This document shows positions 1 through 64,000 of a stretch of DNA of 64,000 nt, one piece after another (positions within the stretch are counted from its first letter, which is position 1; each line of letters starts with the position of its first letter). A program made the position numbers and the translations under genes. Source of the stretch: Nymphaea colorata (lineage: Eukaryota > Streptophyta > Magnoliopsida > Nymphaeales > Nymphaeaceae); the NCBI RefSeq assembly GCF_008831285.2, contig NC_045144.1, positions 6,560,176 through 6,624,175 on the forward strand. The letters are read 5' to 3'. Under the pieces are notes generated by a model, which saw only the letters and a list, made by a program, of their open reading frames with translations, ran no database searches and was not told where the DNA came from.

Positions 1-205
1 ACCTGTGGCATGTGTGGGCATTTGCCCACACAGTTCCACAACTGTTAGTTAGTTTCATATTGGTGGTTTCCAGTCGTTCATTTGTTCATATTGTGTGCCC
101 CTTAATTATTTGAGTGTGAACCCCTTAGTCATTTTATTACGTCTAGGATTTTTTTTGAATGAGTGCCCCTTGGCAAAAAATGTCTAGCTCCACCCCTGAT
201 CCTGT
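1..205. repeat. Dispersed repeat fragment ending in a 'tctagctccaccc' motif
   Basis: This AT-rich stretch has no coding potential. Its right end (about 178-200, tctagctccacccctgat) closely matches the end of another copy near 26640-26656. Related 'gcggagccagg' or 'gccagaaatttttagct' sequences occur near 24776 and 28437. Its left end (tgtgggcatttgcccacacag) resembles text near 10141 and 48168. I infer a dispersed, degraded transposon family; the class is unknown. Confidence 0.45.
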
Positions 206-1570
206 TCCATTTTACTTCTGTTTTGCATGAACAATGTCCAGGTAAGTGCACCAATGTTTAGGCCTATGTTGCACAGAGTCCTATTAGGAGTTGCCAATGT
301 TAGATATCAGTGTTTGGGGACAAGCGACATCCACATATTTTCTTTCTTTTCGACTATAAAACTTAGTTTCCACTAAAATGAACAGCCCCAAGTCAAACCA
401 GAATAACTAGTGCCCTGTGCATGAGCAGTTAAGTATGTATAGGGGATAGACTTGTGGATGCTACACACTTCAAGAAAGTCTTACAAAAAACGCTCTTAGA
501 GGCTGAGATTTACCTATGAGGATGAATATACTATCAGAAAAGCAGGTTCCTTTAAGGCTTTAACTGTTACAGAAAAACTGCTACCATCGTAGCCTGCCTT
601 TAAACATTTCTATCCTTGTAATCTCTCCATACATGTTGTAAGTGGAAGTAATTGGTAACTTAGTAGTGCTTTCATGTTGCCAGATGTAGGAGTTGAATAT
701 TGGTGATTGTGGAGGAAAATATGTTTGTGTAACTTCCTGTTTTCTGTTTAAGATTACTGAAGATGTTTTTGACATTTTACTAAAATTTGATTTTCAGAAA
801 AAAAAAACATATAACATTATTATATATGTGTGTGTATACTCTTGTCACACTCGCATCCAAGTTCATTAAAAATGCTCGCATCTACATCAGCACCACACGA
901 GTTTCTTTGAATTGGATGCTTGATAGAACATGATAGGTTCATCCTCCTTATCAAAAGCAGCTTGAAATAATTGAAAGTCCATAGAAAAGTTATTATGAGT
1001 CACCCAACTTTCAATTGGATGGTGGGGATGTCCAGACCCTCTGACATCAAATGCATCTGAGGAGGTGGAAGATGGGATCGTTTCTTAGATAGGAACAACT
1101 TGAGAGATTGTGGTTTCTCTTTGTTAATGAGTGTAAGTGATACCTTTGAAGTTTGGCAAATGTTGATGATGTTCTGATTTCTTCAGTTTGTTACTGCTGC
1201 TGCATGAAATTTGTTGAACAACTCCCGATAAGGAACCACTAGTGATGATGCATGACTTGCATATGATCATAATTCGATTCATCAGAAACATTATTGCATG
1301 ATGTATTAACTATTTACTGATTTGCTCATGGAATCATAGCATCTGTCTTCTTTATACTCGTCCACATAACCCCGCAAAATTACATTTTAATACTTTGTCT
1401 TTAAGTTTGTTTCTGGGACATATTAATGCACACATAACAAACAATTTTAGAAAATATATGTGTTTTTGAAGGTCCTTGACTTGCATAGAAGAGGGAGTGA
1501 ATTTGACCAAATCATGATTCCATCAATAAATTTAGAAACAAAAGCAATGTTTTCTTAATGTCAGGAGCAT
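206..1570. other. Intergenic, no gene recognised
   Basis: AT-rich DNA. The only open frames are short and lack recognisable domains, codon structure or splice context. The stretch may belong to the decayed retroelement that is recognisable just downstream, because a minus-strand Copia pol region would be expected here, but I could not identify integrase or reverse transcriptase motifs. Confidence 0.5.
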
Positions 1571-1579
1571 GGAGAGCAT

Positions 1580-2560
1580 TGGTCAATTTAAAAAAGGAGT
1601 TTGACATGGGAGCAGAAGAATTTTCAATATGAGAAATATGATGGTGATTGCACCTTTAGCTACAATGCTATTTCTACCGAAAAAGGAACAAGCTTAAAGT
1701 GCTTATCAACATCACCAATCGCATGAGTTGCTGCACCTGAATCAATGTATGATGTGAATAATTAATTCTTTAATCCAACTGCTGCCCTTAGCACTGTTAG
1801 GATCTCTCTTGGGTTCTGTCTGAGGTGCTTTTCCCTTATTCTAAGGATTGAACTGACAATTCACTTTGGTATGACCTCATTTATTACACAAAAAGCAGGT
1901 GAAAACAAGCCTTTGACCTTGTGTATATTGTGGTACATTAGGTGTAGTGGAAGCAATCATCACCCTCCTTGTCCCGCTCTTCTTTGTCCTCCTCTTCCAC
2001 TAAAATTGGTCCTCATCGTTGCCCACATAGTACCCTTGTGATGAGGACTTTGTGACAATTTGAATGGGACTGAGTCTCTTCGAAGAATCCTTTCAGGGTC
2101 ATCTCGTACTGAACTTGGCTTGCAACTCTTCAAATGTCAGAAGGGTGGGCAATCACAATGGTTAATTAACAATCATGTTAAATCCTATTCTAGTACTCCA
2201 TAATGCTCATACAATCCTTCTTCAGCAATTGAAACTCTTTATAAACACCATTCTGGCCTGTGAGACTTGAGAGTCTGTTTCAACCAATATATTCCAAAAA
2301 AGATGAATGGCTAAACAATCATCAGGAATGTCTATGAGCACCTCCTATAACAAACTGGAACTAATGTATGCAACCACAAACTGATCTTTCTTTCTCAACT
2401 GAGATACTCTAGATTTTTTATGGAGAGAACTGAGTATACCCCTTTGTCATCTTTCTCTTTTCATGTTCTAAAATCTGATGGAGCTGGAGTAGTTCCATGC
2501 GGATGACCAAAAAGACCTTGAGTATTTATAAAAGGAATAATCTGCTTCTTCCAGGTCAAG
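1580..2560 (-). mobile_element. Degenerate Ty1/Copia gag-protease remnant
   Basis: Read on the minus strand, this is the gag to protease part of a Copia retrotransposon. At about 2500-2555 a gag-like stretch reads KQIIPFINTQGLFG. At about 2190-2275 it reads QLLKKDCMSI, matching the usual LKKG-x-SI-x-EY region of UBN2-type gag. At 1856-1897 a CCHC zinc knuckle (C-x2-C-x4-H-x4-C) is intact except for a stop inside it. At 1723-1743 the protease active-site signature appears as DSGAATH. Many stops and frameshifts show it is dead. Integrase, reverse transcriptase and LTRs were not found, so only a piece survives or the rest has decayed. The identification rests on motif order (gag, knuckle, DSG) rather than a full-length match. 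Confidence 0.75.
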
Positions 2561-5500
2561 AAAATCGAGGTATTCAATGTTTCATACACAAGATGATTTA
2601 GGGAAACTCAAAGGAAAGGTTAGAGTGTAAGGAAGCAGAAGAACATAATGCAACTTGCAAAAGGCTTAATATTGATATGATAAAGGATAGAAAGGGTTCA
2701 ACCAAAGAAGAAGCCTTAGCTGTGCATCGTGCCCTTTTTCTTCCTTTTCTACTGTTTCTTTTTCTTTAACTTTTTTATTTTTGATTGGTGGTACTGGAAC
2801 CGTTAACATCTGACTTCACACGTTCAGTCCTGATTTGTTGCTAGAATCATTTCAACCATAACAGTTGGGCTGAATAACATGAGCCAAAAAGGTAAACGTC
2901 AAACAGGAAGAGAGAAGCAGATAATGAATGTTAGATTTGTAGGAGAAACCAGATGTGTAAGATTTGTATCTGATAATTTCCTAGCCCTTCATATATGTCA
3001 ATACATTCCCTTATAGACTAGTGCAGCTCATCTTCAAACACCAGAAATTTGGTGCCATAGGATACAGGGATGGGTGGGTTTTCTAGTAATTTACTGAATG
3101 ATTATGTCTTTAAAGTTTAAACATGGCGTAGATCATCCTAAATCATGGTATATTAAGTGCAGGATATCTTTGTGTTTCAACTTGCCAGAAGCAAAGGATT
3201 TTGACTTCCAATTTCCAGAATTTTCATCGAGCTCTTTCCTTAGGTCAAGAAATATTTGATTGTTTCTAAAATATACAGTGTGGAAATTTCTTGTTGTGCT
3301 GTTTCTAACAACATATGATGCGAGATATTGATTATTTCTTCAGGTTTTACATTCTCTATTTTTGTCCTTTTTCTGACCATTAATTTTCTTGCCAATAAAT
3401 TTCTATTCATGTAATAAATAAAGTAAATGACAATTTGCCACTATTCATATAGGTGCCTGCAAGTTATTCAGAAGCTGCAATTGTGCTGTGAGAAATGCAA
3501 ATACAATTCGACACATTGTGCTTCTTTATCGGACTTGTTGAAGACAAGTACCAAGAATGGTTATGCAAAAGTTTGATTTTTCATTTTCGTGTATCAGGTA
3601 AATGTGCTAGCTGATCAGCTTACCAGTCTTGTAACTGCTTAGACTGGCTGCATCATGTTGCCTTGGTTCTGCTTAGGGTTTAGGTCTTTAGCTTAATGCT
3701 AAAGGTTCTCTTTCTCTTGTTCCATCTCTATTATTACTAGTACTATTTTCTCTGCGGTAATCAAGAAACCACCTGTGCAGGGTTGTTGCCAATTGTAGAT
3801 GGATTTCGAGCCTTAGTTGTCATTCCAGTAATCACCCCCTTACAGCCAAGGACTCTCACTGTCTAATCTCACTACAGCTGCTTCTCTTGTGTTTTCTTAT
3901 AGATAAGTGAATTCCTTCCTTTTTGACATGTGCAAGTGCTGATCTGGACACAGGAGCAACTTGAAGGTGATTGTAAAATGCAAATTCTATTGTATGAAAA
4001 AATTCTCCATCATCATCAGTGAAATCTTGATAAGTAGTAATAAGGTGATGGAATGTTGGGTTGAATGACCATACGATTGTGTGACAAACGTCGAGAGTTC
4101 ATGCCTAAAGTACAAGTTCAATGAAAATCCTCAATCCTGACCTGAAACTTTAGGACTAATTATTGCTGTAAATCTGGTTTTCGTTAGGCTTTCTCAGAAC
4201 TCTGAATTTTCGCTGCAAAGTCCAAATTATTTTCCAGTGATATGGATGTGGAATTGTGTCGAGAACATGTTTGGGTAACTGAAATTGAAGAAGAACCCTA
4301 TATTCGTGGAAGGTAAGAGATCATGGCCCATTGACAAACATTGGTACTTTTTGTAAGGTATCTGTGGGTTGTCAATCTCCCTGTTGACCTTCCTTATAGC
4401 ACATGCATCCCAACTTTCTAGAAAATAGTCGTTGGATTGTGTTTGGAAGGTATAATTGAGGCGATGCAAATGGAGATGGGAGTGCTGTCAATATTTTGTC
4501 AGTAAACATGGCCGTCTTGATACTTCTCCATGCCCATAACAGGAAGTGCTAAGAGTTTGTGCACATCAATCGATGCACATCACCTCAGGCCATTGCTGAG
4601 TTTATGCATGGGCAGAAATAATTCCTTCCAATTATGCCTGTTACTCTGTGGCAATCTGCTAAGTTCAACTTGAATTAGCAGTGAAGAACCACAAAAATAA
4701 TGACAATATATTTTTTACTTTTTCGAGCACAATAAGTCTTTGAAGTGCCAATGCACATTCAATATGGTTAAACTTATATCTTGTATCTTTTCATAGAATA
4801 ATTTCATATTACGAACACCGTTAAGACTTGGTTTGGTTATCATGTATTTGTTACGTTGAAGAAAAACTGTAATAATGACGTTTTCAGTTAACAATATAAC
4901 TTGTTTGTAAAAAGTTTCCAAAATAGTGAGTTGCAAGAAGATTGTGAAGAATAGAGATTTGAATACACAATCTCCAATCATAGAGACAAAGATACTGAAA
5001 CACTTGAACAATCTGCAGCTGCCTGTACACCTGCAACGTTTGCCTATACACCTGCTACGTTAGAATCTCGCCTTCGCTTAACTGCTGAGGTGTCTTGACA
5101 CCTAGAGATGTGCATAGCCCGATCGGACCCGAGCTTGGCATTGGGATTGGCTTGTCATGTCTCAACCCAAGCTCGATGCCATAATGTGCCGCACAAATTG
5201 GGTTAGTGGGTTGTTCCCATTCATTAAATTCTTATCGTGATGAATTTGTGATACTAATAAATTTTAAAAATAAAATTTGATACTTTAAAGTACTTGATAC
5301 GTTATTCGTTGCAGTTGAAAATGATGAGAAATGCCCTTGTATTTTTTTTTTTTAAAATAAAATCAGAAAAAATCGCCTCTTTTTTTGCAGTCCTGCTGTA
5401 AATGAAAACCAAAAACCAATGCCTGACTTTTCAGGCCTACTTTGCAAGAAAAAGATTCGTCGTTAGAGATGACGTGCAAGTAATACTAGTAGTTCATTAT

Positions 5501-6450
5501 CTAATAGATTTTTTTTGTTTTAATATTATATCTAAGAGTTGCCAGTATTTATTAAATCTATTCCTATCTAGTAATGGAACGCCATTGGATCAAATGGCAA
5601 AGACATTCTTGAGAAAAAATGGATTTTCTTGATGAAATTAAACATTGGATTGACAAAAAGAGGCCCCTTAGGGTGTTGTTTCTCAACAGTGGCGGTGACA
5701 GCTTGTTATTGTTCTATATATCTGTTACAAATATTAGGGCAGATTCATAAGATACTGTACATACATGAAATAGTTACATATTACCAGTATTTCCAAACAA
5801 TCTTTATAAGGATAAAAAATGCAAAAAAGGACTGACTTTAGTGACAGTTAGCTACTATTCTATATATCTGTCACAAATATGAGGGCATATTCATATGATA
5901 CTGTAACACCGTGTTCCTGTTCTAGTATTGAAATAGTTACATATTATTAGGTTGCCAAACAACATAGAAGAAAAATGCAAAAAAAATGACTGATTTTTTT
6001 TTTTTTGGTGAAAGACAAAGCTACCTAATTAAAGTAAAACTAGAGTCAACTTAATTTGAGTACAAACACAATTCAGATAATATATATTTCAACCAAGACG
6101 TAGATAGAATATGAAAGGCAGATATTATTTTAAACAATAATTATAAAAGCATAACTTTATTGTAAATAACTGATTAATTTTCTATTACTAGAGTAAAAAC
6201 ATTAAAATAATTTGGATAAAAAGGTACTAAAGCTATTGTTGTGTGATAAGACCTTACTAGGGGTAAAGGCATGTCATTAGCTTAAGTTAATTGGGTGGTG
6301 ATGTACAGGTTCTAAGATCTACACGATAACATGAACTTTATAAACAAGAATAATTTGATGTGCTTGAAAATATCACACAATTGGAGGCCTATTATGTAAA
6401 TATAAAAAAAACCTGCATGATAATCCGTTAAAACGGCCGCTCCTTGCTTC

Positions 6451-6454
<4 letters not shown>
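2561..6454. other. Intergenic, no supported gene
   Basis: Long AT-rich interval. A minus-strand 80-residue frame at 4227-4469 has fairly protein-like composition (IRKVNREIDNPQIPYKK) but no recognised family, start context or partner exon, so it is not called. Near 5110-5215 and again near 8440-8500 there are 'gcttgggttggg'-type sequences resembling degraded repeats. No tRNA-like cloverleaf was noticed. Confidence 0.5.

Positions 6455-6489
<35 letters not shown>
6455..6489. repeat. (TA)n microsatellite
   Basis: An uninterrupted alternating TA run directly precedes the 42-bp tandem duplication and the small membrane-protein ORF. Confidence 0.95.
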
Positions 6490-6492
<3 letters not shown>

Positions 6493-6573
6493 TCACTCTG
6501 ACTTCTGATCTCTCTGTTGCGCACCAAGACACATTCACTCTGATTTCTGATCTCTCTGTTGCGCACCAAGACA
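6490..6573 (+). repeat. Two 42-bp direct repeats upstream of small ORF
   Basis: Units at 6490-6531 and 6532-6573 begin cattcactctga and contain ctctctgttgcgcaccaaga. They differ at about one base. They probably lie in the 5' leader of the membrane ORF that starts at 6618. Confidence 0.9.
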
Positions 6574-6617
6574 GACGCTGAAGCAAGAAAGAGGAGAAGG
6601 AGGAGCAGAAGAAGAAG

Positions 6618-7079
6618 ATGGAAATGGAGATAGAGGGAGCAATGGCAGAGGGAGGCGGCCCTCAGCAAATTCAACGACCAACTAGAGGATACATAATGAA
6701 GTTCGCTCTTATTGATTGGGGGTATCTGTCCTTCGTGTCTGGACTGGTGGTGCTGACTATAGTGCTCTCGGTCAAGAGTGACTTCAATCCTGCATTATAA
6801 GTCCTCATCTGGGTTGGTGTCTCCATCCTCATCTGGGTTGGTGTCTCCATCCTCATCTTGATCGGCGTCCTTATCATGGTATTCCACTGCATCCATCGCC
6901 TACGTCGAGTAGCGCCCCTTCAGACCCCAACCAGCAGTCACAGGCACCCCAAGACCAGCAGCCACAGCAACAGCCCAAGACCAGCAGCCACAGCAACAGC
7001 AAGAGCAGCAGCAGTAGGCACCTGTGCTGCATCAAGAATCCAACAAGAATCCAACATGGCCATCATCATCAGCTTGTAG
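6618..7079 (+). pseudogene. Small two-helix membrane protein, split by one in-frame stop
   Basis: From ATG 6618 the frame encodes 60 residues and stops at TAA 6798-6800. The same frame then stays open to TAG 7077-7079, 153 sense and nonsense codons in all. Before the stop lie a charged, glycine-rich N-terminus, the segment RPTRGYIMKFALIDWG and one hydrophobic helix (about residues 35-51). Just after the stop comes a second strongly hydrophobic stretch built of 8-residue repeats (VLIWVGVS, ILIWVGVS, ILILIGV), then a basic boundary HRLRR and a polar Ser/Thr/His tail. A helix-loop-helix protein followed by a basic cytosolic flank looks like the original product. Either the stop is a recent nonsense mutation or only the one-helix 60-residue product is made. 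Family not recognised. The Q/P-rich reading of the tail in a second frame suggests an additional frameshift. Confidence 0.5.
6802..6869 (+). repeat. 24-bp tandem repeat coding for 8-residue hydrophobic units
   Basis: Perfect 24-bp copies lie at 6802-6825 and 6826-6849, with a diverged partial third copy after 6850. The period is a multiple of three, so the frame is preserved. The repeat lengthens the second hydrophobic segment of the broken membrane ORF. Confidence 0.9.
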
Positions 7080-7442
7080 TTGCAGGAATCTGACCGATAT
7101 GTTAGCGTCTTCTTGTTCATTTCTACGATTTTTTCTTTCTTTTCTCTTGGCATCCTTTGCTTTTAGCAGAAGCTGATCATCGATTCTCTTCGTGACCTTC
7201 TTTCTTGCGTTTCTTCTCCAACCCTGTTTCTTCTCTCATTTTCATAACTTGTTCACACACTCTGTTTTTCATGCGTCTTGTTTTCTTAATTCTTCGCTGC
7301 TTCCGGGTACCATGCTCCACCGTGCTCCATAATTGCTTGCGGTATACCTGGGCAGTCTTAGATTGAGAGGATATCGGCAATGAAAGCTTTTGTAAACCAC
7401 TAATGTAGCACAACTAAAGCAAGCCAAGAGGCCAATCTTGTG

Positions 7443-7768
7443 CACTACTGTGTTGTATGCTTTTCTTGATTCCTTCTTTTTTTCTTTTTTGTCATCCATT
7501 GATGAAGATGGAGATTAGTGTTTAGTCTTTAAGCACGCACAATCGACATCAGAGATGTTGAAATGAAAATTTTAGTAGTACTCATTGCCCAATTTTCGGT
7601 TTGGCCACTACTGTGTTGCATGTTTTCTTGATTCCTTCTGTTTTTCTTTTTTGTCATCCATTGATGAAGATAGAGATTAGTGTTTAGTCTTTAAGCACGC
7701 ACAATCGACATCAGAGATGTTGAAATGAAAATTTTAGTAGTACTAATTGCCCAATTTTCTGTTTGGCC
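7443..7768. repeat. 163-bp tandem duplication
   Basis: Copies at 7443-7605 and 7606-7768 both begin cactactgtgttg and end with gtttggcc. They differ at only a few positions, indicating recent duplication. They probably lie in the 3' region of the small membrane ORF. There is no coding potential of note. Confidence 0.9.
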
Positions 7769-7790
7769 AGTTTTAATTTGAACGTTGTTC

Positions 7791-7795
<5 letters not shown>

Positions 7796-7829
<34 letters not shown>
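7796..7829. repeat. (TA)n microsatellite
   Basis: An uninterrupted TA run lies just downstream of the 163-bp duplication. Confidence 0.95.
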
Positions 7830-7833
<4 letters not shown>

Positions 7834-8953
7834 ATGCCTATCAATGTTATACATCAGTTTTCAATATGGAAAATGAGAACTGCATTTAATTGAATTGCTC
7901 GCTGAGAAAAATAGTCAGTGGCGGAGATACATGTAAAACAGGGAGAGCATGGTCCACCAAATATAACTTCTCAAAAACCTGTGTACAACTTTACATATTT
8001 ACATGTTAGTACGTCTACAGGTTTGCATATTTGCATATCAGTACACAGTTATGAAAGAGAAAACCAAATTTTTGCTGATCTCAGTAACCTGTGTGCTGTA
8101 TAACAATAACAAGCTTCGGATCTCTTTCTCATTTTGCCTTTATAGGAAAAAAATATTCTCACCCATTATGTCTCATTCAAAACAAAAAATGGATCCACTC
8201 AGTGTCATCAAATTCGGCGATCCGAATGGAATAAGTGTCAGAATTTTCTTTTAATTATCTTATCTGCATCGGCCCACGTATCATACCCTCGGCAACTTAT
8301 CAATTAAAATATGTATCGGCCGAATATTAATGACATTAATGTAAACCTTCTTCTTGAAATTTTTTCCACAACTTACTTAATGATATTAATATAAACCTTT
8401 ACATCTTCTTCTTGATTTTTTTTTATAAGGTGCAGCTTGGCCCAAGCCTGACTTTTTATTAGGTCGGCTTGGGTTGGGCCGATGCCTAGCCTTATTATTT
8501 ACATACATCAATCATTTAAAGCTCTCATTTTCCCAGACATAATAATGCAGTAGAAACAAATAATGTATGAACAAACATCTAACTATCTAAGTAAAAATGC
8601 AAAGAGGTCCAGACTTATTCAGAAAATAAAGAACATGTTCTTGATAAGCAAGTCCTATGGTACAAGTTTAAGATAAGTGGACGAGATTAGTTGGCAATCA
8701 AGACGATCAAGACTCAATCCACGGTTAATGTGCTTATGATCAGGTGTTTAGCCAATTTGAGTTCCAGCCGGACCTGTTTAATTGTGAGGTTTCTCTCTCA
8801 TGGAACAAACCTACATAGTTTGGTTCTTGGCTTTTATCCCCCATTGAAAACCGATGTATGAAATACAGATTCAATATGGCATAATTTTTTTTATTATAAG
8901 TTTCTGAATTTCAATCGGAAAATATGAAGGTTTCAAAAAACATATACATATAC

Positions 8954-8991
<38 letters not shown>

Positions 8992-10380
8992 ATTGAATGG
9001 TGACTCTAGCTTTTTAGAGTCACCTAGGCATCTAATCTACACTATCCAATCCAACATGATGAAAAGTTAAAAAAGTGATACACATTTTCATCATCTATAT
9101 TAATTTGTACATTTTTTTTCGTGTTTTTCTTTCAACTATCTATATGAACGGCCTTAATTAGATAGTTGAGTAAATCTAGATAATCAGAGTCATATATATA
9201 TATATACACACACACACACACGATAGTCAATCCGATTTTAATATGATCATTGACATCTCTACACATATCAAACTAAAATAGGAACTTAAGTTATAAAGAG
9301 GGCACATAGCCCCCCATGCTTTGTTGACCATATAAAGTAAGGTCTATTTTTACAAAATGGCCAATGAAGACTAGAAAACTTTGACCAAAAAAAGAAATAA
9401 ATTAAACTCAAAAGATTTATATGGTAATGCGATATTGCTTCTAATTACTTATATGTGCATAGTGATGTCAAGTATATGAATTTCTTACTCCACAAAAACT
9501 GCCATATCTACAATATTTTAAGAGTATCTTCTTAGGGTGTACTCTTATGTAGATTAGTAATCAAATTGAACTGTCACATCCTCAATATCCTAAAATAACA
9601 TCATATGGCATCTTTTCTTGATACAACAATCTTTTAAAATCTCACATTTTCCCAAAATAATAATGCAATAGAAACAGTATTTTCTCTTCAAAATTATATT
9701 ATTTCATCGAAAATTGTCTTAAAAGGGAAGACACATCTTCACCCCAAGATATAGTGAAAGAGATCACAATGCAATGATATATACAGGCTCAGTTGATAGC
9801 TCCAACCAATCCAATGATGAGAGAAAGAGGGAGATCAGATATTGTTCTCTCCTTCCTTCGTATTTCTAATATCTAGAAAAATCTGATCAAAGCTGTCTTC
9901 TATATCATCCTTCTTCTTCTTCTCTAATGACTTCTGCGTTTTCTATGGTTCTTTCCTGCTTCTGGAACTTATTCCACATTAACTCGTCTTTCATTTTGTG
10001 CTTCTCTTCATTGGTTCAAGTTTTGCTCGTAGCACTAGTTATCAAATTTTAAAATTGTAGAAGTATTAATATCTAAAAGAGACAAATATTCATGAACCAT
10101 CAACATGAAAATAAGCATTTTTTTTGTTGGTCTGTGGTCTGTGTGGGGAATTGCCCACACCTGCCTCTGCCCCAAAATGTGAGACCCTCAAGATTGCAAA
10201 CAACTTTATAAGATTGCAAACAACTATATGAGGTGGGCAAGGAAGGCACTGCTTTCAAAAATATACTCCACACAGCAGACATTGCGCAACACTCTCCATA
10301 TCCAAGTTTCTATTATGACAGTGAACAGATACATTTATTAGTCTCTGCATTGGGAACCATTACTAAACAAGTGGAAATTT
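7830..10380. other. Intergenic, repeats only
   Basis: AT-rich, with TA/CA microsatellites at about 8941-8985 and 9191-9221 and a degraded repeat near 8440-8500. The open frames at 7918-8254 overlap in two frames, lack domains and look random. No gene is supported. Confidence 0.5.
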
Positions 10381-10390
10381 CTTGGGTAGA

Positions 10391-10483
10391 GCATCTGACC
10401 GCTGAACTCGCGATCCATGGCAATCGTGTACAGTAGTCCAAGTAGAAGAAGTCAAATGCATACGCAGGCTTCTCCCTGTCTGA
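10391..10483 (+). pseudogene. NRT1/PTR (NPF) transporter fragment, plus-strand copy
   Basis: Read in frame from 10394, this gives SDR, a TGA stop, then TRDPWQSC and VVQVEEVKCIRRLLPV before a second stop. This matches the conserved NPF segment just before a late transmembrane helix, typically NPW-LCTVTQVEEVK followed by a conserved IW helix start. NPF proteins are proton-coupled nitrate/peptide transporters of the major facilitator superfamily. Only about 30 codons remain. A diverged inverted copy lies at 10570-10806 and shares the internal TGA. Confidence 0.7.
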
Positions 10484-10569
10484 CTTTGCACCATTAGTCT
10501 ACTCTGTTGTGTTCATTCAAATGACTTCTCTCTTTTTAACCATAAGAACCACCGTGTTCACATATTGGA

Positions 10570-10806
10570 AGTTTGCATGGATGAAGTTGGACTTCATGGT
10601 TGCTCCATGTACAACAAAGAAGGTGGCCGTTTGAGTGAATACAGCAGAGTAGATGATGGTGCTAAGCCAGATAAGAAGGAGCCTGAGTATGCATTTGGCT
10701 TCTTCCACTTGGGAAACCATACACAGTTGCCATAGATTTCGAGTTCAGTGATCAGACACTTCAGTTTCTGCTTTTACTACAGCCACCTTGTCCAATAACC
10801 TCTGGC
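10570..10806 (-). pseudogene. NRT1/PTR (NPF) transporter fragment, minus-strand copy
   Basis: On the minus strand the frame reads LLDKVAVVKAE, VSDH, a TGA stop, TRNLWQLC, VSQVEEAKCILRLLLIW, then TQTATFFVVHGATMKSNF. These are the successive NPF landmarks: FLDKAA, NPW-LC-VTQVEE, the IW helix, and QxxTFF--QGxTM. Similarity fades after the last motif, and the rest of the transporter is absent. The internal TGA sits at the same codon as in the plus-strand fragment at 10391-10483. This is a transporter pseudogene fragment, and no function is expected. Confidence 0.75.
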
Positions 10807-11534
10807 TCCAAATGCCTGTATCTCCCTGCACTGCCTCTTCTCTCTTAGCTTTTGATGGGAATGGAAAATGCAGGTGCTCGATGCAGGAAATGACTAGTTG
10901 AGGAACACCAGACAACGACTACCATCGCCCGATTAACTTAAGCTAATGCCTATCACGTTCTTACTCCTAATAGTTAACGTCTTATCCCACGGATAATGGC
11001 ATCAACTTTTCATCCAAATTAAATATATTTGGTCTACTAGTCGTAAATTGATCAGTTATTCGTGACAAAGTTACATTGTTCCTGTTTATTTTTAAAAATA
11101 TTCTTTAATCTGCCTCCCAATTTATGTCATCGTCAACGTTGAAATAAGATCAGAATTGTCTTTCTTCTCAGTGTGATTGAGTTTCATTTCACTTAATTAG
11201 CCTTTAGTTACGGATAAGCTAAGCATGGATCTTCATAGAAAAAATAATAACAAACCAAGAAGTGGTTTACTCTCTTCCTGCAAAAAAAGGGGTGATGGAG
11301 TCTCTGGTTGATTTTTGGAGGGTGCTATTCTATAGTTCTATTGGTGGTGTGATTCTTGATATTAGATATTAGAGTACCATTACGGTCAGGTCTATTGAAC
11401 CGGTTATTCTTCTCCACTCTGTCTCTCCAGTAGGTCTAGCGGCTCCAACGAGTCCAATACAAAGATTTTCTGGTTCATCTAAACCGGACGGCCCAGGCCA
11501 GGCCACAACGTCTGCACTTTCTCTCGAAAATCCG
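10807..11534. other. Intergenic and probable PPR promoter/leader region
   Basis: No coding feature was seen. GC content rises from about 11380 toward the PPR start, consistent with a promoter or 5' leader. No convincing TATA box was found close to the presumed start. Confidence 0.4.
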
Positions 11535-14118
11535 ATGCAAGCAGTCTTGCTCTGCGAAAGAAAGGTGCTCTCTCCCTTCTTGCTCTCGATCTCCACCATT
11601 CTTGCTGCGAGATTCGGCGTAGCTACTCACTATTGCGGCAGCTCCGAGGATGCCACGGACGTGGGTTGTGCCGAAACACAAACTATCGACACTGCTGGGT
11701 GCCTATCTTACAGAATTGAGAAGCTTCAGAGGCACGAACCGGTGCTTTCTGCATTCAAAGGATGGATGGGCGATGGCTTCCCCGTCCATAGAGGCGACAT
11801 TTTTCATGCCATCAACCGGCTGAGGAAGCTAAAGATGAACAAACGCGCTCTCGAGGTGATTTCTGGACTACCAACGTTGCGCTTTCTGGTGTCCCCTTTC
11901 TTTCCAGTGCTATAAACATTTTATTAGGCGTAAACGAGTTTTCCTCTGAATCAGTGAAAACTTTCGTAGTGTTTTGTTTCCTGATCCGGTGATGCTAGTG
12001 TTTTCAAGGGCTTTTGGGGTAATCTGTGAGGAGATGCCTATTGGATTTTAGAAGCTTGGTTTTTGTATAGTTAATTTCATTAGTGCATACTTGAAACGTG
12101 AATGGCGGTTTTTGATCAAGCTGCGCAAAAAGGCAATGGCGTACGAGGAATTGCTGAAACGTTTTTAGCTACAGATGTAAAACCAATGAGAGGACATGAA
12201 AACGATTCGAGAAAGACGGTTGAACTAAGTTACTGATGAGCATAAGGAAAGGTGTCTCAGCATACAGAGCTAGCTAATTAGTGTTCAAATGCTTTACTAA
12301 CGGCTTAGAAATTACGTCCGGTGGTCAGTTTTAAAAGGATTTCCATTTTTTATTGGAAAAGTCTCGTCTGCTTGGTAAAATCAGTGGAGCACCTTCCAAC
12401 CCACCTTGTGGACATTGGGAAGGATTTGCCTGCTTTCTGGGGTTCGAGTTGAACAACTGCTGGAAACCATAACCAATTGACGAGGCCCAAGCCAGTAGCT
12501 GGTAGAAAAAAAGATGCTAAATTGGAAAAAACAGGTGGGGCATTCGTTGGTGCAAATGCCTATGAATTTTCTCCAAAACCTGGTGTTTTGAGACTAGGAT
12601 GGTACATTGAGATGTACTAGTTTTGTTACAAGTTTGATTTCGATAGTCCCCTCCTTCTCCATTTGCTTTTTCCTCCGATGATTGAAATTCGTAAGAGTTT
12701 TTCCCCTTTTCTTTTCTGATATATATGAGGGATTTGGTTACTTAGCTTTAGACTTGAGTAATTCGATGATTTGAATTCAGAATAAAAATCCCATTATCAC
12801 ATGTTATTCAAGCGTTCAAGGAACACTAATGAACTACAAAAACTTAAGCACTTTCCTTTCGTTGCAGGTTATGGAGTGGATTGTGAGAGAGAAACCATAT
12901 AAACTGAATGAACTGGATTATTCATATCTACTGGAATTCACCTCAAAACTTCATGGCATAGAGCAAGGGGAGAAACTCTTTACTCGTGTTCCTGTTGAGT
13001 TCCAAAATACTTTGTTGTATAATAACCTGGTACTGTCATGTCTTGATAAAAGTGCAATCCGGTTGGGAATGGATTACATGAAGAAAATGAGGGCCTTGAG
13101 TTTTCCAATCTCTCCTCTTGTTTACAACCGCTTGATAATTCTGCATTCTTCACCAGGTCGTAGGAAAACAATTCCAAAAATTATGGCTCAGATGAAAGCT
13201 GATGGTGTGATCGCAAGCTCTTCGACATACAATATTCTCCTAAAATTAGAAGCTAGTGAGCACAACATTGAAGGAGTCATGAAAGTTTTCAATGACATGA
13301 AGCAGGCAAATGTTGAGCCCAGTGAAGTTACTTACTGTATATTGGCTACTGCACATGCTGTTGCAAGATTGTATGCCGTCTGTGAGGCTTACATTGAAGC
13401 TGTGGAAGCATCCAAAACAGGTACTAACTGGTCCACATTTGATGTGCTGATGATATTGTATGGGTATGTGGGTAAGGAGAAGGAGATAGAAAGGACATGG
13501 AAGATTATTGAGAGCCATCAACATATTAGAACTAAAAGCTTTATACTCGCGATCGAAGCCTTTGGTAGGATTGGCCACATTAACAGGGCTGAAGAACTAT
13601 GGCTGGAAATGAAGACTAAGAAGGATTTGAAGTTCACAGAGCAGTTCAATGCAATGATATCGGTTTATACTAGATATGGCCTAGTGGACAAAGCATCTGA
13701 ACTATTTAAAGAGATGTTATCATCGAATTGCAAACCTAATGCAATAACATACCGTCATCTTGCCCTGGGTTGCCTCAGAAGTGGCCTAGTGGAGGAAGCA
13801 TTGAAGACTTTGGTTATGGCATGTGATCACAACTCAACTAAAGAGGTGAGTAGATCGACACCGTGGCTGGAAACCACTCTTTCAATAATTGAGGTTCTTG
13901 CTGCTACAGGCGATGTTGGGAATACTATGAAGTTGTTTAGGGAGTTGAAAGAAGCAAGGTACAGTAGGTATACCTTTGTACATAATACATTGCTGAGATC
14001 ATATGTGAAGGCAAAAACTTATGCTCCTGATTTTCTGCGAAAGATGATTTTGGGAGGGGCAAGGCCTGATGATGAGACCTATAGTCTTTTGAGACTTATG
14101 GAGCAGTTCAAAACATGA
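11535..14118 (+). CDS. P-class pentatricopeptide-repeat protein, two exons
   Basis: Exon 1 is 11535-11855 and exon 2 is 12868-14118, joined by a phase-0 GT-AG intron (donor gag|gtgatt, acceptor ttgcag|gtt). The product is 523 residues. The join restores the family's contiguous segment RALEVMEWIVREKPYKLNEL. Exon 1 starts with a hydrophobic, basic stretch (LLCERKVLSPFLLSISTI) compatible with an organelle-targeting peptide. Exon 2 has successive helical PPR units, including SSTYNILLKLEASEHN, EPSEVTYCILATAHA, and KPNAITYRHLALGCLRSGLV. No E, DYW or SMR domain follows, so it is P-class. Such proteins bind organellar RNA to affect stability, processing or translation; target and organelle are inferred only. 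It resembles the conserved plant lineage with SSPGRRKTIPKI. The start ATG is the first in the open frame. The frame is intact and probably functional. Confidence 0.88.
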
Positions 14119-15686
14119 ATCTGGCATAGCATAAAAACATAACATGGAAAAGATGAAACAACAAGAGGCAGAAAAGGGACTCAGTTTCAGAATATTGGGG
14201 GGTTCATTGCAGTCTGATGTGTTTCTACCCTTATAAGCTTCCACTACAAGCATAGATATTTGTTCTAAAGATGGACACCCTGGAAAAACGGGCAATTTCT
14301 ATGAGAGAAGGGCTTGAGGATATGTGTGATGGTTGACATTCAAATGAGTGGAAGATATCTGTCAAGTGAAGATGCTCAGGTTATGCTGCAGATATTTATG
14401 GAATGCATCTCTCGAGTATGGGATGTTTCTTCCTTGCTTGCTTGTTGCAAGTCTTCCTTGTCCATTGAGATATTGGAGGATGATTTCAAAGTTCTGAAGA
14501 TGCTTCCAGATTTTATAGTTCTACAGACCTAAGTTAGAATAGATGTTGCCTCAATCTCATTCTCTATGTGAAGACTTTTCTATGCCACACTTTTTTTTAC
14601 TAATTACATTATCTGTCTATGTACCATAGTGGGCCACAAGAAATATAACTCATGGGATCAGTTGTCCTCCATATCTGACTACATGAGAAACTTCGGTCTT
14701 GGTTTCAGCTGTTCAAGTTATGCATAAAATTCGGGACTTTAGATCCAGCTCTTCCATAGTTGGTTGCTGTAGCAGCTCTGTTCATGGTTGGAGTCTTTCT
14801 TTTTTTGCTTTTGTGGTGGGTACCCAGCCTATGGACCAACTCAGTAAGGAGATGTGGTGTTTATGGCTCTCTTATTTGGTAGCTGTAACTGACGGACATG
14901 GGGATTTGTAGGGGTTATAATTAGCGGTTAATAGTTTCTGTCTGCAAACATTTTTCTAATTGTTTGGCAATTAAGTTGAAGATAAAAAGGTGGCAGGGAT
15001 CTGAGAAGACTGGAGATACTATTTTCAACTACCCACAGAGGTCGTTTACCTTTTCTTGAAAGAGAGGGAACGTCTGCTTAGATCAGAAATTTATTCCGTT
15101 TTTCCTATCATAGAGAAGCCCAACCTCCAAGGAAATCTCTAATGGTCCATGATCAGAAACTGAGCAATTCTGCTAATACCGAGATGGTTACCACCCAAGC
15201 ATGGTCGACTTCATTTGTTAGACCACGTATGTGGCTTCTGCTTGTGATTATAGTGCGTCTCATATTTGGTGCTCAAATACATTCTGGAAGCCTCGAACTA
15301 CAAACTGCAGCAATCAAACAAATACGATTCTTGGAATCCATGATGCTGAAAGATGGGATGATCTTAGGCATGTCATACCATAAGGTAGTTTTCCAATTGA
15401 AAGTTGGTAGTCAAGTTGTAAATGAAGGTTAGGATAGTATCTACTATCTACTGGACTTTGTTGAAGTTGGATCCTTACAGAAAGGAAGAACAGTCTTCGG
15501 TCTGCTTCCAATCCATTCAAATTTACTGCTCCACATTATAAGAATACCTCCTGCATACCCTTCTGTAGCCTTGTGCGGATTGCTTGCAATGCCACAAGGT
15601 TGGAATGGATGCTAATAAAAAGGATTGTTTTACTGTAACGCGGTAATCAAGTTTCTGATCTTTCAATGCTTAACCAAGTTCATTGT
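14119..15686 (+). other. Downstream region of the PPR gene, no gene recognised
   Basis: This probably begins with the 3'UTR of the PPR gene. Frames at 14314-14532, 14699-14911 and 15142-15432 are short, share no recognisable motif and have no splice-linked partners. I see no further gene. Confidence 0.45.
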
Positions 15687-15860
15687 CTACCCAGTGCAAA
15701 CATGTCCACTGCAGATAGAAAACAAAGAAACAGAAATTGTTAGATAATGTTTTACTTGTTTTACACTTGGACAAACTTGACGCATCAACTCCTTCAATGC
15801 CTCAAATCTTTTCAAAGAAGAAGACGAGGCTGCGCAGGCCAGAGAAGGCGAAGGCTCCAT
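15687..15860 (-). CDS. Orphan exon-like ORF, MEPSPS-type N-terminus
   Basis: On the minus strand, ATG at 15860 opens a 57-codon frame. It starts with a Ser/Ala-rich stretch and then an amphipathic, helix-prone block (SLKRFEALKELMRQVCPSVKQ). Immediately after this, gtaaaac offers a possible donor, beyond which the composition turns random. This looks like the first coding exon of a gene whose other exons are missing or unrecognised, or a captured gene fragment. No partner exon was found in the minus-strand downstream DNA. Family not recognised. Confidence 0.3.
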   Translation of the reverse strand: MEPSPSLACAASSSSLKRFEALKELMRQVCPSVKQVKHYLTISVSLFSICSGHVCTG

Positions 15861-18800
15861 TTCACACCACACCGGGGAACTGATGTTGACCACCACTGAT
15901 ATCAGTTCATAGTTTTTAAGCATCAAGAGAAAAAGGTTGACGTAAAATGGAGACTAAATTACTTGAATTGGTGCCATAGGGAAAATATATCTACATATAT
16001 ACCATCAAGATGGATAACTGTCTCTCCCTAAGCTAAACCTTACTATCTCTGTTTCTGTGAAACAATTGGTCACCCTATTACATTGCTACATTGCGGGGGT
16101 TACCACAGGAAAATTAAAAATTCTTTTTTGACTTTCTTCTATAGGGGCCTACCTGCACAACTTCAAGAAACATTAGGTGCCCATGTCCCCGGACCTTGTC
16201 AAGAATCCTTCTTACTTTTGTTGTTTTGTAAGAGCTGATCTGTTTTTACATTACAGCGCCTAAGGGAGAAGGATCCGTTGCAAACTGGAAATTGCTCTCT
16301 TTCCTCAAGGAGAAATATTGGGAACAATACAATTATCAATTGTACATTCAGGTCCTTTTTGCGATTACTTTCGATGAAGGTACTCTTTTTGTGTAATAAG
16401 ACCAAGAATGAATTTCAAACTAGTGTTGCAAAATTCGGTTTATGAGCTGGTGAACCGGCCCATTTCAACCAAATCAGCTGTCAATCAGCCAAAAAAATTC
16501 TTAAAAAAATGAAAAATTTCCAAAATAAATAAAATAAAAAAATTTAAAATATTTTTAAAAATAATTAAAGGTCGACATGTGGTTCATTCGTTCAATCCAT
16601 ATCTCAAGTGATCCACAAAGAGGGTGCAAATCCAGTATGTAATCTCTCTCTCTTTCCTTTTCAGGTACTCGCGGGATCTTGGCCATATCTTACGCTCATA
16701 TGCTTTACAACAAAATGGAACTGACAGATTTTGGCGCATACGGATACACATGAAGTAAATGAGATCAGGTCCATCAGGAATATATGAGCAGATCCAAAAC
16801 TTACTGCTACATGTCCTGTAAATCAAATGTCTTTTGATGCTACTCAAGTAGGTCCCCAAAAGGATGTCCCCAAGCGCAGAACCAGTCCTTATGTTTTGCC
16901 CACACAGTCAATATTTTACGAAAGGCCTTGCCATGTTCATGGTCATAGAGGACACAAAAGAATTGAGGGCTCTGATCCTGGACATAGAAAGTTTTGACTT
17001 CCACATTGCACTGTCTGAAAGCAATAAATTTTGTAGATGCCACCATTTTAATTTTATATCTACCACACTCCCGAAAATTTGTTTTTCTTTCAGTGTCACC
17101 CCACCTTAATTCTAGCCACTCTTTCAGCAAAAAATATTAGCACATCCAAACAGAAAAAGGATCTTGAAACAAAATGGTAGCTCTTAAGAACTCAACTTGT
17201 TCTACCTAAATAAAGGAAGTATGCAGGCTGTGAAACCAAAAGCATTTACTGGTAGCTTTCAATCTCTCACTTTTACTGAATTGAGACCTACAGACGTGAC
17301 TTCAAACAATATCTTTCTTTGCCTGATGATTTTACTGAATTGAGACCTACAGACTTGACTTCAAACAATATCTTTCTTTGCCTGATGATGATAGCCATCG
17401 AGGTTCTGGAAATATCCAACCTGCTAGCCAAAGAGGTGCGCGTCTCTGCAATAAAGGAGATTTCCTCCAATCACTCTGGAAATCTTCATTACATAGAATT
17501 CAATGCAATTTATATGTATGGAATACATATATCTTGATCAACATATGTGACACTTCGGGAGAGACATGAAAGCTGAAGAAAAAAGCAAATATAGTAACAA
17601 TAAACTAAGTGATTTCTTTTATGCTGCACGTTTACAAACTATGAACATATAGTGAGGTAAAGGAAGCTCATGCAGCAACTATCTAGAATGGCGAGTGATC
17701 GTCACAAAGAGGAGGTGCAAACAAGCGAAGACCTCAAAGAATTTTGCATTGGGTTACGTGTCCCAAATATGTGAATCAGTAATTTACAAGACCCAGAAAG
17801 GGAGCACTCAACCCTCAAATAGAAACTGGCCTTGATCTGCTTCAATAAACTGGTATAATTGGGCAACAAGAACAGACGAACAGAAAGAGAATAATAACAA
17901 TAGAAATGGAACATAAAGCATCACAGAGAAATCCAAAAAGAGCAGAAGATTTATCCTGTGATCACTTCTTTACATAACAAATTTGATGCATGTTAAGTGG
18001 GTCTAGTTTTTGGTTTGACCGGTTCTTGCAACCAGTCACCCTGAGTTTCTGCAGTTAGAAAAACTATGCAGACCTAGGAAGTGAACCCCCTAAAAAAGGT
18101 CTAAGTAATTCCTTGACAGAGCTGGTCATCCTGGTCAGCACGTAGGAAAGAAAGGAAAAAGGAAGAAAAAACAAGAGAAAAAAGGGGACGTTGGGTTTGA
18201 AACTCTCCTGTCTCAACCAACATATAAAAAAAAAAAATAAGAAGTGTGGTTTTAGGTTTAAAGTTTAAACATAGCAAGAAACACCAAGTTTATGCTGCCA
18301 TCTCCAAAACAAGCTCTAAAAGGAATCAAATTCACAGTGGTACAGACACACATCATACCATTAGTACATTTTTAATGATCCCATGCACCTCCCATGAAGC
18401 TCACATAGGTTATCAGAATTATACTTTTTCTTATCCATATTTTGTCATTAACCTTCACTTTATTCAACCTTGTGCCAAGGAACCCAATTACAGGAACCTC
18501 TGACAATAAGTAGGAATTTATTTCTCAAAGCAGGAAACACAAATAATACATTAGGAATCTCCATTCCCAGACAAAGTCTAATTCTTGACTCTCATGGCTC
18601 TAAGTGGCCACTGTTATTTCTTCTTTCCAATTTTGGTTGTTAAAAATTTTACTTATTTTTATCACTTTATTAGTATTTTACATGATTTCACACCACTTCC
18701 TAAATGGTGGTCCATGTCACTCCTTGCTTTCCACATTATCTAACATTTGGAACAACTCGTTTTCCAAATCCAATTACAGTCATTCTCATGTTTTCAAGTT

Positions 18801-20452
18801 GCAGTCTAGCTATCAAACTCACACACACAAGCTAGGAGCATCTGGTGCAGAGAGTTCTGTATGATCCTCAATATACTCAGAGTACGGGGGATTCCTCACT
18901 GCCAGCTTCTATCGCATACACACCCTAATGAGTATGGCCTTCAAGACTTGATAATGTGCTGGCTATGTTCCCCGCTCACTTCTTGGACAGGGCAAGACAT
19001 CCTATCCAAATATACAAATAGCAAAAATTTTTGTGTCTGATCAAGTATATGCGCTTTTTGTGGTCCACTTACTGCAAGCCAGCATAATATCTTTTTTATA
19101 CTTGAAGACAGAAGACACCTTATTCTGGGGCACCTCAGGCTCATCATATATACAACTTTTATTAGACAATGAAGTCACTGAAGAAAATGACAAGTATTGC
19201 ATCTTACATGCTAATTAGCGTTATGATGAGGTTTCTATTTCCGTTGTTCTTCAGTGTTTTGCTACAAACGGAAATAGCCATTTTGCCTTGGTAGGTGACT
19301 CTGTTCCTTTGCAAAGTGAGAACCACATAGCATCAATATTAGATGCTAAACATAAATAGTAAATGCTACACCATGGTCACTGAATATGTAAAGGCATTTT
19401 CCTGATTTAATAATAAAAGGAGGTAAAGATGCAGCTGTACAAGCCTACAAGGGCAACACTATTACTCTTTATGGTGCCAAAAAAAAATACTCAGTTTATT
19501 AAGGAAATACACACACTATAAGTTGCCACTTAGAAGAGAAAGAATCAGCAGCGAGTTGCTTTGCACAGGCGCAATGCAAGGCAAAACTGGCAAATCAAAC
19601 CTAAGTGAAGCTTAGTTAGACATTTAGTTGGTGATGCTCGGTATTCTAGCTCCAAACTCAGGATAAGAGGAGCCTCTAGTCAGGGTATTTAGTCTTGTTC
19701 CACAGATATTCTTACTTGCTATAATGTGAATGCTTTTGTACACCAAGATAATCCAATAACATATCGTAAATAGTAATAAGAAGAGTCCACTTAGACTATC
19801 ATGTCATTAATCACATAAAGTAACAAGATGTGCTGTCATGGATCATCTGAAGGCATGGAAGCATGAAAGATCAGGCTTTCGTTTTTTGCTAGAATAGTAA
19901 CTTCAAAGGACATGCATCCTGAAAATAGATTGAATGAAGAAATGCGAAAGTTGTGAATGAAGAATCCTAAGATAATACAGGATGGTATATTATGAAATTC
20001 AGCAATCATATAATAAATTTTTGAACTACGTACAGAAGGACCTTACTCATATAATATTGTCTGGTTCCATAACTTGAATAGGATCTTGAAAAGTTTATAA
20101 GAAAATGACAACATGCTTTACTTCGTCCAATAGTTAAGACAGATGCAAATATTCTATCTCCAACAAAATGCTCATCACTGTGCAGAGGGAAAGAGACTAC
20201 CTTGCCTGTTCGAGCTGCCACGTGGGCTAATTGACTGTCTGGCTACAGATCAACTAAGAAAGAATGAAACTACTAAAGAAGAAACACCAAAGTGAACAAA
20301 CACCATAAGAAAAAACTAACTTGCCAAGCCTGATGGCGAAATTTAATAAATTTGTACGGAATTGAATCGACCAAGGAACAAGTTACATTTTCCAAAATGC
20401 AAAGCAGAAGTAACGCTTCATAATTTACAACGTAGTGCCAAGCATTTGCAAC
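15861..20452. other. Intergenic, no supported gene
   Basis: AT-rich DNA with many short frames in all directions. None shows domain motifs or consistent splice structure. It contains one 59-bp tandem duplication (17272-17389), listed separately. Confidence 0.5.
17272..17389. repeat. 59-bp tandem duplication
   Basis: Copies at 17272-17330 and 17331-17389 share tttactgaattgagacctac and ttgcctgatgat and differ at about one position. They lie in noncoding DNA between the PPR and presenilin genes. Confidence 0.88.
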
Positions 20453-21814
20453 CTAGAACAAGATTAGGTTGGAAGAACATTCAAATACAAAAGCTTCTAG
20501 CAAGAAACGTGTCAAGAAATAGAATGCTATTCCTAGCAATATGGATACAGGAAGAGCCGGTAATGCCTTCTTGTAGAAAGCTAAAAGAATCAGAGTGACA
20601 CCGAGGCCGGCCATGATAGCAAGGTAACAGGCATAAACAGTCATGAGGTCATACATCGCTGCCCGACCAACCAGTACACTGTAGAATACAAAATCTCCTA
20701 GACCCAACTTAATAGCCCCCGAAGAACCCAACCCAATGCCCTCATCCTCTCCTCCTGGCAAAGCATTCAAAGCTCGACTCTCCAAATCATTGGCGACTGT
20801 TTCTCGCCTAAGTTCATTACGAGGAGAGGAATTAACTGCAGAACCACCACCAGAAATTCGAGCATCTCCTATAACTATTCTCGTCTCCGGTCTCCTCTCC
20901 TCATCCGGTTCATTACTAGAAAGCAGACTCTGACTCAACTCCGAGGAATTCTCCGTAGCACCAACTGACAAGAAATCGGCAACTGTGGAACTTGACCCGT
21001 TATCGACATGTCCCCTCTGCTTCCACACTCTCCTGCGCTCCATCCTCTCTGCTCCAGGGGGGTGATCTTGATGATCCCCTCGAATAAACAACTCCGCTGA
21101 ACCCTCCCCATTAACCGGCCGAGCTTCATATACTAAGGCAGGAATGTCTTCATCCCTTGCAATTGCAAGCTCTACCAACAGCCTGAGAGGCCCAACAGGG
21201 AGCAAAACAGCAGCCAAGTCGTAGAGAGACATGGCTACCAACATCGCCCAGGTAGTCCATTCGGGCAACATAGTGAACCAGTAGGCCACCAACATTCCAA
21301 TAACAACCAGATAGCTCTGTGTGATGAAGATTGGCATCTTAAACATGAATACAGACATGACACCAACAACGGTGAAATTGAATAAGATGATACAGAAAGT
21401 GATGCAATCGATGGGGAAATTGAAATGCTCGATTAAGAGTATCAAAATTTCACCACCCAATAAGCCCAAAACCATAAAAGCGCAGAACCCCATGTAGAAT
21501 TTGAGGAGTTTGGTGCATCTGAAGTAGAAGAGGAGGACGAGGAGGAAGGTTGCGATGGTGACGACAAGAACAAAGGCCAGGGCGTTCAAGATGGCGCCTT
21601 TGATGGCGTCCCACAGGGATTCTGTGGTAGTCTCGTTGTAGACGAGGGTGGCAATGGACGACCATGACGATGAAGACGACGGCGGTGACGATGAATTCAG
21701 GACGGATACCAGGACCACGACGAGGAGCATACAGATCGAAACGGGGTAAACTATCCGGATAATTTCTTCGCCGAGGCCGTCCAGGACGCTCCTGGAAGAA
21801 GGGGAGACCTCCAT
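20453..21814 (-). CDS. Presenilin, catalytic subunit of gamma-secretase-type protease
   Basis: A single uninterrupted 453-residue frame, as expected for intronless plant presenilins. Presenilins are intramembrane aspartyl proteases working with nicastrin, APH-1 and PEN-2 in endomembranes. The N-terminal half has six hydrophobic helices. The first catalytic aspartate is D199 in SLYDLAAVLLPVGPLR and the second is D374 in KLGLGDFVFYS, the GxGD signature. The PALP motif is at residues 419-422 near the C-terminus. Between the catalytic helices lies a long, acidic, Ser-rich hydrophilic loop (about 222-365), the region of autocleavage in the family. All three hallmarks are intact, so the protein is probably active. 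The start at 21814 is the first ATG and is preceded by a GA-rich leader. Plant substrates are poorly known. Confidence 0.96.
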   Translation of the reverse strand: MEVSPSSRSVLDGLGEEIIRIVYPVSICMLLVVVLVSVLNSSSPPSSSSSWSSIATLVYNETTTESLWDAIKGAILNALAFVLVVTIATFLLVLLFYFRCTKLLKFYMGFCAFMVLGLLGGEILILLIEHFNFPIDCITFCIILFNFTVVGVMSVFMFKMPIFITQSYLVVIGMLVAYWFTMLPEWTTWAMLVAMSLYDLAAVLLPVGPLRLLVELAIARDEDIPALVYEARPVNGEGSAELFIRGDHQDHPPGAERMERRRVWKQRGHVDNGSSSTVADFLSVGATENSSELSQSLLSSNEPDEERRPETRIVIGDARISGGGSAVNSSPRNELRRETVANDLESRALNALPGGEDEGIGLGSSGAIKLGLGDFVFYSVLVGRAAMYDLMTVYACYLAIMAGLGVTLILLAFYKKALPALPVSILLGIAFYFLTRFLLEAFVFECSSNLILF

Positions 21815-21822
21815 GAAGAGCG

Positions 21823-21823
<1 letters not shown>

Positions 21824-21852
<29 letters not shown>
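21824..21852 (-). repeat. (GA)n tract in presenilin 5' leader
   Basis: A CT run on the plus strand reads as GA on the sense strand, ending about ten bases before the presenilin start codon. A shorter run sits at 21914-21929. GA-rich leaders are common in plant genes and can bind GAGA-type factors; a regulatory role here is inference. Confidence 0.8.
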
Positions 21853-21853
<1 letters not shown>

Positions 21854-24775
21854 GCTTGACCTGTGACTGGGAGCTGGGAACCGTAGCTAGATGACCCGAT
21901 TTGGTGTCTGACCCTCTCTCTCTCTCTGTTAGGTGACTTGGGATTCGACTTTGTCTGAACAACGAAAGTTTTTATTGCCATTGTGCAATCATTTTTTGAT
22001 CTACCATAGTCCATATTTCTCAATGCAATAATAGATTTTTTTGTCAAGAAAATATCAAGTATGTGGAATATCTGAACTTGACAGAGTTACCAACATCTAG
22101 TGAAAATCGAATTGATCTTTCAAAGGCTGCAGCAGATTCACTTGGATTTCGTTAACTGCCGGTTTGTCTGTATGTGAATTTCTCATTCTCCTGCTCGTAT
22201 TCAGAATATTCTCTTCCCTTCTCTTACTCATGTTCATATATAGATATTAATTAGATTATGGCGACTGAAGCATGATTATCAAGCATGCAAACTGTCATCT
22301 TTTAACAAATCCGTCCCCCCATCCATGCGTTTACCACTATAAATGTAGTTTGAAACCATGCTTTCATGATAGAAGGAAGAACCATCAATTCTGCAGATTA
22401 AGATTTTAGGCTGTTGGTTTTCGAATCCTTTAAAGTACACAAATATACATTAAACTGGGACCATCTAAGTATTCTTTTCTATAAAATAACACCATAAGAT
22501 CACATCTTCATGGTTGCTTTTGCAAAAACAACAACTGTAGTAATAATAAATTACTGGAAATATCAGTTGACATGTCTACCCTTTAATACAGTGAGGACTG
22601 GTCAGTGAAGAACAAACATTTTGTGAGGATTAGGTGGAGTTGCCTCAACACCAGGGAGGAAAATCAGGTGGAGGTGGACCGGATCTTGTTTTCAAGGTGA
22701 ACCATTCAGAAAGATGTACATGGAAATGGCACTGAAGACAAAAGAAGAGCACTAAAAAATCCTTTGAAGACATAGAACATTAGGACTAGTTGGTCTGACA
22801 TTTGAGAAAACTACTAAAAGAAGCCTGAAGTTTGAGCAAATAACAAAAGATGAGTCAACTTTTAAAAGTTAATAAAAAGGTGCTCGAAAAACAGGCCTTT
22901 TTATTATATATATATGAAAATGATAAAAAGTATCCATTCTAAAGGAAAAAATATATTTTTGCCGGCCAAAAGAGGAGTGGTCCTTTGTAAGAGGTATTTT
23001 TTTGTCTGGCTGTATCAAAAATTATTATTATTTTTTTGTCAATGGACCTTTCCTTGAGAATTTATCTAAAAATTTGAGTGCTTATTTGTTAACTTTTGAT
23101 GGTCGAGAGGTAACTAGTTGCTTAAAAGTTAAGCTTTTTTTGGGGCAATTTGTTTAACATTTAGATAAGATACCTTTTTTTGTTCAAATATTACTAAGAA
23201 TATTAAAACTCTGATGGGATTTCGATGACACTAAAACAAAAAAGTTTTATAATTTTTTTTTTTTTTTTTGAAAAAGTTGGTTCTTGAATCAGTTTTTTAA
23301 AACCAGTTTGTATGTTTGGGTTATGAGACCAAAACATATTTTGTGTTAGTAACGTGGGGGTGTCAAGTTATTCACTGCCTTTTCAAAAGCAAGCAGCTTT
23401 TGCCAAAAGTGGATTTTGGCAAAACTCGCTTTTGGTGCTATTCAAACACCCTTGATATGATGTTTTATAAGAAAAATTTATTTTTTTACCTTTAAAAATT
23501 GGTTATATGCGCATATTGGTGCACTTTTTTTGTGTGCCAGCATGTTTAATAACTAGAATGCCTCCATTGATAGAAAAAAAAAAAAGAATTTTTATAGGAG
23601 CCAAAAAAAAACCAATAAAGTCAAAAGACTGAAAAAGACATTTTTTTTTCATAATTTTCAAAATACCTTGGCGTATATGTTTTTTTTGTGTGCATTTGGA
23701 TGCACGTAACTCACCTTTTCTTCGGAGATTTATGCATATGATTAACTAACATAAGAAGTTAGACCCAGGCCAATTTATTTCTCAACTTGATACAAAAAGA
23801 AAACTCATGGCTTATATGCTCACATATTTACCATAGGGCTTCCAAATAGCACATAAATATGGACTGCAGATGGGTAAATTCGCCCTATTGCATGCCCATT
23901 TTTATGACACCAAGAATTGATATGGACACATAAATATATAAAAAAAATATGAGTTCCAACATTATAAAAACGTCATCTAATAAAATGAGGATTTTAAGAT
24001 CACAGGCTTCGCTTTCTGGGCTCCCACAAAAAATTGTTTCAAACATTGGATTTTCATCATTTTTACATGTTTTTTTTTACTTTTTGAAATCATACATTCA
24101 TCTGCTGACATAAATTTTTGAAGAAATGCATAAAATTACAATATGGTTTGGTAGTGAGTGTGTGCTAAAACCCACTGGCTACTACTCACTAATATGCTAA
24201 TTCCAATTTTTGTTACTTGATTTGTAAAAGATGCACGTAAGCGTAAGCAAGTTAAACCAGCCTGCGCTTGGGTTGAGTGAGCCCTACTCCTTTGCTAAAC
24301 ATGTCTCATTTGAGGTTGACTTGCTTATTTTGCAAGCCAAGATTAGGAGAGAAGAGTTCATAACAACTCTTTGTGCACCTTATCTAGATACATACAATAT
24401 AATATATTTTCCTATATATATATATATATACACACACACACCCCAACTATTTAGATAACTCAAGGTAACTCTTTTCATCATTCCTACTAAATGATTAGCA
24501 ATGAGCATTGATAAGAGGCATTTGAGTTGTCAAACTATATATATATAATGTCAGAGGTTGTCAGCTAAAATTTAAATTGATCCTTAATAAATAGTAAAAC
24601 ATTATTGATGTATAGTTTACAATGCAACAATGGTTTATGGCAGTTTTAGCGATTGTTTACTGTCATTTAAATGATAAATTTTAAAATGTTAGCAATCTAA
24701 CAAGTATCCTGCATTTGTAAGCATTGATTTACTCCCTGGGTCATGACCAAAATAGGTTTAAAGAGGGTCCCGAAG

Positions 24776-24960
24776 GCGGAGCCAGGGCCTAGCAGGAGCC
24801 ATGACACCCATCCAACTTAAAAAAAACATATATGTAATTTAAAAATTTTGTATATGGTTTATACAAAAATTTTGAAACATTATATTTCGACTTCTGTTGA
24901 CATTTTGAAACTATGGGTTGAACCCCTAAGGAAAAAAATCCTAACTTCGCCCTTTGATGA
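24776..24960. repeat. Dispersed 'ggcggagccagg' repeat copy
   Basis: The copy runs from ggcggagccagggcc to ctaacttcgcccttt. Its internal order (AT-rich core, ttgaaac, aacccctaag) matches that of the copy at 26484-26656. The ends suggest short imperfect inverted termini. It is probably a short nonautonomous element or retroelement fragment. Confidence 0.5.
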
Positions 24961-26203
24961 CTTGTGCAGTCAAACTCAATTGGCCAGCCCTCTTTAAGTT
25001 CCTTTTGAAAAGGATCTAGCCCATTCAAGTTGTTTTTTCCCCGTTTTTATAGAGTGTCTCGATGTTTGAGCGAAATAAGTGGTAGCCCTGTCCATGTGTT
25101 TATGTGGTGTTTCTTATCATAGTTGGTAAACTCGTTGAGCTGACTCTAGAATAGCCCCAGTCATGCCGACCACGAGTCAAGGTTTGGGCAAGGTAGGAGC
25201 TAACTCACCCCTAAGTCGGCCTAACTTGGCAAGGATCATCCCTGACTCGGCCCGACTATCCCAGAATTGCCCCAACTCTTCTGGAATCGCTTGACTCGAT
25301 TGCAGTAAAAGTACATTAAAAAAAAGCAGTTCTTTATAGATTGAGAGACCTCACTTCATTTATATGCTATAAAAATACATTAAAAAAACAAGTCAACTCA
25401 TTGACACAGTGACTTAGTCATTTACCAATCCTAGTCTGAGTCACATGTTTGCCAACTATGGTTCTTATCCTTCTAAAAATGTTTGCCTGGGGTTTTCATT
25501 TTTGCATTTCCCCACCTTTTCATATTTGTCCCGATGTTTTCACCATTTAAGCACCAAAACATTAGTTCAATGGCTACATCTCCAGTATTTATGCCTCTCT
25601 TTCTCTTCTCTTTCCCATATGTCACTCCTCTCATTATCTTTCTCCCTTGTCTACAACAATTTCCATTGCCGACTAGTGGTAGGGATGGAATAGCAACCTT
25701 TGTGAGTGCATGTGGCTGCCGTGAAAGGTGTTCTTTATAGTTTATGTAAAACACTGTGCACGATGGTCAAGGTGAATGCTGGTAGGTGGCTAGTATCCAT
25801 TTCGAGACACCAACTTTTTGTACTGCAAAGATGAATACTATATATAAGTTAAAGCATAATGGGGGCATCCTATATCATAAAGAGATGAAAGAAATGATGC
25901 AACCCTCTGGGTGGTAGGATGAAATATTTCAGCTTACCAAATATTATCATTACCCTGTGCATTTTGAACATTGCTATCACTTTTGATTTAATTAATTTAT
26001 CACTTCTTGCTTTTTGAAATCTATAGAGAGAATTAATTGGCTCTCACGTCTTTTTGTTATATGAGTGCTTTTCATTCTCAGCTGCGTAGTTGGAAAGTAC
26101 TTGTGGCGAAATCTGAACTGTTGAATGGAGTGTGAAGACATGGAAATAAAAAAAAGAGAAAGGAGGGTTATAGAACCAAACTTATAATGGAACACCATGC
26201 TCG

Positions 26204-26244
<41 letters not shown>

Positions 26245-26483
26245 GGCTTCTTAAGCAGCAGACAGCAGTTCCTGTTCGATCTTGTTGTCTCTAGCTATTT
26301 CTCTCTCTTCCAATGTTCAGCCCTATTTGCGGCTTTTACTCTTGTGTTTATCTTATTAATGAACTCTTGTCCAATGATCGACCAAATTTTCAGGCCTTGG
26401 TGAATAAAGAGGAAGACTTGAAAATAAAGCTGGGCGATTGTTCTAGTTGTTCTAAGGTGAGTGTGAGCAGGGGTCAAGGTAGG

Positions 26484-26656
26484 GCCCGCATAAGCCTTGG
26501 GCCCACCTCATTTTTTAAAAAGAGTTTACATGTAAATTTAAAAAAAAAATTGCTTGTTCTATATAAAATTTTGAAAAATAACATTTCGGTCGTAGACAAA
26601 AATTAGAAACTTTAATTCGGCATGCCTCATGAAAAATTTCTAGCTCCACCCTGAGT
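26484..26656. repeat. Dispersed repeat copy, same family as 24776
   Basis: It shares the order agggcccgcataag, ttgttctatataaaattttg, catttcggtcg and tctagctccaccc with the other copies. No coding potential. Confidence 0.5.
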
Positions 26657-27005
26657 GTGAGGATTACAACCAACCAAACCCACCCCCACCTTTCTCCTCC
26701 AGTAGTTATGTTATCATTTCTATTATACATATTTAAGTTAATTGGGTATTACTATGCACACAAAGGTCATCTATAACAGAGCAATAAGCACCTTGGCAAT
26801 GTCGTCGCCCAGAGAGAGAGAGAGAGAGAGAGAGATGAATCTAATGCTCTACTAGAGTCCATGCTGCCTACCTCGTGTGCCGTGGAAGGGTGGAAGAACT
26901 GGTCCACTTGGCGTTCATAAATGCATTTTACTTCCAAGATCAATATTCCTCAAATACCATCAGGATAGTACCTTGTAGGATGCAAACTAAACACGAACAC
27001 GAGTA

Positions 27006-27375
27006 TAACATGTCTTCCAACCCTATAGGTTGCACCACCCAGACCGGGGTACCGACAAGTTGTTGGTGTCGGGTATCTGGGACGTTTCTCACTCAGTCTA
27101 ACATGTCTTCCAACCTTATCGGTTGAACCACCCAGACCGGGGTACCCGACAGCTTGTTGGTGTCGGGTATCTGGGACGTTTCTCACTCAGTCTAACATGT
27201 CTTCCAACCTTATCGGTTGCACCACCCAGACCGGGGTACCGACAGGTTGTTGGTGTCGGGTATCTGGGACGTTGCCCACTCAGTCTAACATGTCTTCCAA
27301 CCCTATCGGTTGCACCACCCAGACCGAGTTACCCGACAGCTTGTTGGTGTCAGGTATCTGGGAAGTTGCGGACTC
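27006..27375. repeat. Minisatellite, four copies of about 93 bp
   Basis: Copies start with taacatgtcttccaaccct near 27006, 27099, 27193 and 27286. Each contains caccacccagaccg and a small imperfect hairpin around gtacccgaca / tgtcgggtat. The last copy runs out near 27375. Periods are 93, 94 and 93, the second copy having one extra base. Frames that cross the array arise from the repeat and are not genes. Confidence 0.92.
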
Positions 27376-29560
27376 CTACTAGACGGAGTCAAGTTTTCAA
27401 AATTGTAAGCATGCCCATCTAGTGCTAGTTGATATACAAGTATAGATACGATGCATACTACTCATGATGACATGGATTAGACTTAGTCCAAGTTTATCGA
27501 AATCCTGAACCATCTATGGTTTAACTAGTTGAAAAGTGATTGATTATTTCAATTGAGGCAAATCCTATGCGATTTGGACTTAAATATTGAAATATTATTT
27601 GTAAATGTCACGAGCGTAAGTGAGCTTACAGTTGAAAAGTATTCGATATTATTGGGTCCAAACCAACAACGGTGATGTACTTCAACAAAAAAGCGTAGTA
27701 CTTTTATTGTTTCTCCTTGCTAGCAAAAGGAATTATACTTTAAAAGGTGTTTGACATAAAGAACATTACATTTTTGAAGGCCATTTCTAAAAGACAAGAC
27801 CTAAAACATTATATTTTTAAAAAATTATATAGGGTTTTTAAAACATGTATTATAAGAACATGCGCTAACTTTTTTTGCTAAATACCGTTTGAATAGACAT
27901 GAAACTTGGTCACACTCTGGACAACAACAAAAGTCTTTGTGACGAGTTATTTCCCTTTTCTTTCCCTCATGCAGGGAAACCTTTTCTAGAAAATTTGTCT
28001 CAACAAAATAAGGAACACAATCAAACGCTACCTAAAGTAAAATTTACATTTGCCTAAAATGCTATATCTAGTTAGAGGAGGTTTGATTATTTCTATTGGG
28101 AACGCTATCAAGAAAACATCTTGCTCTAGCTTTCTCAAAAACAAAATGCTCAACGTGGCTACGAATGGCTTATGTTGGTTTGGAGAGTCCGTTCTTCTCT
28201 ATTCATGTCCGTCCCATGTTTGCATTTGTCCCTAGGATCACGATGGAATGCCATGCAGGAATCCCTTCCTAACAAACATCCACTTAAGTTTGGTAGTAAT
28301 GTCTATGAGATTCCGTCCCATTGTAAATATAGATAAATTATGGTTAACTATAGTAGGTTTAAAGGGCTCTAAGGGGTTTAATGTAGCTGGATGGGCTAAC
28401 AACTAATAAAAACCTCACTATGACTCAGTGGCAGAGCCAGAAATTTTTAGCTACGAAACACTGTTATAGAAATTCTAATTTTAGAAAGGGTAGAACATAT
28501 ATAAATGAATAAATAATTATAAAACAGTTATGTAAAAATAAATAAAAAAATTTTGTTGCTGCAACTGTTCACATCAGCTTATAATTATGTAAAAATAAAT
28601 AAAAAAATTGTGTTGCTGAAGTAGGCAACTGTCCACATCAACTTATATGTAGCTTTGCTACTGCTAGAAACAAGCATCTCACTTAAGTTTGGGAGCGAGA
28701 GCATGATGTCTATGAGATTCCGACTTGAACTATAATAAGCTTAACTGGATCCAATGATGTTAACGTAGTTGGTTGGCCTAATAACTATTTAAAACCCAGT
28801 TGCTAGTTGGATTCTAGTAATCATCAATTTCCTTCATGAATAAGCGTTAGGAGTAGGATATTAACTTCAGATTCTTGTGTGCTTGGGTGAGTGACAGATT
28901 CTCTTAGCTACAGCTAAAGTAACACCTCCTCTAAACCTTAAAAATAAAAAAAAAAGTCCTAGTGCATCTTTAACCTTGGGTATCAGGCTCAGATATTCGG
29001 TACTTGGCTTGATCTGACACAAAAGAACAACCCAGGTTGGCTCGATGGCCCCATTCAATTATATTTATTTTTATATTATTTTTGTTTAATAATGATATAT
29101 ATTATATTATTAAAGATATATTTTATATTTTAAAATTTTCATTTTACATTTATTTTTTTTATTTTGATCAGGCCAAACTCAACTCGAATGTCGAGTTTCC
29201 AGCCAGTCCTTAACTCAATTTCGAGTGTCACAATTTGATTGTTAGTTTGATTTTTATGAGCACTATTTATAAGCAATAGATGCTCTACATTGGTTGATGA
29301 GTACCATGCTTTTAGTCTCAAAGCTGACGTTACTCAATCAGGCTCCTCGAATTTTTGTTAACCCGAAAATCAAGTCCAATTCTGGGTACTTGCCAACTAT
29401 GCATGTTGAAACGATGGTTGCCGAAATTGGACACGTTGGGTGCCGGGTACTTGATTTTTAGGAACACCATCATTTCAAGTGACCATTTCGGTTTCTCGCA
29501 TACGCAAGTGACTAGTGAGGAGTAGAAAATGGGAAGACGGTGTACGAGCCGCGGCGATCG
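27376..29560. other. Intergenic, no gene recognised
   Basis: AT-rich, with a degraded gccagaaattttt-type repeat near 28437-28650, which carries an internal direct repeat (tgtaaaaataaataaaaaaatt), and a degraded 'cttggcttgatctgac' repeat near 28975. Nothing coding is supported. Confidence 0.5.
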
Positions 29561-29636
29561 ACGGTGGACGCCCACTCCATCGGACGGTCATCGATTCTCC
29601 TTGTGATCACGGACGGCTGAGATTGTCCTCACGATC

Positions 29637-29645
29637 TTATAAATA
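29637..29645 (+). promoter_or_regulatory. Probable TATA box of the glycine-rich RNA-binding protein gene
   Basis: ttataaata lies in a GC-rich stretch. It is followed by aaaaccctcggggttt, part of which resembles the telo-box found in leaders of plant growth and translation genes. About 90 bases downstream is a donor (tcgaag|gtacgc) that starts the 5'UTR intron. Confidence 0.6.
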
Positions 29646-29736
29646 TCTTCCCACTTCCCTGCGCCGCCCGAAAACCCTCGGGGTTTAAGCAAAGGAGAGG
29701 AAGGAAGTCACTCGGCGAAGGGGAAACCCTTCGAAG

Positions 29737-31501
29737 GTACGCCTACTTACTTCGTCATGAATCCGCCTCGTTTCTTTCTTCTCTAGTACCCTATCTCCCT
29801 CTCGTTCTTTCTCTTCTTCCGAGTTTAATGTTATAAGGTGACTGAATACATTTTGTGTTTCTCTGGGTTTGTGCTGCTGTTGATACGTTTAACTGTATCG
29901 GAATCTGTTTTCCTTATTGGGGTCTCGAATGATTTGGTTCTGTATTTGATTGTTGAGTTTTCTTTTTGGTTACCTGATGTTCCTCTGAGGTGGTTAATCA
30001 TTTTAGGGTTTGGTAGTGGATGATCTTGGGGTGAAAAGGAAGTCGGTGTTTTTCTTTTTCTCTTTCCCTTCAAAGGGCACTATGCTAGGGTTTTAGATAA
30101 ATCGTTTGGGTAGCTATTAGATAATGTAGGCGTAGATTCTAAATCGGTGAAGTTAAAAGTGGATATGCAAAGCGCAATATGCTAGGATTTAGTGTTTTCG
30201 GAGACTGTCGATCATCCAAAATTCTAAATTTTGTACTGATGTCGGCTAGGCAGTTGATCGTCCAAAAAGTGTCTCCGTTTAACTACTGCTTTTGTTTATC
30301 CTATTGGACATTTACGTACGCCTTGTTCCAATGTTGTTGTTGTTTTTTTTTTACATCAATGTTAAGCATGAATCTTTGAATTGTTGCCTTGTACCTCATG
30401 GCTGTTATCACGTTCTTTTTGTTGGTCTGGCTAATGGCATTATCTGGGATCCTTTATGGTTAGTATGTGACGATTTACGACTAATATTGATTGAATTCAT
30501 GTGCCTTGCATCATAGTATTTTTTTTCCTGCATTATATTCTTGTTGTCAATTGTTAGGCTTGTATTGCATATTCATTTGTAATGCTTTGATTATATCCTT
30601 CGTGCTTGACTTTGTTTTATGTTGTTTTCGTTGAAATTTAAATGCATAATGTTACTATGTTACTTATTTATTGTTGCCTTAGACCCATCTGTAGTGGTCT
30701 TTGTCTCCTGCTTAGCTGCTTCTCAATGTATAAGTTTTACTTCTTGGCATCAGCTGCATGCATAGATGTTTGAATCGTGTTCAAAAAGGTGAATTGTTGT
30801 TCAGTGATTTTCTGAAATTTGTGTTGAGGGATGTTCCACGATAATTTCTTTATTAATGCTTTTTGATTCTGGCGATTTTCTTTTCCTTTTCAAAAATTTC
30901 TCCTCGTTAATCTTTCTACTCTGATGTATGAAGAGTGTGTGATGTTTGTCGATGTGCGTCTTGTAACCATCAACATTTAATGGTGAATACCGTGAATTAG
31001 ACGTTCTTTGTATTTGTTTCCATGGCATAAAAAACTTTCCTGAGGTATATTTCATGGCTACTTCTCCATGATTCAACCAGTTCATGCTAAGTCATAGTTA
31101 TTAATGCCATTCATTCTACATAGACAATTGGAAAATTGTCAGACAGATGAATTGTCCTAACATCTTCACTATATTTTGAACACTCTGTATTTGAAGCATG
31201 TTGCTGTTTAGATAGTTGGATACATATCTTTTTTATAGTTATAAAGGTTCACAAACTGTTTTAAGAGGCTTCTTGTCTGCATTATCAGTTTATAGAAACT
31301 AAAAAAAAGTTGTAACTCTTTATCGCTTGTAAAATTCCTCGTGAGGTATTTGTCTTGTAAATGTCTCAGTTGTTCCATATTCTTGGACTCTTTCTTTTCA
31401 CATTCTTCAAGGTGGTGCAGTTATTTGTGACAAGTCTCAGAACTTCATTAGGATGTTTTAACTACTTTCATATTATAACCACCTGTAATACAGGATTTCA
31501 G
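29737..31501 (+). other. 5'UTR intron of glycine-rich RNA-binding protein gene
   Basis: Donor gaag|gtacgcc is at 29737. The acceptor is either cag at 31491-31493 or tttcag ending 31501, immediately before the start codon at 31503. The interval is T-rich and noncoding. Leader introns of this size commonly raise expression in plants. Confidence 0.6.
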
Positions 31502-31502
31502 A

Positions 31503-34500
31503 ATGGCTTTTGCTAGTAAGATCGGCAATCTACTGAAACAAACTGTAAGCAGACATGTTGGATCTGGAACATCTTCCCCTGCAAATCCATCATTATTTCA
31601 GGCTCTACGTTTCATGTCATCTTCAAAATTGTTTGTTGGAGGTACACATTTTCCCCTTCTTTTTTCTTTCGTACATCAATAGTTGGTGGATATGTATAGA
31701 CTGGTCTTTGTGTGCATTTATTGGATACCTGGTTAGACAGGGAAGTAGCCCATCTCAAGTTATAAATTTGTTAGTTCCAAGAATAGTCATAAATATCATT
31801 AACGGGCTTTAATCAGCAAGGTTTTCCTTGGGTATTTTTCGCCAAAGCTGAAGATCTTTGGAAAGTTTTGACAATTTAGGAAAAAGTAGAACATATGAAA
31901 AACAACAAGAAAATGTAAAAAAAACTTGATAAAATGATAAAATTGATGTTTTAATAAATGAAGATAAATAATTTTAGTTCCAAATTTTAAAGAAAAAATA
32001 ATGTAAACATAATGAGAAAAAAAGTGAAAGATTTATTGTGGATTTCTATCAAAAAAAGGGGGAAAACAGTTTTTTTTCGTTTTCATTGTTTGGAATGTTC
32101 TTTTTATCTTGTTTTTTCAAAAAAGATGTGTTTTTTGTGCCTACAGTTCCAAGTATGGCAAACACGTGCATAGGTTTAATTGTGGTAAGACATTGTTATT
32201 AACTTATTATCAAACTCTCTTAGCCTACAGTTGACAAGAACAGTTATTATTTTCTACACCTGGTACTTGAGATTTTGGAGGCTGGATACGAACTGTTACT
32301 ATTTTCAGCTTCATTTCATTTTAATCCCTAGCAGACAGAAACACAATGATGTCAAGAAAGAACTAAGGCAATGGCTCCAAATTACTGGATTGATTCTCCC
32401 AATGTAAGGTTCTCTATACAGCAGCAAAGTTGGTCTCTACCAGTGCGCAGAGCAACAATCGGCACTCTAATTGAAATAAGCAAATAAATCATAGCCATAA
32501 AATGTTCTGCATTTTTAAAAACTTTAAATTATTCATAAAAAAAAGGAATGCACTAGAGCCATGCATAGAAGCAAAACTAGGCACTAATGATAGAAGATAT
32601 TCCTGAAATAAACAAATAAATCATATCCCTGAAATATTTGCTTCTTTAAGAACTTTAAATTAGTCATCAAGAAAATGAATACCACCAGACCGATGCATAA
32701 AACAGAACCTAGGTTTTGCAAAATGATAGAAGACATTCATCAGTTAACATGCATTACATGAAACAGTAAATGGAAAAGGAAGCTACAAGGTATCTTAATG
32801 ACCCCTGGTATTTTGCCTTGGAAATTGTGAGCATTAGGGGGCATATTTTTTTCCATTCATTGTTTCATGTAATGCATGTTAACTTATGAATGTCTTTTAT
32901 CATTTTGCAGTGCCTAGTTCTGTTTTTATGCATGACTTTTAGTGGTATTCCTTTTTTTGATGAATAATTTAAAGTTTTTAAAGATTTCGAATATTTCATG
33001 GCTATGATTTATTTGCTTTTATTTAGGGTGCCGATTGTTGCTCTGCCCAACGGTAGGGACCACCTTTTCAGTGAGAAAATTTATTCTTTATAGGGATATA
33101 CAGATCTCTGCAGTGTGGAAATTGCCATAGCAGCTGTGGTATCTGTCCTTATCTATCCTAACGAGTCTTGTACATGGGGGGGGGGGGGTATTGTGGGATA
33201 CCTTTTGTAAAGTAACTATGAAAAAGAAAAGGTTACAATGCACCCATGTATTGGGTGACAATTTTTTTTTATAAATTTAAAGTTACATGAATTTCTTAAG
33301 GTTGAATATTATGTTTCATGTGGAAGACATTCTTACACATTTAAAGTTAAAAAAAAAAACTTGAGCTGGTTTCATGCAATAAAAAATAAGAGTTTCTTTT
33401 TATACGATCCTATGTTTATTCTCAAAAATTAAAAAAAGAGAGAAAGTTAAAGAGACCGGAAAGCTTGTTTAGTTTGATATTCTATTGCCATTGGAGTAAT
33501 TTAAGTGGTCAATTTTGATTAATTCCAATGAAAGGATTTCTTCCTGGTAGGCAACATATTTTTGGGTTTTTCATGCTTATGCTATTCATGGTTTTTATAT
33601 TTTTATATTTTTTAATATTTTGTAATTTGTCTGATTGTAAAAATTTTTGAATTAACAATTTTTTATGTTGCATTTCCAGGTTATGTCACACATTTTATAA
33701 CATCGGTTCTAACTTCTAATTATAACAAAACTTAACTGGTAGCTGCAATCGTACGTGGCAGCAAGTTTCTGCCTGGTATAGGTGTAACATGCACTGAGAG
33801 TGAGTGAGTTGGTGATGAGGACGTAAATAAGAGATAGTGTTGTCAGGAGTTTAATGGCTTTTATGTTAGGCCTTGCATCACGTTTAATGAGTTATCAGAC
33901 ACTCTATTAGTAGGGTTGATCTTGTGTCTGTTGTCCACCTATATGTGGATACATACCTCGTAAGATTTTCATCTCAATGGTTTAACGCAGGGCTTTCATA
34001 TGGCACTGATGACACCAGCCTAAGGGATGCATTTTCCAGCTACGGGGAGGTTATTGAAGGTATGTTATCTTACGGTGAAAATTCCGTGATATTGCGTTGA
34101 TGAGTTTTCTAAAAGATCTCATTGTGAAAATGTTGGGAGTTGTGGATGCCTTGTTATCTTTTATTAATTCTAGTTTGGCTCTTTCAGAACAAGGACATGT
34201 TTTTTGATGTAGTATCTTTGTCGTCTGACATGTAGTACATATTTTTTTGCTTTCAGCGAGGGTCATCATGGATCGGGAAACTGGTAGATCTCGAGGTTTT
34301 GGTTTTATAACCTTTACATCGTCTGACGAAGCTTCTTCTGCTATTAGTGCTATGGACGGCAAGGTATGATTTTTATGATTTATAATCATTTGTGACTTTG
34401 TATTTTTACGAGTGAATTTGTTGAGGGTTGGTTCCCATTGGTTATTCATCTTAGCCGGTTTTGAGAACCGGAATACTAGTTTTATTGTCTTTGTTGTCTG

Positions 34501-35174
34501 AATCTCACTAGACATGAAAGTATCTCTACCTTTCCGCATCCAGAAGCTTAGAATTAACTGTTTACTTTACCATGTAGGATCTTCATGGGCGGTTAATTCG
34601 TGTGAATTATGCGACAGACAGGTCAGGGGGGTTCCGTGGTGGATATGGAGGTGGGGGTGGTGGCTATGGTGGTGGAGGTTATGGGGGCGGTGGGTATGGT
34701 GGCGGTGGATATGGTGGTGGTGGTGGATATGGTGGTGGTGGCTATGGTGGCAATCAAGGTGGGTATGGTGGTGGAAGTAGTGGTGGTGGCTATGGTGGCA
34801 ATCAAGGTGGGTATGGTGGTGGAAGTAGTGGTGGTGGCTATGGTGGCAATCAAGGTGGGTACGGTGAAGGTGGCAATTATGGTGTTGCTGGAGGTGCTGG
34901 TGGCAATGCTGACAACTACAACAGTGGTGGTGGCAGCTATGGTGGAACCGGTGGTTTGAGTTATGGAGGCTCTGGTGGCAGCAGCGGCTATGGTTCTGGT
35001 AACCCCGGTGTTGCAGGAGGCAGTGGAAATTATGCCAGCCACGGTGTGGATGATGGAGGCTACAACGTCCCACCACCATCGACTGCTGATCAAGGCCTCG
35101 AAGAGCCATTGGAAGGAAATTACAGAGATGATGATGATGAACCTGATGGCTATGCTGACAAACGGTCTGCCTGA
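31503..35174 (+). CDS. Glycine-rich RNA-binding protein with mitochondrial-type presequence
   Basis: Four coding exons, 31503-31641, 33991-34059, 34257-34363 and 34578-35174, with GT-AG introns that keep frame; 303 residues. Residues 1-39 are basic and hydroxylated with no acidic residue ([20 protein letters not shown]), typical of a mitochondrial presequence in the GRP2/ORRM-related group. One RRM follows, about 42-117: RNP2 is KLFVGGL and RNP1 is RGFGFITF (82-89). From about 122 to 255 is a Gly/Tyr-rich tail with three 16-residue repeats (158-205) of the type [16 protein letters not shown]. The C-terminus is acidic (DDDDEPDG). Such proteins bind RNA and act in organellar editing, splicing or cold response; the exact role here is inferred. 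The gene has a leader intron and a foldback element in its first coding intron. Confidence 0.92.
32431..33062. mobile_element. Foldback/MITE-like element in RNA-binding protein intron
   Basis: The left end tggtctctacc...gagcaacaatcggcac is matched, inverted, by the right end gtgccgattgttgctctgc...ggtagggacca over about 35 bp with few mismatches. Complementarity extends inward for well over 100 bp: the left arm of about 32431-32580 pairs with about 32920-33062. A second, diverged left-arm copy lies at 32590-32770. There is no transposase frame. It is a nonautonomous hairpin element; a target-site duplication was not clear. Confidence 0.82.
34734..34877 (+). repeat. In-frame 48-bp coding repeat, three copies
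   Basis: Units start at 34734, 34782 and 34830, each coding 16 Gly/Tyr/Asn/Gln-rich residues. The first two are essentially identical; the third diverges at its end. Copy number is likely to vary between alleles. Confidence 0.9.
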
Positions 35175-35606
35175 ACAGTAATCAGTACGTGTAAAGATTG
35201 GCCGAACAATCATCAGACTCTAAGAGAAGCTTGTCGACGATGATCTTTGTGTTCATCGTATTTCTATTCCGGTTTTAGTTTTGTTATTCCTCTGTTTAAA
35301 TTCTCTACTGGTGAAGTGGAAACAGTTATCAAACGAACGGTTTTGCAAATCAATGGTGACAAAAAAAAGATTCGCTCCTTGTTATGGTTAATGGCTTAAT
35401 TTGTCATTATAGGTTGCGAATTTTTTATATGGTGGCCGCTTTGATTAAGCTGAGTTTCTCATGGTTGACAAATAGCGGGAAATGCAGAAGCGTTGAAATT
35501 TGTACCTGATTTTGTCAACTTCCTCTTAAACAAAAAATTGATGCAAGAACTTTCTCATTAATGTTTTCTCTTTCTTTGCTGTTCATTCCCTTCTAATACA
35601 AAATTG

Positions 35607-38600
35607 CTATTCCGATGACATGTCTTCAAATGAGAGGAGCATCTTTCGGGCTTCTTTTGCTGAGAGCTTGCCCTTGTTCTTTTCCAATATATGCTTGATT
35701 AGCAGCTTGCTATCTTCCTCGTCTTGTTCTTCCACGTCTGGCCAACTTTCATGGAGGTCTGTCAACCCGTTCAGATTTGGGGCTTCCTGCAAGACAGCAT
35801 CTCTCATTTGTGTGCCTTGTCTCTCCGATTCTGCCATCTTTATGAATTCATCGAAAGCATCATTATAAGCGTCGAGAGCATCTCCGGACAGATTCAGGCG
35901 GAGAGGCCGGACAGAACTGTTGTGGTCTTCTTCATCTGTCGCCGATTTGGTGCTCGAAGCTGCAAAATCCAGCCGCTCTTGTGCCTGGTAGGTCCATATT
36001 GTGGGGCTCTCGAAAGGCGTGGGCGAGATATCACTGCTTGAGAACCCTGCCTGTAATTGTAGAGATCTGCTCTCCTGGTTTTCTACAGCATCTAGCCGTT
36101 TCTGGCTGTGTTGCAGTGCAGTTTCCAGTTCTGCGATCCGTTCCTCAAGTCTTGATTGAATGACTTGGTGAAGTCGGAGGCTGAGCTCTCTAGGAGAAAC
36201 TGCATAGTCAGATCTATGCATGGGTGTGGAAGTCGAGCTTGATGCGTCAAGATTTGACTCCTCTGAGCTACGTTCTCCTGCGACTACATCTGCCCGGAGC
36301 TCTCCTTGAACAATATCTACCATGCAATCTGGATCAAGCTGCTAGATAAGATATCATGGTGTGAGGGATGCTATCGTTTACAGACGAGTAGGATATTGTA
36401 ATAAGCAATCAGGATCAAGCTGCTACATAAAATATGAAATATCACGGTGTGAGAAGGATGCTTCCGTTTATAGACAGGCAGGAAGGATATTGTTATTACG
36501 ACATACAGAAGGTGTTGGTGAAGAAATATGGTGAGCCTTAGCACAGAAGCAAAAACCAATTACGTAAACCACCTACCTCAAGGCTCCATTTGGATGATTG
36601 TCTAGAAGAGTTGACAAGAACATAATAGAAGTTTTACAAACGATGCTTTTTCCCGTGAAACAAACCAGAAGGCCACGAGAATATGTTTCCCGTGAAACAA
36701 ACCAGAAGGCCACGAGAATATGCCCCTTTACATGTTTATCATATGTAACGTTGTCGTATCTTATAAGAAATGAATGATCAAATCCTACAAGCATCTGGCC
36801 ACTCTCTTTTAAAGCTGAGAACTTTGAAGTATTTCATGAGTTGTATATTTTAGAGCTTCAGCATAAAAGGTATGATGTATTTGTAGATTTTCCAGAAATC
36901 CACTTAAATAAACGGTTGAAATGAGATAATACCAGTGTGATAGATTTCCATAATTTAATTAATTGTTCAATTTTGTTTCATTTTGAGGGCACTGATTTTC
37001 TTTTCTCATGAAATATGAGTGCGCAACCTTTCTTGCTTAGTGTGTCTCTCTGATCTTGCTCCTTCACCTCTTCTGCATCATAATGTAAATTTAGATTATT
37101 TACATGCCTCCAAGTCAATTTCTGTTGAAAATGTTCAGTTTTCATGTAGACAACATTGTTAGTTTTTAACAAACCTGACAGCATTAAGTACAAACTAATT
37201 AATTTGCATGGTAAGCATCCAATTATAATTTTGCAGTATGGTGTTGATCGAATCACACTCATATGCTTTTTCTTCACAGTTCACACAAATCTATCACCAT
37301 GCCTTGGAGAATATTGATTTCAGTTTCTGCCTTCATTTTATTAACTAATTTTCATATAGAAATTTCATTTGACACAAGGTTTTTTTGTGATTTTTTTTCC
37401 TGATGGTTTTGTGATAATTTTAGTGAAAGAAGACCAACATACTTTCTTTTATAAAAACTAGTTACTTGTGCCTCAAAATTGTCTTTTTGTTTTTCATGTA
37501 AGAACTTGATCTGAAGGTTTGTTTCTCACGATCAAGAAATTGACTAGCCATGAATTTCAAGGGTTCACTGTTTCTTGTGGATTTGATGCAGGTGCACCGG
37601 TCCATTACTAGCCAGTAAGAACTCACTGTTGCCCGGGACCAATAATACCCAACCAGACCTAAAGGCCTTTATTGCAGCTTGTATGTTAATGACCATCGAT
37701 AATCAGCACACAGCTTTCAAAACATAAAAGCATTTCTCAAGAGAAGCAATTTGACAATTTTAAGGAGCACAGAGGTCAGAAAGTTTAAAAAAAGAAAGAG
37801 GAAACCTCAACAAAGCAATATGTAATTTTTCCACCAGTGGGCTAATTCATGCAAGCAAGGAAAGCCACAGTATGCAATTTTTTCTACCATTAGCTAATTT
37901 ATGCAAGCAACGAAGGCCGTAATATGTAATCTTTTTCCACCATCAGGCTAATTTATGCAGGGGAGGAAGGCAATCATTCAGTCTTCATGATGGAGAAATC
38001 ATTTAGCGCAGACAGCCAACCATGCAGAAACTGATACTTCAAACAGAAGTAGAGGAAGAATACCATACCTCACTGAGACCAGAGAGCCTTCTTTTATGAC
38101 CAAAACCTGACATATTCAGTTCAAGTCTCTCCAGTTCTGCTTCAAGTTCTGCCTCAATTTTACTCATAGACTCGGAATCAGCCGTCTTTGGCATATCTAT
38201 CTCGTCTTCAATGTGATCACAACATTCATCTGGTTCCTTGCTTGTGGAAGACTTTGTAGCTTTTTTGATACTACACTTGCGAGAAGTTCTTTCAGGGGAT
38301 ATGCATGGTTCACTAGCCAACTCTTTTACGGTTAACGAGTCTTTCATTTCAAGCTCCTCTTGCAAATCCTGAACCAAGTTTTCTGTTTGCTTTAGCAACT
38401 CATTCAGCTTATTCACTTCACGCTTGCTTGATAAAATTGTTGACATCACACCAACACCAATTCCAAAACAAAAGAGAAGAACTGCATCAATTGACCCTAT
38501 AAGACAATGTTGACAGAAGAAGTCAGTGTAAGCATGCAATAAGATTGGGAATTTGTATTACAAAGTTCGGCCAGAAGATACACAATGGGATATCATACGT

Positions 38601-39796
38601 TATATTCTTGGCTGCCTAAACTCCCATGATTATAGGAAACCTACAGAGTTCATGGATACTCAGAAGACACGTTACATGAAAGATAAAGCACTTCCTTTTT
38701 ATGGGAAACAATTGGTTACATCTAATTTTCGACCCATGTAACATGGACACTACAAAAGGGTTATGTCACCCTTGCAACAACATATCCATGTTAACATCAC
38801 ATGGCAGATGAAGCAGGGCAGCATCATACATATAATGATGCCTCGTCATGTCAATACTCAAGCATTAATTTGTTAAGTACAAAAAAGAAAAAAATAATCA
38901 ATTACCATTTTGTAAATGAATGTATTTATTAATATCTATGATATATATATTATAAACACACAGAGACCAACCCATCTGAAGAAGACATGTTCTTTGAAAT
39001 ATCTCTTTACATCCACACAGTAGATAATTTGCAATAAATCAGGAATTTAGGATGCTAAAAAACCATTGCTGTGCATGTTTTCTAGTTAAGACTTAGGGAG
39101 TAAACCAATTTAGCAGGCAACCATATTTAAGGGATGCAAATCCTTCTAGTAACTGTAAATCTATGCTGTGGTAATAAGGGGATTAACACATGATTTTACA
39201 GTGTGAACACAAAACATATGGTCTATACAACACATGAATGTGTAATAATATACTCTGCTTGGGAAAAAGGTGAAAGTGCAAGGCAAGCCTGGGTATACAG
39301 TCTGATATCCAATAATACCACCCTCCATAAATGATGGGTAAATGCTTCCAGGTGTATCTGTATGACCTTGCTGAGCTAGGCCCTGTAGAGCAAAGGATAA
39401 ATTGAAACCCTTTTTTCTTCTAGAATCCCCAAGAGGAACTTTTTGATTGGTCAACACTCTGCCTCACTCTCACACAGACTTTTCTTAAGAAGTTTTATGA
39501 TATTCTTGTTTAGCATCTTCACCATGTTGGATCATACCAACACAGTAAGAAACGGACATGTTCACAACTAGGTAATTAAAATTGAATGGTCATACATTTT
39601 GTTTAGAAATTTATAGTATCCTTGTTTAGCATCTTCATCTCAAAACTCAAAAGAGTAAGAAACAGACAAGTTCATAAGCTAAGTTGTCAAAATTGAGCGC
39701 CAGATACAGGTCGTCCAAGACCCTAAGAAAATAATCGGGACTAGTTGGAATTAGTCGGTTAGACTCAGTCCAAGTCGATTAACTAAAAATAAAGAA

Positions 39797-39854
<58 letters not shown>

Positions 39855-42800
39855 CACGGATACGGCTGGGAAGGTCAAGTACCGGCGTCGACACGCCGAC
39901 ACGAGGACACCGCAGGATACGTTTTGGATCGGGTCTGGGTCAGACCCGATCCAAACCAACCCGATTTTCTTTTAAACCTTCGTTTTCTCTTTACGCGACT
40001 TTACCCTCTGACAGTCGACCTTCCTTACCTCGACGACTTCCGCGGCAGCACAGTTCGGCAATGGCGGGCAACGGCGACGGCGACGACCTCCGGCGACATC
40101 CGGTGGCGTCCGGCGGCAGCCAGCGACAGACAGGTAAGTGTTTTATCTATTATTTTCGACATTAGAAGTTAGAGTTTCAACTTTCATTTGGGGATTTTTT
40201 AGATTGGGTATTTCTTGCCGATTTTGGGATGTTTTGGTTTGAAGATTGGACGGTTAAGGATCCTATTCTTCACTGCTATGTGCGATATTTTCTTTTTTTG
40301 TTTGATTTTGGGATTTGGGGATTTTGCCGATTTGGGGATTTTGCCTTCGTTGTTGTTGATGATGCTAGATATGTAGCCTTCGTTGTTGTTGATGATGCTA
40401 GATATGTAGTAGGTTCAGCTACATAGTCGATCGCAGCTAGATATTATAGATGAACTCGGCTGTTGCTGGGAAATTAATGATTCTATTGGCTTCTAGCATG
40501 CAATCTAGATGGCATTAACATATAAAATGTTAATTTTAGAAGTTTATAACATGATAGTATGCATATTTCCTCGGCTGTTTTATTTCAGACGTTTTATGTT
40601 CATTATATGTTTTGTGACTGCATGTTTATGTTCATTATATGTTTAATGTAGTATGGCGAGGAAAGGAAAAACAGTGTCTCAGTCTCAACCTACAAGTTGT
40701 GGTTCTGGAGGTTCTGGATCAGCTGCGTCTATTGCACAACCACCATTATGGTCATACGTGACAATAATGGGGAAACCTCCGGGAGGTGGTGGAAATGCTT
40801 TTTTTAAGTGTAGTTTTTGTGAGGGAGAGTTCAATGGATCATATACAAGAGTGAAAGCACATCTGTTAAAAATCAATCAAAAAGGAATTCAGCCATGTAA
40901 AGATGTCAGTAACGAGACTTTGGCTCAGTTGAAGAAAGAACAAAAAGCCTTTGAGAATAAGAAAAGCACATCATCTGAATCTGGTTACATTGACATTGCT
41001 TCAATTTTACATGATGATATTCAGAATCCTCCCAAAAAAAGAAAAGTTGTTGATGTGCATCAGAAATCAATTATGGATTCATTTAGTTTACAAGGACGGC
41101 AAGAATTAGATCTAAAAGTGGCGACATTTTTTTATGCTAATTGCATACCATTTAATGTAGCTAGAAGTCCATATTGGAGAGACTTAGTTACATCTATTGC
41201 AAATTCTAACTTGGCTGGGTATGTTCCCCCTAATTCTGAAAGGCTTCGCACTGTACTACTAGAACAACAGATGACTCGAGTGAACAAATTGTTAAGAGTA
41301 TCAAAAGTTCACTTGGGATCGACATGGATTGTCTATTGTTTCTGATGGCTGGATAGATTTGCAACGACGCCCTCTTATTAATTTCATTGCAACTTCAGCA
41401 AATGGACCAATTTTCTTGAAAGCAATAGATGCATCTGGTGAATACAAAAGTGCTGAGTATTTGAAAGGATTGTTTATGGAAACAATTGAAGAAGTGGGGA
41501 AAGAAAATGTTGTTCAACTAATTACAGACAATGCACCTGTATGTAGAGCAGCTGGTATTGCGATAGAAAAGGAGTACCCTCATATCTTTTGGACTCCTTA
41601 TGCAGTTCATAGCTTAAATTTGGCTCTAAAGAGTATATGCGATCCACCAAGTAAAGAGCAAGATCCTCATGCTTATGAATTATGTTCGTGGATTGAAGAC
41701 TTGGAAAAGGATGTGAGGAACATCATAAATTTCATAGTAAATCATCAGCATGCACTCTCCATTTATAACAAGCATTCTGACCTAAAATTATTAAGAGTTG
41801 CAGAGACACGTTTTGCATCTCTAATTGTTATGGTCAAAAGGATAAAAAGGGTGAAAAGTGCATTGATCAGTATGGTGACTGATGATGATTGGAGTTTCTA
41901 CCGTGCTGATGATGATGACAAAGCTCAAGCAATCAAAAGATTGATTCTTGAAGACAAGTGATGTGATCAAATCTTCTATTTTCTTGCATTCACAGAGCCG
42001 ATCTGGGAGATGTTGAGAGTTCTTGATTGTGATAATTCAACGTTGCACTGTGTGTATGAGATGTGGGACACTATGATTGAAAAAATCCAAGAGGTTGTTT
42101 TTAAGCATGAGAAAAAAAATATTGCACTTGAAGATTCAGCATTTTTTGATCATGTGCATAGAATATTGATTGCAAGATGGGATAAAAGTAGCAATCCTCT
42201 TCAATGCATGGCACATACATTAAGTCCTAAATATTATGGAAAAAAGTGGCTTGCAGGGGGTCTTGAAAGAACCCCACCACATCTGGATCCAGAATTGTCA
42301 ACAAACAGATTGGCATGTATTAATAGGATTTTCATTGATGCACATCAAAATCGCCAAGCTAATGATGAGTTTGAAAGGTTTTGTACTGGAATTAGAGAAG
42401 ATGTAGGTGCAACTGCAGACAAAGATGATTTGCCATCAATGTCTTGGTGGATTAAACATGGATGTGCTTATCCTACTCTTCAATACCTTGCTTTCAGATT
42501 GCTAGCTCAACCTGCTACATCTTCATGCTGTAAGAGAAATTGGAGTACATATTCACAAATCCACACTATAAAACGAAATAATCTCACAAGCAAACGTGCA
42601 AAAAATCTGGTTTATGTGCATTCTAACCTTCGACTTCTATCAAGGAACAAAGCAGAATATAGGTAAATTAAGTATATGATTTATTGATTTAGATGTTTCT
42701 CTTCTTATTCGATAATAATATCATAATAATTACAATTTTTTTGTTTTGTAGGGAAGGGGAAACTAAAGATTGGGACGTGAATGTTGAGGACCTTAACTTA

Positions 42801-45800
42801 GAACAAGAGAATGAACTTGAAGTTGTTAATTCAAGATTAGAAGAACCTTGTATTCCATCAACATCTTCTATTGTGGAAGAAGAGGAGATTCAAGAGAACG
42901 ATGATTTGGGCATTGATGATGACTAGAATGATGATGAACAATGTTTTGTGATGATTGATGAACAATGTTTTGTAACTTTGTTTGAGACTTTCTTGCTTAT
43001 GTCTTAGCAGTTATCACTTTTGAGATTGGTGATGAACAATGTTTTGTTTGAGACTTTCTTTATTATCATTTTTAATTTTTTTGAATATAATATTCGCCGT
43101 ATCCGCGTATCCTAAAATTTTGAAAATGCCGTGTCCCCGTACCCGTACCCGTATCCATAGGATACCCGTACCCGTATCCGTGTGAATATATGTATATATA
43201 TATTGAAACAAATACAAAAACATATGCATATATATAAAGAATGTACATATATATTTCTAGGTCAGGGATTAATCAGCTGACCAACAATTAGCCTAACTAA
43301 TTGGCTAGACTGACCAACTAGTTGCTGGTTTCAGACCCAAGTCACATGTGTATCAGTGTATGGGTACAGTTCAGGTATGCGTGTGGAGATATCGTACGGC
43401 TATGGCAACTTTAGAAAATATGGATATAGGTGTACAGCAGGATATATATATGTATATACACAAAATAACACAAAAAAATCAAAATGAAAGCAACATTTAA
43501 ATAAACAAATGATTTGAAATATAAATATTACAGGTTAATGAACAATAACTCTAAAAGCACAATGAAAACTGAGTTAGAAAAAAATAGATTACATAAAATT
43601 AAGCAGTTTGGATCAGTTTCGATCTAAAAAAGTACCCAAATATGTCAAAGTACCAACTTTGGGTATGGGTATGGCGACATGGGTACATGGACCTTGTTGA
43701 AGTACCCATGTGACTTAGTTCATGGGTACTTAGTTTCAGACCCAGGTCAGTTGATAACTGACTCAAGCAAGTCAGACTAGTCAGCCGACTAGTTGGGAGT
43801 TTGACAACTAAGTCCAGAACTAGGCTTTTTAGATTTAAGAATCCTCTCTTAAGGTCAATGTATAATGTCTAAGAAGTTTGCATTGTGAAAGCATAATCAT
43901 GTTGGGGTAAGGTTATCCGTCTAACTTACCTTCACTATAAAACAAAACCTCCTAATTGAGAACAAGTTCAACTATTTTCTGATTTGACCTTCCAACTGCT
44001 ATTGCTTGCAAACAATATCCCAAAGATGAAGTGCAGCTATTCTCTGGTTCATTTGATTCTCATTCATATGCATCAACAATCAAACAGTTAAATGCCTATT
44101 CACACCCAAAAAGAGAGAACATCCAGAAAAGTTAAACACAGATATAAAGAAAGTCCAGCAATACATACAAAAGACCCAAGGAGATATATCTGAGAGATTT
44201 TACAGCTGTTTGAAGAGTTCCGGTCTGGGTTACCCTTTGAACTCATTCAACCAAAATGAAAATAAATGCTCATTGCATTAGGTCTATTAATTTAATGTTA
44301 CCTAGTTAAACATCATGGGACATGTTTTGACCTTCTCGATGCAATTTCTCTTTGTGCATTCTTAACAATTATCCACATAAAAAACTGAATGCTTAACAAA
44401 AAGAGTTTCCCCTATACAATATTATTCTGCTATGATACAACAATCCTTAAGAATTTGAGAAATTATCTTAGCAATACACCGCAGAAGAAAGAATATATCA
44501 TGAAGCCTTTAGCTTTCTTTCAACACCAAAAATATGGACATGGAAACAGTGTGGTCAACTCTGAAAGTCAAGACCTTTTGTGCAAATAAAGAGCACAAAT
44601 GGCAACAAAAAGAAAGGGATTCTGTTTATCATCATATACAGTTAAGAACCCTTCAGGAAGGAGAGGTTTCAGGCAATCTTCATGATTCTAGTTCAATGCA
44701 AGACGAAGTTGCATTCGTAGAAAGCCAAAAACTGTAAGATGAACTAAAACGTGAAAATGCAATGGCACCTTGTGAACGTAAATCCTTTTTAGAATGCGTA
44801 GCACTTGAAGCATTCACTTCTCCATGGAGAACCTTCTTCCTCTGTTGCTTTTCTTTTCTTTGTGAATCCTTTGACCCTGCAGCCGGAAGAGGCGGAATTC
44901 CAGTCAAAGTATGGCCATTATCCAGCAATTCAGAACCATACCCTAACCGATCTGCACATAGACCACTAGGGAGACGTAGATGCTGCTGATCATTTTCTGC
45001 TGTGCTACTGAAAATTTGATTATCCTTGGTTACAATAAAGGGTCGTAAAACTCCCGCAGATGGCGAACGTGGTGAGCTGAAGACATATTCTTCCATTTCA
45101 ACAGGTTCCCTATACAATTGAGCAACCAGACAACTCTCAAGGGCTGTCATTGGCTTCATAGAATATCCATGAGACCATCTCCTCTGGAGTAAACTTCTAT
45201 TCCTACAGAATCTATGTCGTCCATCAGATATTCTAGGTGAGAACTCGTTGGACAGCACATTTTCCGTCTCATCAAGATCTGGACCATATCTGCCTGATTT
45301 GTCGAGTGCATTGTGGCCATCATTCAGTTCTTCACATCCGTCTCCATCCTTTGACTGTGAACCTGGTAAGTGAGAGCTGCCATACCCTTCACGCCTCACC
45401 CTTGTCATCAATGGCTCGATATTCAATCCACTCGTTGATGCGAACTCTTGTGAGACATGATCACTACCATCTCCACTGCCAACACGGTTCCTGCAATCGC
45501 CTCCTTTCTCTAAATCGGGAAGCCAACTTAGTGTCCCTACATGTTGGTGGACGTCTAAACTGGCCAATGATTCTGGTTCTCCGCTAGGATCACCAAACCG
45601 TCTCTGAGTTCGCCTACTTAATAGGGAGTTCTCTTCAGAACTAACCACCCTCTTCTGACTGTGCCCTTCATTCGTTGACGACGAGAATCCCGAACCATTA
45701 ATGCCTGAATTGCCGCCGGATTGAGCAAAGGCATCGCCGGAAGCTCCAGATCTTATTCCTCTGTCGCCGAGCACATCCTGCCAATACTTGGCCAGACAAC

Positions 45801-45837
45801 CAGCCCCTGCTGCTGCTGCAACTACCAACATATCCAT
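35607..45837 (-). CDS. POLAR-like coiled-coil protein, three exons, intron holds a transposon
   Basis: Exons in transcription order are 45837-44769, 38496-38069 and 36338-35607; 742 residues. The donor cacaag|gtgcc joins acceptor tatag|ggtcaa to give RSQGSIDAVLLF; the donor gtgag|gtatgg joins cagcag? i.e. ctagcag|cttgat to give LSGLSELDPDCMVDIVQG. The N-terminus (MDMLVVAAAAGAGCLAKYWQ) is hydrophobic. There is a hydrophobic GIGVGVMSTIL stretch, then a coiled coil (VNKLNELLKQTENLVQDLQE) and a C-terminal coiled coil (SPRELSLRLH...RLEERIAELETAL). This order matches plant POLAR / POLAR-like proteins, which mark cortical polarity in asymmetric divisions and scaffold kinases. Intron 1 is 6.27 kb and contains a hAT element in the opposite orientation. 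Acceptor 2 has an upstream duplicate. All frames are open. Family assignment is from memory of these motifs. Confidence 0.78.
36325..36490. repeat. 81-bp tandem duplication spanning the exon 3 splice acceptor
   Basis: The segment holding the acceptor and the first codons of exon 3 (ggatcaagctgcta on the plus strand at 36331) recurs at 36412. Copies continue with tatca(t/c)ggtgtgag and a shared cgttta(c/t)agac. Divergence is roughly 15 percent by eye. The upstream copy carries its own cag|cttgatcc acceptor. Confidence 0.8.
36649..36722. repeat. 37-bp perfect tandem duplication in intron 2
   Basis: Copies at 36649-36685 and 36686-36722 both read tttcccgtgaaacaaaccag at their start and end gagaatatg. 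They lie in intron 2 of the POLAR-like gene. Confidence 0.93.
39800..39852. repeat. (TA)n microsatellite abutting hAT left end
   Basis: About 53 bp of pure TA directly precede the element's left terminus. TA-rich DNA also follows the right terminus, so the 8-bp target duplication expected of hAT elements cannot be assigned. Confidence 0.93.
39855..43182 (+). mobile_element. hAT-superfamily DNA transposon, about 3.3 kb
   Basis: The ends carry an 11-bp inverted repeat, cacggatacgg at 39855 and its complement ccgtatccgtg ending 43182. The right end is rich in subterminal cccgtaccc/gtatcc repeats, as in hAT elements. It encloses a BED-finger/hAT-dimerisation transposase on the plus strand and lies in intron 1 of the minus-strand POLAR-like gene. 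A possible noncoding first exon (40061-40133, donor cag|gtaagt) could splice to 40652. Transposase lesions make it nonautonomous now. Confidence 0.82.
40653..42926 (+). pseudogene. hAT transposase, broken by one frameshift and one stop
   Basis: The N-terminal block (40653 to about 41300) has a BED-type zinc finger: CSFC, then KAHLL...GIQPC. A frame change near 41285-41315 precedes the next block, which continues as SIVSDGWIDLQRRPL, the DUF659 catalytic core with LITDNAPVCRAAG and the conserved WTPYAVHSLNLALK. At 41959-41961 a TGA interrupts that same frame, probably replacing a Trp codon. The frame then continues with FTEPIWEMLRVLDCDNSTLH, on to the hAT dimerisation motif (CCKRNWSTYSQIHTIKRNNL). 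A short intron (42663-42751) joins EYR to EGETKDWDVN, and the acidic tail ends at 42926. With only two lesions in about 700 codons the element is fairly young. Confidence 0.88.
43190..43815. repeat. Nested hAT-derived or related repeat fragments
   Basis: It contains repeated gtttcagacccaagtcac / gtttcagacccaggtcag flanks. Inside them is a segment with many gggtatgggtatgg, gtacccaa and gtacccatg motifs like the subterminal repeats of the neighbouring hAT element. It is probably an older short derivative. Confidence 0.4.
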
Positions 45838-46450
45838 TTTTTACTCACCCAAACAAACCCAGATGCTAATTCATCCTTCAATCCACATTCCCATAAAAAA
45901 CCATCGTACCCAGAAAGACCAAATGCTTATAAGATTAAAAAAATTCAACCAAACTCCGAAAAAGCACAAAACCCATCACCAAAAACCTCCACATACCCAC
46001 CAAAAGGAGGAAAAAGCCCCACAAGATGACTACGACGAACTTGACAAGAGAAGAAGAACATCAGACATCCGAAGAAGGCGCAACCAATCGGGAGGCATTG
46101 CGCTCACTTATCTCAGGATGAGGAGAAGGGTCGCGTCGTTCTGACCAAGGGGATTTTGATGGGGAGGCGAGGGAGAAGAATGCCCGTCGCCGTATTATCT
46201 GCAGGCCATACCAAGGAGGAGTGAAACAGAAAAGAAGAGGTGGCCAGCGAGAGGAGAGATTAGACGTGGATGGAAATTGCAGAGGGAAAACGACACACAG
46301 AGGCCAGACGGGGGCGCCTTCTCATTTTCCTTTGCCCCTTTTCTCTTTGGTGTATGAAAATTCAAAAACAGTTGTTTACTGACTTCGTGCGGAAACAGAG
46401 TGGCCCACTTACGTACGCGAGGGAGAGAGAGGGATTCATTTCGTAAGAAA
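45838..46450 (-). promoter_or_regulatory. Leader and promoter region of POLAR-like gene
   Basis: GC content and a lack of long homopolymers rise just upstream of the ATG at 45837 on the minus strand, out to about 46330. Overlapping plus-strand frames (45721-46144) here look like shadows of exon 1 and leader. I could not fix a TATA box or start site. Confidence 0.4.
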
Positions 46451-49400
46451 ATTTAGGACCTTGAAGATTTTAAGGTCTGATTCAGTTGAGAGAGAGAGAC
46501 CGAGATTTTATTTCCTGTGAAAATCTAGGGCCATTGGAGTGTCAATTTCCTAAGAAAATCTAGGGCAATTCTTATGGTTGTGCTAGTTTTTTGTCAAGAG
46601 TAATTTCTGACACGGTCGCACATTTTACTGGATATTTCACTTCACTCACTAACTGTTTAACAATAATTCTGAAATAATTCGACAGGTTTCCATGTCCCCT
46701 TTTTTATAAACTTGGAAAAAAACATTTCGGGCTGAGAAACTTTGTCATTAGCCTTAGACATAAACCCTCAATGTCATTTCCCCTTAATATGCTTAATTAT
46801 CTTAAATAAGTTGAAGCAACAGGTAGAGGTTCTTTGTTTCGAACTTCTATGAGATAAATTCTTTATATTGTAAAAAAAGGCATCAATGTGCAAGTTGAAG
46901 TATAATGTAAGCACTACACTGAAAACATGCCTAAACCATTCCATTCGAATGGGTGGACAGAAAGGGAGGGGTGAATATAAAGGGTTTAGATTTTATTTCG
47001 ACTGAACCCATCGTTCACTTAAAAAACCACGTTCAAATCATAATGGCTTTTTTTCAAATATATGAAAAGTAGGCAGGGCCAAGGTAGGTAGCACGAATGG
47101 TCCTACCACGATTAAAATCAAAGGGATTATTAACGAGCATTTCATCATAATCGGACTCAAGCATCAAATGGAACAATAGCCACTAATTAGTAATCTGAAT
47201 CCAGTTAATTGAAAATCCGTGATTTGCATGCATTTCATTTCACGTTTTGTCCACTTGGCTAAAGAATTAAGCTTTAAGATGTTCAAGTTGAAGAAGTATT
47301 CAATACATGCGTCATCAAAAGGCCTAATTGTTCTCAGCTTCCAATCAGAAAAGAGAAAAACTTGACATGCGCTTGAGTCGGGTCAAACTTTGGTAAACAA
47401 ATCCTCCAATTGGGTCTTAGTTTTGAATTCAAAAACCAAATTAGTCGCATAATTTTGTAAGATATGTAGGTAAGTAGCGTTTCCAGTGTTCAAAGGGACT
47501 TAAAAATGATGTTCATTTGAAATTTGAGAAAAAGAGAGAGAGTGAGAATAGTACCTACTAGAATCGAACGAATGATGCGCTCGACATGTGTCGAGATAAA
47601 AAGAGACAAGAGACATGATTGGAGCAACAACAGACATGACTAATATGAGTCTATTTTTTGTAACTTTTAAGTCAATTTAAAAATATTTAAAGCCATTTTA
47701 CATTCTAAAAAAACAAAAGATAAGCCAATGCAAGTCAAGATGTAATAAAAAGTCAATATAGCATTGCCACTGATTTTGATGACATGGTATTGACCAGGTT
47801 GTGAGCTTTGTTGACCAGCTAGGTCATTGCCAACTGCAGAGTAGGGCAGGGTTTGAGTTTCCTACCAGGCAATGGACTAAGTTGGGCACATGGTCTTCGC
47901 CCTCTGGCTAGCAATCTCCCTAGCCAATGAAAATATAGATTGGCTAGGATGGCCGCCCTAGCTTTGGCCCTAGTAGTGACTATAAAATTTTATATTTTTA
48001 AGGGGATCAATATATAAAGGAAAAAAAATGTTAAGGAATATCAACATAAAAATAAGAAGTTTAAGTAGCCCACACCTAACTCTGTCCTTGGTAAATGGGA
48101 AGACCGGCTAACCATTGATCCCATTTGTTTGATCGGAAAGAATGGACATTACTTCGGGTGGCGAATGTAGGTGTGGGTAGTTGCCTACACAGATCCACAA
48201 AAATTTCACATTTTTCATATTGATAGTTTGGGAAAATTTTATTAATTTAGTGTTTGCATCCCAAAGTTGTTTTTTTTTTTTTTTTTTAGAGTGGTTCATA
48301 AAAGTAAGGTTTTGTTTTGAACGGAAAGAGAAAGAGATTCTCCAATCGGTATAAAGATTGAGCATTTACAAAAGGTAACTAAACCAGAGGCTATGCTTAT
48401 TTTAGATGCATTGCATTTTTGCCTAATTTTTTTTTTACATTCTAAATGCAGTGTGAAGCTTGTAAAAGATGTTGAAAATTTGAGGATGAGAAAATTTTGA
48501 AGTATCATTTGAGAGAATAATCCATCTTTATTTGAAAGATTTTTAAATCAATAAATCTTTGAAAATATCATTTGAATTTTTTTTAAAAATGATGTGGCTA
48601 TTTTGAAGATTTCTTTTGAAATCAATTTAGTGTTTTCCTAGGATCTTAAGTAGAGAGTAGTAGTCCTTGTGATCATTCATGAATTCCATGAGTGAATGTA
48701 AATGTATGAATGCATTGATTATTTATGCTTGAAAAATAAATGGTTTATTCATACTATAAACATTCATATAAAAGCATTCTTGCCATCACATACATTTAGA
48801 TTTCTTACATTACTTGCATATTTTGTCATAAGGCAACTAAATTACTGAATTGTCGTAAAAATGATTGAAATTACTGAGATTATGTTTGAATGAGTGCAGT
48901 ATAATTTTTTGGAAAAATTTGAAGTGATAACATATATTCATGCCTCTCAAAAATAAAAAATTTTATAACTAGTGCCCCTTTGCGAGGAATTTGTGCCCTT
49001 CTTACTAAGTATGTCAATCTCTTCTAGTGATGCCAACGGGTAGGATTCAAATTAGAATATACCTTTAACCATATCTGCTTTTTTGGATACTCACATATCC
49101 AAATTCAGATATGAATAAAGAAGTTAGAGAAGCCATATCTGAACCTGAAATCCGATTTCACAATCTAAATTTGATCTAAATGTAATTTTTACATTCATAT
49201 CCAAATGCAAATCTAAATTTTGAATTAGCCAATTTTTGAAATGTAAGAGCATTACATATAAAATATTTATTTAAAACTAAATCTGATCAGAATCTGATTG
49301 GCTATTTATATACTTCCGAATATGATCAGATGTCATTTCTTAAATCTAAACCCGATCTGATTTTTTAATGAGAATTAATTTTTTTTTTAATATCTGACTT

Positions 49401-51540
49401 TTTCGGAACGGTTCGGTTTTATACCTGATCAAAACAGAATACATCAACATCCCTAAACTCCTCGAAGCTCCCTTATATAATTTAAGATTTTTTTGCAAAT
49501 CCTCTGCAGCTGTCTTGGGTTGCCCAATTAATGCATTTTAAAGCGTGATATGAAACTAATAAATGAGTCTCTCGATAGTGACCTGGGTTCGGTCCAGAGA
49601 AGCCCATTCAGTGACTGGATCTCATGACACGTTTGATTGTCCGGAGAACCTTAAATTTATTAGATATTTTTACCAACAATCAAACACATGATAAGGTTCC
49701 TCTACAGCCACGCATCTTCTTAGACTTGGAAAAATACGTTTATAAAAACTAGTGTTAGGAAAAACACGCTTTAGTTTAGGTTGTTTTTCTGAAAAACGGA
49801 GATTTGTCTATGATCCGAATTTTGAAGTTATGTGATCCATTCAATTTTACGTAGTATAAGGACATGATTAAATCCAAAAAATAGTTAATTTAATATATTT
49901 TCTTCATCAATTTATTGTTGAGATCATACCCGTAAGTTGAATTGCAAAAAAAGCACTTTAATAGTTTTATTCAATCCTTCTGGTTTTTGTCTGTGACCTA
50001 TTAATCTGGGACCTATGTATATATTCGAGGCTTTCAGATCTCCAGAGAGAACCTGGAATGATTATTTTTTAGATTCTTACAAAATGTGACGGATGCATTA
50101 AGTTCTCCCCAAAGAACCCGAAGCTATTACTTTTTAGATTCTTGCAAAATCGAATTAATCTATAATTAGAGAAATTATTTGCTTAGCTTTTAAAACATGA
50201 AATCATATTCATTCAGTTCATTTTATGGAAAAAAAAAACTACAAACAAGTTGAAATAATTTCCTTTCTTTAAAGAAGGATGTGTGACGTGCACATTGTAC
50301 ATTGTATGGACACATATTTTCTCACATTATATGTCACATTAATTCGCGCCAGTTGCTGTCTTCACATCCTTGAAAACGAGAGCTCACGGTCGAGAGAGTT
50401 TCTATACATAGACGGACCACTGCCCATCATGAACTCTTGGGCCAAGGGAAACGGCCAATAACTCTTCTTTAATCAGTCCACATCATTTCTTTAGAATATT
50501 CTTTGGTTGGACCGTGCGGACTCACGCGGTTAGAGAGCTAACAGAGCCGAAGCTTTTAACCAACCTTTTATTCGAGGCCCGCTCACATGAACAGGGGCAC
50601 TAAAAAAAAATCATTATAGGGGCCAAATTATATTTACAAATTTTTAACAAGAATTAAAATATTAATTTTTTATTTTTTTATTTTATGTAGGTTACACTGA
50701 AAAAATTTGAACAAGTGAATTCTGAACTCAAATCTGATTTGGTTTAGATGAGCTAAATATGAAACTTATGTCTGTCCGCCTATGCATGAAACAATATTTA
50801 ACTGTTTCTATGGTGAGAAAACCTCTACGGGTACTCGAACATCTCACTTGTCGAAGATTGGATATGTTCAATATCTGAAAAAATATCAAACAAAGTAGCG
50901 GACAAGATCCCAAGATCCAGGTACAGGCCAAAACACTATCCTCTCTCTGGCCACACAAAAGTCTGAGTACAATATAAGTTCATGTTTGGATATTGTAAAT
51001 TATATATGCCTTTAAATATTGACATTGAGTCTTGATAGTTGATACCGAAGATCTAAATGGGGTGTTTTGAGTTGGGATGAAGTTTGATAAAGTCTAGATT
51101 TCACACACAGCCATCAAAAAACAAGAATAAGGGCAATGTATTACTTGCATGATATTAGGGATATTAATGGATCAGATTCGAATCGGCATATCTATTTTTT
51201 CGGATATGCATATATTTGAATTCAAATTCAAATAATGAAAAGGCATATCTGAATCTCAATCCAAAATCTGATTTCACAATCCAAATCGGAATTTTAAACT
51301 AAATTTGTCTATTTTCAAAATGTAAGAGCATTGAATATGGGATAATTGTTTAAAAATAAATCCAAACTGGATTCATACCTGAATCCAAATGGATATTTAT
51401 GCATGTCTGGATCTGTATATGAATTCAAATCCAATAAAATATCATTTCTTAAATCCGAATCTGATCTGATTTATTAATCGGATATTAATTTTTTTTCGTA
51501 TCCGTTTTTTTTTTAAATGAGTCAGTTACATATCTGATCT
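46451..51540. other. Intergenic, no gene recognised
   Basis: AT-rich with repeats. A 'tgtgggtagttgcctacacag' fragment near 48171 matches the family at the window start. Two related 'gaatcagatttggat' stretches (about 49050-49440 and 51160-51500), rich in repeated 'aaatctgat', look like diverged copies of one element. A repeat near 50590 has gaacaggggcac. No coding feature. Confidence 0.5.
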
Positions 51541-51740
51541 GGCCAGGCATGACTGGTTGTGGCTGGCCATCCCTAGCTAGGCGTGTCCGGCCTTGGCTTG
51601 GCCGGGAATGGCCAGTAATCGCCGGCCGTGGATTTGCCGAGCATGGCCAGTCGTGGTCGGCGTGGATTGGCCGGGTGTGCCTTGTGCAGGCAGAGATGGG
51701 CATGGCCGGTCATAGCTGCCGTGCTCTCCACCAACACAAC
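51541..51740. repeat. GC-rich GGCCGG module, copy 1
   Basis: A run of tggccatccctagctaggcgtg, ggccgg and atggccagt motifs forms many short palindromes. It is far more GC-rich than its surroundings. It recurs at 54459-54615, 60977-61070 and 61930-62010. Confidence 0.75.
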
Positions 51741-52061
51741 AGGTGCAGTTGAATCATCAACCAACACAACAGCCCAGATTAGATCAATAGGTGTTTAATA
51801 AATTTGTTGCACAAACCAAAACTAATAAAACTATGCAGAGATCAAAATGAATGAAACAGAACAGAGAACAAAACAAGAGTATACCAGTCTTTCAAATCCA
51901 TTTAGAAAATAGATTGAACCACCTTATTGCTTCACTCTAATTGGTTTACCTCCATATTCGCATCCCCAATTTTTTTTTTTCTTTTTGGAGCACTGTGAAA
52001 ACCAAAATCAGAGTTAAAACGAGTTCGAAGTCGCTTAAAATAAAGTCGACCATTTGTTGGA

Positions 52062-52062
52062 A

Positions 52063-52144
<82 letters not shown>
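52062..52144. repeat. (TA)n microsatellite with TG interruptions
   Basis: About 80 bp of TA repeat with two TG steps. A shorter version occurs at the same module position near 55141-55160. The Tyr-Ile repeat frames across it are artefacts. Confidence 0.95.
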
Positions 52145-52146
<2 letters not shown>

Positions 52147-53165
52147 GATCATAATAATAACAAAATAATACTTTTATTATTTTACAAACAGCCCCTATTT
52201 GTTTTACATCAAATATTAACTTGTTTTTTAAAAACAATTTTTTTTTTTTGCAACCGCACTTGCTAAAACAAGTCAACAATCAATTGAACATAAATCGAAG
52301 TTAAAACGAGTTTGAAGTCGATTAAAATAAAGTCGACCACCCCCTCCCCCCCCCCCCCCCCCACACACACAATTATAGATAATGATCATAATAATAAGAA
52401 AGTAATAGTTTTATTATTTTACAGACAGCCCATATTTATTTTATATCAAATATTAATTTTTTTTTTGAGCGACCGCACATGCCATGCGAGGCTGATCGCT
52501 CTCAGCACGTTTTTGGGCGTTGATGAGGCGCAACCCCCATTTTCCTTCAAAAATCGATCGTTAGAAGGCGATTTTGAACGTCTTTAGGAGGGAATTAGCG
52601 GTCCCTACACCTCAAAAGAGTATTTGCAGTTCTAATGGCCAATCATACTTAGCCAAAGCCCATTCTTCAAAAATTTTTTTTTTGATGTATTTGAAATTCA
52701 CATGAAAATGTTGTGAAATTCAAAAAAATTCAAATTTTAAGTTTTGGAACGAAAACTCCCTATAAAAACCTCCATAATCATTCCTCTTGGGCATGAGCTA
52801 GCCTCATGGAGAAACTTTAAGGCATGAACTCGTTTTAAATCCTTTTAAGATAAAAAACACAGTCCTTGGGCACAAAGATTAATCATTAAAGGTATGGCAC
52901 GAACATGGTATAATAACAGCTTATATTATGTAAAAATAGGTGCAGTTGAATCAACAACCAACACAACAGCCCAGATTAGATCAATAGGTGTATAAACAAT
53001 TTGTTGCTCAAACCAAAACTAATGAAACAAGCAACAAGTGCGTGAGATATGTATAGATCAAAATGAATGAAACAGAACAAAGAACAAAACAAAAGTATAC
53101 CAGTCTTTCAAATCCATTTAGAAAATAGATTGAACCACCTTATTGCTTCACTCTAATCGCCTTAC

Positions 53166-54200
53166 CTTTCCGGTGTTGTGGTGGTATGTGCAACCATGTT
53201 CATGTCTTCAACAATGACATGTTCAGGCATGCGAGATCTAGGCTCAGGCATGGGAGATGGAGGCAAAGCGTTAGGCTCTTCTCTTGTTCCCTCCTCAGAC
53301 CCTCTGGTCTGAACCCTCCAACTCCTGGTTGGTAGAAGCCCCGTCCATTCAATCTCCATTCCCGTAGGCCTTCCTCCAGCAGTCTCGGTTCCCAGAGGCC
53401 TCCTCCACTCAATTGCCTAAAGTTAGAAAATAGCACTAATTCATTTACCAAACCAAGTTACAAACAAGAACAGGGGAAGGCCAAAAACGCCTTCCAAATA
53501 GATCGTCCACTTCTTCCTACATAAGTACCGAGAGAGTTGGTAGAGGGAGAAAGAGAATTACCCTCACTAAGTTGCTAATATCATTAAGAGGTATGCGTGA
53601 TGTGATACATCCTCTGTACTCCCGCCAACAAGTTCTCGTCACCCACCTCTGACCTCTCAGGGTTAGCCCCGCGACCAGCACTATTAGGCTCATGCATCTC
53701 TCCACCTAAAGCAAACAAAAAGAAAAAATTAACTGGCATTTAGTCACCCAAAAAAAGTAACCAACAAGATATTGAAAACAAAAATCTCTTTCTACATTTT
53801 TTTCTTCTTCTTCTTGTTCCTTGCACCACAAAGCAAAAACTCTTCCATTGATGATGCCAAGCAAACTCGCGTAACCAATGAAATTGAAAAAAAGACGATC
53901 ACTCCCCCATCCCTCTCTGTGTGTGTGTGTGTGTGTGTCACTTTACATGTTCTTGAACAAAAAAACGAAAATCAACATCAGAATTCATTCGTCGGAAAGT
54001 GAAAGGAAAGTCGACGGCTCTCACTTTCTCTCTCTACATGTTCTTCTTCTTCTTCCTCCAGCCTTCAATGAACCCACTCCTTCTTGGTCTTCTGGAGACA
54101 TGGGACGCTCTTTTCTTCGTCCCCTCTCTTCACCTCCGTGAGAATCAAATATTTGTCCTTCCCTACGTTGTAAGTTCATTTAAGTTCAAATTTTGAAATA
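53166..54200 (-). pseudogene. Unknown multi-exon cassette, unit 1
   Basis: Minus strand, in transcription order: an acidic/basic exon (about 54200-53990, E-rich stretch then FTFRR), exon B (about 53705-53562) and exon A (53416-53166). Exon B is flanked by tttag|gtgga and gagg|gtaatt. Exon A is flanked by actttag|gc and gaaag|gtaagg. Exon A encodes RGSEEGTREEPNALPPSPMP and ends VIVEDMNMVAHTTTTPER. In exon B the shared segment NPERSEV is followed by a frame break relative to the other units. Family not recognised. Confidence 0.45.
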
Positions 54201-54458
54201 ATTAGGTGCACTTAGTCACTTTTTGGAAGACCACGTGTGCGGGATACAAGTTTATTCCATCAACAACATGCGACGTAATCAGCATACAAATTTAAGGTGT
54301 GTCAAATTTTTATGGCATTTTATAAAATTTTTAGTCTACCCCATGAATTTTATTAACTTTTCAAATTGATGGCTTGTCCTCTTTTAGAAATTACTTTTGC
54401 ATCCCACTATTTTTTTATAAATTTTGGAAACAGTGTTAATCATTTATAAAACACGGTC

Positions 54459-54615
54459 GTGGCTGGCCATCCCTAGCTAGGCATGCCCGGCCTTCGCCTG
54501 GCCGGAAATGGCCAGTTAAGGCCGGGCATGACCAGTTATGATCGGCGTGGATTGGCCGGGTGTGCCTTGGGTGGGCAGGGATGGGCATGGCCGGTCGTAC
54601 CTGCCGTGGCCTCCA
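54459..54615. repeat. GC-rich GGCCGG module, copy 2
   Basis: It matches copy 1 in order: gtggctggccatccctagct, cccggccttcgcctggccgg, cggcgtggattggccgggtg. Confidence 0.75.
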
Positions 54616-55659
54616 CCTACTTAGACTTCAAAGTAAAAAAATCGATAAACGCATAACGTTTCAATCAAATTAGTAGACAAATGGTTGCTTGTAATCCTTT
54701 TAATAGAAAAAACACGTAGTCCTTTGGGGCGCAGATTAATCATTAAAGGTATCGCACAAATAGAGTATAATAACGGCCTATATTATGTAAAAATAGGTGC
54801 AGTTGAATCATCAACCAACACAACAGCCCAGATTAGATCAATAGGTGTTTAATCAGTTTGTTGCACAAGCCCAAAGAAATGAAATAAATAACAAGTGCGT
54901 CAGATATGGAGAGGTCAAAATGAATGAAGCGGAACAGAGAACAAAACAAGAGCATACCAGTCTTTCAAATCCATTCAGAAAATGGATTGATCCACCTTAT
55001 TGCTTCACTCTAATCACCTTACCTCCACGTTTGCATCCCCAATTTTTTTTTTTTTTTTTCGTTCTGGAGCACTCTAAAAACAAAATCAGAGTTAAAACGA
55101 CTTCGAAGTCGCTTAAAATAAAGTCGACTATTTGTTTGAATATATATATATATATATATAATGATCATAATAATAACAAAATAATAGTTTTATTACTTTG
55201 CAAACAGCCCCCATTTATTTTATATCAAATATTTTTTTTTGTGCGACCGCGTGTGCGTTCGTGCGTCGTCGCAACACGCGACCACGCATGCCACGCGAGG
55301 GCAATTGCTCTCAATGTGTTTTTGCGCATTGCGGGGCGCAACCCCCATTTTCCTTTCGAAAATCAACCGTGAGAGGGCGATTTTGAACGTCTTTAGGAAG
55401 GCATTAGCCCTGCCTACACCTCAAAAGAGAATTTGCATTTCTAATGGCCAATCTTACTTAGCCAAAGCTCATACTTCAAATTTTTTTTTTTTGAATTACT
55501 TAAAATTCACATGAAAGTTTTGAGTTTTGACATGAAAACTCTATATAAAAATCCCCATAATCCTCCCTTTTGGGCTTCTTGGAGAAACTTTAAGGCATGA
55601 ACTCATTTTAAATCCTTTTAAAAGAAAAAAACGCATAGTCCTCATATGTTTTTTGGTGT

Positions 55660-56745
55660 TGTGGCAGTTTAAGAAACCCCATTAATGTCTTCAACAACGC
55701 CATGTTTAGGCATGTGAAATGGAAGCGGAGCATTCGGCTCCTCTCTTGTCCCCTCCTCAGAACCTCTAGCCTGAGCCCTCCTCCTCTTGGTTAGCAGAAG
55801 CCTCATGCCTTCAGTCCCCATTCCTGTAGGCCTAATCCCAGCAGTGCCGGTTCCCATAGGCCGCCTCCCCTTAGTTTGAAAAGATGCTGATTCCGGTCGC
55901 CCTTTCACTCTCCATAAGTACCGAGGAGCATATAGAGCGAGAAAGAGACAGAGATAGAGAATTACCCTCACTAATTTGCTGATATCATTAAGAGGAATGC
56001 ATGGATAGGACGACGACAAGAGTCTCCTCCATACTCCTACCAGCAAGTTTTCGTCATGCACCTCCGACCTCTCACGGTTAGCACCGCTACCAGCATTACC
56101 AGGCTCTTGCATCTCTTCAACGACCCAGTCCCTTGAAAAACAGTCGCCAACGACTTATTGAAAACGAAAAGCTCTTTCTACCTTTTCTTCTTCTTCTTCC
56201 TTGCATCAACAAGCAAAAACTCTTCTATGATGATGCCAAGCAAGCTCGTGTAATGAATGAGAATGAAAAAACAGACGATCCGTCCATCAAAAGAGGATTT
56301 GGAGTCCTAATGGCCAATCTCACTTAGCCAAAGCTCATTCTTCAAAAAAAATTTTTTTTTTTGAATTATTTGAAATTCACATGACAATGTTGTGAAATTG
56401 AAAGGAAAATCAAATTTTGAGTTTTGAAATGAAAACTCCCTATAAAAACCCCCATAATCCTACCTTTTGGGCATGAGCTAGACTTTTGATTTAAGATGCC
56501 TTCTCTCTCTCTTTACCTATTTGATCCTGGCCTTGCTCAAAAAAGGAAAAGTCGGCATTAGGATTCAGTCCTTTGATCTCTCTCTCTCTCCTACCTGTTC
56601 TTCTTCTTCTTCTTCCTCATGCCTTCGATGAACCCACTCCTTCTTCCTCTCCTGGAGATCCGGGGATTCTTCTTTCTCCCTCCCCTCTCTTCACCTTGGT
56701 CAGAATCAAATATTTTTCTTCTAAGTTCAAATTTTGAAATAATTA
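55660..56745 (-). pseudogene. Unknown multi-exon cassette, unit 2
   Basis: Exon B (about 56112-55970) has an open frame with NAGSGANRERSEVHDENLL and then LLSSSYPCIPLNDISKLVR before the donor gtaatt. Exon A (about 55870-55665) reads TGMGTEGMRLLLTKRRRAQA, then RGSEEGTREEPNAPLPF, ending KHGVVEDINGV with a stop shortly after. An E-rich first exon equivalent lies near 56745-56590. The open, conserved frames in A and B suggest that the ancestor was coding. Confidence 0.45.
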
Positions 56746-57399
56746 GATGCACTATTTTCTTATAAATTTTGAAAACAACGTTAATCTTTTATATACCTGT
56801 CGACCGCCACATATTTTCTTCTTTTTAGGATTAATGTTACTTAAACTTCGTTATTTTATCAATTTTGAACCTTAATTGCTTAAAAATTGCCAACTTGGAT
56901 GGAGAATGACCTTTGTACTTAATTTAGGTACTGTTAATTTCAGGTGTGTCAAATTGCTATGTATTGAAAAATAGATTGCAAGGGTACGCACAAAAGCCAG
57001 ACATCTTAACTCCTGCCCATGAAATAGTAAAGGATGGACCTTGTCATGAACTATTATTTAAATCAACTGTTCTAGCGAATGGTATGAGATATATTTCATT
57101 ACTCAGTTTTTTTTAATGGTAAAGCAACAAAAGTTGCTTTACTAGAAATAATGAAGTCTGGCGATGTGACACAATGCATTCCCAATCCTGCCGTATGCAT
57201 TACTTTTGTTGTTCGGTGTTTGTATTTAGTTTTGTTAGAAAGATTCTAGAAATTTTCGTCAAAAAGGTGTGCCATGTACTGTGACTTCTTGCTTAATTTG
57301 AGGCGCCATTGTTGTTTCCCTACAAAAGCATTAGAATAAATAACTTTTGCTACTTTCACCCTTCATAAGTACTGAGAGAGCAGATAGAGAGAGAAAGAG

Positions 57400-57925
57400 A
57401 GATAATTACCCTCACTAAGTTGTTGATATCATTAAAAGGAATGCATGGATAAGACGACGATAGGAGACTCTTCCGTACTCCCTCTAGCAAGTCCTCGTCA
57501 TGCACCTCTGACCTCTCGGGGTTAGCACCGCCGCCAGCATTACCGGGCCCTTGCATGTCTCCACCTACATCCAACAAAAAGAAAAAAATGAACCAGCATA
57601 CAGTCATCGGAAAAACAGTCGCCGACGACTTATTGAAAACAAAAAGCTCTTTCTACCTTTTCTTATTCTTCTTCCTTGCACCAAAAAGCGAAAACCCTTC
57701 CATGTTGAGGCAAAGCAAGCTCACGTAATGAATGAAAATGAAAAAACAGACGATCCCTCCATCTCTCTCTTTTTACATGTTCTTCTTCTGCCTTGCACAG
57801 AAAAAGGAAAATCAACATCAAAATTCAGTCGCCCGAAATTAATAGGAAAGCCGATTGCTCTCTCCCCCTATCTGTTCTTCTTCTTCCTCCTGTCTTCGAC
57901 GAACCCAACCCTGCTTCTTCCTACC
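57400..57925 (-). pseudogene. Unknown multi-exon cassette, unit 3 (partial)
   Basis: Exon B (57563-57410) is open and closest to an apparent consensus: GGDMQGPGNAGGGANPERSE followed by VHDEDLLEGVRKSLLSSSYP. It is preceded by a good acceptor (ttggatgtag|gtgg). The first-exon equivalent is at 57925-57793. Exon A is missing here; only a short remnant of its end is seen near 58480-58550, outside this unit. Confidence 0.45.
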
Positions 57926-58479
57926 GGGTGATTTTGAGCGTCTTTAGGAAGACATTAGCCCTGCCTGCACCTCAAAAGATGATTTGCAGTCCTAATGGCC
58001 AATCTTACTTAGCCAAAGCTCATTCTTCAAAAAAATTTTTTTTTAGAATTATTTGCAATTCACATGAAAATGTTGTGAAATTAAAAAAGAAATCAAATTT
58101 TGAGTTTTGACACGAAAACTCCTTATACAAACCCCCATAATCCTCCCTTTTTGGAATGAGCTAGCCTCTTGAAGAAACTTTAAGGCATGAACTCGTTTTA
58201 AATCCTTTTAACAGAAAAAACGCATAATCAAGATTAGGTAAAAATAGGTGCAGTTGAATAATCAACCAACACAATAGCCAAGATTAGATCAATAGGTGTT
58301 TAATCAATTTGTTGCACAAACAGAAACTAGTGAAACATATAACAAGTGCATCAGATATGTGGAGATCAAAATGAATGAAACAGTCCAGAGAAGAAAAAAA
58401 GAGTATACCAGCCTTTCAATTCATTCAGAAAATGGATTGATCCACCTTATTGCTTCACTCTAATCAACTTTCCTCCACC

Positions 58480-58555
58480 TCCTCAGATGTTTTCTGGTGT
58501 GGTGGCGGTTTAAGCAACCCCATTCAAGTCTCCAACAACGCCATGTTCAAGAATG
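58480..58555 (-). pseudogene. Exon A 3' remnant of the unknown cassette
   Basis: A short stretch equivalent to the end of exon A (text like ccaccacaccagaaaacatc on the minus strand) without the rest of the exon. It is followed by a 'gatgtggcatagtgcattcc' module also found near 57158 and 60310, showing a rearrangement breakpoint. Confidence 0.45.
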
Positions 58556-58909
58556 GCGATGTGGCATAGTGCATTCCCAATCCTGTTGTATGCAGAAAGC
58601 AAAATAAGAATTTCAGCATTTTATTAATGAATAATAATTTAAAGAATTTGTGAATTATCGTAACGATAAGCCGTAGAAGATAGAAAGTTGAATCATCAAC
58701 CAACTGGCCCACATTAGATCAACATGTGCTTAATCAGTTTGTTGCACAAACCCAAACTAATAAAACAAACAACAAGTGCGTTGGATATGAAGAGGTCAAA
58801 ATGAATGAAGTGGAACAAAGTACAAAACAAGAGTATACCAGTCTTTCAAATCCATTCAGAAAATGGATTGATCCACCTTATTGATTCACTCTAATTGCCC
58901 TACCTCCAC

Positions 58910-59865
58910 CTCCTCAGATGTTTTCTGGTGTTGTGGAGGTTTGGACAACCCAAGTCATATATTCAACAATGTCAGGTTTAGGCATGGGAGATGGAGGGGA
59001 AACATTCGGCTCCTCTCTAGCTGCCTCCTCAAAACCTCTGGCCTGAGCCCTCCTACTCCTGGTTAGCGGAAGCCTCCTCCCTTCAGTCCCTATTCCCGTA
59101 GGCCTCATCCCAGCAGTCTTTGTTCCCACAGTCCTGGTTCCTAGAGGCCTCCTCCCCTCAGTTTCCTGAAGTTTGCAAATAGTGTTGATTCAAGTCGCCC
59201 CCTCCACCCTCCATAAATACTGAGGGAGCAGATTTTGTGAGATAGAGAGATAGAAAGAATTACCCTCACTAAGTTGCTGATATCATTAAGAGGAATGCAT
59301 GGATAGGACAACGACAGGAGTCTCCTCTTACTCCTGCCAGCAAGTTCTCATCACGCACTTCTAACCTCTCACTATTAGCACCACTGCCAGCATTACTGGG
59401 CTCCAACATCTGTCCACCTACATCCAACAAAAAGAAAAAAATGAGCCAGCATTCAATCGCCAGAAAAATAGTCGCCGACAACTTATTGAAAACAAAAAGC
59501 TCTTTCTATCTTTTCTTCTTCTTCTTCCTTGTACCAAAAAACAAAAACTCTTCCATGATGATGCCAAGTAAGCTAATAAAAAAGGACACGATCTTCACAC
59601 ACACACACTCTCTCTTTACCTATTCTTCTGTCTTGCACAAAAAAAGGAAAATCGGCATTAGAATTCAGTCGCCTGAAATTAATAGGAAAGTCGATCGCTC
59701 TCTCTCTCTCTCTCCCTACCTGTTCTTCTTCTTCTTCCTCCTGCCTTCGACGAACCCACTCCTTCTTCCTCCCTGGAGACCAGGGGATGCTTTTTTCTCC
59801 CTCCCCTCTCTTCGCCTTGGTCGGAATCAAATATTTTTCCTCTAAGTTCAAATTTTGAAATAATT
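58910..59865 (-). pseudogene. Unknown multi-exon cassette, unit 4
   Basis: Order on the minus strand: an E-rich first exon (59851-59640; KKEWVRRRQEEEEEEQVGRE, then AIDFPINFRR), exon B (about 59420-59265; NAGSGANSERLEVRDENLLA, then a frame break), and exon A (about 59165-58914; TAGMRPTGIGTEGRRLPLTR, then GFEEAAREEPN and VVQTSTTPEN). Exon A has internal TAGMRPTGIG/TEGRR repeats. It is the most complete unit, but the break in exon B argues against a working product. Confidence 0.45.
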
Positions 59866-60976
59866 AGGTGCACTATTTTATTACAAAATTTGAAAACAAT
59901 GTTAATCCTTTATATACCTGTCGACCGTTCACAAAATCTGAAAACATTGTTTTAGTTCGACCACCCCGTATTTTCATCTTTTTAGGCTTAATGTTACTGA
60001 AACTTCGTTATTTTATCCATTTTGAACCTTAATTGCTTGAAGATGCCAACTTGGATGGAGATTGGCCTTTGTGTTTAATCTAGGTACAATTCATTTCAGG
60101 TGTGTCAAATTGCTATGTATTCAAAAATAGATTGCAAGAGTACGCACAAAAGGCACACATCTTAACTCCTACCTATCAAACAGTGTAGTAGGGACCTTCT
60201 CAAAAACCATTATTTAGATCAACTATTCTAGCGAATGGTCTGAGATATTATTCTTTACCATGTTTTTTTTAATGGTGAAGCACCAAAAGTTGCTTTGATA
60301 GAATTATCGCGATGTGGCACAGTACATTCCCAATCCTGTGGTATGCATTACTTTTGCTGTTCGGTGTTTGTATTTAGTTTTGTTAGAAAGATTCTAGAAA
60401 TTTTCGTCAAAAAGGTTTGCCGTGTATTGTGACTTCTTGCTTAATTTTAGGCACCACTATTGTTTCTCTGCAAAGGCATTAGAATAAATAGCTTTTGCTG
60501 ATGCATCTTGGTAACCGGAAAGTAAAATAAGAATTTGAGCATTATTTATTAATGAATAATAATTTATAGAATTTGAGAATCATCATAACGATAAGCCACA
60601 GAAGAAAGAATATGTCATTAACACAAACCCCATAAAAACCAGGCACCACCTACTTGGACCTTAAAGTCAAAAACTCGACGAACGCATAACATTTTAATCA
60701 AATTAGTAGACGAATGGTTGCTTGTAATCCTTTTAAGTGAAAAACGCTTACTCTTTTGGCACGTAGATTAATCATTAAAGGTATCACACTAACAAAGTGC
60801 GTTAGATATGCGGAGATCAAAATGAATGGAGTATAACGGAGAACAATTCACAAGAGTATATCAGTCTTTCAAATCCATTCAGAAAATGATTGATCCACCT
60901 TATTGCTTCACTCTAATTGTCTTACCTCCACCTCCCTAAATGATTTCGAGTGTTCTCTTGGTTTGAACAACCCTGT

Positions 60977-61070
60977 TCCAGCATGACCAGTTATCACCGG
61001 CCGTGGCTGTGGATTGGCCAGCTAGCCTTGGCCAACCACTGGGTCGTGACCAAGTCCTGGACTCACTGAC
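60977..61070. repeat. GC-rich GGCCGG module, copy 3 (partial)
   Basis: Contains ccagcatgaccagttatcac, cggccgtggctgtggattgg and ggccaaccactgggtcgtgac. Shorter than copies 1 and 2. Confidence 0.65.
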
Positions 61071-61929
61071 TGAAATTTTGGATAGCAGCAAATTCTTGGC
61101 ATGAACCACGTCATTAGAACATTGGATCAGATTTAATTTGATGAGGTAATGTCTTGTTCTTCAAAGCTTTTCCTCCACAAGATTCACAATGCAAACAAAT
61201 ATGAAGAGATTGTTGTGTCTAAAAGCATTTGTACTAACAAGTTGACAGTTTTTATGCATTTTAAAGTGTTTGGTTAAATTATATTATAAGCTTCAAAGAT
61301 TATCCTTCTAAAAGACATCTCAAGTAGCATAGAAAATGTTTTAAAGGATCATCTTTGAGGTTCATGATAGAATCATAAAACACTCCTTAAGAGTATGAGA
61401 ATTATCGTAACGATAAGCTACAATAGAAAGAATATGTCATTAGCACCAACACCATAAAAACCAGGCACCACCTACTTAGACCACAAAGTAAAAAAATCGA
61501 CGAATGCATAACATTTTATTCAAATTAGTAGATGAATGTTTGCTTGTAATCCTTTTAAGAAAAAAAGGCATACTCCTTGGGCGCACATATTAAACATTAA
61601 AGTTATCGCACCAACAAACTTAGACAACGGCCCACATTATGTAAAAATAGGTGCAGTTGAATCATCAACCAACACAACAGCCCAGATTAGATCAACATGT
61701 GTTTAATCAATTTATTGCACAAACCAAAACTAATGAAACAAACAATAAGTGCGTCGAACATGCAGAGATCAAAATGAATGGAGCAAAACAAGGAACAAAA
61801 CAAGAGGATATCAGTCTTTCAAATCCATTCAGAAAATGGATTGATCTACCTTATTGCTTCGCTCTGATTGCCTTACCTCTACCTCCACAGATGTTTTCTA
61901 TTGTTTTGGCGGTTTGAACAACCCTCTTC

Positions 61930-62010
61930 CAGCATGGCCAGTTATCGCCGGCCATGGCCGTGGATTGGCCAGCTGGCCGTGGCCAACCGCCGGGCTGTGA
62001 CCAAGTCCTG
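61930..62010. repeat. GC-rich GGCCGG module, copy 4 (partial)
   Basis: Contains ccagcatggccagttatcgc and cggccatggccgtggattgg. It sits at the same place in the 0.8-0.95-kb duplication as copy 3. Confidence 0.65.
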
Positions 62011-62351
62011 GCCTCACTGACTAGAGTTTTGCATAGCAGCAAATTCTTGGAATGAACCACGTCATAGAAATTTGGATCACATTTAAATTGATGTGGTAAT
62101 GGCTTGTTCTTCAAAGCTTTTCCTCCACAAGATTTCACAATGCAAACAAATCTGAAGAGATTGTTGTGTCTAAAAGCATTTGTACCACCAAGTTGACAGT
62201 TTTTATGCACTTAAAGTGTTTGGTTAAATTAGATTATGAGCTTCAAAGATTATCCTTCTAAAAGACATCTCATACTGCATAGAAATTGTTTTAAAGCATC
62301 ATCTTTGAAGCTCATACTTAGATCAGACTACCCATTAGCAACCAACTTCAG

Positions 62352-63567
62352 GAAGCACCTGAGCCGATGGATGAGGTGTACTTGAATTTGCTTGACTGGA
62401 GCAGCAAAAATGTTTTGGAAATTGCTCTCGAGCATTCCCTCTATCTCTGGGATGCATCAGAAGGTGCTGCTTGTTCCAAGCTCATGTCAGTTGAGGACAA
62501 TAGCCCTGTTACAAGCGTTAGTTGGGCTCCTAATGGTCCTATTATAATGTTTACATGCTTTTTGATATACTAACAATACTTTCATGAAACTTTACAGCTG
62601 AGAGCTCTGCGTGGTGGCGATCAATCACAAGTTGGTTTTCTTGCGCGAAATTCTCACGTCCTATTATAATGTTTACATTCTTTTTGATATACTAACAATA
62701 CTTTTATGAAACTTTACAGCTGAGAGCTCTGCGTGGTGGCGATCAATCACAAGTTGGTTTTCTTGCGCGAAATTCTCACTTTCTTACAACTGGAGATATG
62801 GATGGTTTAATTTTTAATAATGATGTGTGCATTCCATCACACATGGTTGAAGAATACAAAGGACATGAACTAGAAGTTTGTGGATTAAAGTGGTTGAGCT
62901 CAGGCCGACAATTAGCCAGTGGAGGTGATGACAAACTTTTGCACATTTGGGATCGGACAATGGCATCAGAGCAAAATGGCAAGCAGCATCAGTGGCTACA
63001 CAAGCTGGATGATCATATAGGTACAGTGAAAGCATTAGCCTGGTGTCCATTCCAGAGGAACCTACTTGCGTCAGGGGGTGGTAATCTCGACTGTTGCATT
63101 AAGTTTTGGAATACTTGTACTGCGTGTTGCTTGAACTCCATGGATACTGGTTCACAAGTTTGTGCCCTCTTGTGGAGTAAAACCGATGGGGAGTTTCTCA
63201 GTTTACATGAGATTGATTGGATCGAGGGTGATAGTGTGAGAGAGTTGATATTGTGGAAATATCCGTCGATGGTTATGATGGCAGAGCTAGTTGGTCATAC
63301 TTCCACGGCTCCATTCATGGCTCAGGTAGGAAAGTGTTCAGTTTTAGTACTGTACCAGATGGAAAAACCTTTAGATCTACTGCTAACCTGGTTTCTTTTG
63401 TTTCCTAAAATTTTCAGAGTCCAGATGGGTGCAGAGTAGCACCTGCCTTTGGAGGAGATCAAACATTGCGAATCTGGAACGTGTTTGGAAAACCTGAAAC
63501 AAAGAAAAAATTGGTTAAATTACTAGGAGTTAGGTGCCTATCTACCTCTAATACAGTGCAAATGTGA
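62352..63567 (+). pseudogene. CDC20-like WD40 protein, truncated and internally deleted
   Basis: An exon at 62352 to about 62536 encodes EAPEPMDEVYLNLLDWSSKN and ends in VTSVSWAPNG. The next exon is 62720-63325 and the last 63418-63567, with a GT-AG intron after MAQ, at the family's usual spot before SPDGC. WD40 hallmarks are clear: [55 protein letters not shown]20 activates the anaphase-promoting complex. Missing here are the N-terminal half (C-box, destruction signals), the block between SWAPNG and LRALRGG (one WD blade), and the C-terminal Ile-Arg tail. A 122-bp tandem duplication covers the start of exon 2. Frames after 62720 are open, so a partial protein is possible, but the missing parts point to a pseudogene. 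Confidence 0.8.
62536..62779 (+). repeat. 122-bp tandem duplication across intron end and exon start
   Basis: Copies at 62536-62657 and 62658-62779 each hold a branch/T-rich stretch, acceptor tttacag and the exon start ctgagagctctgcgtggtgg. They differ at two positions by eye, so the duplication is very recent. Confidence 0.93.
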
Positions 63568-63757
63568 CATGATTTATTCTTTAAATGCATCAACATAATC
63601 TAGTCCGTGGCAGAGAGACATCTACTGAGATGGTTTCAGAAGAAGCAAAAAGCGTTCTATTTGAGGATGATGTTGATGGATAATGGTTTGTGTGAACGCG
63701 ACTATCTTTTGTCCCATTATCCAGACGAACTCAGGTCTTCAGTTGTTATAATCACAG

Positions 63758-63833
63758 TGTCCAGAAGTGAAGGATCAAGGAAAAGACAAAACTTGCTCTT
63801 CATATGCATTTATTGTTGGGATGTGGAGCAAAG
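63758..63833 (+). pseudogene. Possible papain-family cysteine protease exon fragment
   Basis: A short block bordered by cag and gtatct reads CPEVKDQGKDKTCSSYAFIV. VKDQG followed by an S-x-AF stretch is the pattern around the papain active site (VKDQG-x-CGSCWAF). If so, the catalytic Cys is Ser here and the Trp is Tyr. No other papain motif was seen before the window ends. The evidence is one motif, so this is tentative. Confidence 0.3.
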
Positions 63834-64000
63834 GTATCTAATAATCTATAAGCAGCACCAAATGGAGCAGAAGTTTCATGTTTGATGTTTATCTCAAGAA
63901 AACTAAAGGCCCTGTGTTTCACATAGGTTGAGGGTGTTGGTGGACAGTAATTGCAAATTGCATTGTCTTTGGGCACATTTGGGGATAGAATAGAATAATT
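63834..64000. other. Window end, no gene seen
   Basis: Short noncoding stretch after the possible protease fragment. Any continuation lies outside the window. Confidence 0.4.

Follow-up and report, generated by a model that had tools for sequence, protein, structure and literature searches.

The minus-strand cassette repeated in this region of the Nymphaea colorata genome is very probably a degenerate paralogue of the OSD1/UVI4 family, which was amplified locally together with a fragment of HYL1 and then decayed. The paralogue is most likely lineage-specific and formerly coding, and the cluster is better seen as a gene graveyard than as a functioning gene of unknown kind. OSD1 (GIGAS CELL1) and UVI4 are plant inhibitors of the APC/C, and of cell division, that bind CDC20/CCS52; HYL1/DRB1 is a dsRNA-binding protein of microRNA processing. 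The OSD1/UVI4 name used here for the cassette and for its relatives at C6 and C11 is presumably correct; it is taken from published motifs, and the sequences compared are those of C6 and C11 only.

The array and its copies

At 53.2-59.9 kb of the window (the whole 64,000-nucleotide stretch that was analysed) the array consists of four diverged units, c1 to c4 (Table 1). At least 16 of the self-matches listed extend over 300 columns or more, with 72-88% identity, far above chance, and confirm the repeated minus-strand units of the initial annotation. The array is broader than was annotated: the 3' flank of the units occurs seven times over 51.7-61.9 kb, once partially, and stretches of HYL1 lie at 56.8-57.3 and at 60.0-60.6 kb. 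The copies of exon B that were found number six: the four window units, a fifth (c5) that lies 207 kb from the array and a sixth at the C1 locus. A tree of these six copies gave support for none of its three inner branches. An Rfam scan of the whole window yielded nothing at gathering scores, and Pfam scans identified no family in the reading frames that contain the E-rich exon, exon B or exon A.

The order E-rich exon, exon B, exon A had been described for all four units. It holds in c1, c2 and c4; unit 3 lacks exon A, its sequence switching at about 57353. In unit 2 an array-derived piece (56287-56489) splits the E-rich exon from the remainder of the unit. The E-rich exon of unit 1 is probably a 5' UTR, and upstream of it there is no HYL1 match. 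Strings resembling the TATA-like sequence of unit 4 are present upstream of c2 and c5 as well. All four window units retain the donor GT of exon B. The exon B acceptor survives in three of four (c1, c3 and c4; in c2 it falls inside a 31-nt gap) and the exon A acceptor AG in all three that possess exon A, reshaped in c2. Because of c2, the claim that every copy has exon edges conforming to splice consensus is not borne out. By eye, the join of B to A is in frame: the last codon of B is complete (..LVR), and A runs on in a long ORF.

Table 1. Features of the array and its surroundings, in window positions.
Feature	Position	Strand	Description
3' flank, other window places	51747-51954, 52944-53167, 54801-55028, 58252-58478, 60795-60931 (partial), 61655-61882		
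Y block	52.5-52.8 kb		
Unit 1 (c1) exon A	53162..53416	-	ORF AIEWRRPLG...TTTTPER, stop; 17-nt gap at 3' end vs c4
Unit 1 (c1) exon B	53562..53706	-	frame broken by 11-nt gap; GDEN kept
Unit 1 (c1) E-rich exon	54020..54140	-	limits approximate
Unit 2 (c2) exon A	55669..55869	-	premature stop (..NGVS, stop)
Unit 2 (c2) exon B	55966..56112	-	open; 3' splice site within 31-nt gap
Unit 2 (c2) E-rich exon	56577..56740	-	
HYL1/DRB1 fragment	56804..57332	+	intron 1 end, exon 2 (first dsRBD), intron 2 start; frame-broken
Unit 3 (c3) exon B	57410..57556	-	open
Unit 3 (c3) E-rich exon	57838..57931	-	truncated
Further unit remnant	58480-58555		adjoins HYL1 remnant
HYL1 fragment-copy remnant	58555..58641	+	beside unit remnant
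3' flank/3' UTR of units	58686..58909	-	one of 7 window places
Unit 4 (c4) exon A	58914..59165	-	ETEGRRPLG...TSTTPENI, stop
Unit 4 (c4) exon B	59264..59409	-	frame broken by 1-nt gap
Unit 4 (c4) E-rich exon	59689..59855	-	5' UTR-like; limits approximate
TATA-like GGTATATAAAGG	59907..59918	-	upstream of unit 4; read directly
HYL1/DRB1 fragment	59961..60568	+	joined upstream of unit 4; frame-broken
W block	60.9-61.4 kb		
CDC20-like WD40 relic	62322..63570	+	truncated, frame-broken; adjoins array

Similarity to the C6 and C11 candidate genes

The initial annotation did not recognise the family, and similarity to the C6 and C11 genes, together with a published motif set, identifies it as OSD1/UVI4-like. 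When the genome was probed with the peptide spanning the B/A junction, C11 and C6 were listed after the four known copies as weak matches (E 0.18 and 1.0). Both are apparently intact candidate genes of the same genome, with a KEN box (DKEN), a D-box and MR-ending open frames. With exon joins placed by eye, C6 reads ..RRRSILPAWYPRTPLRDITAIVR, GT, and later an open stretch AIEMRRARM.. to SLMR and a stop; C11 reads SHDKEN..RRRSPLPSWYHRTPLRDVTAIVR, and a downstream open frame on the same strand ends in SLMSMR and a stop. A KEN box, a D-box and an MR ending make up the OSD1 motif set, as marked on the OSD1/UVI4 alignment in PMC3406007.

All four exon B peptides scored 50-62 against C6, compared with maxima of 45-48 in 2000 shuffles, and 44-74 against C11 (P<=0.001 in each case). 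A profile comparison with C6/C11 gave a probability of 94% (E 1.3e-7). The core motif LPS.YPR.PL..I is common to exon B and these genes, a test made against C6/C11 and not against Arabidopsis sequences. The intron that follows exon B is placed as at C6, right after (I/L)VR; at C11 only the donor side was read. The 3' flank provides DNA evidence for kinship that is independent of the exon B peptides. As a probe it has at least 10 matches in the genome, seven in the window, two at C1 and one at C6 (C6:15477747-15477784, 92% over 38 nt), the last just downstream of the C6 stop codon; among the matches listed, these C1 and C6 places are the only ones outside the window. Considered as a structured RNA, the 38-nt 3' UTR match forms a small hairpin of unconvincing energy (z -0.7 to -2.3, five sequences), and this candidate was rejected.

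In common with OSD1/UVI4 the cassette has the order of a GxEN-like box, a D-box region and an intron, along with the core motif, the intron position and the 3' flank of C6, but it also departs from the family. The D-box pattern RxxLxx[LIVM], which C6 and C11 fit, is found in two of six copies, as RIPLNDI in c1, where it is out of frame with the start codon, and as RLPLNNI in the C1 copy; in c2 to c5 the arginine is replaced by cysteine. The box upstream is GDEN in c1 only, and in the other five copies it is RDEN, HDEN or HDED, so that a strict GxEN/KEN is missing from these. Exon A is far shorter than its counterpart and dissimilar, resembling C6/C11 beyond the junction residues no better than shuffles do (four of four comparisons). 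The C-terminal MR tail of C6 (SLMR) and of the C11 frame (SLMSMR) is not seen in the cassette copies, which end at earlier stops, and the cassette is therefore classed as a degenerate relative and not as a functional member of the family.

Pfam gave no match for two C6 frames and for one C11 frame other than that ending SLMSMR, and a PDB search with exon B of the C1 copy returned nothing at E<=10. A literature text search for RTPLRDI found no match, and the match for Nymphaea colorata with OSD1 concerns salicylic acid, according to its title and the start of its abstract. A cyclin-B-like identity, suggested by a motif, was abandoned after C6 and C11 turned up.

Coding ancestry and present state

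A coding ancestor, as first proposed, is supported by the similarity to two apparently intact, motif-bearing genes and by pN/pS in exon B. In all 15 pairs among the six copies, pairs that are not independent, exon B lies below the median of the shuffled null, with P<=0.05 in seven; fewer than 50 codons make this a weak test, and exon B retains a modest trace of purifying selection. For exon A, P<=0.05 in none of the 15 pairs and the value exceeds the null median in seven. In the dN/dS check that the initial annotation had proposed, exon A came out near neutral, one of the results that it had named as speaking against coding ancestry. Indels in exon A back a coding ancestor more weakly. Over the stretch that was compared, each of the six gaps has a length divisible by three, versus 6 of 19 in the neighbouring intron sequence; two further gaps at the 3' end, one of 17 nt in c1 and one of 1 nt between the C1 copy and the C7 copies, do not. 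The contrast has P = 0.005 without and P = 0.049 with these two.

That the cassette is a non-coding repeat with ORFs arising by chance is extremely improbable. The near neutrality of exon A and the brevity of the exon B test would be compatible with such a reading, but it was already disfavoured by the similarity to C6 and C11, and frame 0 of exon B alone is stop-free in the four window copies, with no codon pairs containing a stop as against 6-54 in the other five frames. One reverse-strand frame has a similarly low pooled pN/pS (0.45 versus 0.43), though stops are present in it. It is very unlikely, too, that any of the copies still works as a gene, encoding for example an OSD1-like protein of reduced length or a truncated competitor. 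The frame of exon B is open in c2, c3, c5 and the C1 copy, c2 can be read for 161 amino acids through B, the intron and A, and exon B carries the trace of selection just described. Against this, every one of the six exon B copies bears a damaging change. The frame breaks in exon B annotated for at least two copies are those of c1 and c4, two of the four window units; c2 has lost the exon B acceptor, c3 is missing exon A, c5 has lost an acceptor AG and its exon A contains a stop, and in the C1 copy the context of the donor is altered and exon A holds an inverted duplication. Only c1 and C1 retain the arginine of the D-box, and both are broken. The present copies are probably non-functional.

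Origin, spread and meaning of the cluster

The window HYL1 fragments span exon 2, with the first dsRBD, and are 84-85% identical to the DNA of the C3 gene, whose exon 2 has Hyponastic leave 1 as its best PDB match (E 3.9e-40) and in which both dsRBDs can be read. Unlike HYL1/DRB1, which has two dsRBDs, each fragment is a single exon with intron edges, holds a broken first dsRBD only, and lies on the strand opposite to the cassette. Unit 2, unit 4 and c5 are joined to one and the same HYL1 piece in a chimeric junction, and c2, c4 and c5 have one 14-nt gap in this piece in common.

These observations suggest the following history. The ancestor would have been a short gene with an E/R-rich 5' leader exon, an exon B that carried the start codon, a GxEN-like box and the D-box region, an intron placed as in the family, a following exon A and a 3' UTR; presumably it was translated and acted as an APC/C inhibitor. 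One copy would then have been joined head-to-head to the HYL1 piece (the end of intron 1, exon 2 and the start of intron 2). The chimeric segment would have been duplicated locally, probably by unequal exchange, and once to a place 207 kb away, after which the copies would have decayed through frameshifts, loss of splice sites, stops and deletions.

The initial annotation had suggested a captured host gene spread by a repeat. "Captured" suits the plus-strand HYL1 piece better than the minus-strand cassette itself, and the spread does not look like that of a repeat: in 408 Mb at least 5 places match the probe for exon B and at least 6 that for exon A. The copies are clustered on C7, with one C1 locus, the pattern expected of local duplication. 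Pieces of three unrelated genes within 11 kb, and a HYL1 piece that begins and ends inside introns, could also indicate that a Pack-type transposon (Pack-MULE or Helitron) collected OSD1/UVI4-like, HYL1 and CDC20 fragments and moved them as a mosaic. We consider this unlikely, given the few genome places per probe (at least 5 to at least 10), almost all on C7, and given that the long inverted repeats listed for 50-64 kb comprise four pairs of AT runs and a single pair at 71%.

The C1 copy contains inverted arms of 1.5 kb, 94% identical, with a spacer of about 190 nt, which include exon A and the 3' UTR and lie downstream of the copy's own leader and exon B. It has exact stretches of 22-29 nt in common with the C7 copies. 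A highly speculative and very unlikely extension is that the family persists as RNA: transcription of the inverted duplication would yield a 1.5-kb hairpin, and small RNAs from this hairpin would silence the C7 copies and would have helped to pseudogenise a young APC/C-inhibitor paralogue. In its arms and spacer the C1 copy resembles the inverted-duplication model for the origin of plant MIRNA/siRNA loci, and it is a candidate hairpin-RNA locus.

As a whole, these results give a name to an apparently unknown cassette, that of a decayed lineage-specific OSD1/UVI4-like paralogue fused with a HYL1 piece. The ORFs and splice signals in such arrays may be an inheritance from a parent gene. Since OSD1-type genes control the programmes of meiosis and endoreduplication, the gain and loss of an extra copy is of some interest for the turnover of this small family. 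For the origin of hairpin RNA loci, the inverted duplication at C1 offers a testable lead; if the silencing proposal were true, C1 would be a proto-siRNA locus, forming from an OSD1/UVI4-like gene.

Probable relationship of the cassette to OSD1/UVI4-like genes

The four minus-strand units c1-c4 align across leader (the E-rich exon), intron 1, exon B (the start-codon exon), intron 2 and exon A, at 53.2-59.9 kb of the window. A probe for the B-A junction matches, in order, a sixth copy on C1, a fifth copy (c5) on C7 outside the window, c3, c2 and then, weakly in both cases, two apparently intact genes of the same genome on C11 (E = 0.18) and C6 (E = 1.0). With joins made by eye, a C6 exon terminates in ..KRRRSILPAWYPRTPLRDITAIVR at a GT, and further on an open stretch begins AIEMRRARM and ends SLMR before a stop; a C11 exon ends ..SRRRSPLPSWYHRTPLRDVTAIVR and a downstream open frame on the same strand ends SLMSMR. 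In c5 the final residues of exon B are ..LPSSYPCIPLNDISNLVR, in the C1 copy ..LPSFYPRLPLNNISNLIW, and the intron position is identical. The four open exon B peptides were compared with C6 and C11, and the local-score P was ≤0.001 in 8/8 comparisons (2000 shuffles for each); a profile comparison gave a probability of 94% (E = 1.3e-7). For exon A, similarity to C6 and C11 was absent past the junction in 4/4 comparisons. In the genome, the units' 3' flank gives ten matches: seven in the window, two on C1 and one on C6. The last, a 38-nt stretch directly 3' of the C6 stop codon, is possibly a conserved 3' UTR element. It provides a line of support for the C6 relationship independent of the peptide comparison, so that kinship spans the start-codon exon through the 3' UTR. 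This stretch is the sole listed DNA match of the units to the C6 gene.

Both C6 and C11 possess a KEN box, a D-box and frames ending in MR. The core motif resembles OSD1/UVI4, and this resemblance was tested by means of the published motifs. From the similarity to C6 and C11 together with this motif set, the family, unrecognised in the initial annotation, can now be named OSD1/UVI4-like, and we infer that the cluster is composed of decayed copies of this type joined to a HYL1 fragment. OSD1 inhibits the APC/C in plants and carries a GxEN/KEN box, a D-box (RxxLxx[LIVM]) and a C-terminal MR tail; all three are marked on the OSD1-UVI4 paralogue alignment, and the D-box and MR tail are important for its function (PMC3406007). 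OSD1 and UVI4 are both described as negative APC regulators.

Features of the cassette copies and their neighbours
Feature	Location	Observation
c1	window	exon B frameshift
c2	window	exon B acceptor gone; exon A with early stop
c3	window	exon A absent
c4	window	exon B frameshift
c5	C7:6826206	exon B DNA match; strand opposite to window units; ~207 kb distant; acceptor AG gone; in-frame stop within exon A
C1 copy	C1:23.63 Mb	exon B open; donor context altered; inverted duplication within exon A
38-nt post-stop stretch	L032:5747-5784 (C6 locus) and window 58836-58873	92% identity
CDC20-like WD40 relic, truncated	window 62322-63570	Pfam CDC20/Fizzy
CDC20-like WD40 relic, near C1 copy	L015:1085-2526 (C1 locus)	91-93% identity to window relic
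Inverted arms	L014:3323-4824 and 5014-6513 (C1 locus)	1.5 kb each; 94% identity; spacer ~190 nt
Whole inverted duplication	L014:3323-6513 = C1:23.6283-23.6315 Mb	within exon A of C1 copy

Decay and traces of selection

Judged from the sequences, none of the six copies looks capable of encoding an OSD1-type protein. The D-box motif fits two (c1, out of frame with the start, and the C1 copy); in c2, c3, c4 and c5 a cysteine replaces the arginine; the GxEN box fits in c1 only. Frame breaks in exon B of at least two copies had been reported and are confirmed, as an 11-nt gap in c1 and a 1-nt gap in c4. Three of the four units show the reported order (E-rich exon, exon B, exon A), c3 ending before exon A, and the claim that splice edges are kept in every copy fails at the exon B acceptor of c2.

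The proposed dN/dS check was run as pN/pS in the reading frame of c3, on 15 pairs from six copies, which share copies and are not independent tests. Exon B lay below the shuffled null median in 15/15 pairs, with P≤0.05 in seven; exon A reached P≤0.05 in none and exceeded the null median in seven. Together with the C6/C11 similarity, the exon B result supports the coding ancestor suggested initially. Among c1-c4, no codon pair with a stop occurs in frame 0 of exon B, compared with 6-54 in the other five frames, but the pooled ratio is equally low in one reverse frame (0.45 vs 0.43). Gap length is divisible by three in 2/4 cases in exon B, 6/19 in adjoining intron sequence and 6/6 in the compared stretch of exon A, where two overlap and one is internal in one alignment and edge-placed in another. 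The 3' end of exon A holds two more gaps that are not multiples of three, of 17 nt (c1) and 1 nt (C1 vs C7 copies). Fisher's P for exon A against intron is 0.005 without these two and 0.049 with them. Because exon A is partly repetitive, which favours three-multiple lengths, gap length is weak evidence for coding.

A local family joined to a HYL1 fragment

Among the matches listed in the window self-comparison, at least 16 with 300 or more columns are 72-88% identical, and all of these are same-strand matches. The array extends beyond the limits reported earlier, since the flank 3' of exon A recurs seven times (once partially) at 51.7-61.9 kb. GGCC-rich degenerate stretches lie at unit edges (window 51540-51737 and 54440-54612), and putative BED-finger/hAT-like transposase frames were recognised by eye at 40647-42663. 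Searches of the 407.8-Mb genome, whose match counts are lower bounds, placed exon B DNA in at least five places (c1-c4 and c5) and exon A in at least six (c4, c2, c5, c1, a fragment at window 58.5 kb and the C1 locus, which carries exon B as well). Such counts point to a small local family rather than to a dispersed transposon, and the cassette's proposed spread by a repeat is unsupported.

Units 2 and 4 are flanked on their right by a plus-strand fragment with a broken double-stranded RNA-binding domain (Pfam dsrm, E = 3.6e-4, slightly under the curated cut-off). A locus at C3:21.936 Mb, with an open exon 2 whose nearest PDB entry is Hyponastic leave 1 (E = 3.9e-40), is the likely parent; the fragment runs from the end of intron 1 through exon 2 into the start of intron 2 and is 84-85% identical to C3. 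One 14-nt gap in exon 2 is common to the pieces of c2, c4 and c5, which differ from one another (0.13-0.14) by roughly as much as from C3 (0.12-0.14). This pattern points to a single joining of the HYL1 piece, with the chimeric segment duplicated shortly afterwards. Neither c1 nor the C1 copy had a HYL1 match next to it, and these two keep the D-box arginine missing in c2-c5, so that c2-c5 may be a younger group; a tree of the copies left this grouping without resolution.

CDC20-like neighbours and the inverted duplication on C1

CDC20-like relics lie in the same orientation relative to the cassette on C1 and C7. A 122-bp tandem duplication occurs in the window relic, which is frame-broken; the C1 relic retains a frame ending in IR. 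OSD1 is bound by CDC20-type and CCS52-type activators of the APC/C (PMC3406007), but two adjacent relics do not by themselves show a functional pair. Right of the window, C7:6626200-6630869 matches C1:23624440-23624909 and 23632715-23635282 at ~89-92%. The C7 and C1 cassettes match at ~68-78% over their longer matches, well below that level, hinting that the right-hand segments reflect a more recent duplication or mobile element.

Across the C1 arms, exon A and the 3' UTR are present in both orientations. The C1 locus and the C7 window copies have exact stretches of 22-29 nt in common; the longest shared with the surroundings of c5 is 16 nt, and none of ≥15 nt is shared with the C6 stretch. 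The origin of plant MIRNA genes by inverted duplication is a published model, and the C1 duplication is a possible source of hairpin RNA: if transcribed from the C1 leader, it would yield a long hairpin.
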